DNA from: Peptococcaceae bacterium
GTDB lineage: Bacteria; Bacillota; Desulfitobacteriia; Desulfitobacteriales; Syntrophobotulaceae
Length of the DNA: 64,000 nt
Assembly (NCBI GenBank): GCA_009783315.1
Contig: WRHI01000001.1
Span: forward strand, 1-64,000
Direction: 5' to 3'
This document shows positions 1 through 64,000 of this stretch, piece by piece (position 1 is the first letter of the stretch; every line of letters starts with the position of its first letter). The position numbers and the translations under genes were made by a program. A model generated the notes under the pieces. It was not told where the DNA came from, ran no database searches, and saw only the letters and a list, made by a program, of their open reading frames with translations.

Positions 1-32
1 AGATGGGGATACGACCGACGATGAGATAACAA

Positions 33-106
33 GAGCCGTATGACGCGAGAGTGTCACGTACGGTTCTGTGAGAGCCTGAGGGTGAAACTCCTTCGGGCTA
101 CTCGAC
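33..106 (+). ncRNA. 3' end of a group II intron (domain V + domain VI); the rest, including any IEP, lies left of the window
   Basis: 34-nt domain V-like hairpin GAGCCGTATGACGCGAGAGTGTCACGTACGGTTC (33-66) followed by a domain VI-like hairpin ending CTACTCGAC. Confidence 0.85.
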
Positions 107-263
107 TAAGACAGCCTTGCGCTCTTTTTCTGCTCCGATGCCCAAGAGCTGCTGCCGCCCCTCCCGCAAAGGCTTGGCGAACGCGCCTCACACCCCGCCC
201 AACCTCCGCCCCCTCTCCCCACCGCCCCCTCCTGCCCCTCCGGCTGGGGTCTGATCGGGGTTG
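107..263. repeat. Fragment of GC-rich palindromic repeat family (family B; full copy at 50244-50484)
   Basis: Shares GCAAAGGCTTGG and terminal CTCCTGCCC(C)TCCGGCTGGGGTCTGATCGG with the 50.2-kb element. Confidence 0.6.
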
Positions 264-280
264 ATTCATGAGGCATTTTC

Positions 281-390
281 AAACTCCCGGCTATCAGCAC
301 CGCTGATAGTTACCACCCCTAGCCCCCTCTCCTAACCCCTTCTCCTAATCCCTTCTCCTAATCCCTTCTCCAACCCCCTTCTCCTAATCC
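281..390. repeat. Partial copy of CCCCTAA-rich inverted-repeat family (family C; full copy at 20415-20686)
   Basis: CTATCAGCACCGCTGATAGTTACCA followed by CCCCTAGCCCCCTCTCCTAACCCCTT..., as in the right arm at 20.6 kb. Confidence 0.6.
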
Positions 391-746
391 GGGTGCATAT
401 TTAAAAAGTGCATGAACTGACGATAAGGATAAGCAGAGCTTTCTGCCGCGGTGTTTTCCCGCAGCTCAATGGTGAGTTGGAGGCAGATACCGCGCTGGCC
501 AGTAACAGGGACGCGTCAGGGGTTGGGGAGCGGCAGACTCCAAAAGCCCGCGTATTTTTCTCGCCTTTCGGGGGCTGCGTCGGGCGGTGAGGCGCTTGGA
601 GTCTGCCGCTCACCAAACCCTACCTTGGGACTGTTACGAGCCCACATAATATCCATCTCCATTCACCATTCGGTTGCTGGAGAACCCCGCAGTAGATATT
701 TCTATTTATTTTTTTGTCGCTTCCTGCACTTTTTAAATATGCACCC
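391..746. mobile_element. MITE-like non-coding element (family A), 22-bp perfect TIRs, possible 9-bp TSD
   Basis: GGGTGCATATTTAAAAAGTGCA (391-412) and its exact reverse complement (725-746); TCCTAATCC at both 382-390 and 747-755; internal 16-bp inverted repeat 528-543/596-611. Confidence 0.8.
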
Positions 747-861
747 TCCTAATCCCTAACGGTTGCGGATATCGCCTCCGCTAGGGTATACTTAAAACAG
801 GCGCACACTTCTGAGGAATAAGGAGATAGAAGGATAAGATGTTCAGAAGGCTAGGAACGCA

Positions 862-1380
862 ATGAACGGTTTTCTCTTGTTGATTCCGCTGTTCTTGATC
901 AGATACGGCTTGTTGTACGCCATGAGCAAGGACGCTTTCAGCCGGGCCGCTTTTGTTCCTCCGATGGTTGGGCGCAAGAAGATTATTCTTCGGCTCAATC
1001 AGTTTTCAACCATCGGTTTTTTCGTGTATCTGCTTTTTGTTCGTGTTATTCTGGGATCGTTTCTGTTTTATCTGGGCATATTCATCTATAGCGCCGGCAT
1101 AGTGCTGCATGCCGTTTCGACAGTAAATTACGCGGCTCCGGCGGAAAACGGCCTCAACACCAACGGCCTTTACAGGGTTTCCCGCAACCCAATGTATGTG
1201 GCGTATTTTGTTTTTTTCCTGGGGTGCGTATTCCTCACGCAATCCCTTGTGTTGCTGGTGTTGCTTCTGGTCTTTCAAGTAACGAACCATTGGCTTATCC
1301 TGGCGGAGGAAAGATGGTGCGTCGCTGAGTTTGGAGAGGTTTATATTCAATACATGAAAAAAGCAAGGCGCTACTTGTAG
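862..1380 (+). CDS. Isoprenylcysteine carboxyl methyltransferase-like (ICMT/PEMT) membrane methyltransferase
   Basis: Multi-TM ORF with GLYRVSRNPMYVAYFVFFLG motif. Confidence 0.7.
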   Translation: MNGFLLLIPLFLIRYGLLYAMSKDAFSRAAFVPPMVGRKKIILRLNQFSTIGFFVYLLFVRVILGSFLFYLGIFIYSAGIVLHAVSTVNYAAPAENGLNTNGLYRVSRNPMYVAYFVFFLGCVFLTQSLVLLVLLLVFQVTNHWLILAEERWCVAEFGEVYIQYMKKARRYL

Positions 1381-1532
1381 ACTATGGCCAATGGGACAAC
1401 AGTATCAGGTAAGCATTATCAACGAGTTGATACTTGACAATGGATTGTGTCCGGCATTGACACATCAAAAAATGTGTATCATAATAACATACACTTTCAA
1501 ATCAAAATATAAACCCAAAAGGAGTCCTTCCC

Positions 1533-1937
1533 ATGCCACAAGCGGTTAAAACTTCACAAGCCCCCACAGCTATCGGCCCCTACTCCCAAGGTATTATCAC
1601 CGGGAACTTCGTGTATACTTCCGGGCAGATCCCCCTTGATCCCAACAACGGCCGGATGGCTGCCGACATCAAGCAAGCAACCAAACGTTCGCTGGAAAAC
1701 ATCAAAGCTGTTTTAGATGAAGCCGGATCCGGATTGGACAGAATCGTTAAAACCACCGTATACTTAAAAGATATGGCCGATTTTCAGGCGATGAACGAAG
1801 TCTACGCCACTTATTTCCAAGAACCTTTCCCGGCTCGGTCATGTGTACAGGTGGCCAAATTGCCTTTGGACGCCTTGGTCGAGATTGAGGCGATAGCCGT
1901 GACAATGGACAATGGACAATGGACAATGGACAATTGA
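1533..1937 (+). CDS. ridA: RidA family enamine/imine deaminase
   Basis: AIGPYSQGIITGNFVYTSGQIPLDP...RSCVQVAKLPLDALVEIEAIA; RBS aaggagt. Confidence 0.93.
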   Translation: MPQAVKTSQAPTAIGPYSQGIITGNFVYTSGQIPLDPNNGRMAADIKQATKRSLENIKAVLDEAGSGLDRIVKTTVYLKDMADFQAMNEVYATYFQEPFPARSCVQVAKLPLDALVEIEAIAVTMDNGQWTMDN

Positions 1938-2006
1938 CAATGGACAATGGGGACAAGAGGCAATGGGCAGGCTGATATCCTTCAGCCTGTGGACCAATGG
2001 ACAATG
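1907..2006. repeat. Heptanucleotide tandem repeat (GGACAAT)n
   Basis: Successive ggacaat units, partly inside the ridA 3' end. Confidence 0.85.
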
Positions 2007-2104
2007 GCGAGATTGGAGAGTGGGTCGTTGACGATCATTTGGCAACCCTTAATATTAAAGGCTCTGGGATGGTCTAATGTCTAGAACTTAAGGAGGTCCT
2101 CAAT

Positions 2105-3862
2105 ATTAATAGTGAAACCAATTCTAATTTCTTGCGAACCTTGATTGCGGGCGACCTGAAAGAAGGCCGCCATGGCGGTCGTGTGCAAACACGTTTTCCG
2201 CCGGAGCCTAACGGTTATCTGCATATTGGTCATGCTAAGTCCATCTGCCTTAATTTTGGCTTGGCCCAAGAGTTTGACGGCCTGTGCAGCCTTCGTTTTG
2301 ACGACACCAATCCCGCTAAGGAAGACGTTGAGTATGTTAATTCCATTAAGGAAGATGTGCGTTGGCTCGGTTTTTCTTGGGGAACACAGGAATATTTCGC
2401 TTCTGACTATTTTGAACAACTGTATGATTTGGCCCTGCGCCTGATTGGTGACGGCGATGCTTATATCTGTGATCTTACACCCGAAGAGATCCGCCGCACC
2501 CGCGGCACGCTTACGGCCCCGGGTCAGGAGAGTCCCTTCCGCGGCCGTTCCGTTCCCGAAAACCTTGATTTGTTCGCGCGTATGCGCGCCGGCGAGTTCG
2601 CCGCGGGCAGCAAAGTTCTGCGGGCCAAGATTGATATGGGCTCTCCTAATTTGAATATGCGCGATCCTGTGCTGTATCGCGTGCTGCACGCGTCTCATCA
2701 CCGCACCGGCGACTCTTGGTGTTTGTATCCTTTGTATGATTTTGCCCATCCGCTGTCTGACGCGCTGGAAGGTGTGACACATTCCTTGTGCACACTGGAA
2801 TTTGAAGATCACCGACCTCTTTATGACTGGCTTGTGGACAGGCTTTTTCCAGAGGATCGGCGCCCCCGCCAATATGAATTTGCCCGGTTGGACATGACCC
2901 AAACGGTTATGAGCAAACGTAAGCTGCGCCAGTTGGTTGAAGACAATGTTGTCTCCGGCTGGGATGATCCTCGTATGCCGACTCTGTCCGGGTTACGCCG
3001 GCGGGGTTATTCCCCTTCAGCCATCCGGGCGTTCTGCGAGCGTATCGGGGTAGCACGCGCCAACAGCGTTGTCGATGTCGCCATGTTGGAGCATTGCGTG
3101 CGGGAGGAACTGAATCTGTCCGCCAAACGTGTCATGGCTGTGCTGGAGCCTCTTAAACTGGTTATTACCAATTATCCGGAAGGGCGTTATGAGAAGCTGA
3201 TCGCCGACAACAACCCCGAAGATCCGTCTGCGGGTACGCGGGAAATTGTTTTTGGCCGCGAGTTGTTTATTGAGCAGGCTGATTTTCTGGAAGATCCACC
3301 CAACAAGTTTTTTCGACTGAAACCAGGTGGGGAAGTGCGCCTTAAACACGCTTACATCATACGCTGCGACCATGTTGTCAAAGACACCGGCGGCGCCGTC
3401 AGCGAAATCCATTGCACTTACGATCCCGACAGCAAAACCGGTGGCGCCACAAGCGGCCGAAAGGTTAAGGGCACCCTGCATTGGGTGGCGCGGGATCACG
3501 CTTTGCCGGCGGAAATCCGCCTTTATAACTGCCTCTTCACGGAAACCATGGCCCCCCCAGAAATCCTGTCGGCAGCATCGGCGGACGAAACAGCAGAGAA
3601 CGCTGTCTTGGGTTTTAACCCCCAGTCTCTGGTTTGTTTACAAGGTTGGGTGGAAGCCAGTCTTCGTGACGCCACTTACGAGGATCGCTTCCAGTTCCTG
3701 CGCCAGGGTTATTTCTGTCTGGATACCAAAAACACGCCGGACGATAATGACGGGGAAAAGGACGCGTTTGACGCTGCAACTTCGCCTGCTGTCACCGCCA
3801 CAGACTTGGTGTTTAACCGTATTGTCAGTCTGCGGGACAGCTATAATACCCACAGAAAATAG
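2105..3862 (+). CDS. glnS: Glutaminyl-tRNA synthetase, putative AUU start
   Basis: [45 protein letters not shown]; aaggaggt at 2090-2097, 7 nt before ATT at 2105; no ATG/GTG/TTG/CTG in frame between TAA at 2075 and TTG at 2132. Confidence 0.93.
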
Positions 3863-3988
3863 AGACACGACACAAACACAAAGAGGACGTCCCAATCATG
3901 GGCGCCCTCTTTAGTAATAAACCATATAACCGATCTGTGCTCAGCCACGCTGATGACAATCAGCAGTGCTGATCACATTCAGTCATAG

Positions 3989-4186
3989 TTAGATCTTCTG
4001 TCCGTTTTTCAGGCTTTCTTCGGCAAAGCGAACTAAACGTTTTGTCATTTCGCCACCAACGGATCCGTTTTCACGGGAAGTGATGTCCGGACCAAGTTTT
4101 GCGTGCAATTCGTTAGCCACTTCATACTTGAGCTGATCCAAAGCGCCTGTGCTGCCAGGAGCCGCACTTTGACGTGTATTAGCCAT
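3989..4186 (-). CDS. Alpha/beta-type small acid-soluble spore protein
   Basis: MANTRQSAAPGSTGALDQLKYEVANELHAKLGPDITSRENGSVGGEMTKRLVRFAEESL; start trimmed to 4186 at a good RBS. Confidence 0.92.
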   Translation of the reverse strand: MANTRQSAAPGSTGALDQLKYEVANELHAKLGPDITSRENGSVGGEMTKRLVRFAEESLKNGQKI

Positions 4187-4227
4187 GTCGTTTTCCCTCC
4201 TTTTACGGCAAATTATCGTAACAGGCT

Positions 4228-4257
4228 TATTATCTGTGTTCGTTCTAAAAATACTCA
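4228..4257 (-). promoter_or_regulatory. Possible sigma-G-type promoter for the SASP gene
   Basis: Minus strand TGAGTA - 17 nt - GATAATA upstream of the SASP RBS; consensus match by eye only. Confidence 0.3.
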
Positions 4258-4377
4258 GGTAAATCTTGATAATGGTGTATAATAAAAGGCAACTGACACA
4301 ATTCTTGCAGTTTTGTTTAGTATACGTTCTCGGCAGCAGCCCACTCTTTATCATTATCAACAAAAGGAGCCATTGTC

Positions 4378-4968
4378 ATGCCTGAACCGGCATCGGAAGT
4401 TCAGCCTCCGTCGATGATTCAGCTTACACGTAAGGATTTCATACTGAGTCTGGCGCTGACGACGCTGTTGTGTCTTGTTGCCTCTGGCTTGATTTTACTG
4501 TTTGCGCCTGTCACTATTATCGACCATTTGCTGATGCTGATGGCAGGCGCGCCGTCAACAACCCTGGATTATGTTCTGATCATTTTTTTCCCGGCGACAA
4601 TGATCACTCTGGAATGGCTGATTTTTCGTTATGTCCCACACCGTTATTGGTTTGAACCCATCAACGATCAATTGGCTCAAAGATTCAACATAGCTGAACT
4701 CGCGCTGATTTTCGCCGTAGGCGCCGTCAGCGAAGAACTGCTTTTTCGTGGCGTGCTGCAAAACCTTTTCGGGTTCTGGGCCGCGACTGTTCTTTTTGTG
4801 CTCATTCATGTGCGTTACCTGAAGCGGCCTGCGCTCCTCGCCGTCATACTTGCCTTGGCTTGCGGTTTGGGCGGCGTGTATCTGCTCTGCGGCAAGCTTT
4901 GGGTCACGATTCTATGTCATTTTTTGCTCAACATTGGCGCTATTCTGATGCTGAAAAAGCGAATTTGA
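4378..4968 (+). CDS. CPBP family intramembrane metalloprotease
   Basis: SEELLFRGVLQNLFG and C-terminal TILCHFLLNI in a multi-TM protein. Confidence 0.8.
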   Translation: MPEPASEVQPPSMIQLTRKDFILSLALTTLLCLVASGLILLFAPVTIIDHLLMLMAGAPSTTLDYVLIIFFPATMITLEWLIFRYVPHRYWFEPINDQLAQRFNIAELALIFAVGAVSEELLFRGVLQNLFGFWAATVLFVLIHVRYLKRPALLAVILALACGLGGVYLLCGKLWVTILCHFLLNIGAILMLKKRI

Positions 4969-5042
4969 TCAAATCGGAGCGATATGATAAGATAACTCTC
5001 ATGCATTAAACAAAAGAAACATCAGAAGAGGAGAGATCGAAC

Positions 5043-6308
5043 GTGCCAGGACCGCTGCCCTTTGATTATGAAGCAATAAAAAAAATAGCTCAAACCTATG
5101 CTACCCCTTTTTACATCTACGATGAACAGGCCATCCGCGTCAACGTCCGGCGATTTCTAAAAGCCTTTGACTGGCTGCCGTTCAAGCAATATTTCGCTGT
5201 CAAGGCCACACCGAACCCACACATTATGAAACTGTTGCACGAGGAAGGGATCGGCGCCGACTGCAGCACGTTGGCCGAACTGGTTTTGGCTGAAAGGATC
5301 GGTCTCAAGGGCAGCGAAATCATGTTTTCGTCGAACAACACCCCTGCCGAAGATTACATCAAAGCACGGGAACTGGGTGCCTACATCAATCTTGATGATA
5401 TCAGTCAACTCGACTATCTTGAACGCGTCGCCGGTCTGCCTAACATCATCAGCTTCCGTTTCAATCCCGGCGCCGGATTCATTGAAGGCAACGCCATTAT
5501 CGGCAAACCGGAGGAAGCGAAATGGGGATTGACAAAAGAACAAATCTTCCAGGCTTACGCCTTAGCGCAACAGAAGGGCGTCACGCGGTTCGGTCTGCAC
5601 ACTATGGTTGTCTCCAACGAAATCAACGTCGATAACCTCATTCAAACCGCACGGATTATGTTTGAACTGGCCGCGGAACTCTGCCACAAACTGTCCATTC
5701 GTCTGGAATATATCAATCTGGGCGGCGGCGTCGGTATCCCGTACCACCCGGAAGAACACCCTGTGGATATAGAAGAATGGAGCCGGTCTGTCCGCCGGTA
5801 TTACGAGAATATCATTATCCCCGCCGGTATCGATGAAGACATTTCAAAGAACGGGGACAGAACTATGGCACTTGCCACTGAATGCGGCCGGGTCATCACC
5901 GGACCTTACGGCTATCTTGTTTGCAGCGTTTTGCACAAAAAAGCCATCTACAAAAATTACGTCGGTCTGGACGCCTGCATGGCCGATCTCATGCGCCCCG
6001 GCATGTACGGCGCTTATCATCACTTAACCGTACCGGGCAAAGAAACCGCGCCATGCGACTGTTGTTACGACGTCATCGGCGGGCTCTGCGAAAATAACGA
6101 CAAATTCGCCATCGACCGTCTGCTGCCCCACATTGACCGCGGTGATTTTGTCGTCATTCATGACGCGGGCGCCCACGGACGGGCCATGGGGTTCAATTAC
6201 AACGGCAAGCTGCGCACCAAAGAGCTCCTGCTGAAACCGGACGGCAGCGTCGAAATGATAAGAAGAGCCGAAACCCTTGATGATCTTTTTGCCACCTTTG
6301 ATTTTTAA
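5043..6308 (+). CDS. lysA: Diaminopimelate decarboxylase
   Basis: TPFYIYDEQAIRVNVRRF, YFAVKATPNPHIMKLL, GGGVGIPY, ECGRVITGPYG (PLP group III decarboxylase). Confidence 0.88.
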   Translation: MPGPLPFDYEAIKKIAQTYATPFYIYDEQAIRVNVRRFLKAFDWLPFKQYFAVKATPNPHIMKLLHEEGIGADCSTLAELVLAERIGLKGSEIMFSSNNTPAEDYIKARELGAYINLDDISQLDYLERVAGLPNIISFRFNPGAGFIEGNAIIGKPEEAKWGLTKEQIFQAYALAQQKGVTRFGLHTMVVSNEINVDNLIQTARIMFELAAELCHKLSIRLEYINLGGGVGIPYHPEEHPVDIEEWSRSVRRYYENIIIPAGIDEDISKNGDRTMALATECGRVITGPYGYLVCSVLHKKAIYKNYVGLDACMADLMRPGMYGAYHHLTVPGKETAPCDCCYDVIGGLCENNDKFAIDRLLPHIDRGDFVVIHDAGAHGRAMGFNYNGKLRTKELLLKPDGSVEMIRRAETLDDLFATFDF

Positions 6309-6312
6309 TCCC

Positions 6313-6537
6313 TTACAGACCTCTCGTCAAGTGGCAGCAGTTCCCAACACCGTTTGAACAGGAACAATAACCTTTGATGCAGCAATTCACACAGCAGAGA
6401 TTTAGTTCCCGGCAACGGGCGCAACGCCGGTCTTTTTCCTGTCGACCGTCTTGCTGCTCATTTTGCCTTTTTGCGCAATCATTCACCTTCAGAGTCATTG
6501 TCTTCTTCATAGTCATATCCATCTCTCCATTTGTCAC
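6313..6537 (-). CDS. Small Cys-rich hypothetical protein
   Basis: C-terminal RRCARCRELNLCCVNCCIKGYCSCSNGVGNCC; overlaps the upstream ORF. Confidence 0.45.
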   Translation of the reverse strand: MTNGEMDMTMKKTMTLKVNDCAKRQNEQQDGRQEKDRRCARCRELNLCCVNCCIKGYCSCSNGVGNCCHLTRGL

Positions 6538-6751
6538 ATTTAACTAAAATTGAACCGCAAACGATCACCAACCCGAGCAGCCCAATGAAACCTATAGCAG
6601 CTAAAATCCAGAATTTTCCATATCGGCGGCGTTCATTTTCGATTTCGTTATGCCAGTCTTCACGAGTGCTTTCCTGAATCATTTCATGACCGCAACAGCT
6701 AAAGCCGCAATGATTATGGCTAAAAAGAATCCCTTTTTGGCAACAACTCAT
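6479..6751 (-). CDS. Small single-TM hypothetical protein with Cys-rich N-terminus
   Basis: MSCCQKGILFSHNHCGFSCCGHE... then TM segment; RBS-like gaaggagaaat upstream. Confidence 0.55.
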   Translation of the reverse strand: MSCCQKGILFSHNHCGFSCCGHEMIQESTREDWHNEIENERRRYGKFWILAAIGFIGLLGLVIVCGSILVKCDKWRDGYDYEEDNDSEGE

Positions 6752-7333
6752 TTTTTCATTTCTCCTTCGTTTTCAATTGACTAAATAGTGGTTTTATAGT
6801 AATAATCTTGGCCTCTACTCCACTATATGGACAAATAATCGCATTTGTTCATAATATGTCTGTTTAATTCGCGTATTTTTTCGCGCGCCTTTGCGGTTTA
6901 TCAAGCACACAGCGGCTAATCCCGCTCCTCTGACGGCCTTATTATCTGGATATTTTTGCTTTCTGTTTTTTTGTTGCTTTCTGTGGCTGAGTCAGTTAAA
7001 CTACAAGTATGGATTACTCTCTTTTTCACATGTTTCAATGGAAATGCTATGGGTTTCGCGCAAATTTCATCATTTCCGCAGAGGGCAATGGCTGGACAGG
7101 CTTTTTTATATGACAAGAACGTGCCACGAATTAGCGGCAGCAAGAACAACGCAAATCATCATCGAAAAGAGGTGCCAGTCGGTTTATTGGATCCAAATCC
7201 TGTCTAAATCCGTTAACCCTATCATATCTATCAGATGGACTCATTTATTTGACTCTCTTTCTTGCCTGTTCGCCTTATTCCGGAGAACACATGGACCCCT
7301 AATTTACAGCATTAATGAGGAGATGAAGAGAAC

Positions 7334-9262
7334 ATGAAAAAACTGTTTCGCGCAACCGGTCTCATGTTTACAGCGCTTTTACTGACACTGTTGCCTGTAA
7401 CTGTCCTCGCGGCGCCTGCCGCGCCTTTAGACACCCGCACCTTGACCACCGTTAACAAACCGGGAACCGTTCTTGTCCACACAAAGTGGAGTGCTGACAT
7501 GCGCCTGTACGAAGTTTCTTTCTATGATTCCATGAACGATTACGTCGCCGACGAAGTTACAAATATGATACTCAGAGGCGAAATCCCGGCCACAACAGCT
7601 GCGGTGTATTCCGCAACGATTCAAGTTATGGCCACTGTTATGCCGCAATACGCCTATCGCAACGGTAACTACACAAACAAACAAGTGTCTCTGGACTCAA
7701 TTGGATCGGGATTCATAGTTACACCGGACGGTTATCTTGTTACCAACGCTCACGTTGTGGAAGAGGATAAAGATTCGCTCTATCGTTATTTCGCTGTTTC
7801 CAATTTGCAGGCTGAAGCGAATGCCAGCATAAATGAGATTATCGCGGAAATGCGCCGGTCAGGTTATGAACCGACGGAGAGCGACCTCAACGCTTTGTAC
7901 ACCGCTTTCTTTTCTATTTTGGCTTCTAACTTCGAATTGAACAATCTCCACGCCAATTATTCCTGCATCCTCGGCAATGTAACACCGGGCAGCGATGTAA
8001 CCATTAAAGGGATCAGTATGGATCTCCGCAAGATCGGCGAGCCTTATCCCGGCAAAGATGTGGCTATTCTCAAAATTGAAGGCCAGACGAACCTGCCCAC
8101 CGTTACGCTGGGAGATGACGCTGACATGAAAGCGGGAGATCGCGTGTATGCCATGGGCTTCCCCGGCGCCGCCACATTGCATGACAGCATCAATATTTTG
8201 CAGTCCATGCAAGAGCCTACGGTAACCTCAGGCATTCTCAGCGCCAAAAAACAAATGGACGGAGGATGGGGCGTCTTCCAGATGGACGCGGCCATCCACT
8301 ACGGCAACTCCGGTGGCCCGCTGTTCAACGAAGCGGGTGAGGTTGTCGGCATCAATACTTTTGGGTCTGTTGACTCAAAAACCGGCACTTTGGTGGCCGG
8401 CATGAATTTTGCCATTCCCATCAGTGTCGCCAAGCAGTATCTCAACGAAATCAATGTAACACCCACCGAAAGTGATTTCACCAAGAATTTTAAAAAGGCC
8501 CTAACGGCGTACAACAAAGGAAAATATAAAACCGCCATCAACCTTTTACACGGCATCAACGACACCAACCCCGGATTCCCGGTTGTACAGGAACTGCTCG
8601 CCGAAGCCCGTGTGGCTCAGGATAGCAATCCGGAAATACCGTGGGCTTTGATCCTAATCATTGCCGGCGGGGTTCTTGTCCTCATCGCTGTAGTTGTTGT
8701 CATTCTCATTGTGGGTTCAAGCAAAAAGAAAAAAGCCGGCTCAGGGCAGGCACAGCAGCCGCTCATGCAGCCACAGCCCCAAATGCAGCCACAACCGCAG
8801 CCGCAGCCGCAAGGGCAGCCACAACAGCAGCCGCAGGCGCCAACCCAACCGCAGGCCCAAGAAAAGCCGCAAGGGCAGCCACAACAGCAGCCGCAAGCCC
8901 AAGTGAAGCCGCAAGGGCAGCCACAACAGCAGCCGCAGGCGCCAACCCAACCGCAGGCCCAAGTGAAGCCGCAAGGGCAGGCGCAAACCCAGCCGCAGGC
9001 CGGTCCAGAACCCAAAATCACGCAAGATAGCAAAGACTCTTTAGATCTTCAAGCAACAACCACATCCGGCACAGTCAACTGTGCCAAGTGTGGAATTAAG
9101 CTGTCGCCGGATGCGAAATTCTGTAACGAGTGCGGAACTACAGTAGCACCCAAGGAAACGCCGGCGCCCACACCACCGAAACCTGCAATCTGTCCTCAAT
9201 GCAGCAAGGAATTGCTGCCAGACGCAAAATTTTGCAATGAATGTGGTGCCAAAATCTCGTAA
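7334..9262 (+). CDS. Trypsin-like (HtrA/S1C-type) serine protease with signal peptide, TM, P/Q-rich linker and two zinc ribbons
   Basis: TNAHVV, GKDVAILKIEG, HYGNSGGPLFN; CAKCGIKLSPDAKFCNECG and CPQCSKELLPDAKFCNECG. Confidence 0.88.
   Translation: MKKLFRATGLMFTALLLTLLPVTVLAAPAAPLDTRTLTTVNKPGTVLVHTKWSADMRLYEVSFYDSMNDYVADEVTNMILRGEIPATTAAVYSATIQVMATVMPQYAYRNGNYTNKQVSLDSIGSGFIVTPDGYLVTNAHVVEEDKDSLYRYFAVSNLQAEANASINEIIAEMRRSGYEPTESDLNALYTAFFSILASNFELNNLHANYSCILGNVTPGSDVTIKGISMDLRKIGEPYPGKDVAILKIEGQTNLPTVTLGDDADMKAGDRVYAMGFPGAATLHDSINILQSMQEPTVTSGILSAKKQMDGGWGVFQMDAAIHYGNSGGPLFNEAGEVVGINTFGSVDSKTGTLVAGMNFAIPISVAKQYLNEINVTPTESDFTKNFKKALTAYNKGKYKTAINLLHGINDTNPGFPVVQELLAEARVAQDSNPEIPWALILIIAGGVLVLIAVVVVILIVGSSKKKKAGSGQAQQPLMQPQPQMQPQPQPQPQGQPQQQPQAPTQPQAQEKPQGQPQQQPQAQVKPQGQPQQQPQAPTQPQAQVKPQGQAQTQPQAGPEPKITQDSKDSLDLQATTTSGTVNCAKCGIKLSPDAKFCNECGTTVAPKETPAPTPPKPAICPQCSKELLPDAKFCNECGAKIS
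8760..9000 (+). repeat. In-frame P/Q-rich tandem repeat in protease linker
   Basis: Repeated gggcagccacaacagcagccgcaggc... units. Confidence 0.85.
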
Positions 9263-9271
9263 TTGATCTGC

Positions 9272-9302
9272 AAAACCCCGGTGTATCGCCGGGGTTTTTT
9301 AT
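9272..9302 (+). terminator. Rho-independent terminator
   Basis: aaaccccggtgtatcgccggggtttttt. Confidence 0.85.
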
Positions 9303-9434
9303 TTGCCGGGTTACAGATCAGACCGATCAAAGCCCGGCCGGAGGGGCAGGGGGAGGCGCCTCCAGATAGTTTTTTTCGTCGCCACGGCATCCGCGGTTGG
9401 TGGAGTTTTTGTCTAAGGTGTTGTGAAAGAAAAA

Positions 9435-10304
9435 TTAATCTGGTTTGTTCGGTGTCAGCCCTTCCGGCGTATACGACCCCTCCAAAACAACATTGAGCAC
9501 CGCCCCAAACAGCAGGATTTCGGCCGACCAATAGAGCCAGAGCATCAACAGCATCACCCCGGCCAAGCTTCCATAGACAATGGAATAATTGTTTGCGTAG
9601 TGAACATAGGCAGAGAATCCAAGAGAGAGCGACACCCAACCGGCTGCGCTGAGCAGCGCACCGGGAATCAACTTGCGCAGGGTGTAGTTTGCTCCTGTCA
9701 CCAATTTGTTCAGCAGCAAAGATACCACCGCCAGCAGCACCAAGCCAAAAAGCAGACGGACATTTTCCCAAAGCAAGCTGAACACATGACCTTCACCTAA
9801 ATACAGCGCCAGCAACCTCGTGATAGCATCGCCCAACCCGCCGGACAAGAACGACATCATCAGCGCCGCCACGAAAATCAGATAAAAAATCATCGCCAAA
9901 GCTTTCACCTTAATGAATCCAGGCCTTGGAATCTGATAAATACCATGAAGCGGACGCAAAAGGGCTCCAATACCCTTCGACGCCGCCCAAATGCTTGTTA
10001 ACGTCCCAATCGATATCACGGCAATATTGCGCTGGCTGACCATTTCTTGTAAGATCGCAACGACTGTGCCGGCAAAGTTTTCGGGGATAACTTGCTCAAG
10101 CTGGGCAAAAAAATCCGCGTCCCCAACCAAAGATATCAGCGGTGAAAAGTAGGAAAGTATGTTCAGAGTCGACAACAGCAGGGGGAAGATCGAAAGAAGG
10201 GCATAATAAGTAATCTGCCCTCCCAGGGCAAAAAGATCGTTGGAGCGGATAATATCTTGAAAATTTGTAAAAAATATCCTTACATGCTTCATGATCATCC
10301 GCAT
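9435..10304 (-). CDS. YihY/BrkB family inner membrane protein
   Basis: GGQITYYALLSIFPLLL, IWAASKGIGALLRPLHGIYQI, YGSLAGVMLLMLWLYWSAEILLFGAVLN. Confidence 0.9.
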   Translation of the reverse strand: MRMIMKHVRIFFTNFQDIIRSNDLFALGGQITYYALLSIFPLLLSTLNILSYFSPLISLVGDADFFAQLEQVIPENFAGTVVAILQEMVSQRNIAVISIGTLTSIWAASKGIGALLRPLHGIYQIPRPGFIKVKALAMIFYLIFVAALMMSFLSGGLGDAITRLLALYLGEGHVFSLLWENVRLLFGLVLLAVVSLLLNKLVTGANYTLRKLIPGALLSAAGWVSLSLGFSAYVHYANNYSIVYGSLAGVMLLMLWLYWSAEILLFGAVLNVVLEGSYTPEGLTPNKPD

Positions 10305-10305
10305 C

Positions 10306-10686
10306 TCAAAGGAGATTGGTGAGGGTGACGAGTGTGTCGCTGCGGATTTCTTCCAGATAATTTTTCAGAGAAACCAGTTCCGTCAGTGCCGCGGTTTTTT
10401 CCTCCAGTTCCACAGATACAATCATCCTTTCGGTAATAACCTCAATGTCATTAAGCATGCGCTGATTAATCAGCATGGTAATCCAGGAACGGGACATGGC
10501 CAGCGACTGCTGGACCGAGTCGGTTTTTTGGCGGGCGACGTCCCAATCTTCGGCCATAATGCTCTCCCTGGCTTCCGTCAAAGTATCCAGCATAGCTGTA
10601 CAGAAAGACTCAACAGCGTTGCCGGAAATCCAAGCGATGCTTACAACGAGAATCAGGAGCAACAGGATGATGAGATCTGTGCGCAT
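10306..10686 (-). CDS. DUF4363-like protein
   Basis: N-terminal TM and WxxxxxKTDSVQQSLAMSRSWITMLINQRMLNDIE architecture. Confidence 0.65.
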   Translation of the reverse strand: MRTDLIILLLLILVVSIAWISGNAVESFCTAMLDTLTEARESIMAEDWDVARQKTDSVQQSLAMSRSWITMLINQRMLNDIEVITERMIVSVELEEKTAALTELVSLKNYLEEIRSDTLVTLTNLL

Positions 10687-10725
10687 GGCGGCCTCCAGCG
10701 AAATAATAATTGGGAAGGAGCTTTT

Positions 10726-11409
10726 TTATGAAGATTTTTTGTCCTTAAGTTGAACAAAAAGGTTCTTGTTGGCGTCGCTGTAAGCGATAAAGACATCGGC
10801 AAAATTTTCGGCGCCATGTGGGCGAAGATGTTTTATGAGCCAGTTTGTTTCCAGACCAAGAGAACGCAGGTTTTCATCCTGGACTTTGCCATCCATAATC
10901 AGCGCCAGCGGCAAAGCGCCGTCCACGGATTTGAGATTGTGATCCTCGGGGGTAGCGGAACGTTTCGCCGCCTTGAGCACAACGCTCAGTTCACCATTTG
11001 TCTCCAAAACAGCGTATTCTACATCGCCAATAAAAAACACATCTTTGGCGCGCAGCTGTTCAAAAAGATCGCTGAGGTTATAGCCTTGCTGCCGGAGGGC
11101 CTGTTCAAGGATTACGCCCTTATTGATAACCAGGACAGGCAACCCGCATACAAGGCTGCGAAAGCCGCCGCTTTTCATGGCCAGCCGACTGGTACTCAGG
11201 CCAGCCAGGCAAAGTACCAGCACAGGCAGCAGCCCGGATAAAAGAGGCACCCCAATATCTTGGCTGGGAATCGTCGCCAGCTCAGCAATCATTAAGACAA
11301 CAACAAGCTCAAAAGGTTGCAGTTGACCGATCTGACGTTTTCCCATAACCCTCAGAACCAGGATAATGATTATGTAAAGAATAAGGGTACGCAAGATGTT
11401 AATAAACAT
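10726..11409 (-). CDS. DUF421 (YetF-like) membrane protein
   Basis: RVMGKRQIGQLQPFELVVVLMIAELATIPSQD. Confidence 0.88.
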   Translation of the reverse strand: MFINILRTLILYIIIILVLRVMGKRQIGQLQPFELVVVLMIAELATIPSQDIGVPLLSGLLPVLVLCLAGLSTSRLAMKSGGFRSLVCGLPVLVINKGVILEQALRQQGYNLSDLFEQLRAKDVFFIGDVEYAVLETNGELSVVLKAAKRSATPEDHNLKSVDGALPLALIMDGKVQDENLRSLGLETNWLIKHLRPHGAENFADVFIAYSDANKNLFVQLKDKKSS

Positions 11410-11710
11410 AAAATACCTCCCGGGTATGTCTTATTATTGGCCCGACTATGATAGGGTTATGCGTAAGAGTTGCTGTTCGGATCGTTCGGACCCCAGCCGG
11501 AGGGCAAGAAGGCTAAACAGTAACGCGTAAGAGTTTTCGAATAACAGATTTCGCCGGAGCTTCCCAAATACTGCCACGATGTTGTATAATAGGATATACG
11601 GCAGAATTTTACGGTTCAACAAGGCAATATAGCGAATCTTGCCAATCAGCAAGTCAGACCCAACGACAGTCGTGTAAAAGGTATAGGCTAAAATCAAAGG
11701 GGGAACAGCA

Positions 11711-12817
11711 GTGTTTGATAACGACATCTTGGTTGCGGGCGCGGATCCGGGTTTTGGGGCCATTAAATTGGACGTAGGTGATACGAAGGTTTTGTTTCCG
11801 GCTGTCATCAGCAACGGCAGTGAGCGTGTTTTTTCCACTTTAGGACATACCGAACAAGAGGGAAGTGATTTGGACAAACAGATCGCCTCTTTGGATGTTA
11901 TTGTCAGAAACAATTCATCGGGCGTGGAAAGACATTTCTTCATGGGATCCTTGGCCCAAAGTTTGAATCCGAAAGAATCTCACTATTGCTGGGATGAAGA
12001 CAAATCTACCGATGAGGAGGCCATGGCCCTGCTGCTGGTGGGCATCGCCTTGGCTCAGAAGTACCCGAAGGTCAACGTATACTTGGGCACCGGCGTTCCG
12101 GTCAAATACTATGCGGCCTTAAGAGACAAATATGAAGCTGAACTGAAAGGCTCTTTTTCCGTGGTGTTTCAGTCGGGTCCCCTGAAAGGGCAAAGCCGCA
12201 GCATGAATATTCTGCGGTCAAGGATATTGCCTCAAAGCTATGGCGTCTATATCCGTGAAACCCTCACAGAGGAGGGCGCCGCCATCAACGACAAGCTATT
12301 CGGCGGTTATGTCGTTGTCATTGACCCTGGGTTCCGCACCACCGATATCGCTACGTTCCATGACGGCATCATGCTTGACCCGCCCAACTCTTTCAGCATG
12401 GAAAAAGGGCTCCAGTGGGCCTATTCCAGCGTGGCCGAAAAGCTCAAGGATATGACCAAAGAACAGGCAAACCCCATTGAGACGGACGACAAAGAATTGG
12501 ATAAAATATTTCGGGTAAACGGGGGATACTATCCCTGGAACAATGGCGCCATCAATTTGAATCCGATTCTGCGCAATCAACTCATTCTGCTTGCCACGGA
12601 TATCTCCCGGGAGGTCATGAAAACCTTGAAACCCTTGGCGGGTCGGATCCATACGGTTCTGGTAGGCGGCAAAGTAGGCGAGATGCTTTTTGAACACATG
12701 CAGCTGGAAAACAAAATCCTCATCAGCGATCCGCAATTTGGCAACGCCAGCGGGTTCCGCGTTATGGCGGCCAATCTCGTCAACAATCTCACGCGTAAGG
12801 TAAGTGTTGAAGCATGA
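11711..12817 (+). CDS. ParM/StbA-like actin-family ATPase
   Basis: AGADPGFGAIKLDVGD (phosphate 1), YVVVIDPGFRTTDIATF (phosphate 2), VLVGGKVGEML (adenosine). Confidence 0.8.
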   Translation: MFDNDILVAGADPGFGAIKLDVGDTKVLFPAVISNGSERVFSTLGHTEQEGSDLDKQIASLDVIVRNNSSGVERHFFMGSLAQSLNPKESHYCWDEDKSTDEEAMALLLVGIALAQKYPKVNVYLGTGVPVKYYAALRDKYEAELKGSFSVVFQSGPLKGQSRSMNILRSRILPQSYGVYIRETLTEEGAAINDKLFGGYVVVIDPGFRTTDIATFHDGIMLDPPNSFSMEKGLQWAYSSVAEKLKDMTKEQANPIETDDKELDKIFRVNGGYYPWNNGAINLNPILRNQLILLATDISREVMKTLKPLAGRIHTVLVGGKVGEMLFEHMQLENKILISDPQFGNASGFRVMAANLVNNLTRKVSVEA

Positions 12818-13668
12818 TTAGCTCAGGCGTTCTTGCGTTTTATCTTTCTGAAACTGAAGATCCCGAACTTTGGCGGGCCATGGCTCAATTGACCCAGGAC
12901 GAACGCACAGAGTTTTTTAAGAGCGCCTTGAGTTATCTTTTAATTGAAGAAGGACAAATCCCGCCCGGTGATTATTCCGGCACAAACAGTGGCTATACCG
13001 GCACGGATTATGGCTATGCCGGCACGGGCTATGACCATGCACCCGACCAACACCTCTCTACCTCATCACCACAGACAGACCCGTCTCATCTCCACACAGG
13101 CCGTGATGAACCGGCAAACGATGATTACGGAAACGCCGGCTACGGAACAGAACAGGCTTATGGATCGTCCGGCTATCGCCAGGGTGAAACGCACCAAGAC
13201 GTCCCCAGTATGCGCGAATGGTATGAAGATACACAGGGATCTTCCGATCGCTCGAATCAATGGGAAGTTCGGGGAACCAGACATACTCTGACCCCGACTT
13301 TTTCTCAGCCTCAGCCCAAGCCCCAGGAACAGACTTTCGCCCTGGCCCAGGCTCAATTGATGTCTCATCAGGCACGTCTCAAACAACTGTTTATCGACAG
13401 TTCTTCTTCTCAGGCTTCACCAAGCAAACCCATATCACACAATATCCCGCCAACCAAAGCAGCGTCAGCTAAGACTACACCCGGCAACGGAGAATCCAAA
13501 TCCGCTTTTCAACCCGAATTAAGAGACGTCGTTTTAGAAGATCTCTACTCCAACGGGGCCGCTCCCGGCCAGGATCTGCGTGGTCTTGATTTCCTTCTTA
13601 AAAATGTTATTGGGGAAGAGACTGACGAGGCGGTTCTTGACGCGATTAGGAGGAAAAGGAGAAGCTAG
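12814..13668 (+). CDS. Putative ParR-like partner with RHH-like N-terminus and low-complexity middle
   Basis: ATGA overlap with the ParM-like gene; VLAFYLSETEDPELWRAMAQLTQDERTEFFKSALSYLLI fits strand-helix-helix. Confidence 0.5.
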   Translation: MISSGVLAFYLSETEDPELWRAMAQLTQDERTEFFKSALSYLLIEEGQIPPGDYSGTNSGYTGTDYGYAGTGYDHAPDQHLSTSSPQTDPSHLHTGRDEPANDDYGNAGYGTEQAYGSSGYRQGETHQDVPSMREWYEDTQGSSDRSNQWEVRGTRHTLTPTFSQPQPKPQEQTFALAQAQLMSHQARLKQLFIDSSSSQASPSKPISHNIPPTKAASAKTTPGNGESKSAFQPELRDVVLEDLYSNGAAPGQDLRGLDFLLKNVIGEETDEAVLDAIRRKRRS

Positions 13669-13844
13669 ACACTAGAAGGTAGGTTAAGCTTAGGGTTTGC
13701 TGTTGTACATATCGACAGGTTTCTGTAGAATCAGCGCAAATGGATATTTTTCTGCCTTATTAATGAACATCCAATAATTGGTATAATAAGCTATATTAGG
13801 GAGAGGTGACTGCGCAATCATATAAAAAAATAGGAGCAATAAAT

Positions 13845-14627
13845 ATGAGCACAACGTCTATAGATTATTTGAAGTGCCAACAGAGAAGGAAGAAGCTGCT
13901 TAAACGGATTGAAGAATTGCGGGAATCAAAGGTTATGGTCTATGTTTCGCAAGCTCCGTTGGACGACAATGTTTTAGTGCCTATGTATCGGGAATTAAGC
14001 CATATTGGTCATGTTGACCGTTTGGATCTTGTTTTAAATAGCTATGGCGGCAATATTGATACCCCCTATAAGCTTGTCAAAATGCTACGGGAATTCTGCC
14101 GCGAGTTGACGGTTATTGTCCCTGTTGCCGCCAAATCTGCCGCATCGATGATTGCTCTCGGTGCTGATCAGATCATTATGGGCCCTTTTGCTGAGCTCGG
14201 GCCAATCGATCCCGTTGTCCGGCATCCTGTTTATCCTGATAACTGGATCTCGGTTCAGGCGGTACAATACAGCTTTGATTTTTTTGACCGGATGGTTGAT
14301 CAATATACGCCGGAACAAATTGAACTCTGCCTGAGATTGTTTCAAAAAATCGATCCTTGGCTTCTGGGGGATTATGCCAAAATGCTCAAATCGTCGCAGC
14401 AATACGCCGAATTGTTGCTGAGCGAATATATGTGTAAAGATAAGCCCCAGTTGGTGGAACCAATAGTTGCCAAATTGATCAACGGTTATTATTCTCATGG
14501 TTATCCCATCACCAGAGTAGAAGCGGCAGATTTGGGCTTGTGTGTTTTGGAAATCAGCCAGGAATTAAGTGATGTTATTGTTGAACTCTTCCTTGAATAC
14601 GAAAAGCTCTTAAATTTAAGTTCTTAA
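13845..14627 (+). CDS. SDH/ClpP-class serine proteinase
   Basis: LVLNSYGGNIDTPYKLVKMLREF, VPVAAKSAASMIALGADQIIMGPFAELGPIDP. Confidence 0.85.
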   Translation: MSTTSIDYLKCQQRRKKLLKRIEELRESKVMVYVSQAPLDDNVLVPMYRELSHIGHVDRLDLVLNSYGGNIDTPYKLVKMLREFCRELTVIVPVAAKSAASMIALGADQIIMGPFAELGPIDPVVRHPVYPDNWISVQAVQYSFDFFDRMVDQYTPEQIELCLRLFQKIDPWLLGDYAKMLKSSQQYAELLLSEYMCKDKPQLVEPIVAKLINGYYSHGYPITRVEAADLGLCVLEISQELSDVIVELFLEYEKLLNLSS

Positions 14628-14775
14628 AAATATAAAATTTTCAAATAGCTTTTTTGCCACAAACATGTTATACTGTATCTGTTTAAAACGGTTCGGACAA
14701 CCCGATGTCATGCATGCTGGTTTTGTGTGCACTGGCGTTGTATTCTTTCATTCTTATGCTAGGGAGGAAAAAACT

Positions 14776-14979
14776 ATGGTGACTGTTTTTGGACTCGCGC
14801 TCACGCCTACTGTTGCAATTATTTTATTGGTTGTGGCTTTAATCGTTTTTGGGCCGGGCAAATTGCCCGACGTCGGCAAAGCTCTTGGCAGAGGCATAAA
14901 AGAATTCAAATCGGCCGCGGATACTGAAGATGAATCTCCTGCTGAAAAGAAACCATCTGCGGAAGAATCCAAAAGCTAA
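14776..14979 (+). CDS. tatA: Twin-arginine translocase TatA/TatE family subunit
   Basis: TM helix then FGPGKLPDVGKALGRGIKEFKSA; RBS agggagg. Confidence 0.9.
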   Translation: MVTVFGLALTPTVAIILLVVALIVFGPGKLPDVGKALGRGIKEFKSAADTEDESPAEKKPSAEESKS

Positions 14980-14987
14980 CTTAACAA

Positions 14988-15020
14988 GAAACCGCCTCAG
15001 CTCTCTGCCGAGGCGGTTTG
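14988..15020 (+). terminator. Rho-independent terminator
   Basis: aaccgcctc-loop-gaggcggtttg. Confidence 0.75.
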
Positions 15021-15038
15021 TGCGTCTGAAACCCTTTG

Positions 15039-15311
15039 CTACACTTGCATGGCGTTATAGGTGTTTTTGGCTTGCTGCACATCAAGGTCAGGCGCGTCTT
15101 TGACGGGATACCAACCGCGCTGATTCATAGCTGTGAACAGATCGGCATGAATCTGATGTTCTTCTTCCAGAATGTGTTTGAGATTCTGGCTGAAATTGGG
15201 ACAGGAGGATTCTCCTATACATGTGTTAAGTGTTGACGAGGTTTGTTTTTGGCTCATCAGCAAATCTGAACAGATTTCTTTGTCTGCCATTGTTGTTTGC
15301 GCCATGTTCAT
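15039..15311 (-). CDS. Spore coat protein CotF-like
   Basis: MADKEICSDLLMSQKQTSSTLNT...EEEHQIHADLFTAMNQRGWYPVKDA. Confidence 0.75.
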   Translation of the reverse strand: MNMAQTTMADKEICSDLLMSQKQTSSTLNTCIGESSCPNFSQNLKHILEEEHQIHADLFTAMNQRGWYPVKDAPDLDVQQAKNTYNAMQV

Positions 15312-15320
15312 CTTCCTTTC

Positions 15321-15515
15321 TTATTGATGAGAGTTAAGGTAATTCAGCAAGGTTGTATAGTGTTTGCGATGCAAATGGGACATGGATGAAAACTTGCTTT
15401 TGAGTTCAGGATCCATGGCGTTTTCCGAAGCTGTGGCGAATTTTTTTACCAACAGAGCTTCACTTTCCAAGAGATCGCTGATCATCGTTAGGTTTTTGGC
15501 GGTTATTTGGTTCAT
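15321..15515 (-). CDS. Small CotF-associated coat-like protein
   Basis: MNQITAKNLTMISDLLESEALLVKKFATASENAMDPELKSKFSSMSHLHRKHYTTLLNYL; RBS aaggagg. Confidence 0.65.
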   Translation of the reverse strand: MNQITAKNLTMISDLLESEALLVKKFATASENAMDPELKSKFSSMSHLHRKHYTTLLNYLNSHQ

Positions 15516-15633
15516 GTGGCTTCCTCCTTGTTTTATTCTCAATCTGAAGCACGAGTTCATTTTTAGTATGTATTTCAAAATAATTTTTTATGATAACTAA
15601 ATCTGGTACTTGGAATTTTATCATGTAAAAAGC

Positions 15634-15675
15634 GAAAAACCGCCGACAAGCTTTTTTAGCTCGCCGGCAGTTTCG
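15634..15675. terminator. Stem-loop, probable terminator
   Basis: gcgaaaaaccgccgacaagct / agctcgccggcagtttcgc. Confidence 0.5.
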
Positions 15676-15703
15676 CTCCAGAATAAGGTATTATGAGTCT
15701 CTC

Positions 15704-15844
15704 TTAGAAGATTACGCCTAGGGCGATGAGGATGAGCACGGCAATAGCGATAACGCCGCCGCCGAGTCCAAATCCCATACCGCCGCGTTCATAACCATAA
15801 CCGCCACCGCAGGTGGGCATAAAACAAGCTGATGCACCTCTCAT
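15704..15844 (-). CDS. YjcZ-family-like sporulation microprotein (46 aa, not in ORF track)
   Basis: MRGASACFMPTCGGGYGYERGGMGFGLGGGVIAIAVLILIALGVIF*. Confidence 0.75.
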   Translation of the reverse strand: MRGASACFMPTCGGGYGYERGGMGFGLGGGVIAIAVLILIALGVIF

Positions 15845-15904
15845 AGTTTTCCACTCCTTCAGTTATCTTGATTTGTTAATGATCCACTTTCCAAGGTCCG
15901 TTTT

Positions 15905-16015
15905 CTAGCAGAGAACGCTCATGGCAATGAGGAGCAGGATGATAACAACAACAATAGCCACACCACACGGATTCGGGCAACATTCGTTTCCAACTCCAAC
16001 AGTATTTAATGACAT
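15905..16015 (-). CDS. Small single-TM sporulation-type microprotein (36 aa, not in ORF track)
   Basis: MSLNTVGVGNECCPNPCGVAIVVVIILLLIAMSVLC*; RBS ggagggg. Confidence 0.65.
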   Translation of the reverse strand: MSLNTVGVGNECCPNPCGVAIVVVIILLLIAMSVLC

Positions 16016-16199
16016 CGGTTATCCCCTCCAAAAGGAATTTTTTGTTTTACGATGTAATATATGGTAATTCTTGCGGGATGCAACTTGTGCACATTTATTT
16101 TTTTGAGGACAGCATCTTTCGACGGGGTATTATATGCTAAATTGTTGTCTCATTCTTGTGATATAATGGTTGTTGGCGATTGAAGGGAGACGTTAGATA

Positions 16200-17294
16200 A
16201 TGAACAACATTACAAGACATGATGAACCTCTGAAAGTTGAGACAGAAAATCACGGCGACTTTCTCTCCCTACCAGGAAGACTCTATCCCCCAAAAGCTTG
16301 CCCGCGCAACAGAGCGACGGAGAAAGAGCTTCTGGAAAACTCCCATGTCCTAAGCCATTATTTCGAGCTGTTTGTGTTTACGGCGCGGAGGGGAAATGAT
16401 GCCGCGACGCGCTGCGCCTTGACCATATATCCAGGCGACACGACAGCGTATTTAGGTTTTTTTGACAGCGAGAATGATAGGGAAGCCGCCACGGCGCTTT
16501 TTGAAGCCGTGGAACGTTTCGCGATGTCCCGAGGTCTTAATCATGTTGTCGGTCCTGTAGACGCCAGCTTTTGGCTGGGCTACCGTCTAAAAATCAATAA
16601 GTTTGATAAAGCTCCTTATTTCGCTGAACCTTGTGGGTTGCCCTGGTATCAGGGGCTTTGGGAACATAACGGCTATAGGGCTACCGACCTGTACTCTTCC
16701 CATGCTTTTGTTGACCCTCCTAACACCTATCACAATGAAAAATTCGCTGTCCGGCTCAGGGATTTTCTTGCCCAAGGCTATCGCATCAGCTCCCCGGATC
16801 GAAAAGATTGGGATAAAACCATCGGTGAAATCTACGGCCTGATTGTTCGTCTGTACAGTGATTTTCCTGTGTTTAAGTTTATCACCGAGCATGATTTTCG
16901 GAGTCATTATGCTGACCTGCAACATATCGTGGATTGGTCCATGGTTAAGGTTGCCTATTGGCATGATGAGGCTGTAGGATTCTTTATCAGCGTCCCGGAT
17001 TACGGCTGTCTGCTTAATCAGCCCCTCACCCCGTCGGTGGTTTCCCGGGCTCTTCTGACCAGAAAACGTCCCGGACGTTATGTTATGCTCTATATGGGGG
17101 TTGATCCGGCCCATACAGGGCTCGGCAAAGCTATCACGCAGACTATCATTAGCGAAGTGGTGAAAAAACATGTCCCGGTTATCGGCGCTCTGATCCATGA
17201 AGGAAAAATCAATGAGCGCTACGTTGAAGAAATGATTGCGGAGAAATATCATTATCTGTTGTTTGAAAAGTCTTTGGGCTCTGCCACGCAATAA
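16200..17294 (+). CDS. GNAT-like N-acetyltransferase
   Basis: GVDPAHTGLGKAITQTIISEVVKK and overall GNAT layout. Confidence 0.65.
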   Translation: MNNITRHDEPLKVETENHGDFLSLPGRLYPPKACPRNRATEKELLENSHVLSHYFELFVFTARRGNDAATRCALTIYPGDTTAYLGFFDSENDREAATALFEAVERFAMSRGLNHVVGPVDASFWLGYRLKINKFDKAPYFAEPCGLPWYQGLWEHNGYRATDLYSSHAFVDPPNTYHNEKFAVRLRDFLAQGYRISSPDRKDWDKTIGEIYGLIVRLYSDFPVFKFITEHDFRSHYADLQHIVDWSMVKVAYWHDEAVGFFISVPDYGCLLNQPLTPSVVSRALLTRKRPGRYVMLYMGVDPAHTGLGKAITQTIISEVVKKHVPVIGALIHEGKINERYVEEMIAEKYHYLLFEKSLGSATQ

Positions 17295-17362
17295 ACTCTG
17301 GCTTGAAAATCATGCCGCGGGTATTGCGTCATGACACTTAGATTCACAGGAGGGGAGACTGC

Positions 17363-18691
17363 ATGACACTGACTCTGAGGTCTGTGCTGGAGAACGCTGA
17401 CAAACAATGGGGCAACCGGCCATATGTCTTTACCCGAAGTAATCCAGGCTCGGGATTCGTGGGGAAAACCTTCGGCGAATTTGCTTCTGATGTCCGAGGC
17501 TTGGCTGGGACGCTGATTGACCGGGGGTTCACCGGCAAAAATCTTATGGTGTGCGGGGAAAACAGCTACGAGTGGATGGTCGCTGATTTGGCTGTGAGCG
17601 CTTATGTGGGAGCTTCGACCGTTATGGGCAAAGACCCGGGGACGTTGGAACCTGCTTTGGCCCTGGCCAGACTGAGATCCCATATGGAAAAAACCGACAT
17701 TGCCGCTGTTTTTTACTCTGAGAAGCTGCCGCAGTTTCAGCCGTCGACGGCGTTTCAGAAGCTGCAAGAGGGGACGGCGATTCCTTTCTTCTCCCTGCAA
17801 AATGATCTGTACTCTATGGCCGTGTCCGGTGGTGAATCCGGGATACCGCGGGCGGACGCCGACCAAGATATCTTATGCAAGATATTCTTCACATCCGGAA
17901 CAACAGGCTCACCGAAAGCTGTCATGCTGTCGCAAAAGAATATTTTCGCGGGTGTGAGCGGCCTTTCGGCCCGGGCGCCAATGAACGAAACGGACGTCGG
18001 CTATTTGTTCGCACCGCTGAGTCATACCTATGGCGGCATCTATAACTTCATTTATTCCCTGATATTTGGTTCCAAGCTTTATTTGTGCTCGGATACCAAC
18101 CGAATGGCCGAAGAACTGCAGTTGGTTCAGCCTACAGTTTTTTGTGCCGTGCCGCTGGTTCTTGAGAGATTTTTGGCGGCGGCACAGGTTAGCGGCGCCC
18201 CGGCGGCAACTTTGAAACATATCTTTGGCGGCAAGCTCCGGTATCTCTTTTGCGCCGGCGGCCCATGGTCTTCAGTTGACCGGAACTGCTATCTAAACGC
18301 CGGCTTGAACCTGCTGGAAGCCTACGCATTAACGGAAACAGCGTCGTCTCTGGCCATTTCTTACTCCGGGGCAGGAGACACAGAATCGGTGGGTACCGTG
18401 CTGGAAAATCTTGAAGTGCGCGTTGATAACCCCGACGGTCGTGGTTATGGCGAGATTCTGGTGCGCGGGGACAGTGTTTTTCTCGGCTATTATCGTGATG
18501 ATGAAGCAACAAAGGCCGTTGTTGACCAGGAGGGCTTCTTTCACACGAATGATCTTGGCAGAATGGATGAAACAGGGCGTTTGTATCTTGCCGGGCGCAA
18601 GAAAGGTCCGGCGAAATCCACCGCCGGGGAATTCGTCAGCCCGACAAGAGAGGAAACAGTGTGGAAGACATCGGAGAAGGAACCGACTTGA
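17363..18691 (+). CDS. AMP-dependent synthetase/ligase, truncated before the C-terminal lid domain
   Basis: IFFTSGTTGSPKAVMLSQKN, EAYALTETASSLAISY, GRKKGPAKSTAGEFVSP; ends 15-20 aa later. Confidence 0.8.
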   Translation: MTLTLRSVLENADKQWGNRPYVFTRSNPGSGFVGKTFGEFASDVRGLAGTLIDRGFTGKNLMVCGENSYEWMVADLAVSAYVGASTVMGKDPGTLEPALALARLRSHMEKTDIAAVFYSEKLPQFQPSTAFQKLQEGTAIPFFSLQNDLYSMAVSGGESGIPRADADQDILCKIFFTSGTTGSPKAVMLSQKNIFAGVSGLSARAPMNETDVGYLFAPLSHTYGGIYNFIYSLIFGSKLYLCSDTNRMAEELQLVQPTVFCAVPLVLERFLAAAQVSGAPAATLKHIFGGKLRYLFCAGGPWSSVDRNCYLNAGLNLLEAYALTETASSLAISYSGAGDTESVGTVLENLEVRVDNPDGRGYGEILVRGDSVFLGYYRDDEATKAVVDQEGFFHTNDLGRMDETGRLYLAGRKKGPAKSTAGEFVSPTREETVWKTSEKEPT

Positions 18692-19830
18692 AGGAGGAAA
18701 ATGATTTGGATATCGCGCAAAAATTACACGAACTCTTCACGGAAAGCGAACTGCAAGACGATTGTGTCAGCTTCCCGAACTGGGGCATCCTTGTCCGTCC
18801 CCAAATCAACAAATTAACTGATAATACAGCCCAACTAAGTTTTAACATCTCATCACCAGAATGGGACAGTGAGATGTTTGAAACTTCCGTGGGTATGGGC
18901 GATTCGCAAGAAAACGCCATAAATATGGCTCTAGGCAGTTTTGTGTTTGGTATGATGGATGGCATTAAACACATGATGAAAGACAAGGGCTATGCCTGTG
19001 GCCAATGCACTTGCGAAACCCAAACCAATGAGATTGATGCCGAATTTGCCGGCGCGCGGCGCCATTGGCGTGTGTATGAAAGCAATCTTGTGGTCATGGG
19101 AAACAGACCCAAAAACACGGAAACAGTGGCATATTGGCGGATGATTGCCGACGCGATCAAACAGCGCCTGGGCAACCAAAAAATATGCTACGTCAAAATC
19201 TACACGGCAAGAATCGGTGACAATGTGACGAGCGAATGCCGCATCAACGATATCATGTCGCCGGAGATCAGTGAACAGTTAGCCGAATATGTCAAAACAT
19301 GGGATATAGAAGGATTTGGCTCCCAGAAGCAGTTCTTTTTTCTGGTTCAGGACGAGAACACCTCTAGTCCCTATCCTTATACACCGGCACAAATCGCCGA
19401 CTGCGTCAAGCAAGCCATTTCCTTGTTTGAGAGCTGCGAAACGGATGAAGCCTATGAAGACTTCGTTGAGACCTTGGCCCAGCGAATAGGGGACAGAGAT
19501 CTGGCCCTGGAACTATATATGTTTCTGCCGGAAATGTGTGCAGAGACTGCGTTTGACAGCATCGACTATGGCGAACAGATCAGCATCTGCTGCGGCGGCG
19601 TCCAGGAAAAAGTCTATAAAACACAATTGGCCAGTTATTACCCGATTTTTAGTGCCCTTCACGCAGAGTTTGCGGCGGGCCGTTTTGCGAATGATTTATA
19701 TAGAAAATACATTTCTGTCAGCTCTATATACAACGTGATTTCCCAAGCGAAAAGCAAAGGAACGGATCTAACCAAAGGCGGCAAAATCCACATTTCGTTC
19801 GGAGCAGACGAGGCGTACACATTGAGATGA
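18661..19830 (+). CDS. Hypothetical protein (possibly DUF6348-like)
   Basis: Long ORF overlapping the ligase 3' end; family assignment uncertain. Confidence 0.6.
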   Translation: MEDIGEGTDLKEENDLDIAQKLHELFTESELQDDCVSFPNWGILVRPQINKLTDNTAQLSFNISSPEWDSEMFETSVGMGDSQENAINMALGSFVFGMMDGIKHMMKDKGYACGQCTCETQTNEIDAEFAGARRHWRVYESNLVVMGNRPKNTETVAYWRMIADAIKQRLGNQKICYVKIYTARIGDNVTSECRINDIMSPEISEQLAEYVKTWDIEGFGSQKQFFFLVQDENTSSPYPYTPAQIADCVKQAISLFESCETDEAYEDFVETLAQRIGDRDLALELYMFLPEMCAETAFDSIDYGEQISICCGGVQEKVYKTQLASYYPIFSALHAEFAAGRFANDLYRKYISVSSIYNVISQAKSKGTDLTKGGKIHISFGADEAYTLR

Positions 19831-19836
19831 TACGCT

Positions 19837-20391
19837 CTATCCCCGCATAGAAAACCGGCACCCGCAATAGTTCTGCCGATAGAAACCCTCTTCACGGGAA
19901 ATCACCAGACTTTTCCGGAAGCCGTCTTGTTTCTTGAAGTCAATTTCCCCAAACCCCAACCCAACCTCAGCGGCAATCTCATTGCCCAAAGTCAGCAACA
20001 GCGCGCTATCCTTATGAGGACTCAGCGTCAAAGTCGTGGTATACAAATCCCTGCCGTTTGCCTTAGCCCAAGCAGCGCTCCGCCCCAAACGATAGCGGAA
20101 ACAAGCCGCACAGCGACGGCCTTTTTCCGGTTCCGTCTCCAAACCCTTAACAGCGTCCATCCAACCATCAGGATCATACACATCTTCAACAAACAGGACT
20201 CCCCGCCGGGCGCAGTAACTGGCCAGCTCATCCCGCCGCCGCACATATTCAGCAACCGGATAAATATTCGAGTTGCTAAAAAAAACCGTCACGTGCCCCA
20301 AGGACTGCACCCGCGGAATAGCCGGTCCGCTGCAAGGCGCACAACAGGAATGCAATACTATTTCTGCATGGGAACTTGTCTCAACTGACAT
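19837..20391 (-). CDS. queH: Epoxyqueuosine reductase QueH
   Basis: LHSCCAPCSGPAI, GRRCAACFRYRLG, TTTLTLSPHKD, GFYRQNYCGCRFS. Confidence 0.9.
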   Translation of the reverse strand: MSVETSSHAEIVLHSCCAPCSGPAIPRVQSLGHVTVFFSNSNIYPVAEYVRRRDELASYCARRGVLFVEDVYDPDGWMDAVKGLETEPEKGRRCAACFRYRLGRSAAWAKANGRDLYTTTLTLSPHKDSALLLTLGNEIAAEVGLGFGEIDFKKQDGFRKSLVISREEGFYRQNYCGCRFSMRG

Positions 20392-20414
20392 AGAACGCCT
20401 CCCAGAGTGGAGAA

Positions 20415-20686
20415 GGGTTAGGAGAAGGGGCTAGGGGTCAGGGGTTAGGGGCTAGGGATGGTAACTATCAGCTGTGTGCTGATAGTAGGGAATTTGAAGG
20501 TGAAGAATCGGTGAAGGCGAAGACTTCCTTCCCTGTGTTCTTTTCGTCCTAAACTGTCCTAAGCCCGAATAACTCTGGTCAAAGCATACTTTCTCATTTC
20601 TCAACTAAAATTCCCAACTATCAGCATAGCTGATAGTTACCATCCCTAACCCCTAACCCCTGACCCCTAGCCCCTTCTCCTAACCC
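20415..20686. repeat. Long inverted-repeat element (family C) with CCCCTAA heptamers
   Basis: 59-nt arms 20415-20473 and 20628-20686 complementary except one position; pairing extends inward with gaps. Confidence 0.85.
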
Positions 20687-20693
20687 CTAACCC

Positions 20694-21527
20694 CTAACCC
20701 CTGATCCCTTCTCCTAGCCCCTTCACCAGATCGCCGAAGGACACATTTCTGCCATACAACAAGATGGATGCCCGGAAGATCTTGCCGCTGACAACCATGA
20801 TGAGGAAACAGGTGGCGGCCAGGATGGCACCGCTGACCAGATACTGCGGCAGCGGAATGCTGTTGGTCAAGGCCGTGCGCAGAGGCAGTATCAGCGGCGA
20901 CGTGAAAGGAATATAACTGAAGAGCAGGGCGACGCTGCCATTGGGGTTGACTAAGACCGGACCGAAACAGAAGAGCGGCAGCATCGGTAGCATAAAAATG
21001 ATGGTCTGAAAGTTGGTACCGGAATGAGCGTCTTCAATGGTGGCACCCACTGCGGCAAAACAAGAAAAGTAGAGAAGATAGCCGCTGAAGACAAACAGCA
21101 CAATCGGGATGATCTGCCAGGTGACCAGATAGGATAAAAGAATGGTCGTACCGGCGTCAGCCAAAGCGCGGACTTCGCGAATGATGCCCTCCTGGCTCAC
21201 GGGGTCAAGCCCCGAAATGGGCTCGTCCAATATGAGCAGTTCCGGTTCATGCACCCGGGCATCCTTATATAACCCGCGTTCCTCGGGTAGATAGCCGATT
21301 TTACTGTTGTTGCTTTTTGCTTTGGCGTCGACGCGAATGGCGATAGCGCCGCTGTCCGGTTTTTTGATGCCCAGAATACAGCGGATGATGGTTGATTTAC
21401 CGGCGCCGTTGTGGCCGAGAAGACCCAGAATTTCACCTCGCTCAACGGAGAACGTGACGTTGTCAACGGCACGTACGAATCCAAAGGTTTTGGTGAGGTT
21501 TTCAACGCTTATAGCTGATTCGTTCAA
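20694..21527 (-). pseudogene. Collapsed ABC ATPase/ABC-2 permease fusion (NatA/NatB-like relic)
   Basis: Walker A LLGHNGAGKST, then jump GLYKDARVHEPELLILDEPISGLDP (signature motif missing), then TTILLS fused to permease TM helices. Confidence 0.8.
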
Positions 21528-21580
21528 CGCGTTCGACTCCCGTCTTTGTCATGGCGTGCTCCCATGAAAAATAGCCGCCC

Positions 21581-22051
21581 TCATAAGGTGCCGTATTCAA
21601 TCAGCTCATAACCGAGGGTTTTGGCAGATTTCACATATTCCAGTATGAGCAACTCAAATAAAGCGTGCACGGATGTTTCAAACAATTGTTCCTTTTCGTT
21701 ATCAACGCTGTCGCCTGCCGTGCATGATATAAAGAGACTGCGCGTCTCCCAAATAAGTTGTTGTCCTTGAGACGACGCCAAATGAGCATTTTTTGTAAGA
21801 TGATTAAGGAAAGGCTTGAATTCAGAAGTTTCACCTCCAACCGCAAAACCCTCCTCTTTTTCTGTGCCAAGTTCGTGCACCAACAAATAGAACGGATGAT
21901 ACAATTTTTCGAATTTCTCCCGCACTATGCTCAGTTTCCTATCTCGCTTATATCCGATGTTCGTCAATAAGTAGCCCATGGCAAAAGTGACAACAGGAAC
22001 AAAAAGCTGAATAATCCCCATCAAAGTTGATGTCTCGCCAGAATAACTCAA
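21581..22051 (-). CDS. Hypothetical membrane-anchored protein
   Basis: ORF with N-terminal TM helix, IVREKFEKLYHPFYLLVHELG. Confidence 0.5.
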   Translation of the reverse strand: MSYSGETSTLMGIIQLFVPVVTFAMGYLLTNIGYKRDRKLSIVREKFEKLYHPFYLLVHELGTEKEEGFAVGGETSEFKPFLNHLTKNAHLASSQGQQLIWETRSLFISCTAGDSVDNEKEQLFETSVHALFELLILEYVKSAKTLGYELIEYGTL

Positions 22052-22097
22052 TCAATCCATCCCCCTTATCAAGTTCTGTCACCTCTTCCACGAAGGA

Positions 22098-24260
22098 CTA
22101 GGTCCGCTCTCCTACCCGATATACCAAAGCCGTCCGCGGCACCAAACTAATCTTTAGACACTGGGTCCCGGCATCATAGATAAAACTATTGCGCGGACCG
22201 AACCCGCCAAAATCAGCGTGATCCGTATCAATGCACAGGATGGGCGCATAATCGTTCTCAGATGACTGAGGGGCATTGTTCGTCTGTCCCAGTTTTTCCA
22301 CCGCTTTTACCGCGGCTTTTTCCGTCAACCCAACTTCTTGCACCACGTCACTTTGCACGCTCTGCACAGCCTGAACCGTCTGCCCGGGCCGGCTTGTCAA
22401 TCCGAACGGATCTGTCGGCCCGGCTTGTTCTGTCAAACTATCCCCGCGGCAAATCACATGCTCAAACGTCTGGGTTTTGGTCGGATGGAAATTGAATCCA
22501 AAAACATAGTCGCCCCTCTGAAAATGCACAAACTTGTCGTCATTATGGATATTCAACAGAACAGGAGAATGCTCCAACCCCATCAGACATCCGTCTCTCT
22601 GCAGATCAATCATAGCCCGGTCAAAAGCCAGCAAACCCCCGTATCTGAGATCCGGGTTATCAGCCAGACTCCATTGGCGCCTCGCGTAATGAAAACTGTC
22701 GTTGTTGCCCTGCCTGGGAAAATCAATCCACTCCGGATGGCCGAACTCGTTGCCCATGAAATTCATGTACCCCTCACCGGCCAAAGCGAACGTCATCAAC
22801 CGAATCAGCTTATGCAAAGCAAGAGCCCGGTCGATAATATGGCTCTGGGCATGCCGGCTCATATGGGTATACATCTCCGCGTCTGCCAACCAGAACATAA
22901 TGGTTTTATCGCCCACCAGGGCCTGATCGTGGGATTCACAATACCCCATATTCTTCTCATAAGGGCGCCGCGTGGTCAGTTCATGCCACATCCAACCCAT
23001 ATCCCAGTTCTCATCGGCCACTTTCTTCAACGTGGTGATCCAAAAATCAGGCACACCCATAGACAAACGGTAATCGAAACCGATCCCACCGTCCCTAATG
23101 GCGACACACATACCCGGCATACCGCTCATATCCTCCGCGATGGTCACCGCGTGAGGATTGACTCCACGCACCAACTCATTCGCCAGCTGCAGATACACCA
23201 CCGCATCCATATCTGTATCCATGCTGAAATACTTGCTGTAATGGTCAAAGGCCACCCCCAGTCCATGATGCTTATAAAGCATAGACGTCACACCATCAAA
23301 ACGAAACCCGTCAAAATGATACTCCGTCAACCAAAACTTCAGATTAGACAGCAGAAAATGCAGCACCTCCGGCTTTCCGTAATCAAAAAGCCTTGTATCC
23401 CAGGCGCTGTGTTCACCCAGCCCTCCCTGATGAAAGAACTGGTACTCCGTCCCGTCAAAAGCCCCAATCCCATCCTCCGTATTCTTAGCCGCGTGAGAAT
23501 GGACAACGTCAAGAAAAACAGCGATTCCCAAAGCATGAGCCGCGTCAATAAGGGCCTTCAGCTCCTCCGGCGTACCGAACCGGGAGGACACCGCGAAAAA
23601 ATTCGACACCTGATACCCGAAAGAAGCATAATAAGGATGCTCCATAACCGCCATCAGTTGAATCGCGTTATAGCCGGCGCAATGCACACGAGGCAGCACC
23701 GTTTCCCGAAACTCATCGAACGTATGCACCTTATACTCTTCGCCGGCCATGCCAATATGAGCCTCATAAATCAAAAGGGTAGGGGAAGCCACAAACCCTT
23801 GATCCGTCCAAACAAAATCCTGCCGCCAGATTTGCCCGCAAAAAATCCCCGTCGCTCCATCCTGAACCGCCCGTTTACAATAGAGCGGCACCCGTTCAAA
23901 AGTCTGCCCCCCGGCGGTCAGCTGAACCTTCACATAAGACCCATGGGGCAACCGCTCTCCCGGCACAAAAAGCTCCCAATTCCCTTGACTAAGCCGCGTC
24001 AACTGATGGGACTGCCCATTCCAGCCGTTAAAATCCCCCTTCAGAGCCGCCGCCGTCGCATTCGGTGCCCACTCCCGGTAATACCACCCGTCCTCCGTTT
24101 CCTGAAACCCATAAAAAAGATGACCGTTGGCAAACTCCACCAAACTCTTCCGATCCGCCAATTTTGACCGCACCTGAGTATAATGACGCATCCTCAGGTC
24201 AATATCGGCCCCAAAAGGAGCGAGATAGCGATCCATCTCCATAATTTTGTATTTTTTCAT
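22098..24260 (-). CDS. 1,4-alpha-glucan branching enzyme, eukaryote-like (GH13_8-type)
   Basis: DVVHSHAAKNTEDGIGAFDGTEYQFFH, LLSNLKFWLTEYHFDGFRFDGVTSMLYKHHGLG, NFMGNEFGHPEWIDFPR. Confidence 0.9.
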   Translation of the reverse strand: MKKYKIMEMDRYLAPFGADIDLRMRHYTQVRSKLADRKSLVEFANGHLFYGFQETEDGWYYREWAPNATAAALKGDFNGWNGQSHQLTRLSQGNWELFVPGERLPHGSYVKVQLTAGGQTFERVPLYCKRAVQDGATGIFCGQIWRQDFVWTDQGFVASPTLLIYEAHIGMAGEEYKVHTFDEFRETVLPRVHCAGYNAIQLMAVMEHPYYASFGYQVSNFFAVSSRFGTPEELKALIDAAHALGIAVFLDVVHSHAAKNTEDGIGAFDGTEYQFFHQGGLGEHSAWDTRLFDYGKPEVLHFLLSNLKFWLTEYHFDGFRFDGVTSMLYKHHGLGVAFDHYSKYFSMDTDMDAVVYLQLANELVRGVNPHAVTIAEDMSGMPGMCVAIRDGGIGFDYRLSMGVPDFWITTLKKVADENWDMGWMWHELTTRRPYEKNMGYCESHDQALVGDKTIMFWLADAEMYTHMSRHAQSHIIDRALALHKLIRLMTFALAGEGYMNFMGNEFGHPEWIDFPRQGNNDSFHYARRQWSLADNPDLRYGGLLAFDRAMIDLQRDGCLMGLEHSPVLLNIHNDDKFVHFQRGDYVFGFNFHPTKTQTFEHVICRGDSLTEQAGPTDPFGLTSRPGQTVQAVQSVQSDVVQEVGLTEKAAVKAVEKLGQTNNAPQSSENDYAPILCIDTDHADFGGFGPRNSFIYDAGTQCLKISLVPRTALVYRVGERT

Positions 24261-24269
24261 ACCCCAACG

Positions 24270-24440
24270 CCTCCCTTATTCAATGGACAATGGGCAATTG
24301 ACAATCAGGAACCGGGAACCATAAGCAGAACGCAATGACTATAGAAAACCAGCCACCCTATTTGCCTTTCATTGTCCATTGTCCATTGTCCATTGTCCAT
24401 TGTTTTGTCCATTGTCCATTGTTTTGTCCATTGTCTTAAT
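24270..24440. repeat. Heptanucleotide repeats (TTGTCCA)n between genes
   Basis: cattgtccattgtccattgtccattgtccattgttttgtccattgtcc... Confidence 0.85.
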
Positions 24441-25282
24441 TACCATTCAATAGAATTGGCCTTATTCCTGTTCATTCTCGAAAAATCAGTTCTCACAAAA
24501 GTCAGTGTTGACAAAACCATGAACAACAAACCAAAAACAAACAAAATCAGCATCGCCAGCCAGGGCATAACCACAATCCCGCCGATCTGCAGCGCCAGCT
24601 GTTCCGCCAGAAGCTCCTCTGACGAGAGACTCGTTTTTTCCAGAGCCACCGTTCGAAAAAGAGCCACCGCGTAGGTCATAGGGTTAAAATACCCCACATA
24701 CACCAAGGTCTTCGGCAGCAAGGAAAAGGGGATATAGGCGCCGGAAATGAACGTCATCGGCATCGTAATCGCCATAGACACAATTTGAAAGGTCTGAATG
24801 TTTTTGGTGTTGGTAGCGATAAACAAACCGAACCCGGCGAAAACCAACCCAACAAAAATCATCAGCAGCGTCACATACACCAGAGTCAACACCGACGTCA
24901 CCTTGAACCCGACAAAAAAACCAACAACCAGAATAATGAACCCCTCCACAGCAGCGATAACCGCCGAAGACAAGAATTGCCCCGCGGCCACAGACACTCT
25001 GGCCACAGGAGAAACCAGCACCTCCTTCATGAACCCGGAAGTCATATCGTCAATGGTGGACGCGGATATACGCAATGCCGTCTCAAAAACCGTGGCGATA
25101 ATGATCCCCACCAACATATAGGGCACCGGATCCGAAATGGACTCGTTTCTGAAAATAGCGCTAAAGATGTAAACAAAAAAGAACGGGAAAAGGATCGAGA
25201 AGAACAACCTCGTCCTATCCCGGATAAACGCTTTGAGATTTCGGATACACAAAGCAAGAATCGTTTTCACACGCAAACCCAT
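24440..25282 (-). CDS. ABC-2 type transporter permease
   Basis: RDRTRLFFSILFPFFFVYIFSAIF, TIDDMTSGFMKEVLVSPV. Confidence 0.88.
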   Translation of the reverse strand: MGLRVKTILALCIRNLKAFIRDRTRLFFSILFPFFFVYIFSAIFRNESISDPVPYMLVGIIIATVFETALRISASTIDDMTSGFMKEVLVSPVARVSVAAGQFLSSAVIAAVEGFIILVVGFFVGFKVTSVLTLVYVTLLMIFVGLVFAGFGLFIATNTKNIQTFQIVSMAITMPMTFISGAYIPFSLLPKTLVYVGYFNPMTYAVALFRTVALEKTSLSSEELLAEQLALQIGGIVVMPWLAMLILFVFGLLFMVLSTLTFVRTDFSRMNRNKANSIEW

Positions 25283-25299
25283 AACCTTTCAAAACAAAC

Positions 25300-25372
25300 A
25301 ATCTTAATTGTCAATTGTCACTGTCCATTATCCCTTGTCCCTTGTCCCTTGTCCCTTGTTTCCCGTCCTTCA
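25300..25372. repeat. TTGTC.../CCCTTGT heptamer repeat
   Basis: tcccttgtcccttgtcccttgtcccttgttt. Confidence 0.8.
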
Positions 25373-26296
25373 AGACCTTATTTCTTTGCCCGTAATCTCC
25401 AGAAACACATCGTTCAACGTTCCTTTTCTGATTTCCAAATCGGTCACACAATCCTTCTGGGCGCTGAGAACCTGTAACAAAAGAGCGGTGTCGTCCGCGT
25501 CAACCCGGTAAAAAGCAGGCTTCTTTTGAAAAGACACCTTATACGTGGTCAGCAGTTCTTCCAAAGCCTCAGGGTTCCTGGTTGTTATATAGGCCCGATC
25601 CTTCGTATAGCGCTTTTTCAGGGAAAAAGGCGAATCATCAGCCACAATAACGCCGCCGTCAATAACAGCCACCTGAGAGCAGATCTCGGCCTCATCCATA
25701 TAGTGGGTCGTTAAAAAAATCGTGATGCCTTTTTCCTTCTGCAGCTGCACAATATATTCCCAGATATGAGCCCTCGTCTGGGGATCCAGCCCCGTTGTCG
25801 GCTCGTCCAAAAACAAAACCTTGGGATAATGCATAAGTCCCCGGGCAATTTCCACCCGCCGCTTCATACCACCGGAAAGGCTGGCCACGGATTTCTTCCG
25901 CCATTCCGCTAGATCCACCAGCTTGAGGACGAAACGGATCCTGTCTTCCACCTGTCCTTTGGGCACGCTGTAAAAGACGCAATGCATCCGGAGATTTTCT
26001 TCAACAGACATTTTGGTGTCCAGCGTTGACTCCTGAAAAACCACCCCAATGGTTTTGCGCACTTCGTTCTTTTGGGTGCTGACATCCTTGCCGTCAATCA
26101 GCAAAGTGCCGGCTGTTTTTTCAAAGATCGTGCACAAAGTGTTAATCGTCGTGCTTTTGCCGGCGCCGTTGGGACCGAGGAACGCAAAAATACTGCCCTC
26201 TTCCACAGAGAAAGAGATATCGTTAACAGCCGCGAAAGCACCGTATTTCTTTGTGAAATTCCTGACTTCTATAATAGGCGGCACACAGTCCTCCAT
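25370..26296 (-). CDS. ABC transporter ATP-binding protein (DrrA-like)
   Basis: FLGPNGAGKSTTINTLCT, SLSGGMKRRVEIARGLMHYPKVLFLDEPTTGLDP; start at 26296 preferred over ORF start. Confidence 0.92.
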   Translation of the reverse strand: MEDCVPPIIEVRNFTKKYGAFAAVNDISFSVEEGSIFAFLGPNGAGKSTTINTLCTIFEKTAGTLLIDGKDVSTQKNEVRKTIGVVFQESTLDTKMSVEENLRMHCVFYSVPKGQVEDRIRFVLKLVDLAEWRKKSVASLSGGMKRRVEIARGLMHYPKVLFLDEPTTGLDPQTRAHIWEYIVQLQKEKGITIFLTTHYMDEAEICSQVAVIDGGVIVADDSPFSLKKRYTKDRAYITTRNPEALEELLTTYKVSFQKKPAFYRVDADDTALLLQVLSAQKDCVTDLEIRKGTLNDVFLEITGKEIRS

Positions 26297-26468
26297 CCCA
26301 GGTGATACAGATATTTCTCCATCAAATATATACCAGATTGTTGGACAAAGCAACAAAACTGTTGACGTCGATTATCCTTAGGGAATATTTTTGTATACCT
26401 ATGAAAAAAATACACCATAATAATTGTGTACCGCGATTCAACAAAGAAAGCTAGAGAGAGGATAAGTT

Positions 26469-27605
26469 GTGAGGCAAATCTATCTTAATAACGCCACAGA
26501 TGCGTATCCGCTTATTTCCGGCGTTGTGGAGACTATGGCTTCCTATATGCAAAACCCAACTTCGTTTTCTGGCCGGGACGGATCCGGAAACCCCGACTGC
26601 CTGTTTCGCTGTCGGTCCAATGTTGCCGAATTGCTGGAGGTTCACCCCGAACAGATTGTGTTCCTGTCCGGCGCGACACACGGATTAAACGCGGCAATCC
26701 TGGGGGTTAGTCTCAAACCAGGTGATCTTGTCATTACCTCGGTTACGGAACACAACTCCGTTCTACGCCCGTTAGCGCGTTTGCAGGATCTGTTGGGCGT
26801 TCGGATCGCCTATGTTCCTCTCACAGATGATATGCGTCTAGATGATAAACTCTTCAATGATTTCCTAAACCAGAAACCACGGTTGGTTGTCTTAAATCAT
26901 GCCGGTAATGTGACCGGACGGATCAATCCGGTCCGTCCATGGTTCGAAAAAGCCAAATCCGCCGGGGCAACAACCCTTTTGGACGCAAGCCAAACTGTTG
27001 GACGGATTCCTGTCAGACCCCGCGAATTATCGGCTGATCTGGTGGTCTTTCCCGGACACAAGGGACTGCGCGGCCCTCTGGGCACAGGTGTTCTTTGGGT
27101 AGCGCCGGAAGTCAGTTTGGCTCCGGCTTTTGTGGGCGGAACAGGTTACAAAAGCGAGCTAAGAGAACAGCCGGAAGAAATGCCCGCGCGGCTAGAAGCC
27201 GGCACCCCTAACACCCCTGCTTTTGTGGGCCTGGAGCAATCTGTTCTGTACATTAGAAACAATTTTGCCGACATAATCGCTGCCGAACGGTCTCTGACAC
27301 AAATGCTCTACCGTGGACTTTCGGAAATAGAAAATGTGCAAATTTTTGATGGGGAAAATCTGGCCGAAGATGAACGCATCCCAATCCTCTCCTTCCGGAT
27401 TGCGGGAATGGAGCTTGATCAAGCCGGGTTCGCTTTAACAGAAAGCTTTGGCATACACTGTCGGACAGGATTGCACTGCGCGCCGCTTATACACTCTTAT
27501 CTTGGCAGTCTACCAGATGGAACCGTCCGCTTCAGCCCTTCTTTTGCGACCCCAAAGGAAGACATTGACTATGCTATTGACGCTGTACGGAGGCTGGCGG
27601 CATGA
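26469..27605 (+). CDS. Class V aminotransferase / cysteine desulfurase-like PLP enzyme
   Basis: FLSGATHGLNAAIL, LLDASQTVGRIPV, VVFPGHKGLRGPLGTGVLW, GIHCRTGLHCAPL. Confidence 0.9.
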   Translation: MRQIYLNNATDAYPLISGVVETMASYMQNPTSFSGRDGSGNPDCLFRCRSNVAELLEVHPEQIVFLSGATHGLNAAILGVSLKPGDLVITSVTEHNSVLRPLARLQDLLGVRIAYVPLTDDMRLDDKLFNDFLNQKPRLVVLNHAGNVTGRINPVRPWFEKAKSAGATTLLDASQTVGRIPVRPRELSADLVVFPGHKGLRGPLGTGVLWVAPEVSLAPAFVGGTGYKSELREQPEEMPARLEAGTPNTPAFVGLEQSVLYIRNNFADIIAAERSLTQMLYRGLSEIENVQIFDGENLAEDERIPILSFRIAGMELDQAGFALTESFGIHCRTGLHCAPLIHSYLGSLPDGTVRFSPSFATPKEDIDYAIDAVRRLAA

Positions 27606-27880
27606 AGATTGTTGATATAAAAAAAGTGGAGAATTGTTTTGACGGCGACTTTGTTTTCAAATACCTCTTTGACGCAGGGTGGACGCATAGTGAGATTATC
27701 CATATGGAGATGCTAGGAGATCTTCGTTATTACCAAAGCTTTCCCAGACCCATGTTTCAAGTGACCTGTTCCGACGGTACCGTCATCAAGGGCGTGGAAA
27801 ACGATCCGGAATGCCGGATTATTTTTCCTCGCGAAAACCCAACGTCAGCGCGGAAAAATTTTGAGGCTCGTTTTGGATGA
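27602..27880 (+). CDS. Hypothetical protein, overlaps PLP gene by 4 nt
   Basis: ATGA overlap; 92-aa ORF. Confidence 0.65.
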   Translation: MKIVDIKKVENCFDGDFVFKYLFDAGWTHSEIIHMEMLGDLRYYQSFPRPMFQVTCSDGTVIKGVENDPECRIIFPRENPTSARKNFEARFG

Positions 27881-27940
27881 AGGTGGGGGACTACAGTTAG
27901 TCTTGTTAAGCCAAGTCAGATAAGGAAGGAGGACGGCTAA

Positions 27941-28132
27941 ATGGGTCAGAAAATGCTTGCAATCTATGAGGAAATTAAGAAGACAGAAGGGCTGCGTGGA
28001 CAGATGCGCTTGGCCATGCTGACCAGTATTCCCAGCGCCAAAGCAAATGAGATACCCGATTCAGCGGATGTAATAGCGAAATTTGCGTCTGCCTTTAAAG
28101 AGATCACACAAAAAGAATGTCCTATCAAATAG
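27941..28132 (+). CDS. Small hypothetical protein (63 aa)
   Basis: RBS aaggagga then ATG; collinear with neighbours. Confidence 0.6.
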   Translation: MGQKMLAIYEEIKKTEGLRGQMRLAMLTSIPSAKANEIPDSADVIAKFASAFKEITQKECPIK

Positions 28133-28155
28133 TTTAATGGAGGTGCTGGATTGCT

Positions 28156-28701
28156 ATGGCAAACGATACATTGCGGCTGCGACATGCTTTTGATAAAGAG
28201 CGATGCCGTCATGAAATCAACGGGTTAACGGCGGTTTTGCATTGTCACCATTTTGCGTCTCTAACAACCCAACTGGCCAATGATTGCCAGTTGCTTGATG
28301 CGAAAAAACTGCTGATGCAATGCGCCGAAGATACTTTTCATCTGGTTCTAACGGATTATTATCAACAAAACGCAATAACCGGGATCGAAGAACGTCTTCA
28401 TGTGGGGGAACAGTATTTTGCTGAGGTAGGTTTAGGCAAACTGAAAGTCTCCTACGCCGGCCCCTATTCGGGAGAGGTTGTCTTGGAGCACAGCCATCTA
28501 GATGAAGGATGGATTAAAAAATGGGGCCGGACTGACAAACCGATCAACTATGTTGGCTGCGGGTTTGTCTGTGCCCTTTTTGCGGCTGCCTATAACCGGA
28601 ATCGGCGGGAGTATACGGCACTGGAGCTCCAAAGCATAGCTCGGGGCGCTGATGTGTCGGTTATTAGGGTAATGGATGTTACCGACTCAGGAGGGAAATA
28701 A
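28156..28701 (+). CDS. Putative V4R-like / hydrocarbon-binding-like protein
   Basis: Layout LKVSYAGPYSGEVVLEHSHLDEGW...YVGCGFVCALFAAAYNRN; RBS ggaggt; family tentative. Confidence 0.45.
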   Translation: MANDTLRLRHAFDKERCRHEINGLTAVLHCHHFASLTTQLANDCQLLDAKKLLMQCAEDTFHLVLTDYYQQNAITGIEERLHVGEQYFAEVGLGKLKVSYAGPYSGEVVLEHSHLDEGWIKKWGRTDKPINYVGCGFVCALFAAAYNRNRREYTALELQSIARGADVSVIRVMDVTDSGGK

Positions 28702-28702
28702 A

Positions 28703-29308
28703 ATGGCTATTGATCGTGAAAGAATCATTAATGAGCTTTCTAAGTTAGATGTCAAGGGAGACCACACGGGACTGATCAATGGGTTCGGTGTATTTATTCA
28801 GCAGCTTCCGGCCATGATTTGGACAATGTTTTCGGAACGGCTGACGCGGGCGGTACCGGAAGATCTGCTGGAAACCGCAGAGTGGCTCCTGGTCGATGCC
28901 GCTCATGAATGCGGCTATCATACCGGGTATGGCATTATCACCTCTGAAGAATGGAAGGCCGTTGTGGAACCGATGATTGAGAACGCTCCCGAAGATATTC
29001 TGCATGGGGCCTTCGCTGTTTTTTCGGCGTGGGGATGGGCGAAAGCTGTCATTCAGGAGCTGGTTCCCGGTGAGAAAATGGTTATCCGGGCCGACGATTA
29101 CTATGAAGCTGATGTGGTTGAATATGGGCAATCCGGAAAAATGAGCGCATATACCTTGACCGGTGTAGCGGCGGCATTCATGGATCTGGCCTACGGCGGA
29201 AATTATGATCCTACCGGCGTCACTGGTCTGAACACCTTCATGGGCAAACAGACCAAAGGGATCGAATGCGGCGACGAGTACGGAGAGATCGTTGTAACGA
29301 GAGCGTAA
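28703..29308 (+). CDS. Second putative V4R-like protein
   Basis: RBS ggaggg then ATG; similar layout MVIRADDYYEADVVEYG...LTGVAAAFMDLAYGG...GIECGDEYGEIVVTR. Confidence 0.5.
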   Translation: MAIDRERIINELSKLDVKGDHTGLINGFGVFIQQLPAMIWTMFSERLTRAVPEDLLETAEWLLVDAAHECGYHTGYGIITSEEWKAVVEPMIENAPEDILHGAFAVFSAWGWAKAVIQELVPGEKMVIRADDYYEADVVEYGQSGKMSAYTLTGVAAAFMDLAYGGNYDPTGVTGLNTFMGKQTKGIECGDEYGEIVVTRA

Positions 29309-29350
29309 TCCTTTGGATTGATCAACAATTCAGTTCCCGAACCGCAAGAC

Positions 29351-29376
29351 GAGGGCTGTCACTGATGACAGCTCTC
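29351..29376. terminator. Stem-loop between convergent genes
   Basis: gagggctgtca-ctga-tgacagctctc. Confidence 0.6.
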
Positions 29377-29383
29377 AACCCAA

Positions 29384-30373
29384 TTAATACAACGTGCTCT
29401 CATAATTGTCCTTATTGATATCCGGATGCAAGCAAATATTCAAAGCCCCGGCAATAATCAGCGCACTTTTCTCAATGAGTTCGTCAACTTCTTTCGGCGT
29501 CACCATCAATGAACCGCGGAAAGGGTGAAGGACATTGTCCACAATACCCATCAGACTTTCCTCATGATCAGGGCTATAGATCGCCGCCAAAGCCGGCTCA
29601 GATTCAAACTCTTTAAGAATCGCCTCCAAAGTCTGATGGGCGATCACAGCCGCGTTTACGACAGTAGGAACGCCAATGGCAACAACCTTGCAGCCCAAAG
29701 TCTCTTCATTCAGACCCCGGCGGTGGTTGCCGATGCCAGAACCGGGATTAATGCCTGTATCGGCAATTTGAATCGTTGTGCCGATTCGCGAGAGGGAACC
29801 GGCAGCCAGAGCATCAATAGCTATCAGGCAATCCGGTTTCACATGCTCCACCAACCCCCGCAGCATATCGGCGGTTTCAATACCTGTCAGCCCAAGCACA
29901 CCCGGAGTAATCGCCGCAACATTGCACATTTTTCCATCCACCTCTTCAGGTATAAACTTAAAAAGATGTCGTGTAACCAAGGTTTTTTCCACAACGCGAG
30001 GTCCCAAGGCATCAGGGGTGGCATGCCAGTTGCCGAGCCCAACCACAAGGAAAGTGTTGTCCTTCTTGGGATCGATCACTTTTTTAAGCTTTTTAGCCAG
30101 CTCTGTTGTCGTTACCTGGTACTCTCTGAGCAAATCGGCGTCGCGCAATTCCGGCAGCTCAAAGGTAATATACGTACCAATAGGGCGCCCCATGGTCTTT
30201 TCCGCCATAGCGTCTTTTATCGTAATGACAGTAATGGTGCCGTCTGAAAAATCCTCCTGATTCATGGCGACACCATCAACCTCTACATCAGCGTCACCAC
30301 GCAGCAATGCATGGGCTTCCACAGCCAAATCCAAATGAATATTGCTTCTTTGTAAAAAAGTTTTCAGATCCAT
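29384..30373 (-). CDS. gpr: GPR endopeptidase (spore germination protease)
   Basis: VVGLGNWHATPDALGPRVVEKTLVTRHLF, AIDALAAGSLSRIGTTIQIADTGINPGSGIGNHR. Confidence 0.93.
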   Translation of the reverse strand: MDLKTFLQRSNIHLDLAVEAHALLRGDADVEVDGVAMNQEDFSDGTITVITIKDAMAEKTMGRPIGTYITFELPELRDADLLREYQVTTTELAKKLKKVIDPKKDNTFLVVGLGNWHATPDALGPRVVEKTLVTRHLFKFIPEEVDGKMCNVAAITPGVLGLTGIETADMLRGLVEHVKPDCLIAIDALAAGSLSRIGTTIQIADTGINPGSGIGNHRRGLNEETLGCKVVAIGVPTVVNAAVIAHQTLEAILKEFESEPALAAIYSPDHEESLMGIVDNVLHPFRGSLMVTPKEVDELIEKSALIIAGALNICLHPDINKDNYESTLY

Positions 30374-30671
30374 AGCATTATCCTCACTTTCCATTCCTCA
30401 CGCCCAGAGGCGACATATCAACCAGGTCTTGCGTCAATCTGGTAAATATTGTATAGTTTAGACGAGGTTCATTGCTATATGTCTTTGTGAGGAACATTTT
30501 TAGTATGGGAAGAGTTAGATGTTTTATGTATGAGGCTCTCGTGTCAGGGATCGGCGTCAGAAGCTAGCAGGAGTCACCAGTCTTGTCAGAATCTTGACTC
30601 CCGTTATGTCTGACTTCTTGCGGCTGTAAGCCGCGCTGTGATATACTAGTGAAAACGTTTGAGAAGAGCCT

Positions 30672-31205
30672 ATGCGAATCATTGCAGGAGACCTAAAAGG
30701 AAGCCGCCTTAAGAACCTCAAAGGACAAGCAATCCGGCCAACCTCAGACAAGGTCAAAGGGGCCATCTTCAGCGTTCTGGACACAAAAGTCCTATCCGCG
30801 CGTGTCCTCGATCTGTTTGCCGGCACAGGGAATCTGGCCATCGAAGCCCTCTCCCGGGGCGCTGCCTCAGCGGTTTTGGTTGACGCCAGCCGCCAAGCGG
30901 TGCAGCTTATGAGGGACAACCTCCAAAATCTGGAACGGTCCAGCCAAGCCCGCATCGTTCATGAAGACGCGCGCCAATTTGTCCGCCGTACCGAGGAGTT
31001 GTTTGATCTGGTTTTTCTGGATCCACCTTATCATCACGACTTGCTCCGAACTGTTCTGCCTGACCTCCAAGGGAAGGTGAGCCCTTTGGGCGTTATCGTC
31101 GCCGAGACGGCGCAAGACGATGTTTTCACCACAGAACCCTTCGAGCTCCGGATTGTCAAAGAATATGGGGGGACAAAAGTTTGGTTCCTGCAGAATCCTG
31201 AATAA
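30672..31205 (+). CDS. rsmD: 16S rRNA (guanine(966)-N(2))-methyltransferase RsmD
   Basis: MRIIAGDLKGSRL, RPTSDKVKGAIFSVL, VLDLFAGTGNLAIEALSRGA, LVFLDPPYH. Confidence 0.93.
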   Translation: MRIIAGDLKGSRLKNLKGQAIRPTSDKVKGAIFSVLDTKVLSARVLDLFAGTGNLAIEALSRGAASAVLVDASRQAVQLMRDNLQNLERSSQARIVHEDARQFVRRTEELFDLVFLDPPYHHDLLRTVLPDLQGKVSPLGVIVAETAQDDVFTTEPFELRIVKEYGGTKVWFLQNPE

Positions 31206-31227
31206 CAAAGATAAGGAGGTTAGTCGC

Positions 31228-31704
31228 TTGGAAAATCAGTTATATTCCCTGATAGAACAACTGGAAGACGCTATTGAACAAGGAAAAAAGATGCCCTTCA
31301 CAACAAAAGTCATGATCGATGAGGATCAAATTCTGGAAATTCTAGAAAATATCAAAAGCGTTATTCCACATGAAATCCAGCAAGCCCATAAGGTCCTCAC
31401 CGAGCGTGATCGCCTTATTGACGACGCCCGCGACGAAAGCCTGCGCCTATTAAACAACGCCAAGAAGCAAGCTGACCAAATGGTCAATGAAACCGATATT
31501 TTGCAGCGGGCCCAAGAGTATGCGGACGACTTGATCATGAAAGCCCAAGCCTATTCCCAGGAAGTCAAATTGAGCGCGCTTAAATATTCGGATGAACTGA
31601 TGCGCAACCTTGAAATCAAGCTGGAATCCACTTTTAAGGCCCTGCGCACCAGCCGCGAAGAACTGGCTTTGCTAGGCCATGACGACGAAGAAAAATCGGC
31701 ATAG
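31228..31704 (+). CDS. Coiled-coil hypothetical protein (ATPase/DivIVA-like annotation common)
   Basis: TTG start after aaggagg; coiled-coil sequence between rsmD and ylbJ. Confidence 0.65.
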   Translation: MENQLYSLIEQLEDAIEQGKKMPFTTKVMIDEDQILEILENIKSVIPHEIQQAHKVLTERDRLIDDARDESLRLLNNAKKQADQMVNETDILQRAQEYADDLIMKAQAYSQEVKLSALKYSDELMRNLEIKLESTFKALRTSREELALLGHDDEEKSA

Positions 31705-31731
31705 CTCAGCAGGGAAACAAATGGTGGAACA

Positions 31732-32982
31732 CTAATCCCGAGACACACGCCTTAAGCGCGCGCGGCTCCAAAAGAAAACAAGCATAACCATAACAACGCC
31801 AAAAAACAGCAGATTCCATCTGAACACATGCCAAAATTGTACCGTATATTGATGCGAAGACAAATAGGCGACGCTTTCCGATGGAACCATCACGGACAGA
31901 TGAAGATGACGCAGAGCCACCTGGCTCAAGGCCAAAGCCAAGCTGCCATGAAGCAAACGCGCAGCCAAAAAAGGCCTCAACCGCAAATCCGTCTCTGCGG
32001 CAAACCCGGAAACTTGGGCAAAAACGCAAAGCCCGCCGAAACCCATGAGAAAAGCAATTGCACCTACCTGAGCCGCCATAGTCGGCATAGCATCCACCAC
32101 AGCGCGGCATCCGAGAGTTTGTTCGATCAGACCAGTCAGCACAGCTTCCATTCCCAGCTCCGCTCCCGTTCCCAAAACCAGCCCCGATTCCGGCATCTGC
32201 GCTCCCGCACCCCACAGCCCGGCAATTTTTGCCGGTATGTGGCTGATCAAGGCTAACACAGTCATCGTCTTCAACATTCTGATTATCACAGAAAAAAACA
32301 CCATGTATCCGCCGATTTGCAGAAGAACCGCCACATTTTTCTTAATGGAAGCCGCCAAAATCTCCCCAAAAGAACGTCTCTTTAGCTGAACGGCCCTCAT
32401 CCCATGGGCCGCCCGCGCCGAAAAACCCTCTCTTGCGGACTTTTCACCTCTGGCGCCGCCCTTATCACGACCACCATAGAAACGGAAAACGAATCCAACA
32501 ATAAGATTGGCGGCATAAACCGATCCCGCTAAAACAGCCCCAAGAGCCGGCACACCCAGCATACCACCGGCCACAGCTCCGAACATAAATCCCGGACTGG
32601 GATTGCAGGAAAAAGCCAGCAACCGTTCTCCCTCAATCCGGCTAAGCTGCCCGGACTCACGCAACCTGCTCGTCAAAGCGGCGCCAATCGGCATCCCGGC
32701 TGTGTGCACAACAGCCAGCACAAAAGCCGCGCACCCCGGCAGTCTAAACACAGGACGCATCAGCGGCTCGCACAGAGCCCCCAAGAAATCCACAGCCCCC
32801 AATTCCGTCAACAGATCCGAAACAATAAAAAAAGGCAGCAACGCCGGTAAAACACATAAAGCCCAAAGAGAAAGACCCGCCGCCGCCCCAGCTACAACCT
32901 CCTGCGGCGCCGCAACCATCACGCCGACCAAAAGCAGGAGCCCGAACATTATTATGTTCTTCGCGCTAAGTCTCTTGTACAT
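31732..32982 (-). CDS. ylbJ: Sporulation integral membrane protein YlbJ
   Basis: LWALCVLPALLPFFIVSDLL, SRIEGERLLAFSCNPSPGFMFGAVA; start MYKRLSAKN at 32982. Confidence 0.88.
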   Translation of the reverse strand: MYKRLSAKNIIMFGLLLLVGVMVAAPQEVVAGAAAGLSLWALCVLPALLPFFIVSDLLTELGAVDFLGALCEPLMRPVFRLPGCAAFVLAVVHTAGMPIGAALTSRLRESGQLSRIEGERLLAFSCNPSPGFMFGAVAGGMLGVPALGAVLAGSVYAANLIVGFVFRFYGGRDKGGARGEKSAREGFSARAAHGMRAVQLKRRSFGEILAASIKKNVAVLLQIGGYMVFFSVIIRMLKTMTVLALISHIPAKIAGLWGAGAQMPESGLVLGTGAELGMEAVLTGLIEQTLGCRAVVDAMPTMAAQVGAIAFLMGFGGLCVFAQVSGFAAETDLRLRPFLAARLLHGSLALALSQVALRHLHLSVMVPSESVAYLSSHQYTVQFWHVFRWNLLFFGVVMVMLVFFWSRARLRRVSRD

Positions 32983-33250
32983 GATACTATTATTCTCTTT
33001 CAAACTAACAACGAGCTTTGACAATGGACAGTCGGACAACAGTATCAGCAAGCTAATACTTGACAAAGGACAATAGAGAGGGTGGGGAACTTGAGATTGA
33101 CAGACAGCCATAAACTCATAACGGGTTATGACAGCATATTCGCAGCAGAAAACATTTATGAATCCTGGATCATCCGTTTTGCTAGTTGTCCATTGCTCCG
33201 TATTCCTCATTATCCGTTGTCAATTGTCCATTAAATTAAGGAGTGAGATC

Positions 33251-34456
33251 TTGAAAGTACTCGTGCTCAATTGCGGCAGTTCTTCGTTGAAATTTAAACT
33301 GCTCAATATGGAAAATTCCTCTGTTTTGGTTAAAGGCCTAGCCGAACGTATCGGTATGCCTGGGTCGGTTCTGACTTATCAGAGCGCTGCCCTGGAAAAG
33401 CAGACGCTGGAGATTGACATGCCCGACCATATCACCGCAGTTAAACTGCTCATTGAAAGTATCTGCGACCCACGCTATGGCGCCGTCAAATCTTTGGATG
33501 AGATCGACGCCATCGGTCATCGCGTCGTTCATGGGGGCGAGAAAATCACTTCCTCCGTGCTCATCGACGATACCATCAAACAGATTATCAGGGATTGTTT
33601 CGAATTAAGCCCCCTGCATAACCCGCCTAATTTGGCTGGCATCGAGGCCTGTGAGCAAAATATGCCCGGCAAACCCCAGGTAGCGGTTTTTGACACTTCC
33701 TTTCACCAAAGCATGCCGCGAGAAGCGTTTTTGTACGGCCTTCCCTATGAATACTATGAGAAATACAAAGTGCGGCGCTACGGCTTTCACGGCACCTCCC
33801 ACCGCTACATCAGCCGCCGCGCCGCCCAGCTGCTAGGCAAAAACATTGACCGCGTTAAAATCATCACTTGCCATCTGGGCAACGGTTCATCCATCGCCGC
33901 CATCAAGCTGGGCAAATCCATTGAAACTTCCATGGGCTTCACCCCTTTGGAAGGCCTCATGATGGGCACGCGCAGCGGCGACATCGACCCGGCAATCGTT
34001 TCCTACATCATGGAAAAAGAAAACTGGTCCAGCCAAGAAGTCAACGACTTCCTCAACAAAAAATGCGGCGTCTTAGGCTTGTCTGGCGTTTCCAGTGATT
34101 TCCGCGACGTTCAGGCAGCCGCGGAAGGCGGTAACTTCCGCGCGCAACTGGCCCTCGACGTCTTCGCCCATGACGTCAAAAAATATATCGGTGCTTACGC
34201 CGCCCTCATGGATGGCGTCGACGCCATCGTCTTCTCCGCCGGCTTGGGAGAAAACTCTCCCAGCACACGCTGGAATATCTGCGACACTCTCGGATACCTC
34301 GGCGTGGCCGTGGATCCGGAAAAAAACCTGTACACTGGCAGCGCCGAAACAGACATCTCCCGCTGGGGCGCCAAGTGCCGCGCGCTTGTGATCCCAACAG
34401 ACGAAGAACAGATGATCGCCATGGATACTTCTGATATCGTCGAATCATCACAGTAA
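33251..34456 (+). CDS. ackA: Acetate kinase
   Basis: MKVLVLNCGSSSLKFKL, RRYGFHGTSHRYIS, HLGNGSSIAAIK, TPLEGLMMGTRSGDIDP; TTG start. Confidence 0.96.
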   Translation: MKVLVLNCGSSSLKFKLLNMENSSVLVKGLAERIGMPGSVLTYQSAALEKQTLEIDMPDHITAVKLLIESICDPRYGAVKSLDEIDAIGHRVVHGGEKITSSVLIDDTIKQIIRDCFELSPLHNPPNLAGIEACEQNMPGKPQVAVFDTSFHQSMPREAFLYGLPYEYYEKYKVRRYGFHGTSHRYISRRAAQLLGKNIDRVKIITCHLGNGSSIAAIKLGKSIETSMGFTPLEGLMMGTRSGDIDPAIVSYIMEKENWSSQEVNDFLNKKCGVLGLSGVSSDFRDVQAAAEGGNFRAQLALDVFAHDVKKYIGAYAALMDGVDAIVFSAGLGENSPSTRWNICDTLGYLGVAVDPEKNLYTGSAETDISRWGAKCRALVIPTDEEQMIAMDTSDIVESSQ

Positions 34457-34539
34457 TACCTCAATTCTTCAATTCGGGCGCCTTGACAAAGAAAAACCCC
34501 GCACATATAATTACTTATGCCGACATTGAGGTGATACCC

Positions 34540-35076
34540 ATGCTCATCAACTTAGCCGAACTCAAACGAAAAACGGACAAAGCGCAAACATACCAATTCT
34601 GTGAACCCTGTCAACCACTGACTATGGGCGCCGATCTTCTCACCATCGAAGACGGCCTGAACGTGTGTCTGAACATAGCGCTTGTTGACAGCACCTTCCT
34701 TGTCAAAGGCACAATTCAAACACAGATCAAAGTATCCTGCGCACGCTGTCTGGAAGACTTCATTGATTCCGTCCACGTTGCATTTGAGGACGAATGGTTC
34801 TCAGCCGACGATCTGCCGGAACACTTGCATGGCATCCCTGACACCTATCCAGACGACGTCTATTGTTTGAAACAAGAAGAAGCCGACGTCACTGAACGCA
34901 TCATGGAACACTTCATCGTCAACTTGCCCATGCGTTTCATCTGTTCCGACAACTGCCGCGGGTTATGTCCCCAATGCGGCAACAACCTAAACAACAGCCC
35001 CTGCGCCTGTCAGCATCAAGCTATCGATCCCCGCCTGGCCGCCTTGGCCCGATGGGAAACGAACACAGCGGAATAA
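34540..35076 (+). CDS. YceD family (DUF177) protein
   Basis: VSCARCLEDF...FICSDNCRGLCPQCGNNLNNSPCAC; immediately upstream of rpmF. Confidence 0.9.
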   Translation: MLINLAELKRKTDKAQTYQFCEPCQPLTMGADLLTIEDGLNVCLNIALVDSTFLVKGTIQTQIKVSCARCLEDFIDSVHVAFEDEWFSADDLPEHLHGIPDTYPDDVYCLKQEEADVTERIMEHFIVNLPMRFICSDNCRGLCPQCGNNLNNSPCACQHQAIDPRLAALARWETNTAE

Positions 35077-35097
35077 AAACAAGAGGAGTGTAATCAA

Positions 35098-35280
35098 GTG
35101 GGAGTACATCAAACACGGCAATCCAAATCCCGAATCCGCCGGCGCCGCGCCACACAAAAACTCGCCGCGCCCAACCTTGTCGAATGCCCCCAATGCCATC
35201 AGCTCAAGCAGCAGCATCATACCTGCTTAGCTTGTGGAACTTACAAAGGCAACACCGTTATAGAAACCGACGCAGATTAA
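35098..35280 (+). CDS. rpmF: 50S ribosomal protein L32 (zinc-ribbon form)
   Basis: KSRIRRRRATQKLAAPNLVECPQCHQLKQQHHTCLACGTYKG. Confidence 0.93.
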   Translation: MGVHQTRQSKSRIRRRRATQKLAAPNLVECPQCHQLKQQHHTCLACGTYKGNTVIETDAD

Positions 35281-35307
35281 AACACAACGCCATCAAAGGA
35301 GGCGCCC

Positions 35308-36294
35308 ATGAAAATCGCCGTAGACGCCATGGGCGGCGACAACGCTCCTCAGGCAATCGTGCTCGGCTGCATACAGGCAGCCGCCAACTGGCCTGACTTG
35401 GAAATCATACTTGTCGGAGACCCCGCAAAAATCCAAGAAAGTCTGAAGGAGCCCCTGCCCGACAACATTGTCATAGAAAAGGCCTCAGAAATCATTGGTA
35501 TGGACGAACACCCAGCCAACGCTGTCCGCTACAAAAAAGACGCCTCAATTGTTGTCGCCACGCGTCTGGTCAAAGAAAAACAAGCCGACGCCCTCGTCAG
35601 CGCCGGCAGCACCGGCGCGCAAATGGCTGCCGCTCTCTTGACACTTCGCCGAATACCCGGCATCAACCGACCAGCCATCTGCACCGTTTTACCTGCCCCT
35701 GCCGGCCCAAAAACCCTTCTTGACGTAGGCGCCAACCCTGACGCCGACGCCGAAAACCTCTACCAATTCGCCCTCATGGGCAGCATCTACGCCCAACACA
35801 TACTTAAAACACCCCATCCCCGCATCGCCCTGCTCAACATCGGCAGCGAAGAAGGCAAAGGCAACAAACTTGCCCAGCAGACCTACACCCTGCTGAAGAA
35901 CTCGCCCCTCAATTTCACAGGCAACATCGAAGGACGCGACTTGTTGCAGGACAAAGCCGACGTTTATGTTTGCGACGCCTTTGTTGGCAACATCGCCCTA
36001 AAAACTCTGGAAGGTTTATCATCACACTTCTTCAGCACGCTCAAAGAAAAAATGACAGCGTCAATCGTCCGCAAAATCGGCGCAGCCATGATAATGCCGG
36101 CCCTGCGGGAAATTGCCCGCTCCTTCGACTACTCCGATTACGGCGGCGCGCCCCTTCTCGGCGTCAACGGCACAAGCATCGTCTGCCACGGCAGTTCCAA
36201 CGCCAAGGCCATCATGAACGCCGTACGTATCGCCAAAGAATGTGTTGAGGAAGATGTCATTCTTCGCGTAAAAACACTTGTTGAATTGCCCTAA
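35308..36294 (+). CDS. plsX: Phosphate acyltransferase PlsX
   Basis: MKIAVDAMGGDNAPQAIVLG, DALVSAGSTGAQMAAALLTL, LLGVNGTSIVCHGSSNAKAI. Confidence 0.95.
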   Translation: MKIAVDAMGGDNAPQAIVLGCIQAAANWPDLEIILVGDPAKIQESLKEPLPDNIVIEKASEIIGMDEHPANAVRYKKDASIVVATRLVKEKQADALVSAGSTGAQMAAALLTLRRIPGINRPAICTVLPAPAGPKTLLDVGANPDADAENLYQFALMGSIYAQHILKTPHPRIALLNIGSEEGKGNKLAQQTYTLLKNSPLNFTGNIEGRDLLQDKADVYVCDAFVGNIALKTLEGLSSHFFSTLKEKMTASIVRKIGAAMIMPALREIARSFDYSDYGGAPLLGVNGTSIVCHGSSNAKAIMNAVRIAKECVEEDVILRVKTLVELP

Positions 36295-36334
36295 TGGATA
36301 TATTTTGAATAACTGAGGGAGGGGGTGGATAACC

Positions 36335-36565
36335 GTGGATATATTTGCGAAAATCAAAGAACTTGTCCTGACACGTTTTAGCCTTGAAGATGAAGACATC
36401 TCGTTAGATACCACATTTGATTCGTTAGGAGCCGATTCCCTAGACATCGTTGATCTCATCGCAGAGATAGAGGAAGAATTTGATATCGCCGAAATACCCG
36501 AGGAAGAAATTAAGAAAATGAATTCTGTGGGCGACATGGTCGAATACCTGAAAGAAAACCACTAA
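36335..36565 (+). CDS. acpP: Acyl carrier protein
   Basis: DTTFDSLGADSLDIVDLIAEIEEEFDI. Confidence 0.95.
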   Translation: MDIFAKIKELVLTRFSLEDEDISLDTTFDSLGADSLDIVDLIAEIEEEFDIAEIPEEEIKKMNSVGDMVEYLKENH

Positions 36566-36624
36566 AAGAGCCTCAAGCACATAGCAGCCAGAATGATATT
36601 ATTTTGTATCTCGCTGATGTCTTG

Positions 36625-36651
36625 GGCCCTGCAGCCGGTTGTTGCAGGGCC
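36625..36651 (+). terminator. Stem-loop between acpP and rnc
   Basis: ggccctgca / tgcagggcc; no strong U-tract. Confidence 0.4.
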
Positions 36652-36730
36652 TTCCAATCAGAATTCTCTGATTATCCTATTCAATGAACAGCGATTTGAA
36701 AGGATAGGATTGAGCAAAGGAGTAGATGCA

Positions 36731-38338
36731 GTGAAAAACCCGAATCACAAAGGCGACGACGAAAACAAATCCAGCAACATCCCCAGCAACAAACGCCACA
36801 ACAAAAACCAGCATAAAAAACGGGACGCCAACCTCTCGACAAGCCGGCGACCCAGCGAACACAGAAGCGAGGCGCCTCCATCCCTCAACCACACAACACC
36901 CCCCCGGCCAATTGCCAAAAAAACTGACAAATCACCCATGACATCGACATTAGCTATAATGTCTTCGTCATCCGTGATTTCGCCCGGAAAATCAAAACGC
37001 CCGGGCAGAACAAACCCCGCTAAAAAAACACCTCCTCAAAAAACAAACCCTCCGGCGACAAACCGCACCCAACCCCCAGACAAACGTGGTGCAACAAAAC
37101 CCTCCGGGAGATACGCCGAGCCTCTCAAAAACAATACAAAAAACGCAAATACCCGACCCAGCATGGCAAGAATGATTGAAGCCGCCAGAAACGCTGAAGC
37201 ACGCCGCCGGGCTGAGAATCCGGACATCTTGGGTAATCCGGACCTTTCAGACAGCCCAAATGCAAACAGTGCCGCCCCGAACAAACCGCACCCCCACAAA
37301 CCGAACCCCTCCGGCAGACCTGGCGCCACCGGCACACCTGGCCTCCCCAAAAGCAGAAATGCAAGAAAATCGGCGCCCCCAACCTCCTCCCACGATGATG
37401 TCAAAACAGCCGGTGTCCTAAAAAAAGCCGCCGAAGCCGCCCGCGCCAAAAAAGACCTGACGCCTCGCGCCATAACCTATCACAAAAAGCCATCTCAATC
37501 CACTCACACCGCACCCCAAACCACCGAACTCCCAACTCCCGAACCCCGAGGCGACGCTCCCCGTTCTAAACGGATCGCGGAAGCCATGCGACACCTCAAA
37601 GAAACCGCCAACCAAGAAAACAACCAACCCGGACACCGCTACGCATCCCAACAAAGACTGGCGGAAACTCTGGCCAAAATGAACCTGAACAACCCCACCA
37701 GCCCAATCCTTCTAGTATCTCTCACTCATCCCTCCTACACATTTGAGAACCCCAACCTGAACAAAGAAAACAACCAACGCCTCGAATTCTTGGGGGACGC
37801 CGTTCTCGACTTCATCGTCGGCGAATATCTCTACCTGAGGTTCCCCGACAAATCCGAAGGCGAACTCACAAAAATCCGAGCCGCCGTTGTCAACGAAAGC
37901 ACCTTGGCTCAGGCAGCCCGCGGCATTCAACTAGGCCAGTCTCTCTTCCTCGGCCGCGGTGAACAAGTCTCTGGCGGCCGCGAACGTGCCTCGATCCTGG
38001 CTGACGCCCTAGAAGCCGTCATCGGAGCCTACTATCTGCAAGAAGGCTTCGAAACCGCCCGCCAATTTGTACTCGACTTACTGGTTCCCATCATAGATGA
38101 AGTCAACCAAGACCACTACGGCGACTTCAAAACCCTGCTTCAAGAAGTTGCTCAACACGACGAACGCACCATCAGCTACCGCATCCTGGACGAACTAGGC
38201 CCCGACCACAACAAATCCTTCACAGCCGGCGTCTACGTCCAAGGCGTCCTCAAAGGCAAAGGCACCGGCAAAACCAAAAAAGAAGCTGAGCAACAAGCCG
38301 CGCGGCTAACACTGGAAAACTGGGAGGTTCCCGAGTGA
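36731..38338 (+). CDS. rnc: Ribonuclease III with ~300-aa low-complexity N-terminal extension
   Basis: NQRLEFLGDAVLDFIVGEYLY, ILADALEAVIGAYYLQEGF, dsRBD GTGKTKKEAEQQAA; GTG at 36731 after aaaggag. Confidence 0.92.
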   Translation: MKNPNHKGDDENKSSNIPSNKRHNKNQHKKRDANLSTSRRPSEHRSEAPPSLNHTTPPRPIAKKTDKSPMTSTLAIMSSSSVISPGKSKRPGRTNPAKKTPPQKTNPPATNRTQPPDKRGATKPSGRYAEPLKNNTKNANTRPSMARMIEAARNAEARRRAENPDILGNPDLSDSPNANSAAPNKPHPHKPNPSGRPGATGTPGLPKSRNARKSAPPTSSHDDVKTAGVLKKAAEAARAKKDLTPRAITYHKKPSQSTHTAPQTTELPTPEPRGDAPRSKRIAEAMRHLKETANQENNQPGHRYASQQRLAETLAKMNLNNPTSPILLVSLTHPSYTFENPNLNKENNQRLEFLGDAVLDFIVGEYLYLRFPDKSEGELTKIRAAVVNESTLAQAARGIQLGQSLFLGRGEQVSGGRERASILADALEAVIGAYYLQEGFETARQFVLDLLVPIIDEVNQDHYGDFKTLLQEVAQHDERTISYRILDELGPDHNKSFTAGVYVQGVLKGKGTGKTKKEAEQQAARLTLENWEVPE

Positions 38339-41300
38339 TCCACTATCTCAAATCCGTACAAATACACGGCTTCAAGTCCTTTGCCGATAAACTAACCCTG
38401 GACTTCCAGCCCGGCGTCAATGTTGTTGTCGGCCCCAACGGCAGCGGCAAAAGCAACATCGCCGACGCCGTTCGTTGGGTTCTCGGAGAGCAAAGCGTCA
38501 AAAGCCTGCGAGGCAACAAAATGGAGGACATCATCTTTGTCGGCAGCCATTCCCGCCGCCAAGTCAGCCGCGCTGAAGTCTCCCTGGTCTTCGACAACAC
38601 AAGCCGTCTCTTTCCCCTCGACTACGAAGAAATCACCATCACCCGCTGTGTCTACCGGGACGGCGACGGAGAATTCTATATCAACCGCGTACCCTGTCGG
38701 CTCAAAGACATCCAGGAACTCTTTCTTGACACCGGCTCCGGCAAAGAAGGCTTCTCCATCATCGGCCAAGGCCGCGTCGAAGAAATCCTCAACGCCCGCG
38801 CCGATGAACGCCGTCTCCTCATCGAAGAAGTCGCCGGCATCAGCAAATACCGCGTCCGCAAAAAAGAAGCTGTACGCAAACTCACGGACACCCAACAAAA
38901 CATGGATCGTCTTGACGACATCATCAGCGAAGTCGAAAACCGGCTCGGTCCCTTAGCCGAACAAGCAGACCAAGCCCGGCAATACCTCCGCCTTCAGCAA
39001 GAACTTCGGGAAACCGAAGTCCGCATGATCGTCAAAAACCTGGAAAACATCAAACAACAAAACGACCTGGCCCACGCCGAAATCCACCGCCTCACCCAAG
39101 AACGAGACGCCCAAGCCACTGTTCTGGACAGTCAAGAAAACACCACGGCCGCTAAACGAGCCCTCCTCGAAAACCTCGCCGAAAAAATCCAGACCATCCA
39201 AGACGAAATCCACAAACGTGAAGGTGAACTCTCCGATCTCCAACACAAAATAACCCTCATGCAAGAGCGGGAAACATACATGGCCCAACAAGCCACGCGC
39301 CTCGAACAAGACATGGGCAGCAGCGCCGAAAAAAACCAAGCCGCCCAAACGTCCCTTGACCACTGGATTGGACGGCAAACCGCCATCCGCGACCAAGTCA
39401 CCCACATCCAAACCACCCTCAACACCCACGAAGACGAACTCAAACGTCTACGCCGCCTCAGCGGCGCCGAACGCCTCGAAACCATCAAAGATGAAATCTT
39501 CGACGCTCTCACCGCCGAAACCACTTGGTCTAACCAAATGCGCGAACTGGACCGGCGCCTCGAAATCGACCGACGCGCCCAAGCCCAGCTGGACATAGAG
39601 CTAACCCGCGCCGACAAAGGCCGCCAAACCCTCCTATCCGAACTTGACGTGCTCCAAGCATCCGCCGCCGTGGCCCAAGATGCCCGAACCCACATAGAAA
39701 CCACCGTCACCACCCTCGAGCAGACCCTCAGCCACAAAACCACTGTCTGCCAAGAAACTTCAGACAAACTGGCGCAGCTCCATCGCCGTCTGGATCAAAA
39801 CCAAGCCCGTTGGCAAACCCTTAAAAGCATCCAAGAAAGCCGCGAAGGATACTTCAAAGGCGTCAAAGAAATCCTCGACGCCTACGACAAAGGCAAAATC
39901 CCTTGCGGCCGCCTCTACGGCAGCGTCGCCGAAAACATCAATGTGGACAAAACCTACGAACCCGCAATCGAAGTCGCCCTAGGCTCCGGCCTCCAAAGCC
40001 TCCTGATCGACACCTCTGACAGCGCCAAAAAATGTATCGCCTACCTCAAAATCAATAAAAGCGGCCGCGCCACCTTTCTGCCTCTTGACGACATCCAAGG
40101 CAGCCGCCTGCAAGTCCCCGACACCATCAAAGCCATGCCCGGTTACCTGGGCCTAGCCGCAGACCTTGTCAAATTTGATAAGAAATTCACCCGGGCTATG
40201 GAACATCTCATGGGACGTATCGTCATCGTCACCAACCTTGACGCCGGTGTCGCCATCGCCCGCGCGGCCGGACAAAAATACCGCATCGTCACCCTGACCC
40301 AAGACCAGATCAACATCGGCGGCGCTCTAACCGGTGGCAGCTTCCAAAGCAAAACTCACCTTCTGGGCAGCGCCCGCGAACTGGAAACCCTGGCGGAAAC
40401 CATCAAAACCCTCGAAACCGAGCAGCAAGCCCTCAGCCAACACCTCCGCCAAAACGCGGGGGAACGGGACACCCTCAAAATCGACTTAACCGCCGTCCAA
40501 AAAGAACTGCAAAAACACATAGAAACCGACAAACTGAACACCGTCGCTCAAAAGCACCTGGAAGAAAAAATCACCCGTGAAACCGAAATGGTTGAAATGC
40601 TCCAGGGCCAAAAACAGGATCTAGCCGAACAAATCGCCACAACCCTCATCAACCAAGAAGAAGCCGGCGAAAAACACATCGTCGCCCAAGACCTCGTCAT
40701 CCAGCTCAAAGACGACCAAACAGCCCTCGAACAAGAAACCCGCAGCTACGCCGAACAAGCCGACACCACCGCCGAACGAATCACCTCCCTCAAAGTCGAA
40801 CTCGCTCGCCTCAACGAAGAATACGAACAAATGAACCAACGAATCAACGACGAGAAAAAAGAATACGATGAAGAACAAACCGCTCTAGAACAACGCAACC
40901 AAGAAAAAGAAAAACTCCTCCTCAACTGTGCCGAATCAGCCGCCAGCCGTGCCCAAATGCAGGAACAACTTCAAGAAGCCCAGCAAACCCTCACCCAAGA
41001 CAAAACCGGTCTCGCCGAAGACCGCTTAGAAAGAGATGCTCTCTCCCTGGAACTGAACGCTCTCGAAGAAACCGCCAAGCAAAGCCGGAGCAAACTCTCC
41101 GCCCAAAACGGACAAATTCACCAGATCGAGCTCAAATGCGCCCGCGGCCAAGCCGATTGGGAAACCGGCCTTGACCGTCTCGAAACCGAATGGGAACTCA
41201 CATGGGAAGAAGCGGTGCTCGAAGTCGAGAACTCGATATTCGCTGATACGGCGTTCGAAAAAGCAGGAGCGGAAATAGAATCTTCGAATCTCGAACGATC

Positions 41301-42129
41301 GAGTTCACCTGAACCTGCGAACCCCAACCCCGCGGACATCGAACAGGCGGACATCGAACAGGCGAATATCGAACAGGCAGACATCGAACAGGCGAGTATC
41401 GAACCAGCGAATATCGAACAGGCGGTTTCGAATACGCGTTTCTTGCAGAAACGCGTCCTCGAAATCCGCAACGAATTGGGCCGCCTCGGCCCCGTCAATC
41501 ACACAGCCCTAGAAGAGCACCCGGCAATGATTGAACGTTACAACTTCTTGAAAATCCAATATGACGACCTCATCGCCGCCAGCACCAAACTTCTCGACCT
41601 TATCGGAGAACTCGACGAAATCATGCAGGAAAAATTCGCCCAAGGCTTTGATGATGTCAACAAAGCCTTTTCAGAAGTCTTCTGCCAGCTCTTCGAAGGA
41701 GGCCGGGCCTATCTCTCTCTGGACCAGCCCGACAACCTGCTGGAGACAGGCATCAACATCATCGCCCAGCCTCCCGGCAAGAAACCCCAGCTGCTCTCCC
41801 TCCTGTCCGGCGGCGAACGGGCCTTCACCGCCATCGCGCTCCTTTTTGCCATGCTCAAAGTTAAGCCAAGCCCCTTCTGCGTCATGGACGAAATCGAATC
41901 GGCTCTGGACGAAGCCAACGTCAAACGCTTCATCCAATACGTCCGCCGACTGTCCGCCAACACCCAATTCATTCTCATTTCGCACCGCCGCGGCACTATG
42001 GAAGCTGCCGACCGACTCTACGGCGTCAGCATGGAAGAATCAGGCGTATCCAAATTGCTCACAATAGAACTGGATCAATTCGGCACACAGCCCGCCGAAA
42101 GGAGAGAACTTTCTTGGCTGGACTCATAA
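38335..42129 (+). CDS. smc: Chromosome segregation protein SMC
   Basis: GPNGSGKSNIADAVRWVLGEQS, LLSGGERAFTAIALLFAMLKVKPSPFCVMDEIESALDEAN. Confidence 0.96.
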   Translation: MIHYLKSVQIHGFKSFADKLTLDFQPGVNVVVGPNGSGKSNIADAVRWVLGEQSVKSLRGNKMEDIIFVGSHSRRQVSRAEVSLVFDNTSRLFPLDYEEITITRCVYRDGDGEFYINRVPCRLKDIQELFLDTGSGKEGFSIIGQGRVEEILNARADERRLLIEEVAGISKYRVRKKEAVRKLTDTQQNMDRLDDIISEVENRLGPLAEQADQARQYLRLQQELRETEVRMIVKNLENIKQQNDLAHAEIHRLTQERDAQATVLDSQENTTAAKRALLENLAEKIQTIQDEIHKREGELSDLQHKITLMQERETYMAQQATRLEQDMGSSAEKNQAAQTSLDHWIGRQTAIRDQVTHIQTTLNTHEDELKRLRRLSGAERLETIKDEIFDALTAETTWSNQMRELDRRLEIDRRAQAQLDIELTRADKGRQTLLSELDVLQASAAVAQDARTHIETTVTTLEQTLSHKTTVCQETSDKLAQLHRRLDQNQARWQTLKSIQESREGYFKGVKEILDAYDKGKIPCGRLYGSVAENINVDKTYEPAIEVALGSGLQSLLIDTSDSAKKCIAYLKINKSGRATFLPLDDIQGSRLQVPDTIKAMPGYLGLAADLVKFDKKFTRAMEHLMGRIVIVTNLDAGVAIARAAGQKYRIVTLTQDQINIGGALTGGSFQSKTHLLGSARELETLAETIKTLETEQQALSQHLRQNAGERDTLKIDLTAVQKELQKHIETDKLNTVAQKHLEEKITRETEMVEMLQGQKQDLAEQIATTLINQEEAGEKHIVAQDLVIQLKDDQTALEQETRSYAEQADTTAERITSLKVELARLNEEYEQMNQRINDEKKEYDEEQTALEQRNQEKEKLLLNCAESAASRAQMQEQLQEAQQTLTQDKTGLAEDRLERDALSLELNALEETAKQSRSKLSAQNGQIHQIELKCARGQADWETGLDRLETEWELTWEEAVLEVENSIFADTAFEKAGAEIESSNLERSSSPEPANPNPADIEQADIEQANIEQADIEQASIEPANIEQAVSNTRFLQKRVLEIRNELGRLGPVNHTALEEHPAMIERYNFLKIQYDDLIAASTKLLDLIGELDEIMQEKFAQGFDDVNKAFSEVFCQLFEGGRAYLSLDQPDNLLETGINIIAQPPGKKPQLLSLLSGGERAFTAIALLFAMLKVKPSPFCVMDEIESALDEANVKRFIQYVRRLSANTQFILISHRRGTMEAADRLYGVSMEESGVSKLLTIELDQFGTQPAERRELSWLDS
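41332..41427 (+). repeat. 15-bp in-frame tandem repeat (A[DNS]IE[QP])n in smc
   Basis: gcggacatcgaacaggcggacatcgaacaggcgaatatcgaacag... Confidence 0.9.
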
Positions 42130-43088
42130 CCTCCCTCAAAGACAAACTCACCAAAACCCGACAAGGATTCACCGAGAAAATCGACTCTTTTTTTGCCCGT
42201 TTCGCTAAAGTGGACGAAGACCTGCTGGAAGAGCTCGAGGAAATCCTCATCCAAGCTGACATCGGCGCCCAAACCTCATTTGAGCTTGTCGACGACTTGC
42301 GCCTGATCATCAAAGAACAAAGAATAACCGAACCCACCGCCCTCACCGGTGAACTCCAGAAGCTCATTCAGCAATACTTGGGGGAACACCAGAATCTGAT
42401 TATTAATGGCGACAATCATTATGCTAACGCCAACAGCAGCTACGACGGAACCTCTGGCGATAACAAAACCAGCGGTCTCACCATCTATCTTGTCGTCGGC
42501 GTCAACGGCGTCGGCAAAACCACCACCATCGGCAAAATGGCCCATCACTACACTCAACAGAACAAGAAAGTAATCCTGGCTGCCGCCGACACCTTCCGGG
42601 CCGCTGCCAGCGAACAGCTCCAGATCTGGGCCGGCCGCGCCGGCGCTGACATAATCAAACACGGAGAAGGCGCCGACCCGGCGGCTGTGGTTTTTGACGC
42701 CCTCCAGGCCGCCCGGGCGCGCAAAGCCGACTATCTCATAGTCGACACCGCCGGACGCTTGCACAACAAAGTTAACCTTATGAACGAGCTCAACAAAATT
42801 AAGCGTGTCATAGCCAGAGAAATCCCTGGCGCCCCTCACGAAGTCCTGCTGGTTCTGGATGCCACCACCGGCCAAAATGCCATCCAACAGGTCAAATCCT
42901 TCCGGGAAGCCTCCGACATCACCGGCGTCATCCTCACCAAAATGGACGGCACCGCCAAAGGCGGCGTCGTCGTCGGACTGAGTCACGAAGCCGACGTCGC
43001 CGTCAAACTCATCGGCGTAGGGGAGGGCCCGGAAGATTTAAGGCCCTTTGATCCACAAGAATTTGCCCAGGCCATATTTGAACGGTAA
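42114..43088 (+). CDS. ftsY: Signal recognition particle receptor FtsY
   Basis: [44 protein letters not shown]. Confidence 0.95.
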
Positions 43089-43187
43089 GCCAGACGCAAA
43101 TCTTGGGAAAAAACAAAGGCAGAAACGTAAACATAATATTTGAACACATATCAGGAAGAAAGCTTCTGTAAGCAAGGATGAAAACCT

Positions 43188-44561
43188 ATGTACGAAGACC
43201 CACAACAATCCCTATTTGACAACAGAGAGTCAACAGGCCCCTTGGCCAGCCGCCTGCGTCCGCAAACCCTCTCCGAATTCGTGGGACAAACTCATCTCCT
43301 CGGCGAAGGAAAAGTACTGCGGCACATCATTGAAAGCGACCAGGCGTCATCCATGATCTTTTGGGGGCCTCCCGGCGTAGGCAAAACCACCCTCGCCCGC
43401 ATCATAGCGGGCCAAACCAAAGCTCATTTCATCAATTTCAGCGCGGTCACCAGCGGCATCAAAGAAATCAAAGAAGTTATGAACCGGGCAGAACAAAGCC
43501 GGCGAGTGGGCAACAAGACCATCTTGTTTATTGATGAAATCCATCGCTTCAACAAAGCCCAGCAAGACGCTTTCCTTCCCTATGTTGAGAAGGGTAGCAT
43601 CATCCTGATAGGCGCCACAACAGAAAACCCTTCCTTCGAGGTCAATTCCGCCCTGCTTTCCCGCTGCAAAGTCTTTGTGTTGCAGGCCCTGTCCCCGGAT
43701 GAATTGGTACAGCTTTTGCAGCAAGCCCTGAACACCCCCAAAGGATTCGGCGGTCAACAAATCCAAATATCACCGGAAATGCTCGGCGTTATCGCCGGAT
43801 TCGCTAACGGCGACGCCCGGATTGCCCTGAGCACGCTGGAAATGGTCATTCTGAACAGCGAAAGCGAAGGCGGAGGCAAGGGGGGAGGCAAAGGGGGAGG
43901 CGAGAGCAGCGAGGTGAGAATAACCGTAACCCCCGAAATCATCGAACAATGCATCAGCCAGAAGTCCCTCCTCTACGATAAAAACGGCGAAGAGCACTAC
44001 AACATCATCTCCGCCCTGCACAAATCCATGCGCAACAGCGACGTTCACGCCGCCATTTATTGGTTGGCCCGCATGTTGGAAGCAGGGGAGGATCCCTTGT
44101 ATGTGGCACGGCGAGTCACACGTTTTGCCAGCGAAGACATAGGAATGGCGGACAGCCGGGCTTTGGAGGTGGCTATTGGGGCCTACCAAGCGTGTCATTT
44201 CATCGGCATGCCCGAATGCTCTGTCCATTTAGCCCACGCAGTCACTTACATGGCCTTAGCACCCAAATCCAACGCACTTTATCTGGCCTACGAACAGGCA
44301 AAAGGGGACGCTCAACGGATGATCGCTGACCCTGTCCCACTGCATATTCGCAATGCTCCGACAAAACTGATGAAAGACCTTGGCTACGGCAAAGGCTATG
44401 AATACGCTCACGACACTCAAGACAAACTCACCGCCATGCGCTGTCTGCCAGATACATTGGCCGGACGCCGGTATTACCAGCCCACAACGCAAGGACAGGA
44501 AGTTCGGGTCAAGGAACGCCTGGAACAGATTGAGGCTTGGCATCGGCAGCATGATACTTGA
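43188..44561 (+). CDS. rarA: Replication-associated recombination protein A (AAA+ ATPase)
   Basis: RPQTLSEFVGQTHLLGEGKVLR, WGPPGVGKTTLARIIA, PTKLMKDLGYGKGYEYAHD. Confidence 0.94.
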   Translation: MYEDPQQSLFDNRESTGPLASRLRPQTLSEFVGQTHLLGEGKVLRHIIESDQASSMIFWGPPGVGKTTLARIIAGQTKAHFINFSAVTSGIKEIKEVMNRAEQSRRVGNKTILFIDEIHRFNKAQQDAFLPYVEKGSIILIGATTENPSFEVNSALLSRCKVFVLQALSPDELVQLLQQALNTPKGFGGQQIQISPEMLGVIAGFANGDARIALSTLEMVILNSESEGGGKGGGKGGGESSEVRITVTPEIIEQCISQKSLLYDKNGEEHYNIISALHKSMRNSDVHAAIYWLARMLEAGEDPLYVARRVTRFASEDIGMADSRALEVAIGAYQACHFIGMPECSVHLAHAVTYMALAPKSNALYLAYEQAKGDAQRMIADPVPLHIRNAPTKLMKDLGYGKGYEYAHDTQDKLTAMRCLPDTLAGRRYYQPTTQGQEVRVKERLEQIEAWHRQHDT

Positions 44562-44644
44562 CAATAAAGAGTGGACAATAGAAAATGGAAATGGCTATAT
44601 CAGATGTTACTCGCGGAACAACCATGTGAAGGAGCAACCGCATT

Positions 44645-45727
<1,083 letters not shown>

Positions 45728-45759
45728 TCTATCCTGGTTTATGATTAAGAGAGGTCTTC

Positions 45760-46194
45760 ATGCGCATCATTATTCAAGACCCGGCCCCCGGCGAAGACGA
45801 CAACGTGGTCATCAGCGTCAGATGCATGACCGATAACATCGCGCGCGCGATCAGCCTGCTCAAGAGCCCAGACAGCGTAACTGTCTACAAGGACGGCCAA
45901 GCCCTGCTGCTTCCTGTCAGCGGCATTTACTACGCCGAAAGCGTTGACCTCAAGACATTCATCTACGCGGAAAAAGCTGTGTTTCGGAGCAGACAGAAAC
46001 TCTATGAGATCGAGGAAACCCTGAACAACAGTGATTTTCTGCGGATAAGCAAACAGGTTGTCGTCAACGTTAAGAAAATCATCAGCGTCGCCCCCGCTGG
46101 GGAAGGACGCTTTCATGCGACACTCAAAAACTCGGAAAAGGTCATCATATCACGGCAATATGTACCCGCCTTGAAAGCGAGGTTCGGATTATGA
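45760..46194 (+). CDS. LytTR family DNA-binding regulator
   Basis: IYYAESVDLKTFIYAEKAVF...LRISKQVVVNVKKIISVAP...ISRQYVPALKARFGL. Confidence 0.87.
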   Translation: MRIIIQDPAPGEDDNVVISVRCMTDNIARAISLLKSPDSVTVYKDGQALLLPVSGIYYAESVDLKTFIYAEKAVFRSRQKLYEIEETLNNSDFLRISKQVVVNVKKIISVAPAGEGRFHATLKNSEKVIISRQYVPALKARFGL

Positions 46195-46709
46195 AACCGC
46201 TCGACGCCGTTAAATTTATGTTCATCCTATTTTGTGTCATCACCACAGGCCAGGTATTGTTTATGGCGCTCATACCCTTGTTTTCCGAAGATTTTATTTT
46301 CACGGCGCAAGATTTGTATAAGATCCCTCTTGTGGCGGTGCTGGGAACCCTTCCTGTAATCTTGCTGATACACAAAGATACCGCTCCCAAAACAGAAATC
46401 ATCCTACGGAACGCCCTTCACTTTATCTTGACAGCCACACTCGTCTTGGGTTCACTGATCTATTTAGGCTGGCTGGACGCGGAAAGCGCCGTCGGCATCA
46501 CTGTTTTCTTCTTGGCGTTGTATATCGGCGTCTGGGTTGTTAACATCAAACAAGCAAGAAAGCTCGCCGACAAACTCAACGAACGCATAAACGCCATTCA
46601 CAGTGAAACCGGGGCTCCCTGCGAAACCACAGCTCACAGGGAAACAGCGGCTCCCTGGGAAACCGCAACTCACAAGGGCGAAAACGCAACTCACCGCGAC
46701 AAACCTTGA
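46191..46709 (+). CDS. DUF3021-like membrane protein with repetitive C-terminal tail
   Basis: Four TM helices, ATGA overlap with LytTR gene; tail SETGAPCETTAHRETAAPWETATHKGENATHRDKP. Confidence 0.75.
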   Translation: MKPLDAVKFMFILFCVITTGQVLFMALIPLFSEDFIFTAQDLYKIPLVAVLGTLPVILLIHKDTAPKTEIILRNALHFILTATLVLGSLIYLGWLDAESAVGITVFFLALYIGVWVVNIKQARKLADKLNERINAIHSETGAPCETTAHRETAAPWETATHKGENATHRDKP

Positions 46710-46757
46710 AACAAAAGCCGCCCACCGCTAGAATCCATAGCAGGAGGCGATACGAAT

Positions 46758-47615
46758 ATGATCATCCAAGTCGAAAACCTGCGCAAAAACTACGGCCAAG
46801 TAAAAGCCGTCAACGGCGTGAGCTTCACCGTCGCGGAAGGTGACTTGTTTTCCCTGCTCGGCACCAACGGCGCAGGGAAATCCACCACAATCAACATCCT
46901 CACCACACTTTTGGCCAAAACATCCGGCTCTGTCACCGTGGGCGGATATGACCCGAGCCGGAACGCCACCAAAGTGCGCGGTCTCATCGGCGTCGTATTT
47001 CAGGACAACGTGCTGGACGCAATGCTGACTGTCCGGGAAAACCTCGCAGTGCGCGGCAGCCTCTACGCCCTACGTGGCGCGCGGCTCAAAAGCGCGGTCG
47101 AACATGCTGTCAGCATCACCGGCATAGCGGATTACGTCGACCGGCCTTACGGAAAACTCTCCGGCGGCCAAAGGCGGCGGGCTGATATAGCCCGGGCGTT
47201 AATCCACACGCCGAAACTGTTGTTCCTCGACGAACCGACCACGGGACTAGACCCGAAAACCCGCCGCGACATTTGGCGCATGATCCGTGATTTGCAGAAA
47301 ACAAACGGTATGACGGTGTTTCTCACCACCCATTATATGGAAGAAGCCGCCGACAGCGACGGGGTTGTGGTCATCCACAAAGGAGCCGTCATGACGGCAG
47401 GCACACCGATGGAACTCAAGACCCGCTTCTGTACTGACATGCTCAGGCTCACACTCACAGACGGCCAATACATCGAACACAAGCTGGCCAAAACGGTGGA
47501 CGCCTTGCCCATAATCGACCGGCACAAAGACGCCATCGCCAACGTCGAAATCATCAACGGCACGCTGGACGACGTATTTTTGAATATTACGGAGGACTTA
47601 GGAAATGTTGATTAA
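46758..47615 (+). CDS. ABC transporter ATP-binding protein
   Basis: LLGTNGAGKSTTINILTTLL, KLSGGQRRRADIARALIHTPKLLFLDEPTTGLDP. Confidence 0.94.
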   Translation: MIIQVENLRKNYGQVKAVNGVSFTVAEGDLFSLLGTNGAGKSTTINILTTLLAKTSGSVTVGGYDPSRNATKVRGLIGVVFQDNVLDAMLTVRENLAVRGSLYALRGARLKSAVEHAVSITGIADYVDRPYGKLSGGQRRRADIARALIHTPKLLFLDEPTTGLDPKTRRDIWRMIRDLQKTNGMTVFLTTHYMEEAADSDGVVVIHKGAVMTAGTPMELKTRFCTDMLRLTLTDGQYIEHKLAKTVDALPIIDRHKDAIANVEIINGTLDDVFLNITEDLGNVD

Positions 47616-48462
47616 GCGAAATTTGCTGCTGTTCTTCCGAGACAAAGGGAACGTCTTTTTCTCCCTGCTTGCCGTACTCATCATCCTTGGCCTCTATGTG
47701 CTATTTCTTGGCAGCATGATGGAAGCAAATTTGCGCGAAGCCTTAGGCTTTGATTCGGACAAAATCGGTGTGGTCATGGCCGGCTTGACCCTTGCCGGCA
47801 TGGTGGCCGCGGCCAGCGTCACAAGCTGCTTGGGGGCGCTCAATATCAGTGTGGCGGATAAATCCAACGCCGCGAAAGACTTCTTCACCAGCCCCGTTTC
47901 CCGGGGCAAACTCACCCTTAGTTACGTTCTGGGTTCCGCTGTGGTGGGCATCATTATGACGCTGACAGCCCTTTTGTTAAGCGAACTATACATCATCGCC
48001 AACGGCGGCGCTTCGCCCGGGCCGGCTGACTGCGCCCGTCTTTTGCTGACGGCCTTTCTCAGCGTCCTGTGCGGCAACGCTATGGTGTTTTTTATCATCA
48101 TCTTCGTCAAAAGCCAAAGCGCGTTTACCGCCCTCAGCACCGTCATCGGCACACTGATCGGTTTCCTGATCGGTGTCTATATCCCCATCGGCCAGCTGCC
48201 CACGGGGGTACAATGGCTCATCAAATGTTTCCCCATGACCCACGCCGCGAGTATGTTCAGGCAAATCCTGGCTGACGGTGAACTAGCCACTTTGTTCGCC
48301 AATGCCCCTGCAGAAACCCTCACAGGCTTCCGCGAAACATTCGGCGTAACACTTGCCTTCGGCGGTTTCACCAGCAATTTCTGGTTTTCCGCCCTGATTC
48401 TGGCGACAACAACCGTAATTTTCTACACCTTGAGCGCAACCGTTATACGGGTTCGGCATTAA
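47605..48462 (+). CDS. ABC-2 transporter permease
   Basis: Overlaps ATPase gene; KRNLLLFFRDKGNVFFSLLAVLIILGLYVLFLG. Confidence 0.88.
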   Translation: MLIKRNLLLFFRDKGNVFFSLLAVLIILGLYVLFLGSMMEANLREALGFDSDKIGVVMAGLTLAGMVAAASVTSCLGALNISVADKSNAAKDFFTSPVSRGKLTLSYVLGSAVVGIIMTLTALLLSELYIIANGGASPGPADCARLLLTAFLSVLCGNAMVFFIIIFVKSQSAFTALSTVIGTLIGFLIGVYIPIGQLPTGVQWLIKCFPMTHAASMFRQILADGELATLFANAPAETLTGFRETFGVTLAFGGFTSNFWFSALILATTTVIFYTLSATVIRVRH

Positions 48463-48495
48463 GATTCAATCGTTTGAGGCGGGGGATACGCGCTC

Positions 48496-50040
48496 TCACA
48501 TAAGGGGCGCAAAAATCCGCAACAACTCCTGCAAAGTCCGCACAAACACATTGTTCCGGCAATCCTCCAAAGCAATTTCCCGGCACACCGATAATGTCCG
48601 CAGAAAATCCTCCTTAATATCCCAGACAGCGCCGCTGCCGTACATCACCACACCGCACTCAAAATGCAAATACAGGCTGCGGTAATCAAGATTAACCGTA
48701 CCTACCGTAGCCACCCTGTCATCAGAAACAAACGTTTTAGAATGATTGAACCCCGGCGTATACTCATAAATCTTAACCCCTGTTTCGATCAACTCCCGAT
48801 AATAAGACCGCGTTGTATAATGAACCAACCGCTTGTCCCAAATACACGGCGTCATAATCCGCACATCCACACCGCTTTTCGCCGCCAGCTTCAGCGCCGC
48901 CAGAATAACCCCGTCAATAATAAGATAAGGTGTGTTGATATACAAATATTCCCTGGCGCCGCTAATAACGCGCATATAGACCTGTTCACCAACATTTTCC
49001 TTATCCATCGGGTTATCGGCATAAGGCTGAACAAACCCGTCCGTCTCCTGAGCACAAGTCTCCTCCCGCCAAGGATAAAAACCACCGAAATCATCATCGA
49101 ATTTATTGTTGCTGAAATTCCACAACTGCAAAAAAACCAGCGTCAGGCCCCAAGCCGCCTCCCCCCGCAGCATAATCCCGGAATCCCGCCAATGACCGAA
49201 CCTTTCATACTCATTAATATATTCATCCGCCAGATTCACGCCCCCCGTAAAAACCGTCTTGCCGTCAATCGAAATTATCTTGCGATGATCCCTATTGTTC
49301 TGCAGCGTTGAAAGCACCGGCCGAAAAGGGTTAAAAACCGCGCACTGAAACCCTCTGGATTTCAGATATTGCCTATAGTTTTTCGGCAGCGTCCCAACAC
49401 ACCCGAAATCATCATACATAATACGCACCAGCACACCCTGCTTAACCTTAGCCTCCAGCTTGTCCAGAATGGCGCCAAGCATCCGGCCTTCCGCCATAAT
49501 AAACGACTCCACAAAAACGTACCGCTCCGCCTTTTCCAACTCCTCAAGGACACGCACAAACAAGGTTTCCCCGGAATCAAAAAACTCCGCGTCAGTGTGA
49601 GCGTAAACCGGAAAAACGGCATGTTTTTCCAGATATGACATGAGCACAGCATAATCGGGCCACGCCTCCCGAGCCAAAAACAGGCAGCTCTCTTTCTGCA
49701 CAGCATGGGATCGAACCAAGGAAGTCGCTTCACGCAAACGTTTGCGAAACTTGCCCCCCATCTCCTGATGGTTAAGCAACAGATAAAAAGCACCCCCAAA
49801 AATCGGAATGATCAGAATCGTCATAATCCAAAGGGTCTTATAAGCGTAGTTATCCTGTCTGCCTCCGACATACAAAGCCACAAGAATGCTGGTCACAATC
49901 AACAGAAGATAAACATTATGAAAAGTCTGGCTTGTGGTATACAAAAAAAACGCCGTGATCAGCATTTGCACCAAAAGCAAGAATACAACAAGTATCCTTC
50001 GCCAAGAATTAGAACGCATAGGCGCTTTCCTTATCACCAT
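48496..50040 (-). CDS. cls: Cardiolipin synthase (PLD family)
   Basis: HRKIISIDGKTVFTGGVNLADEY and HSKTFVSDDRVATVGTVNLDYRSL (two HKD-type motifs). Confidence 0.92.
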   Translation of the reverse strand: MVIRKAPMRSNSWRRILVVFLLLVQMLITAFFLYTTSQTFHNVYLLLIVTSILVALYVGGRQDNYAYKTLWIMTILIIPIFGGAFYLLLNHQEMGGKFRKRLREATSLVRSHAVQKESCLFLAREAWPDYAVLMSYLEKHAVFPVYAHTDAEFFDSGETLFVRVLEELEKAERYVFVESFIMAEGRMLGAILDKLEAKVKQGVLVRIMYDDFGCVGTLPKNYRQYLKSRGFQCAVFNPFRPVLSTLQNNRDHRKIISIDGKTVFTGGVNLADEYINEYERFGHWRDSGIMLRGEAAWGLTLVFLQLWNFSNNKFDDDFGGFYPWREETCAQETDGFVQPYADNPMDKENVGEQVYMRVISGAREYLYINTPYLIIDGVILAALKLAAKSGVDVRIMTPCIWDKRLVHYTTRSYYRELIETGVKIYEYTPGFNHSKTFVSDDRVATVGTVNLDYRSLYLHFECGVVMYGSGAVWDIKEDFLRTLSVCREIALEDCRNNVFVRTLQELLRIFAPLM

Positions 50041-50243
50041 GATCGGCTTCGCTGCTCCTCCTGCCTGAACCGGCCAAAACTGTAAAGTGTTACATCCCTC
50101 GAACCCTAATATGTTTATTCTTATTGTTCAAAATAAGAATGTTTGTAATTTCGCCACATCTCCAAATCATCCTTTATGATAACCCAAATAAACTCTAAAT
50201 ACCAGCTCTCTCACCAATATGCGCTAATATGCTTCCATGAAAT

Positions 50244-50484
50244 GTTACCGATCAGACCCCAGCCGGGGGGCAGGAGGGCCGGGGCCCTGTCCCCAAGCCG
50301 TTCTCCGGCCTGGTGAAACACTAGGCTTCGTTCGCTGCAAACCCAAAACTCGCACCGCTGTGCGGCGCTCAGACAGTTGGGTTTGCGGGCTCTCCCGTTC
50401 GCCAAGTGTTTCATCCAGTCCTCCGCAAAGGCTTGGGGACAGGGCCCGGTCCTCCTGCCCTCCGGCTGGGGTCTGATCGGTAAC
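50244..50484. repeat. Long GC-rich inverted-repeat element (family B)
   Basis: GTTACCGATCAGACCCCAGCCGG...GGCAGGAGG left end is reverse complement of CCTCCTGCCCTCCGGCTGGGGTCTGATCGGTAAC right end; further complementarity inward. Confidence 0.85.
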
Positions 50485-50759
50485 CATGATATTAACCTAT
50501 ACATTGGACGCCGCTCAATTAGGATCCAAAAATATATTACATTTTTTGAAATAAACCATATTGCATTCTAGGCGGAAAAAGAGTATTCTGATGAAGGAAG
50601 CTTGGACGACAATTAACACAAGATCTTTTCGGATAAACCTTTATAACAGCGTAACATCACACAAAACCTGTCAAACAAAAATATAATACACTATGTCAGG
50701 ATAATCCGCTTTAGAACCTACTGCATACAGAATCCACGCGCAATGAACGGAGAGATTAC

Positions 50760-52781
50760 GTGAACCTATTTAAACATACTGTAGCAAACAGAAAAACCAA
50801 AATCGCCGTAAGCGTCGTATGCGCTGTTGCTATGATGGCGACAGCTTTCTCGCCAAAAACCATCATAGCCGGCGCTATAGTGCGCTACACAACGGAAAAC
50901 TCCATTGAAACAGCTATTGAGATCTGCGACGAAATCTGGACTCAAGAATCCTCTGTCGTCATACTGGCGTCAAACGATGAAGAGGGCTTGTCGGATCTCC
51001 TTTGTGCGGCGCCGCTGGCCGGACAAGAAAATGCTCCCATCTTGCTGACGCCCCGCGAAAGCCTTGACAAACGCACCGCCAAGAAAATATCTGAACTGAA
51101 ACCTGAGACAATCTATCTTCTGGGCGATTTTAGCGAAACACTTCTGAAAGAACTCCGCAATCTGAAAACCGGCGCCGCGCTGTCTCCCCTGCATGGAGAA
51201 GACCCCTGGGCCACCTCCCGCGCTATAAATGAAGAACTGCGAGACATCAAAGGGACCTTCGTTATCAGCGCCGCCTCCATTATTGACGCTATAAGCATCA
51301 GCTCCTTCGCGGCGACCAACCGATACCAAATCCTGCTTGCTGACGAAAACGGCTATGTTCCGAAAAACCAGCTCACAGGCATTGTCTATTTGGTCGGAAA
51401 CGAAGAAGACGTCAAAGACATCAAAGGAGCCAAACGACTAGCCGGCCAAGACTTCTACGAAACCAACAAAATCATTGTCAATACTTTGCCCTACCGATTC
51501 AACAGCGTCTGGATAGCCAGCGGGGAAAGCCCTCAACTCATAGATCTTTTCACGGTCGCACCCGCCGCCGCCACCCGCAATGCGGCCATCATCCTCATTA
51601 ATCCGGCGGAAATTCCCGCCGACACAGACAACGAACAAGGCAAGCTTACAGAAAACAGCCTATGCTACGTTTTGGGCGGTGAAAACATCATCTCAACAGA
51701 CGCGGTTAAACACATCCTGGCTAATGTAGAAATGCAATGGAAACCCGCGGGCACCTGGGATGAACTGAAAAGTGCTATAGACGCGGGCAGAAACGTCTTC
51801 CTGACTCAGAACATCACTGCCGAAAACGGCGAAGAGCTCTGGTTGAAACGTTCCGTCATCATTGACGGACAAAATAACAAGTTGGACAGCCGTATCTGGA
51901 TCACCGCTCCCAACGTCACTTTCAAAAACCTCAACATAGAACTCCAGCAACCCCAGCGCAACAGCCTGCTGACCAACAACGCCGTCGTCTACTCAGAAAG
52001 CAATCTGCGCGTCGAAGGCGTCGTAACGATTAAAGGGCCCGCCGAAAAAAATTTCCATGGTCTCTTTGTTGAAAACACTCTCACCGTCACCGAGAAGTCC
52101 CTCTTGCAAGTCAAAGCCGGCAAAAGCGGTTTCTTTGAAGGCGACGGCATCAAAGCCGGTCGGCTTATTGTTGAAGACCAAGCCCTCCTCGAAGGCGTTG
52201 GCGGCGACGGCGATAATTACTCTGGAACAGGCATCATAGCTGACACCCTCATACTCTTGGGCGAACCCCAAGTCATTGGCATTGGCGGCTTAGTACAGCT
52301 AGCCAAAGACTACAACAAATATTCAGACGACCCCTATCAAGCTATGAACGAGAAGAACTACCCCGACCATGTCGGCAACGGCGTCCAATGCGGCGAATTC
52401 CGTTCAGACCCCGACTGCGCCCCCACCATGATCGCCCGGGGCGGGTCCATCAGAAACAACGGTTTCAAGACCGACCCCCGCGCTACCGGCGGCTGCGGTT
52501 TTGTCATCACCCTCACATCTACGCCTAACGCGCAGGTCGTCGGCTATTTTGCTGAAGACGCTTCTATGAAAACCAGACACAATCTCTATTACAGTGTTCC
52601 CTACAACGTCAGTGGCTACGCCGTTTACAACCATAGCAAAACATCCCTAAAACTTCAGATGATTCTGGATACATCTGAACCGGCCGAAGACAGAATTATT
52701 GGCGCCACCTGGAAACAAACATTTGAAAACGCACCATCAGCCCCTTCGGAAGATGACATAGACGCCATGGAAAAAATGTGA
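50760..52781 (+). CDS. Cell-wall-binding repeat 2 (CWB2)-like surface protein with beta-helix-like C-terminal part
   Basis: Signal peptide; ENAPILLTPRESLDKRTAKKISELKPETIYLLGDFSETLLKEL; NAAIILINPAEIP...LCYVLGGENIIS. Confidence 0.7.
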   Translation: MNLFKHTVANRKTKIAVSVVCAVAMMATAFSPKTIIAGAIVRYTTENSIETAIEICDEIWTQESSVVILASNDEEGLSDLLCAAPLAGQENAPILLTPRESLDKRTAKKISELKPETIYLLGDFSETLLKELRNLKTGAALSPLHGEDPWATSRAINEELRDIKGTFVISAASIIDAISISSFAATNRYQILLADENGYVPKNQLTGIVYLVGNEEDVKDIKGAKRLAGQDFYETNKIIVNTLPYRFNSVWIASGESPQLIDLFTVAPAAATRNAAIILINPAEIPADTDNEQGKLTENSLCYVLGGENIISTDAVKHILANVEMQWKPAGTWDELKSAIDAGRNVFLTQNITAENGEELWLKRSVIIDGQNNKLDSRIWITAPNVTFKNLNIELQQPQRNSLLTNNAVVYSESNLRVEGVVTIKGPAEKNFHGLFVENTLTVTEKSLLQVKAGKSGFFEGDGIKAGRLIVEDQALLEGVGGDGDNYSGTGIIADTLILLGEPQVIGIGGLVQLAKDYNKYSDDPYQAMNEKNYPDHVGNGVQCGEFRSDPDCAPTMIARGGSIRNNGFKTDPRATGGCGFVITLTSTPNAQVVGYFAEDASMKTRHNLYYSVPYNVSGYAVYNHSKTSLKLQMILDTSEPAEDRIIGATWKQTFENAPSAPSEDDIDAMEKM

Positions 52782-52830
52782 GATCCTTCTCCCTTTTGTC
52801 TTAAAAAGACGATCATACCGCAATAATTAG

Positions 52831-52867
52831 CAAAAACCCTCGTCCTTAAAACGACAGGGTTTTTTTG
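52831..52867 (+). terminator. Rho-independent terminator
   Basis: aaaaaccct-loop-agggttttttt. Confidence 0.75.
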
Positions 52868-52987
52868 GTATTTCACCTATAATTTTGTTAAGTGCTTCAT
52901 CCCACGGTTTGTTATCTTGACAGAATCCATTGTCCCGAATAGAGTCTGTCACACAAAACGATAGGAACCCTTTATTTATCAAAGGAG

Positions 52988-53968
52988 ATGATGATGGCAG
53001 AAACGATCATTTACCTGGATCTAACATTTATAGTGCACACCCTGATGAATGTTCTTCTTCTGCTCCTTGTATCGCGCCTCTGCCGGCGCAGGATTTATCC
53101 CTTGTGGCTGGCTGCCGGCGTCTTAATCGGTTTGATCCCTCTGTGCCTCTGGACCTGGGACATGTCTTGGCAAGGACCCGCTGTGATGGCCGTAGTGCCA
53201 ATCCTGCCGGCGATGCTTACGGTCGGCTTGCGCGTCAGGCGCCTAGCGGATTTTTTCCGCTGCTTGGCACTCTTTGTTGTTCTGGCCGCCATAAGCGGCG
53301 GCGGCGTCTATATGATCTCAGGCAGCGGCACACATCTGACGCCCCATAACCTTTGGATCATCCCAACGTTGATGGGAGCCGTTTACGGCGTTGTGTTTCT
53401 ATGGCAGCGCTGGCACAAAACAGATGAATTCCTGCAGCAAGTCCTGTACAAAGTCGAATTGGAGTTCGGCTGGGGCAGCGTTGAACTTTCCGCCCTGTTG
53501 GACACAGGCAACGATTTGAAAGACCCCGTTACCGGCACACCGGTTATTATCGCCGAAGAAAAGGCCCTTAGACACGTTTTACCGCCGGTTGTGCAAAGAT
53601 TCCTTAGCAGCGCCTGGCAAAAAGAGGGCAACCCCTGGACCCTGTTGTGGCAGTCTTCTGAGCTGTCGCAGATTATGTCCTTCGTCGCTACCGCCAGTGT
53701 CGGCGGAAAACGCCTTCTGCCTGCCGTCAGGCCACAAAACGTTAGCATAAAAAGGCTTGATCACCTCTCACAAAGCGTTCAGCCCCTCGGCCAAAAAGTC
53801 TCCGTCCTTCTGGTCAATCAGGTTCTCAGCGCGGAAAACCGATTTCAAGTATTGCTGCATCCACAATGCGTAAATCCCTCAGGAAGGAACATCGGCGATG
53901 TTGTTCAAGAAAAATCTTGTGTCCCATTGGGCAAAGTTCAGGAATCTATGCGCCGGAATATGGCATAG
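52988..53968 (+). CDS. spoIIGA: Sigma-E processing peptidase SpoIIGA
   Basis: [24 protein letters not shown]; protease part [26 protein letters not shown]; immediately upstream of sigE. Confidence 0.9.
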
Positions 53969-54638
53969 ATTCCGACCCTCCCGCCCCGCCCGCACAATTT
54001 TTTATGTGGGCAGCAGCGAGGCCTTGCCGCCGCCGCTAAGTTTAGATGAAGAAGGGGAGCTCATCAGGCGTTTGGAAGCGGGCGACATGACCGTCAAAAA
54101 CACATTGATTGAACGCAACCTACGCCTAGTCGTCTACATTTCCCGCAAGTTCGAAAACACCTGTATCGGTATCGAAGACCTCGTTTCCATCGGCGCCATC
54201 GGCCTTATTAAAGCCGTCAACACTTTTGACCCCACCAAAAGAATCAAGCTTGCCACCTACGCTTCCCGCTGCATCGAAAACGAGATCCTCATGTATCTGC
54301 GCCGCAACAACAAAACACGCTACGAGGTTTCCTTCGACGAACCCCTCAACATTGACTGGAACGGCAACGAACTGCTGCTGTCCGATGTTCTCGGTACCGA
54401 AAACGATATTATCTCCCGACCCATCGAAGAAGAAGTCGATCGCGCCATTCTAAAGCAAGCCATGGGCATTCTAACCGAACGAGAAAAGCTTATTATGGAA
54501 CTGCGCTTCGGCATCGGCGGCGAAGAAAAAACCCAGAAAGAAGTCGCCGACTGTCTCGGTATTTCCCAATCCTATATTTCACGCCTGGAAAAACGCATCA
54601 TCCGCAGGCTACGCAAGGAATTCATACGCCTGGAATAA
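53898..54638 (+). CDS. sigE: RNA polymerase sporulation sigma factor SigE
   Basis: [65 protein letters not shown]. Confidence 0.96.
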
Positions 54639-54700
54639 GCTCTGTCAGATCATACCGACGCAGACAAATTTCGTCTTCAATCTGAAAAACAAGAGAATAA

Positions 54701-54750
54701 GTCCGCCTCCCCAAGGGAATACTTTTGACAAGAAAGATGGGGGGCGGACA
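54701..54750 (+). promoter_or_regulatory. Stem-loop in sigE-sigG intergenic region
   Basis: gtccgcctcccca ... tggggggcggac. Confidence 0.5.
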
Positions 54751-54779
54751 ATATTTTACACAAAGTCGAAATTTGTGGT

Positions 54780-55523
54780 GTGAACACTTCGAAACTCACG
54801 GTGCTCACCGGAGTTCAGATGAAAGATCTCTTTGTTCGTCTGCAATCAGGCGAAATCTCGGCTCGGGAAGAACTGATCCGCGGCAATCTGCGCCTGGTTC
54901 TGAGTGTTATTCAGCGGTTTAGCAACCGGGGGGAACATGTTGACGATCTTTTTCAAGTCGGTTGTATCGGCCTTATCAAAGCCATCGACAATTTCGATTT
55001 GGGTCAGAACGTCAAATTCTCAACCTACGCCGTCCCCATGATAATTGGGGAAATCCGCCGCTATCTACGCGATAACAACCAGATCCGTGTCAGCCGGTCT
55101 CTTCGCGACATCGCCTACAAAGCCCTGCAGGCCCGCGACCGTCTGGCTGTCGAAACCTCTCGGGAACCCACCATCGAAGAAATCGCTAAGCAATTGGATG
55201 TGGCTCAGGAAGATGTGGTTCTGGCTCTCGATGCCATTCAAGAACCCATATCTCTCTTTGAGCCTATTTATCACGACGGGGGAGACCCCATCTATGTTAT
55301 GGATCAGGTGGGTGATGAACGCGAAACTGAACGCATTTGGCTGGAATCCATCGCCATCAAAGAAGGAATCGGCCGCTTGGGCGATCGCGAGAAGAAAATT
55401 ATCTCACTAAGATTTTTCCAAGGCAAAACCCAAATGGAAGTCGCCGACGAAATCGGCATCAGTCAGGCCCAGGTTTCCCGCTTAGAAAAAGCCGCTTTGA
55501 AAAATATGCGCAAGCATGTCTAA
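54780..55523 (+). CDS. sigG: RNA polymerase sporulation sigma factor SigG
   Basis: LTGVQMKDLFVRLQSGE, FSNRGEHVDDLFQVGCIGLIKAIDNFDL, KFSTYAVPMIIGEIRRYLRDNN. Confidence 0.96.
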   Translation: MNTSKLTVLTGVQMKDLFVRLQSGEISAREELIRGNLRLVLSVIQRFSNRGEHVDDLFQVGCIGLIKAIDNFDLGQNVKFSTYAVPMIIGEIRRYLRDNNQIRVSRSLRDIAYKALQARDRLAVETSREPTIEEIAKQLDVAQEDVVLALDAIQEPISLFEPIYHDGGDPIYVMDQVGDERETERIWLESIAIKEGIGRLGDREKKIISLRFFQGKTQMEVADEIGISQAQVSRLEKAALKNMRKHV

Positions 55524-55792
55524 TGCTTGTATTTGTAATCTTAATGGCATCCATAGGCAACCGCTATTTCTAGTTCTCTTGCCAATCAAGATCTGAGAGT
55601 GGTACAATGTGGGTGACTATTTTTTTATCGCTTATTTCACTTGTTAAGATTTTAGCAATGTATTTACAGTGTACTTATTTGCACAAACTCTTAGCGCCTG
55701 TTCCAAGCCCGTGTTTTGGCGTCCCGTCGCGGGTGGCGGTAAATGAATAGTGCGACGCTTGAACGATAATTTAACTATGAAAGGGTGATTTC

Positions 55793-56416
55793 ATGGAAAC
55801 CAAAGTGACCAATTGGGCGAACCCCACTCCTGCAGGCCTGGTGGCTCTGGCCGTCGCTTGTTTCTGCTTCTTTGCCATGTTGAACGGGCTGGTTGACGCG
55901 AGCTGTCTGCCATTGTTCGGCTGGATTCTCATCGGTGGATTTGCCATACAGATTGTTGTTGCGCTTTTGGATCTGAAGTCCGGTTCATTGACCGGCGGAA
56001 ACACGTTTTTATTCTTCAGCGCTTACTTCATGCTCGCCACCGGATTGGGTATGCTTGCCAAAGCCGGGGCCGCCAGTCCCCTGGACTCGCGGATCGAAGG
56101 CTGGCTCTGGCTTTGTCTGGGCATTGTTCTCATTCTTTGGACGCCTGCTTTTTACAAATCTCCCGCCTTACTGTTTACCATTGTTGTCTTACTTGACCTG
56201 GCCATCCCCTTTATCGCCATCAAGGATTTGGCTCTTTTCCCCGATTTAAGCGCGACATTCGCTCAAATAGCGGGTTGGTTGCTTCTGCTGACCGGTGTTG
56301 TCGGTGTTTATCTCTCAGCCGCAACCCTTGTGAACGGTACCTTCGGAAAAACGGTTTATTGGAACCCCGGACCCCTTTATAAAGAGAGAGCGGCGAAAAA
56401 AGACAAGAAGAAATGA
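55793..56416 (+). CDS. GPR1/FUN34/YaaH (SatP-like) acetate transporter family
   Basis: ANPTPAGLVALAVACFCFFAMLNGL, YWNPGPLYK. Confidence 0.83.
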   Translation: METKVTNWANPTPAGLVALAVACFCFFAMLNGLVDASCLPLFGWILIGGFAIQIVVALLDLKSGSLTGGNTFLFFSAYFMLATGLGMLAKAGAASPLDSRIEGWLWLCLGIVLILWTPAFYKSPALLFTIVVLLDLAIPFIAIKDLALFPDLSATFAQIAGWLLLLTGVVGVYLSAATLVNGTFGKTVYWNPGPLYKERAAKKDKKK

Positions 56417-56456
56417 TTGCCATGTGCCGCCACAGGAATTGACTTCTCCTTTTGAC

Positions 56457-56501
56457 ACGCCTTTGCCGGCGAAGAGTTTGGGTTCGTCGGCAAAGGCGCG
56501 T
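56457..56501 (+). terminator. Stem-loop, possible terminator
   Basis: cgcctttgccggcgaa ... ttcgtcggcaaaggcg. Confidence 0.5.
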
Positions 56502-56615
56502 TGATGTTTCACTGAAAGATTGGACTCGCTCCCGCAAACCAACGCTGAACACCGAATAATGTGCGGGATGACTCCATATACATATACAGATCCGGCAGGG
56601 AATGGGGGAAACCAG

Positions 56616-56897
56616 ATGCATGTTTCAGATTTGCGTTCTATGGACATTATCAACATTAGCGACGGTTCGCGCCTTGGGCCGGTGCTGGACTTGGAGTTGG
56701 ATCTGGAACGGGGCTGCGTTAAGGGTCTTGTCATTAGTATGTACACACCCCGCCCGAGTTTCTGGGGTTCCGGCGGTTCAGGCCGGGGCGGCGATCTTTT
56801 TATAGGGTGGGATAAAGTGGTCAAGATCGGGGTTGACGTTATTCTGGTCAACGTGTCTGCTCGGTATGATCACCGGTTTAGCGACCGATATTATTGA
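56616..56897 (+). CDS. YlmC/YmxH family PRC-barrel sporulation protein
   Basis: [40 protein letters not shown]...[17 protein letters not shown]. Confidence 0.87.
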
Positions 56898-57054
56898 TCC
56901 TGATCCCTTTCATGATATGGTGCAATGGTGTAATGTCGCACCAGTATGACATTTTGGGTTACTGACCCCGGCCAAGGATGCTCGGGGAGAGAACGGAGCA
57001 GGGCAGACGCTTAATGTCGTGCGAGGGCCAATACGCGAGTTGGATATGCGTCAT

Positions 57055-57357
57055 GCATTCGGGGTTCTCCCGCAACCGAATGGTGAATGGAGATGGATAT
57101 TATGTGGGCTCGTAACAGTCCCGAGGTAGGGTTTGGTGAGCGGGAGACTCCAAAAGCCCGCGAACTCTTTTCACCTTTTGAGGTTGCGTCAGGCAGAGAG
57201 GCGCTTGGATTCTCCCGCTCACCAAACCCTACCTCGGGACTGTTACTGGCCAGCGCGGTATCTTCCTCCAACTCACCATTGAGTTGCGGGAAAACACCGC
57301 GGCAGAAACCTCTGCTTATCCTTATCGTCAGTTCATGCACTTTTTAAATATGCACCC
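57055..57357. mobile_element. Second copy of family A MITE-like element, inverted and truncated at its left end
   Basis: Retains TGCACTTTTTAAATATGCACCC (57336-57357); internal 42-nt inverted repeat 57112-57153/57205-57246 with one mismatch. Confidence 0.8.
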
Positions 57358-57459
57358 TTGTCTGGCCCCCTGGTTGTGGCCCAGGCCCCCCCATGCTATA
57401 CTTATTAAAGAGAAGAATTCTCAACGCACTGTCATCGTCTTACTGAGGAGGAAAAGCTC

Positions 57460-58017
57460 ATGAATATCGCGGATTTTTGGCAAATTATCGATAAGGCGCG
57501 GACAAGCGCGGACAGCTGGGAGGACATGCATGATCCGCTGGTCGCCTTGTTGGCTGAATTGGAAACAGCAGATCTCATGCTGTGGAAACAGGTATTTGAT
57601 GAGTACCAGCGTCTTTCCTATAAGGACAAGTTGTGGGCAGCGGCTTATGTGATCAACGGCGGCTGTTCAGACGACGGATTTGACTACTTTCGCGGCTGGC
57701 TGACCGCCCAGGGCAAAAAAATCTTTCTGAACGCTTTGGCTGATCCTGAATCCCTGGCTGATGTGGAGTCCTGTGCAGAAGGTGTGGAATATGAGGATAT
57801 CCTGGGCGCGGCATCAGACGCGTTCTTTCAGAAATATGGTTTATCAAGAGATTATAATGTGTTTCACCATAAATTAGACGAATACCCTTTGCCGGAGCAG
57901 CTGAAAGCCGCAATGGCTTCTGAAATCCGCTACGCCGCCGATATTGACGTCGAATGGGATGACGCTGACCTTCCGAAACTTCTGCCAAAATTGTGCCAAA
58001 CCTTCGATTGGGAATGA
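57460..58017 (+). CDS. DUF4240 domain protein
   Basis: FWQIIDKAR, LWAAAYVINGGCSDDGFDYFRGWLTAQGKKIF. Confidence 0.85.
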   Translation: MNIADFWQIIDKARTSADSWEDMHDPLVALLAELETADLMLWKQVFDEYQRLSYKDKLWAAAYVINGGCSDDGFDYFRGWLTAQGKKIFLNALADPESLADVESCAEGVEYEDILGAASDAFFQKYGLSRDYNVFHHKLDEYPLPEQLKAAMASEIRYAADIDVEWDDADLPKLLPKLCQTFDWE

Positions 58018-58044
58018 AGGCGTGAGTATACTTATGGTGACCAC

Positions 58045-58911
58045 ATGAGTGACAAATCTGACAACAACTTTCTTAACAAAACCCTTCCCACGCCCGGCGG
58101 CCCTTGGCTCTGGCGCCAAAAACCCGGAGACAGAACCCCCCCGCATCTCGTCCTATCCTGGGGAGACTACGGCGTCACCGCCGCCTTTTCCTCACGTCTA
58201 GGCGGCTGCAGCACCGGCCCGTATAGCGGGTTGAACCTAGGTCTCCATGTTGGCGACTCCGCGGCAGACGTTCTGGAGAACCGAAGCCGTTTTCTGGCGG
58301 CGCTGTCTTGCACACCTCGGCAATGTGTCGCCGGCGAACAAGTTCATGGCGTCAAGATCGCCACAGTCGAAGAAAACCAAGGCGGCGCCGGCATGCTCGA
58401 TCTGGCATCTGTTCTGCCGGGATATGACGCTTTGGCCACGCAAAGCAGGGTAGGGCTGATGGCCTTTTTTGCCGATTGCGTCCCACTGTTTTTTTTCGAC
58501 CCCAAGACACGTTGGGCCGCTTTAGCCCACGCGGGCTGGCGCGGCAGCGCGGCGGGAATGGCCCGCGCCATGGTCGCCTTCCTCTGGGCCAGGGGATGCC
58601 ACGCCTCTGATCTGTTGGCCGCTATCGGACCCTGTGTCGGTTCCTGCTGTTATGAAATTGATGAAGCAACAGCGGCGGCATTCAAGAAGCAAATCCCTGG
58701 GTTCGGCCAATACGCCTTCCGGCGCGACAACGGCAAATACGCTCTGGATTTGTCAGAAGTCAACCGGCTGGAACTGTTGCGGGCGGGTCTGCCGGACTCC
58801 CGGATATTCTGTGCATCTCTATGTACCTGCTGTCACAGCGACTGGTTTTTTTCCTATCGCCGGCAGAACCAAACAGGACGCATGGCGGCCTTTATGCGGA
58901 TTGAAACATAA
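58045..58911 (+). CDS. pgeF: Polyphenol oxidase/purine nucleoside phosphorylase family (YlmD/PgeF)
   Basis: CVAGEQVHGVKIATV, DALATQSRVGLMAFFADCVPLFFFDP, ALAHAGWRGSAAGMA, IGPCVGSCCYEI. Confidence 0.93.
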   Translation: MSDKSDNNFLNKTLPTPGGPWLWRQKPGDRTPPHLVLSWGDYGVTAAFSSRLGGCSTGPYSGLNLGLHVGDSAADVLENRSRFLAALSCTPRQCVAGEQVHGVKIATVEENQGGAGMLDLASVLPGYDALATQSRVGLMAFFADCVPLFFFDPKTRWAALAHAGWRGSAAGMARAMVAFLWARGCHASDLLAAIGPCVGSCCYEIDEATAAAFKKQIPGFGQYAFRRDNGKYALDLSEVNRLELLRAGLPDSRIFCASLCTCCHSDWFFSYRRQNQTGRMAAFMRIET

Positions 58912-58967
58912 AATGCGCGCAAAACAAGTTTCCGTATCAACTCATTTTTCACGGGAGGTGCCGAAAA

Positions 58968-59165
58968 TTGCTTTATGCTAAACGTCTGACCGGGTGTCTG
59001 CTTGTTTTCCTTGGGGCCAACTGTTTGACTATTGTTGCTCCGTCCGGAAACAAGGGAATCTCCCATGGTGATATTATTGATTTGACGCGCAAAGACATTC
59101 CCGGGTTTGATGTTTGTGAGTTCTATGTTGATTTAGTTAATGACCTCAAAAATAAAGGGCTGTGA
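58968..59165 (+). CDS. Small hypothetical protein in ylm/sepF cluster
   Basis: 65-aa ORF, TTG start with gggaggt upstream. Confidence 0.55.
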   Translation: MLYAKRLTGCLLVFLGANCLTIVAPSGNKGISHGDIIDLTRKDIPGFDVCEFYVDLVNDLKNKGL

Positions 59166-59183
59166 GGTGAACCCCCAGGCAAT

Positions 59184-60158
59184 ATGAAACAACTCGCAAC
59201 AAAATTCATAACGCCCTTCAAAACCTTCATACCGGAAAAACTCCCCCTATCCGTACCAGCCATCCTCGTTCTCATGGTATTCGCGCTGGTATGCGCTTTC
59301 CTTTTGCTGCAGAGCCGCCTGACCTACGTCGCGGCCACCGAAGGGGTCATCACCCATGACATCCCGGTGGTGCTGCTGATTGCCAACACGGAGACCCTCG
59401 TCACCTCACCTGTGAGCGGCACACCGGTTTATCTCAAACCAGACGGTTCCCGTTTCCGCCGCGGCGAAAAGATCGCCGACATCGGAAAGGACAGCATCGC
59501 CGCCCCTGTGGCCGGACTTTTTATCGCCGGCAAAGACGGATTGGAAGGCATCCTAACGCCAACAAACCTAGCCACCGCGGATCTCCAGAAACTCCTGAAC
59601 GAAGTCAACGCCGTCATCCCGGAAACCGCCAAACTTGCCAAAACCCCTTACCCCGCAAAAGATCTGAACGTTGTAAACAGGCTCCAGCCTATCACCGGTG
59701 TTTCTGCCCAAGGCGTAGCCGGCAAAATGGTTGATAATCTTGAACCAAGCTGGGCTTTCATCTATTTGACCGGTAGCAACAACACCATCAACAAAGGCGA
59801 TTTTCTTCAATTCAAAGTGGGCGACAACCTCGAAAAAGCCTCAGTGGAGTTGCGCTCAAACAACCCCCATGGTGTGGTCGTACGTTTCCATCGTTTTCTG
59901 GAACCCACAAGCGCCCAAAGAGTTTTGCCGGCAAAATGGGTTCAGCAGGATTCCCGGCAGGGCCTTGTTGTCCCTGTGTCCGCTGTGGTTTATAAAGGGG
60001 AGGACGCCTCGATCTATGTTGTCGAGTCAGGCATCATCATACAAAAAAATATCCGCGTCATAGATCAGAATAAAGATTTCGCCTGTATTGAAGGTATTCA
60101 CGCTGAAACCCGCGTGGTCAAAAACCCGCGGCCTGGAATCAATGGCAAGAAAGTGTAG
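59184..60158 (+). CDS. HlyD-like periplasmic-adaptor/hypothetical protein
   Basis: Single N-terminal TM, lipoyl-like SPVSGTPVYLKPDGSRFRRGEKIADI, KGEDASIYVVESGIIIQKNIRV. Confidence 0.75.
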   Translation: MKQLATKFITPFKTFIPEKLPLSVPAILVLMVFALVCAFLLLQSRLTYVAATEGVITHDIPVVLLIANTETLVTSPVSGTPVYLKPDGSRFRRGEKIADIGKDSIAAPVAGLFIAGKDGLEGILTPTNLATADLQKLLNEVNAVIPETAKLAKTPYPAKDLNVVNRLQPITGVSAQGVAGKMVDNLEPSWAFIYLTGSNNTINKGDFLQFKVGDNLEKASVELRSNNPHGVVVRFHRFLEPTSAQRVLPAKWVQQDSRQGLVVPVSAVVYKGEDASIYVVESGIIIQKNIRVIDQNKDFACIEGIHAETRVVKNPRPGINGKKV

Positions 60159-60452
60159 ACTGCGTCAATCAAGCCTTGCTTCTTAAATCCTCTTTCTTTT
60201 ACCGCCCCTGTAAACGTTTTACTTTATATTGTCAAGACTTTTTTGTTCACGTTTTACGATTGCGAGAAGACCACTGGCTCATAGAAAAGACTGAAACTCA
60301 CAATTCTGATAAAATCGAAATTTTTACCATCTATATAAGTATAATTATATTATAAATGATTTATAATTATTAAAGCTTGACACTTGCCACGAATAAAAGT
60401 TATCATTAAAAATGCGGAAGATTTTGGACAAGCGAAGATGGGGTGGAGCACT

Positions 60453-61142
60453 GTGTCAATTGAGCAGAATCTGGCTGAAATACGACGCAGGATGAGTTGC
60501 GCCACGGAAAGCTGCCAAGGGCATAGCCGCGCTCCCGTACTTGTTGCCGTAAGCAAAACAGTTGATTCGGATCGAATTGCCGAAGCCTGCCGATGGGGAC
60601 AAATTGATTTTGCCGAGAGCCGCGTCCAAGAATGGTTGACCAAAAAGGATCAAGCTCTTCCCACGCAGCCCAGATGGCATTTTATCGGTCGCCTGCAAAC
60701 AAACAAACTCAAATACCTTGATGAAAGTATTGTTCTCATTCACTCTTTGGATAGGGTGTCTCTTCTAGAGGCACTGAACAACGAAGGAGAAAGAAGAAAC
60801 CACCTTTGGCGGGCACTGCTTCAGGTCAATGTCACCGGAGACAGCGCCAAAGCGGGCGTGAGCCCTCAGGAAGCACCATGGTTTTTGGACAAGGCTCAAA
60901 AGTATCCTCGTGTGGCTGTGGATGGTCTGATGACCATCGGCAAAGCTGATGCTTCTGATGATGAGACCCGGGTTGTTTTTTCCACTTTGCGAGAACTCCG
61001 CGACTCTATGATTAGCCTCGGCGTTGCCGCCAAAGAACAGTTTACCGAATTATCTATGGGCATGAGCGATGACTACGAAATCGCTTTATCTGAAGGGGCA
61101 ACCATCATCCGTGTTGGTTCCGGGATTTTTGGTCAGCGTTGA
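60453..61142 (+). CDS. YggS family PLP homeostasis protein
   Basis: VLVAVSKTVDSDRIAEA, WHFIGRLQTNKLKYL, LSMGMSDDYEIALSEGATIIRVGSGIFG. Confidence 0.93.
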   Translation: MSIEQNLAEIRRRMSCATESCQGHSRAPVLVAVSKTVDSDRIAEACRWGQIDFAESRVQEWLTKKDQALPTQPRWHFIGRLQTNKLKYLDESIVLIHSLDRVSLLEALNNEGERRNHLWRALLQVNVTGDSAKAGVSPQEAPWFLDKAQKYPRVAVDGLMTIGKADASDDETRVVFSTLRELRDSMISLGVAAKEQFTELSMGMSDDYEIALSEGATIIRVGSGIFGQR

Positions 61143-61203
61143 TTCTGTTTTCGGTGCTCAATCTACTCACTCAAACTATTATTTAGAAAGAAGGAGATCA
61201 AAG

Positions 61204-61743
61204 ATGGGTTTATTCGACAAATTTATTGGTATGATGGGCGGCGAGGAATATGATGAAGAAGAAGATGAAATGATGAGTGAGCCAATGCCTGAGGAACATG
61301 AGGAGCCAGATCCTGCTCCCTCCAGCAGAAACGCTGGCAAAAGCCCCAAGAACGCTGCCAGCCCCAAAGGCGCACAACTTTCCGACATTTCCGGTATAAC
61401 AAGTTCTCTGACCCGCAAGGCGCCGTCTTCAGTGGTTAGCATCCATACGCAAAAACAAGTTCGTGTTGTGGTTGTTGAACCCAAGTCCTTTGACGAATCG
61501 CAAAACATCGCTGAACATCTGAAGTCTCACCGTACAGTCGTCCTGAACCTGGAGAAAACCGACAGTGTTCTGGCACAGCGCATCATCGATTTTGTCAGCG
61601 GCACGGCTTACGCCCTTAACGGCAATATGCAAAAAGTCGGCAAGGCTATCTTTCTCTTCGTTCCAAACAACGTCGATATCAGCGGCGATCTTAGTTTCCG
61701 CATGTCGGAGAACGGCTTGATCTGGCCGGGGTTGAACAAGTAG
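61204..61743 (+). CDS. sepF: Cell division protein SepF
   Basis: MGLFDKFIGMMGGEEYDEEEDE, VVVVEPKSFDESQNIAEHLKSHRTVVLNLEKTD, DFVSGTAYALNGNMQKVG. Confidence 0.94.
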   Translation: MGLFDKFIGMMGGEEYDEEEDEMMSEPMPEEHEEPDPAPSSRNAGKSPKNAASPKGAQLSDISGITSSLTRKAPSSVVSIHTQKQVRVVVVEPKSFDESQNIAEHLKSHRTVVLNLEKTDSVLAQRIIDFVSGTAYALNGNMQKVGKAIFLFVPNNVDISGDLSFRMSENGLIWPGLNK

Positions 61744-61808
61744 TAATATCTTGCGGGACTTGTCTATGGGATTCCGTCAAACATACGAAAAGGGGATATG
61801 CGCGGACT

Positions 61809-62054
61809 ATGGCTATGTTGATTGACATTTGTAATATCTTTTTACGTATTCTTAGTTGGGTTATCCTTCTGCGCGTCATCGTGTCATGGATTCCGCACAA
61901 TCCCAATCAACCGTTTTTCCGCTACCTGTTTTCTGTGACGGAACCACTTCTGAAACCCTTTCGGTTCGCGCGGGTTGGCATGATGGATCTTTCTCCGCTG
62001 TTGCTCTTTCTGGTTATTGAGGTTGTGCGGATCATGCTTCTAAACTTGAAATAG
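61809..62054 (+). CDS. YggT family protein
   Basis: VSWIPHNPNQPFFRYLFSVTEPLLKPFR. Confidence 0.9.
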   Translation: MAMLIDICNIFLRILSWVILLRVIVSWIPHNPNQPFFRYLFSVTEPLLKPFRFARVGMMDLSPLLLFLVIEVVRIMLLNLK

Positions 62055-62117
62055 CTCTTCGCGTGAATTCCAGTCGGCGTGAGATCAGTAAGAGACATAC
62101 TCCTACGAAACCTTCAA

Positions 62118-62160
62118 CAAAGACAGAACCCGGTTGCAATTGGGTTCTGTCTTTGTTTGG
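62118..62160. terminator. Bidirectional-type terminator between convergent genes
   Basis: caaagacagaaccc / gggttctgtctttg, 14-bp perfect stem with T-rich flank. Confidence 0.8.
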
Positions 62161-62177
62161 TTGCTATTGCCAGGTTC

Positions 62178-63269
62178 TCAATGGGGATTCTTCACCGTGT
62201 ACAGAACCAGCAAAGATTCGTCATTAACAATATAGAAATGGGCCCCCTGAGAATTCTCCCAATACATGATCGGGCTGTTCGCTTTGTTAGACATATTGAG
62301 CAGCTCTTTGAAGCTCTCCACCAACACAATCCGGTAGGCCTTAAAATCAATAGGGGTCGACGTATTGACAATAACATCATCATAGGATTTCAGGTACCCG
62401 CCGATCTCCCGACGGTACGCCGAACGACGATCCAGAAGCTTCTTCAGACAAGCCAAAATCCCGGCGACACCGACAAGAATCAAGAAGGACAACAACAAAA
62501 TAGCCCAGATCGAAAGGGGCTTTTCCAGCACTTTATGTTCTTGAGTTTTCTCCGCGTCACCATGAGTCTCAATCGTATAGAATTCGGAACTGAGCGGAAT
62601 GGTAACGCCCTTGGCTATTGTATCATCCTCATTTTCCAGGTTTTTCAACGTCACCTTGATATCAAGCCGAACCTCACCGATTAGATTGGTATCGACAGTT
62701 GCGGCAAAATCCTCCAATTCTCTTTTGTAAGGTTCCAAGAAGATATCATATGTTCGGTCTAATCTGAAATGATCCGAATTGATTTCCTCCGCCACCTGCT
62801 CCAGAATATATGTCTTGCTCATAACTTCCGGATTGTTTGAACCACCCACGGCTCTGTTGTACCGGGAGACAATGGTGGCGCTGGCTTGATATTCATAACG
62901 GGTGTTTATGAGCTCGCTGGCCGAAAAGGAATAGGAACTGCGCAGTTCGATGTAATCTGTGTAGGAATATAAATAGTTTTCACCCATGCCCAGATAGGGT
63001 TGGTCGATGTAGGGGTTTTTCCGAATATGCACCCGGTACTCAAGGGTTTCCTTTTGCTCGACGTTGAAGATATTGGTGACCTGACGAACTCTCAGGAGCC
63101 GGTAACCCAGATAGCCGCCGGCTGCTGCCGAAACCGCCAGGCAAAACACACATACAGCAACAAGAAACGTCCTCGCGTGTTCGTCATATATTCGCTTGAA
63201 CCAGAGCTTCACCCCCATCACCTCCGATCTGATCCTGTCATGCTGCTCCTCAATGGAAAGCCACGCCAA
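62178..63269 (-). CDS. DUF5305-like membrane protein
   Basis: N- and C-terminal TM helices; LEYRVHIRKNPYIDQPYLG...YLYSYTDYIELRSSYSFSAS; next to signal peptidase. Confidence 0.7.
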   Translation of the reverse strand: MAWLSIEEQHDRIRSEVMGVKLWFKRIYDEHARTFLVAVCVFCLAVSAAAGGYLGYRLLRVRQVTNIFNVEQKETLEYRVHIRKNPYIDQPYLGMGENYLYSYTDYIELRSSYSFSASELINTRYEYQASATIVSRYNRAVGGSNNPEVMSKTYILEQVAEEINSDHFRLDRTYDIFLEPYKRELEDFAATVDTNLIGEVRLDIKVTLKNLENEDDTIAKGVTIPLSSEFYTIETHGDAEKTQEHKVLEKPLSIWAILLLSFLILVGVAGILACLKKLLDRRSAYRREIGGYLKSYDDVIVNTSTPIDFKAYRIVLVESFKELLNMSNKANSPIMYWENSQGAHFYIVNDESLLVLYTVKNPH

Positions 63270-63296
63270 CCTTTGCCGCGTTCTCTGATGATGATC

Positions 63297-63995
63297 CTAA
63301 TCCGGTGTTTGAATATCTCCGGTTTCGCCCGGCTTTGGCGTAAGAGAAGAGACCAGTATTGCGGGAAATCCGAGATAGGGGATGTGCCAACGGGCAAACC
63401 CAGTAACCTGACTAGGTTTGACCGGATGGATGTCTTCCACAGGGTTGTAGTCGCCTTTCATAACATACTCTTTGCCTCCAGAATCGGTGGCCCGAACCTC
63501 AACGACTCTGTGCACCACGGAGATTTTGCCGTAACGGTATTGAATAATATCGCCTACCTGAATACCCTTCAATGTTTCCTCTGTGACTTTCTCAACAATG
63601 ATCATATCGCCTCTGGAGAATTCGCCTTTCATGCTGTTGGAAGCCACACCGACAGGGATAAAGGGGAACACCCCCAGTCCAAAGAGCAAACACAGAGCCA
63701 ATACAATGCCGGCGGGCGTCATCCAGAGCCAGTCCCGTGTCGATTTGACCGTCTGTTTTGTTTGGATCAGATGTTGCCGCCATTCCTGACCGTTAAACAG
63801 AACAAACATAATTAATACAATGGCTTGGATAAAGATGGCTTCCATAATCTTCTGGATATCAGGCATGAATGGGGAATACAAATAAACCGCCCAATAGACG
63901 GACTGGAAAATCATGTTTCCCATCATACCGCCCCTGCGGGCGGTATAGCAGAGAAACCCGTTTAGGATCAGCATCGGCAGCAGAATTGTAAACAC
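63297..63995 (-). CDS. Signal peptidase I (SipW-like), probably extends past window edge
   Basis: SNSMKGEFSRGDMIIVEKV, GDIIQYRYGKISVVHRVVEV, YVMKGDYNPVEDIHPVKPSQVTG. Confidence 0.85.
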   Translation of the reverse strand: MFTILLPMLILNGFLCYTARRGGMMGNMIFQSVYWAVYLYSPFMPDIQKIMEAIFIQAIVLIMFVLFNGQEWRQHLIQTKQTVKSTRDWLWMTPAGIVLALCLLFGLGVFPFIPVGVASNSMKGEFSRGDMIIVEKVTEETLKGIQVGDIIQYRYGKISVVHRVVEVRATDSGGKEYVMKGDYNPVEDIHPVKPSQVTGFARWHIPYLGFPAILVSSLTPKPGETGDIQTPD

Positions 63996-64000
63996 ATAAT

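Follow-up and report, generated by a model that had tools for sequence, protein, structure and literature searches.

A hairpin-forming miniature element, probably derived from an ISKra4-family insertion sequence, lies upstream of predicted sigma-A promoters in a Peptococcaceae bacterium

Results

The element and its surroundings

The window, that is, the whole stretch of 64,000 nucleotides analysed here, is taken from contig 1 of a Peptococcaceae genome (3.0 Mb in 151 contigs, 93.7% complete). Close to its start lies a 356-bp element, followed by a promoter and a gene of the phospholipid methyltransferase family; a second, incomplete copy stands in front of another promoter and gene near the far end. 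The features are as follows.

382-390, no strand: left 9-bp target-site duplication, TCCTAATCC, equal to 747-755; the 9-bp rule holds family-wide
391-412, plus strand: terminal inverted repeat (TIR), end of arm A; exact 22-mer with family matches genome-wide
413-505 (approximate limits), plus strand: arm A subterminal sequence, an inverted relative of arm B, about 75% alike
506-635 (approximate limits), no strand: hairpin core module (stem 528-543/596-611), also seen in decayed elements and, lacking these ends, in a repeat of the sister species
636-724 (approximate limits), minus strand: arm B subterminal sequence; with the TIR, its outer ~55 nt are ~80% identical to the left end of the autonomous IS
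725-746, minus strand: TIR, end of arm B; exact 22-mer
747-755, no strand: right 9-bp target-site duplication, TCCTAATCC, equal to 382-390
763-792, plus strand: targeted sigma-A-type promoter, TTGCGG (763-768), 18 nt, TATACT (787-792); the first base of the -35 box is 17 nt from the end of the element, a position enriched family-wide
862-1380, plus strand: gene 3' of the promoter, phospholipid methyltransferase family (Pfam PF04191)
~57060-57357, minus strand: second family copy, B end lost, core in the opposite orientation; arm A TIR at 57336-57357
57374-57402, plus strand: promoter adjoining the second copy, TTGTGG, 17 nt, TATACT; the -35 box likewise begins 17 nt from the end of its element; coordinates taken by reading the sequence
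57460-58017, plus strand: gene after the second-copy promoter, DUF4240 (Pfam PF14024)

The 22-mer GGGTGCATATTTAAAAAGTGCA occurs at 391-412 on the plus strand and again at 725-746 on the minus strand, where shuffled sequences lead one to expect 0 matches; all 22 of 22 bp agree, so that the perfect TIRs described in a first, sequence-only reading are exact. The inverted repeat continues well past these 22 bp: the arms 391-426/711-746 are 86% complementary, and in other copies element positions 1-153 match the reverse complement of 206-356 at 74-75%. That reading also placed a hairpin in the interior, and here it was half right: the 16-bp stem 528-543/596-611 is exact, but it forms only the tip of a far longer inverted repeat, the entire 356 nt folding as a single long imperfect hairpin (-188.9 kcal/mol, z -13.3 against shuffles). 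The internal ORFs (60, 102 and ~71 aa) match no Pfam family, in keeping with their having been judged spurious and the element devoid of a transposase. No terminator-like site was found, and an Rfam search returned no RNA family in the element, its sole match being the 3' end of a group II intron at 31-106 (RF00029, 63.9 bits), which stands without an intron body because the contig begins there. Two further repeats accompany the element in the window. The G+C-rich stretch 120-260 (CCCCTCCGGCTGGGGTCTGATC and neighbours) recurs beside or inside other copies (L042, L073, L079 and L129) and is probably another dispersed repeat, and short tandem GGACAATGGACAAT repeats at 1905-1960 immediately follow a RidA-like gene, with words that recur in other flanks of the genome.

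A high-copy family with 9-bp target-site duplications

The 22-bp end has 132 matches in the host genome at up to 3 mismatches, versus 0 for a reversed control pattern. Our census of copies covers the examined stretches of this genome, and its counts are lower bounds. We collected 117 distinct end-to-host junctions (58 of arm A, 54 of arm B and 5 others), which are dispersed and have unrelated flanks. To look for target-site duplications, the 9 bases beside one junction were compared, in the right orientation, with the 9 bases beside another over all junction pairs. Seventeen pairs agree exactly, versus 0, 0, 0, 1, 0, 0 and 0 when the comparison is shifted by 1 to 7 bases and none in a same-strand control; 5 more pairs agree with one mismatch (0-2 in controls), while widths of 8 and 10 bases give no comparable excess of matched junctions. 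The 9-bp duplication, which had been put forward as possible, is therefore real. Every one of the 17 exact pairs joins an A end to a B end, mostly on different contigs, as for one element split by the assembly.

The two copies of TCCTAATCC that adjoin the element at 382-390 and 747-755 had raised the suspicion of coincidence, since their flank is of low complexity. We reject the idea that this duplication is a by-product of the CTTCTCCTAATCC repeats: other copies have 9-bp duplications of their own in unrelated sequence, which lays that doubt to rest. Some two-ended copies have no matching duplication (L091, L082 and L035), which recombination or misassembly could explain; each flank of L091 matches a different contig, so that this copy is either recombinant or misassembled.

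The 22 matched junction pairs (17 exact, 5 with one mismatch) imply between about 60 and 95 insertions, with at least about 60. Median identity to the consensus over the first 100 nt is 99.3% for arm A and 97.6% for arm B, and the burst of transposition is therefore recent. Of the 117 junctions, 79 lie at most 350 bp from the end of a contig; much of the assembly fragmentation is thus owed to the family, which accounts for many contig breaks, and its duplications can be used for rejoining and scaffolding the host contigs. About 12 pairs of contig ends are marked by an identical 9-bp duplication together with complementary A and B arms. Other repeats were seen within copies: in L079 (contig C74) the arms enclose a 200-bp piece of another repeat, and in L080 (contig C64, 18375-19125) an insert of ~500 bp between the arms appears by eye to be part of another IS.

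Outside its own genome the exact 22-bp end was found in two Peptococcaceae bins only, Nt197P3bin79 and Nt197P3bin37 (the same-genus genomes G002 and G001), whose prefix Nt197P3 presumably points to a termite-gut source. Among 61 genomes of the same family or order, element-like sequence was confined to the genus, apart from one weak 30-bp match in G055. Viral carriage was considered and rejected: none of 2.9 million viral contigs contains an exact match to the 22-bp end.

Insertion upstream of sigma-A promoters

When the outward flanks are aligned, TTGACA-like and TATAAT-like boxes appear at nearly constant places. We scored them with a generic sigma-A matrix built from the textbook consensus and not fitted to the flanks of the element. 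A -35 box begins 17 nt from the element end, leaving a gap of 16 bp, at 36 of 117 junctions, versus 1.19 expected per position (Poisson P ~4e-40). Starts at 16, 18 and 19 nt are seen at 20, 19 and 13 junctions, while positions 31-200 average 1.19 with a maximum of 5; a plain count of consensus matches and an inward-facing control agree with this spacing. Insertion is thus targeted to predicted sigma-A promoters, often exactly 16 bases upstream. The sequence-only reading had overlooked this fixed distance, as well as the fact that the interior hairpin is a repeat module which decayed elements contain too.

Both copies in the window fit the spacing, with TTGCGG-18-TATACT before the phospholipid methyltransferase-family gene and TTGTGG-17-TATACT before the DUF4240 gene, as do 7 of 8 sister-species sites of the related IS and its derivatives. 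Either end may face the promoter: a -35 box starts at 16-19 nt in 49 of 112 A or B junctions (26 of 58 on the A side, 23 of 54 on the B side), and among 22 paired sites the promoter is on the A side only in 10, on the B side only in 7, on both in 0 and on neither in 5. An outward ORF of at least 90 aa starts within 400 bp at 25 of the 26 promoter-bearing junctions with enough flank, at a median of 108 bp from the element, and also at 29 of 40 junctions without a promoter call.

The search for empty sites suggested in the first reading gave one orthologous site, L004, and on one side only. Promoter and gene are conserved there in the sister species and the DNA examined holds no element, the promoter side being the one that could be aligned; at L004 the promoter therefore predates the insertion.

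An autonomous partner and the origin of the interior

A transposase with the same 22-bp TIR, the other counterpart proposed in that reading, is present in the sister species. Sequence WRJI01000045 (L056, 3232-5075) holds an 1844-bp IS with the same 22-bp ends and the 9-bp duplication ATTCAGTCG, the only complete autonomous copy assembled. Its transposase scores 263.3 bits with the ISKra4 profile NF033572, above the cut-off of 205, and 114.8 bits with ISLre2, below the cut-off of 200; in a search of 84 genomes of the class at E 1e-60, the closest of the other transposases shares 44% identity with it. Its coding sequence is divided between two ORFs (3670-3912 and 3879-5033) that overlap in a -1 relation at an A-run, and a -1 fusion of the two extends the profile match from 65-422 to 17-422 (274 bits), although in a single copy a programmed shift and an inactivating mutation look alike. 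As a separate observation, L056 3670-5033 joins a likely -1 frameshift with promoter targeting, two traits that the 2014 survey ties to different groups (PMC3942029).

In the host assembly (93.7% complete, with contigs that end in this repeat itself) we found transposase fragments and no intact transposase. Relics of the IS nevertheless carry the ends and transposase pieces of the same family. On contigs C12, C36 and C78 such pieces directly adjoin the hairpin core, and on C28 inspection by eye suggests an IS right end, then what is likely the left subterminal region of the IS, then the core and the first part of arm B, without a transposase. In blastn, IS positions 1-55 align with window positions 746-693 at ~80%, which pairs the left end of the IS with the outermost ~55 nt of arm B.

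We rejected the possibility that the interior is pure IS sequence, since the match of its core lies in a repeat of the sister species, not in the IS. This repeat of ~150-250 bp (L060, L063-L070) had no ends of the miniature element beside it; in the host genome it recurs at L190-L209, and the stem is kept between the species although the bases differ (TCC/GGA versus CCC/GGG). Older, decayed host copies (L195, L196) already join the core to IS-like ends, an arrangement with which two origins would be compatible: a clean capture of an unrelated host repeat, or an old IS-linked sequence.

Discussion

Dispersed copies, 9-bp duplications at the exact edge and a transposase-bearing relative with the same ends bear out the first impression of a miniature inverted-repeat transposable element (MITE). 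We hold with high confidence that 391-746 is a non-autonomous, promoter-targeted MITE derived from an IS of the ISKra4 family, whose transposases are of the prokaryotic Mutator-like type (p-MULT 4). Acting in trans, a transposase would bind the two near-identical ends and excise or copy the element, probably through a circle, the intermediate shown for relatives (PMC3942029). It would be guided to promoter regions, possibly via promoter-bound RNA polymerase, and either end could face the promoter because the ends are symmetric, as elements with almost perfectly matched ends are known to insert either way round (PMC3942029). With the -35 box at -35, the element end falls near -52 relative to the start site, and the core promoter elements therefore stay intact. 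Insertion just upstream thus probably spares the promoter and costs little, letting copies accumulate, and this mildness may lie behind the high copy number.

The alternative that fares best, though we consider it improbable, is a structural or regulatory repeat (terminator-like element, attenuator or small RNA) that selection maintains in front of genes, its mobility being a thing of the past. A very strong hairpin, a consistent placement upstream of promoters and a core fold kept in the sister species despite differing sequence would all suit such a repeat. However, measured from the element end the position is fixed to within about 1 base in spite of differing flanks and genes, most duplications are exact, the copies are nearly identical, neither an Rfam family nor a terminator-like site was found, and a transposase-bearing IS has the same target spacing.

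A promoter-targeted MITE might also be moved by a different transposase, unrelated to ISKra4, a view that gains something from the lack of an intact ISKra4 transposase in the assembled host but that we find highly improbable: 22-bp ends, duplication length and promoter spacing are all as in the ISKra4-type IS of the sister species, and the host's own IS relics bear ISKra4-type ends with transposase pieces. Still less probable is indiscriminate insertion followed by the survival of those copies alone that sit between genes and do no harm there. Purifying selection would likewise purge most insertions within genes, but it would not fix a spacing (36 junctions at 17, 19-20 at 16 and 18, ~1.2 beyond 30) that is shared by the sister-species IS copies and has been described for related transposases (PMC3942029). 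A spread of copies through segmental duplication or recombination instead of transposition, which the mismatched flanks of L091, L082 and L035 might suggest, has a negligible chance of being right, given that the flanks of the copies are unrelated and 17 sites have exact 9-bp duplications of their own.

The targeting is no new principle: it comes with a transposase family that is already known. Insertions of TnGBS, ISLre2 and ISKra4-group elements lie upstream of sigma-A promoters, 16 bp being the commonest distance (Guerillot et al. 2014, PMC3942029). The ISKra4 group has inverted repeats of 18-39 bp and duplications of 8 or 9 bp, and in its promoter-targeting lineage more than 20% of sites have a sigma-A promoter 13-17 bp from the IR junction (PMC3942029). 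Our MITE shares with this group (p-MULT 4) the transposase family, inverted ends that match almost perfectly, a 9-bp duplication and upstream insertion in both orientations (PMC3942029), but it lacks a transposase gene, measures only 356 bp and has a long hairpin for an interior. The phyla listed for p-MULT 4 in that survey omit Firmicutes, whereas the present host is a member of the Peptococcaceae, and the two-ORF, -1 frameshift transposase of the partner IS is a trait tied there to the ISMich2 group (PMC3942029). The TnGBS conjugative elements and ISLre2 (p-MULT 3) likewise insert upstream of the sigma-A -35 box, in their case by 15-17 bp, but mostly in one orientation, whereas the MITE uses both; the partner transposase, moreover, is far below the ISLre2 cut-off (115 versus 200 bits).

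The survey makes no mention of MITEs (PMC3942029), and a search of open-access text found no paper describing ISKra4 or ISLre2 MITEs. A non-autonomous version of the promoter-targeting family, present in many copies and with a hairpin inside, therefore appears to be new. The IS-derived bacterial MITEs MITEAba12 (PMC6382973) and those of Coxiella (PMC5896051) are reported to be similarly short, non-coding and multicopy, with inverted ends; the present family, by comparison, is an ISKra4 one whose target lies at a fixed place relative to the promoter. Plant Pack-MULEs (mentioned in PMC3942029) offer another parallel: they are non-autonomous, of the Mutator type, contain acquired sequence and favour the 5' ends of genes. 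Here, by contrast, the host is bacterial, and a repeat hairpin takes the place of a fragment of a host gene inside the element.

A further possibility, which we think unlikely, is that the MITE family now acts as a dispersed regulatory module, its shared 350-nt hairpin standing 16 bp upstream of the -35 box at dozens of unrelated promoters; if so, the shared structure or a hairpin-binding protein could tune or insulate many genes together.

Promoter targeting by p-MULT elements has been known from full IS and conjugative elements, and here a minimal non-coding element has the same spacing at dozens of sites. That an element sharing little beyond the ends keeps the spacing suggests that promoters can be found with no more than the ends and a transposase acting in trans. 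The symmetric ends and the balanced orientation give independent support to the published idea that end asymmetry sets orientation, and a cargo-free element of 356 bp is a handy substrate for studying promoter recognition by a DDE transposase.
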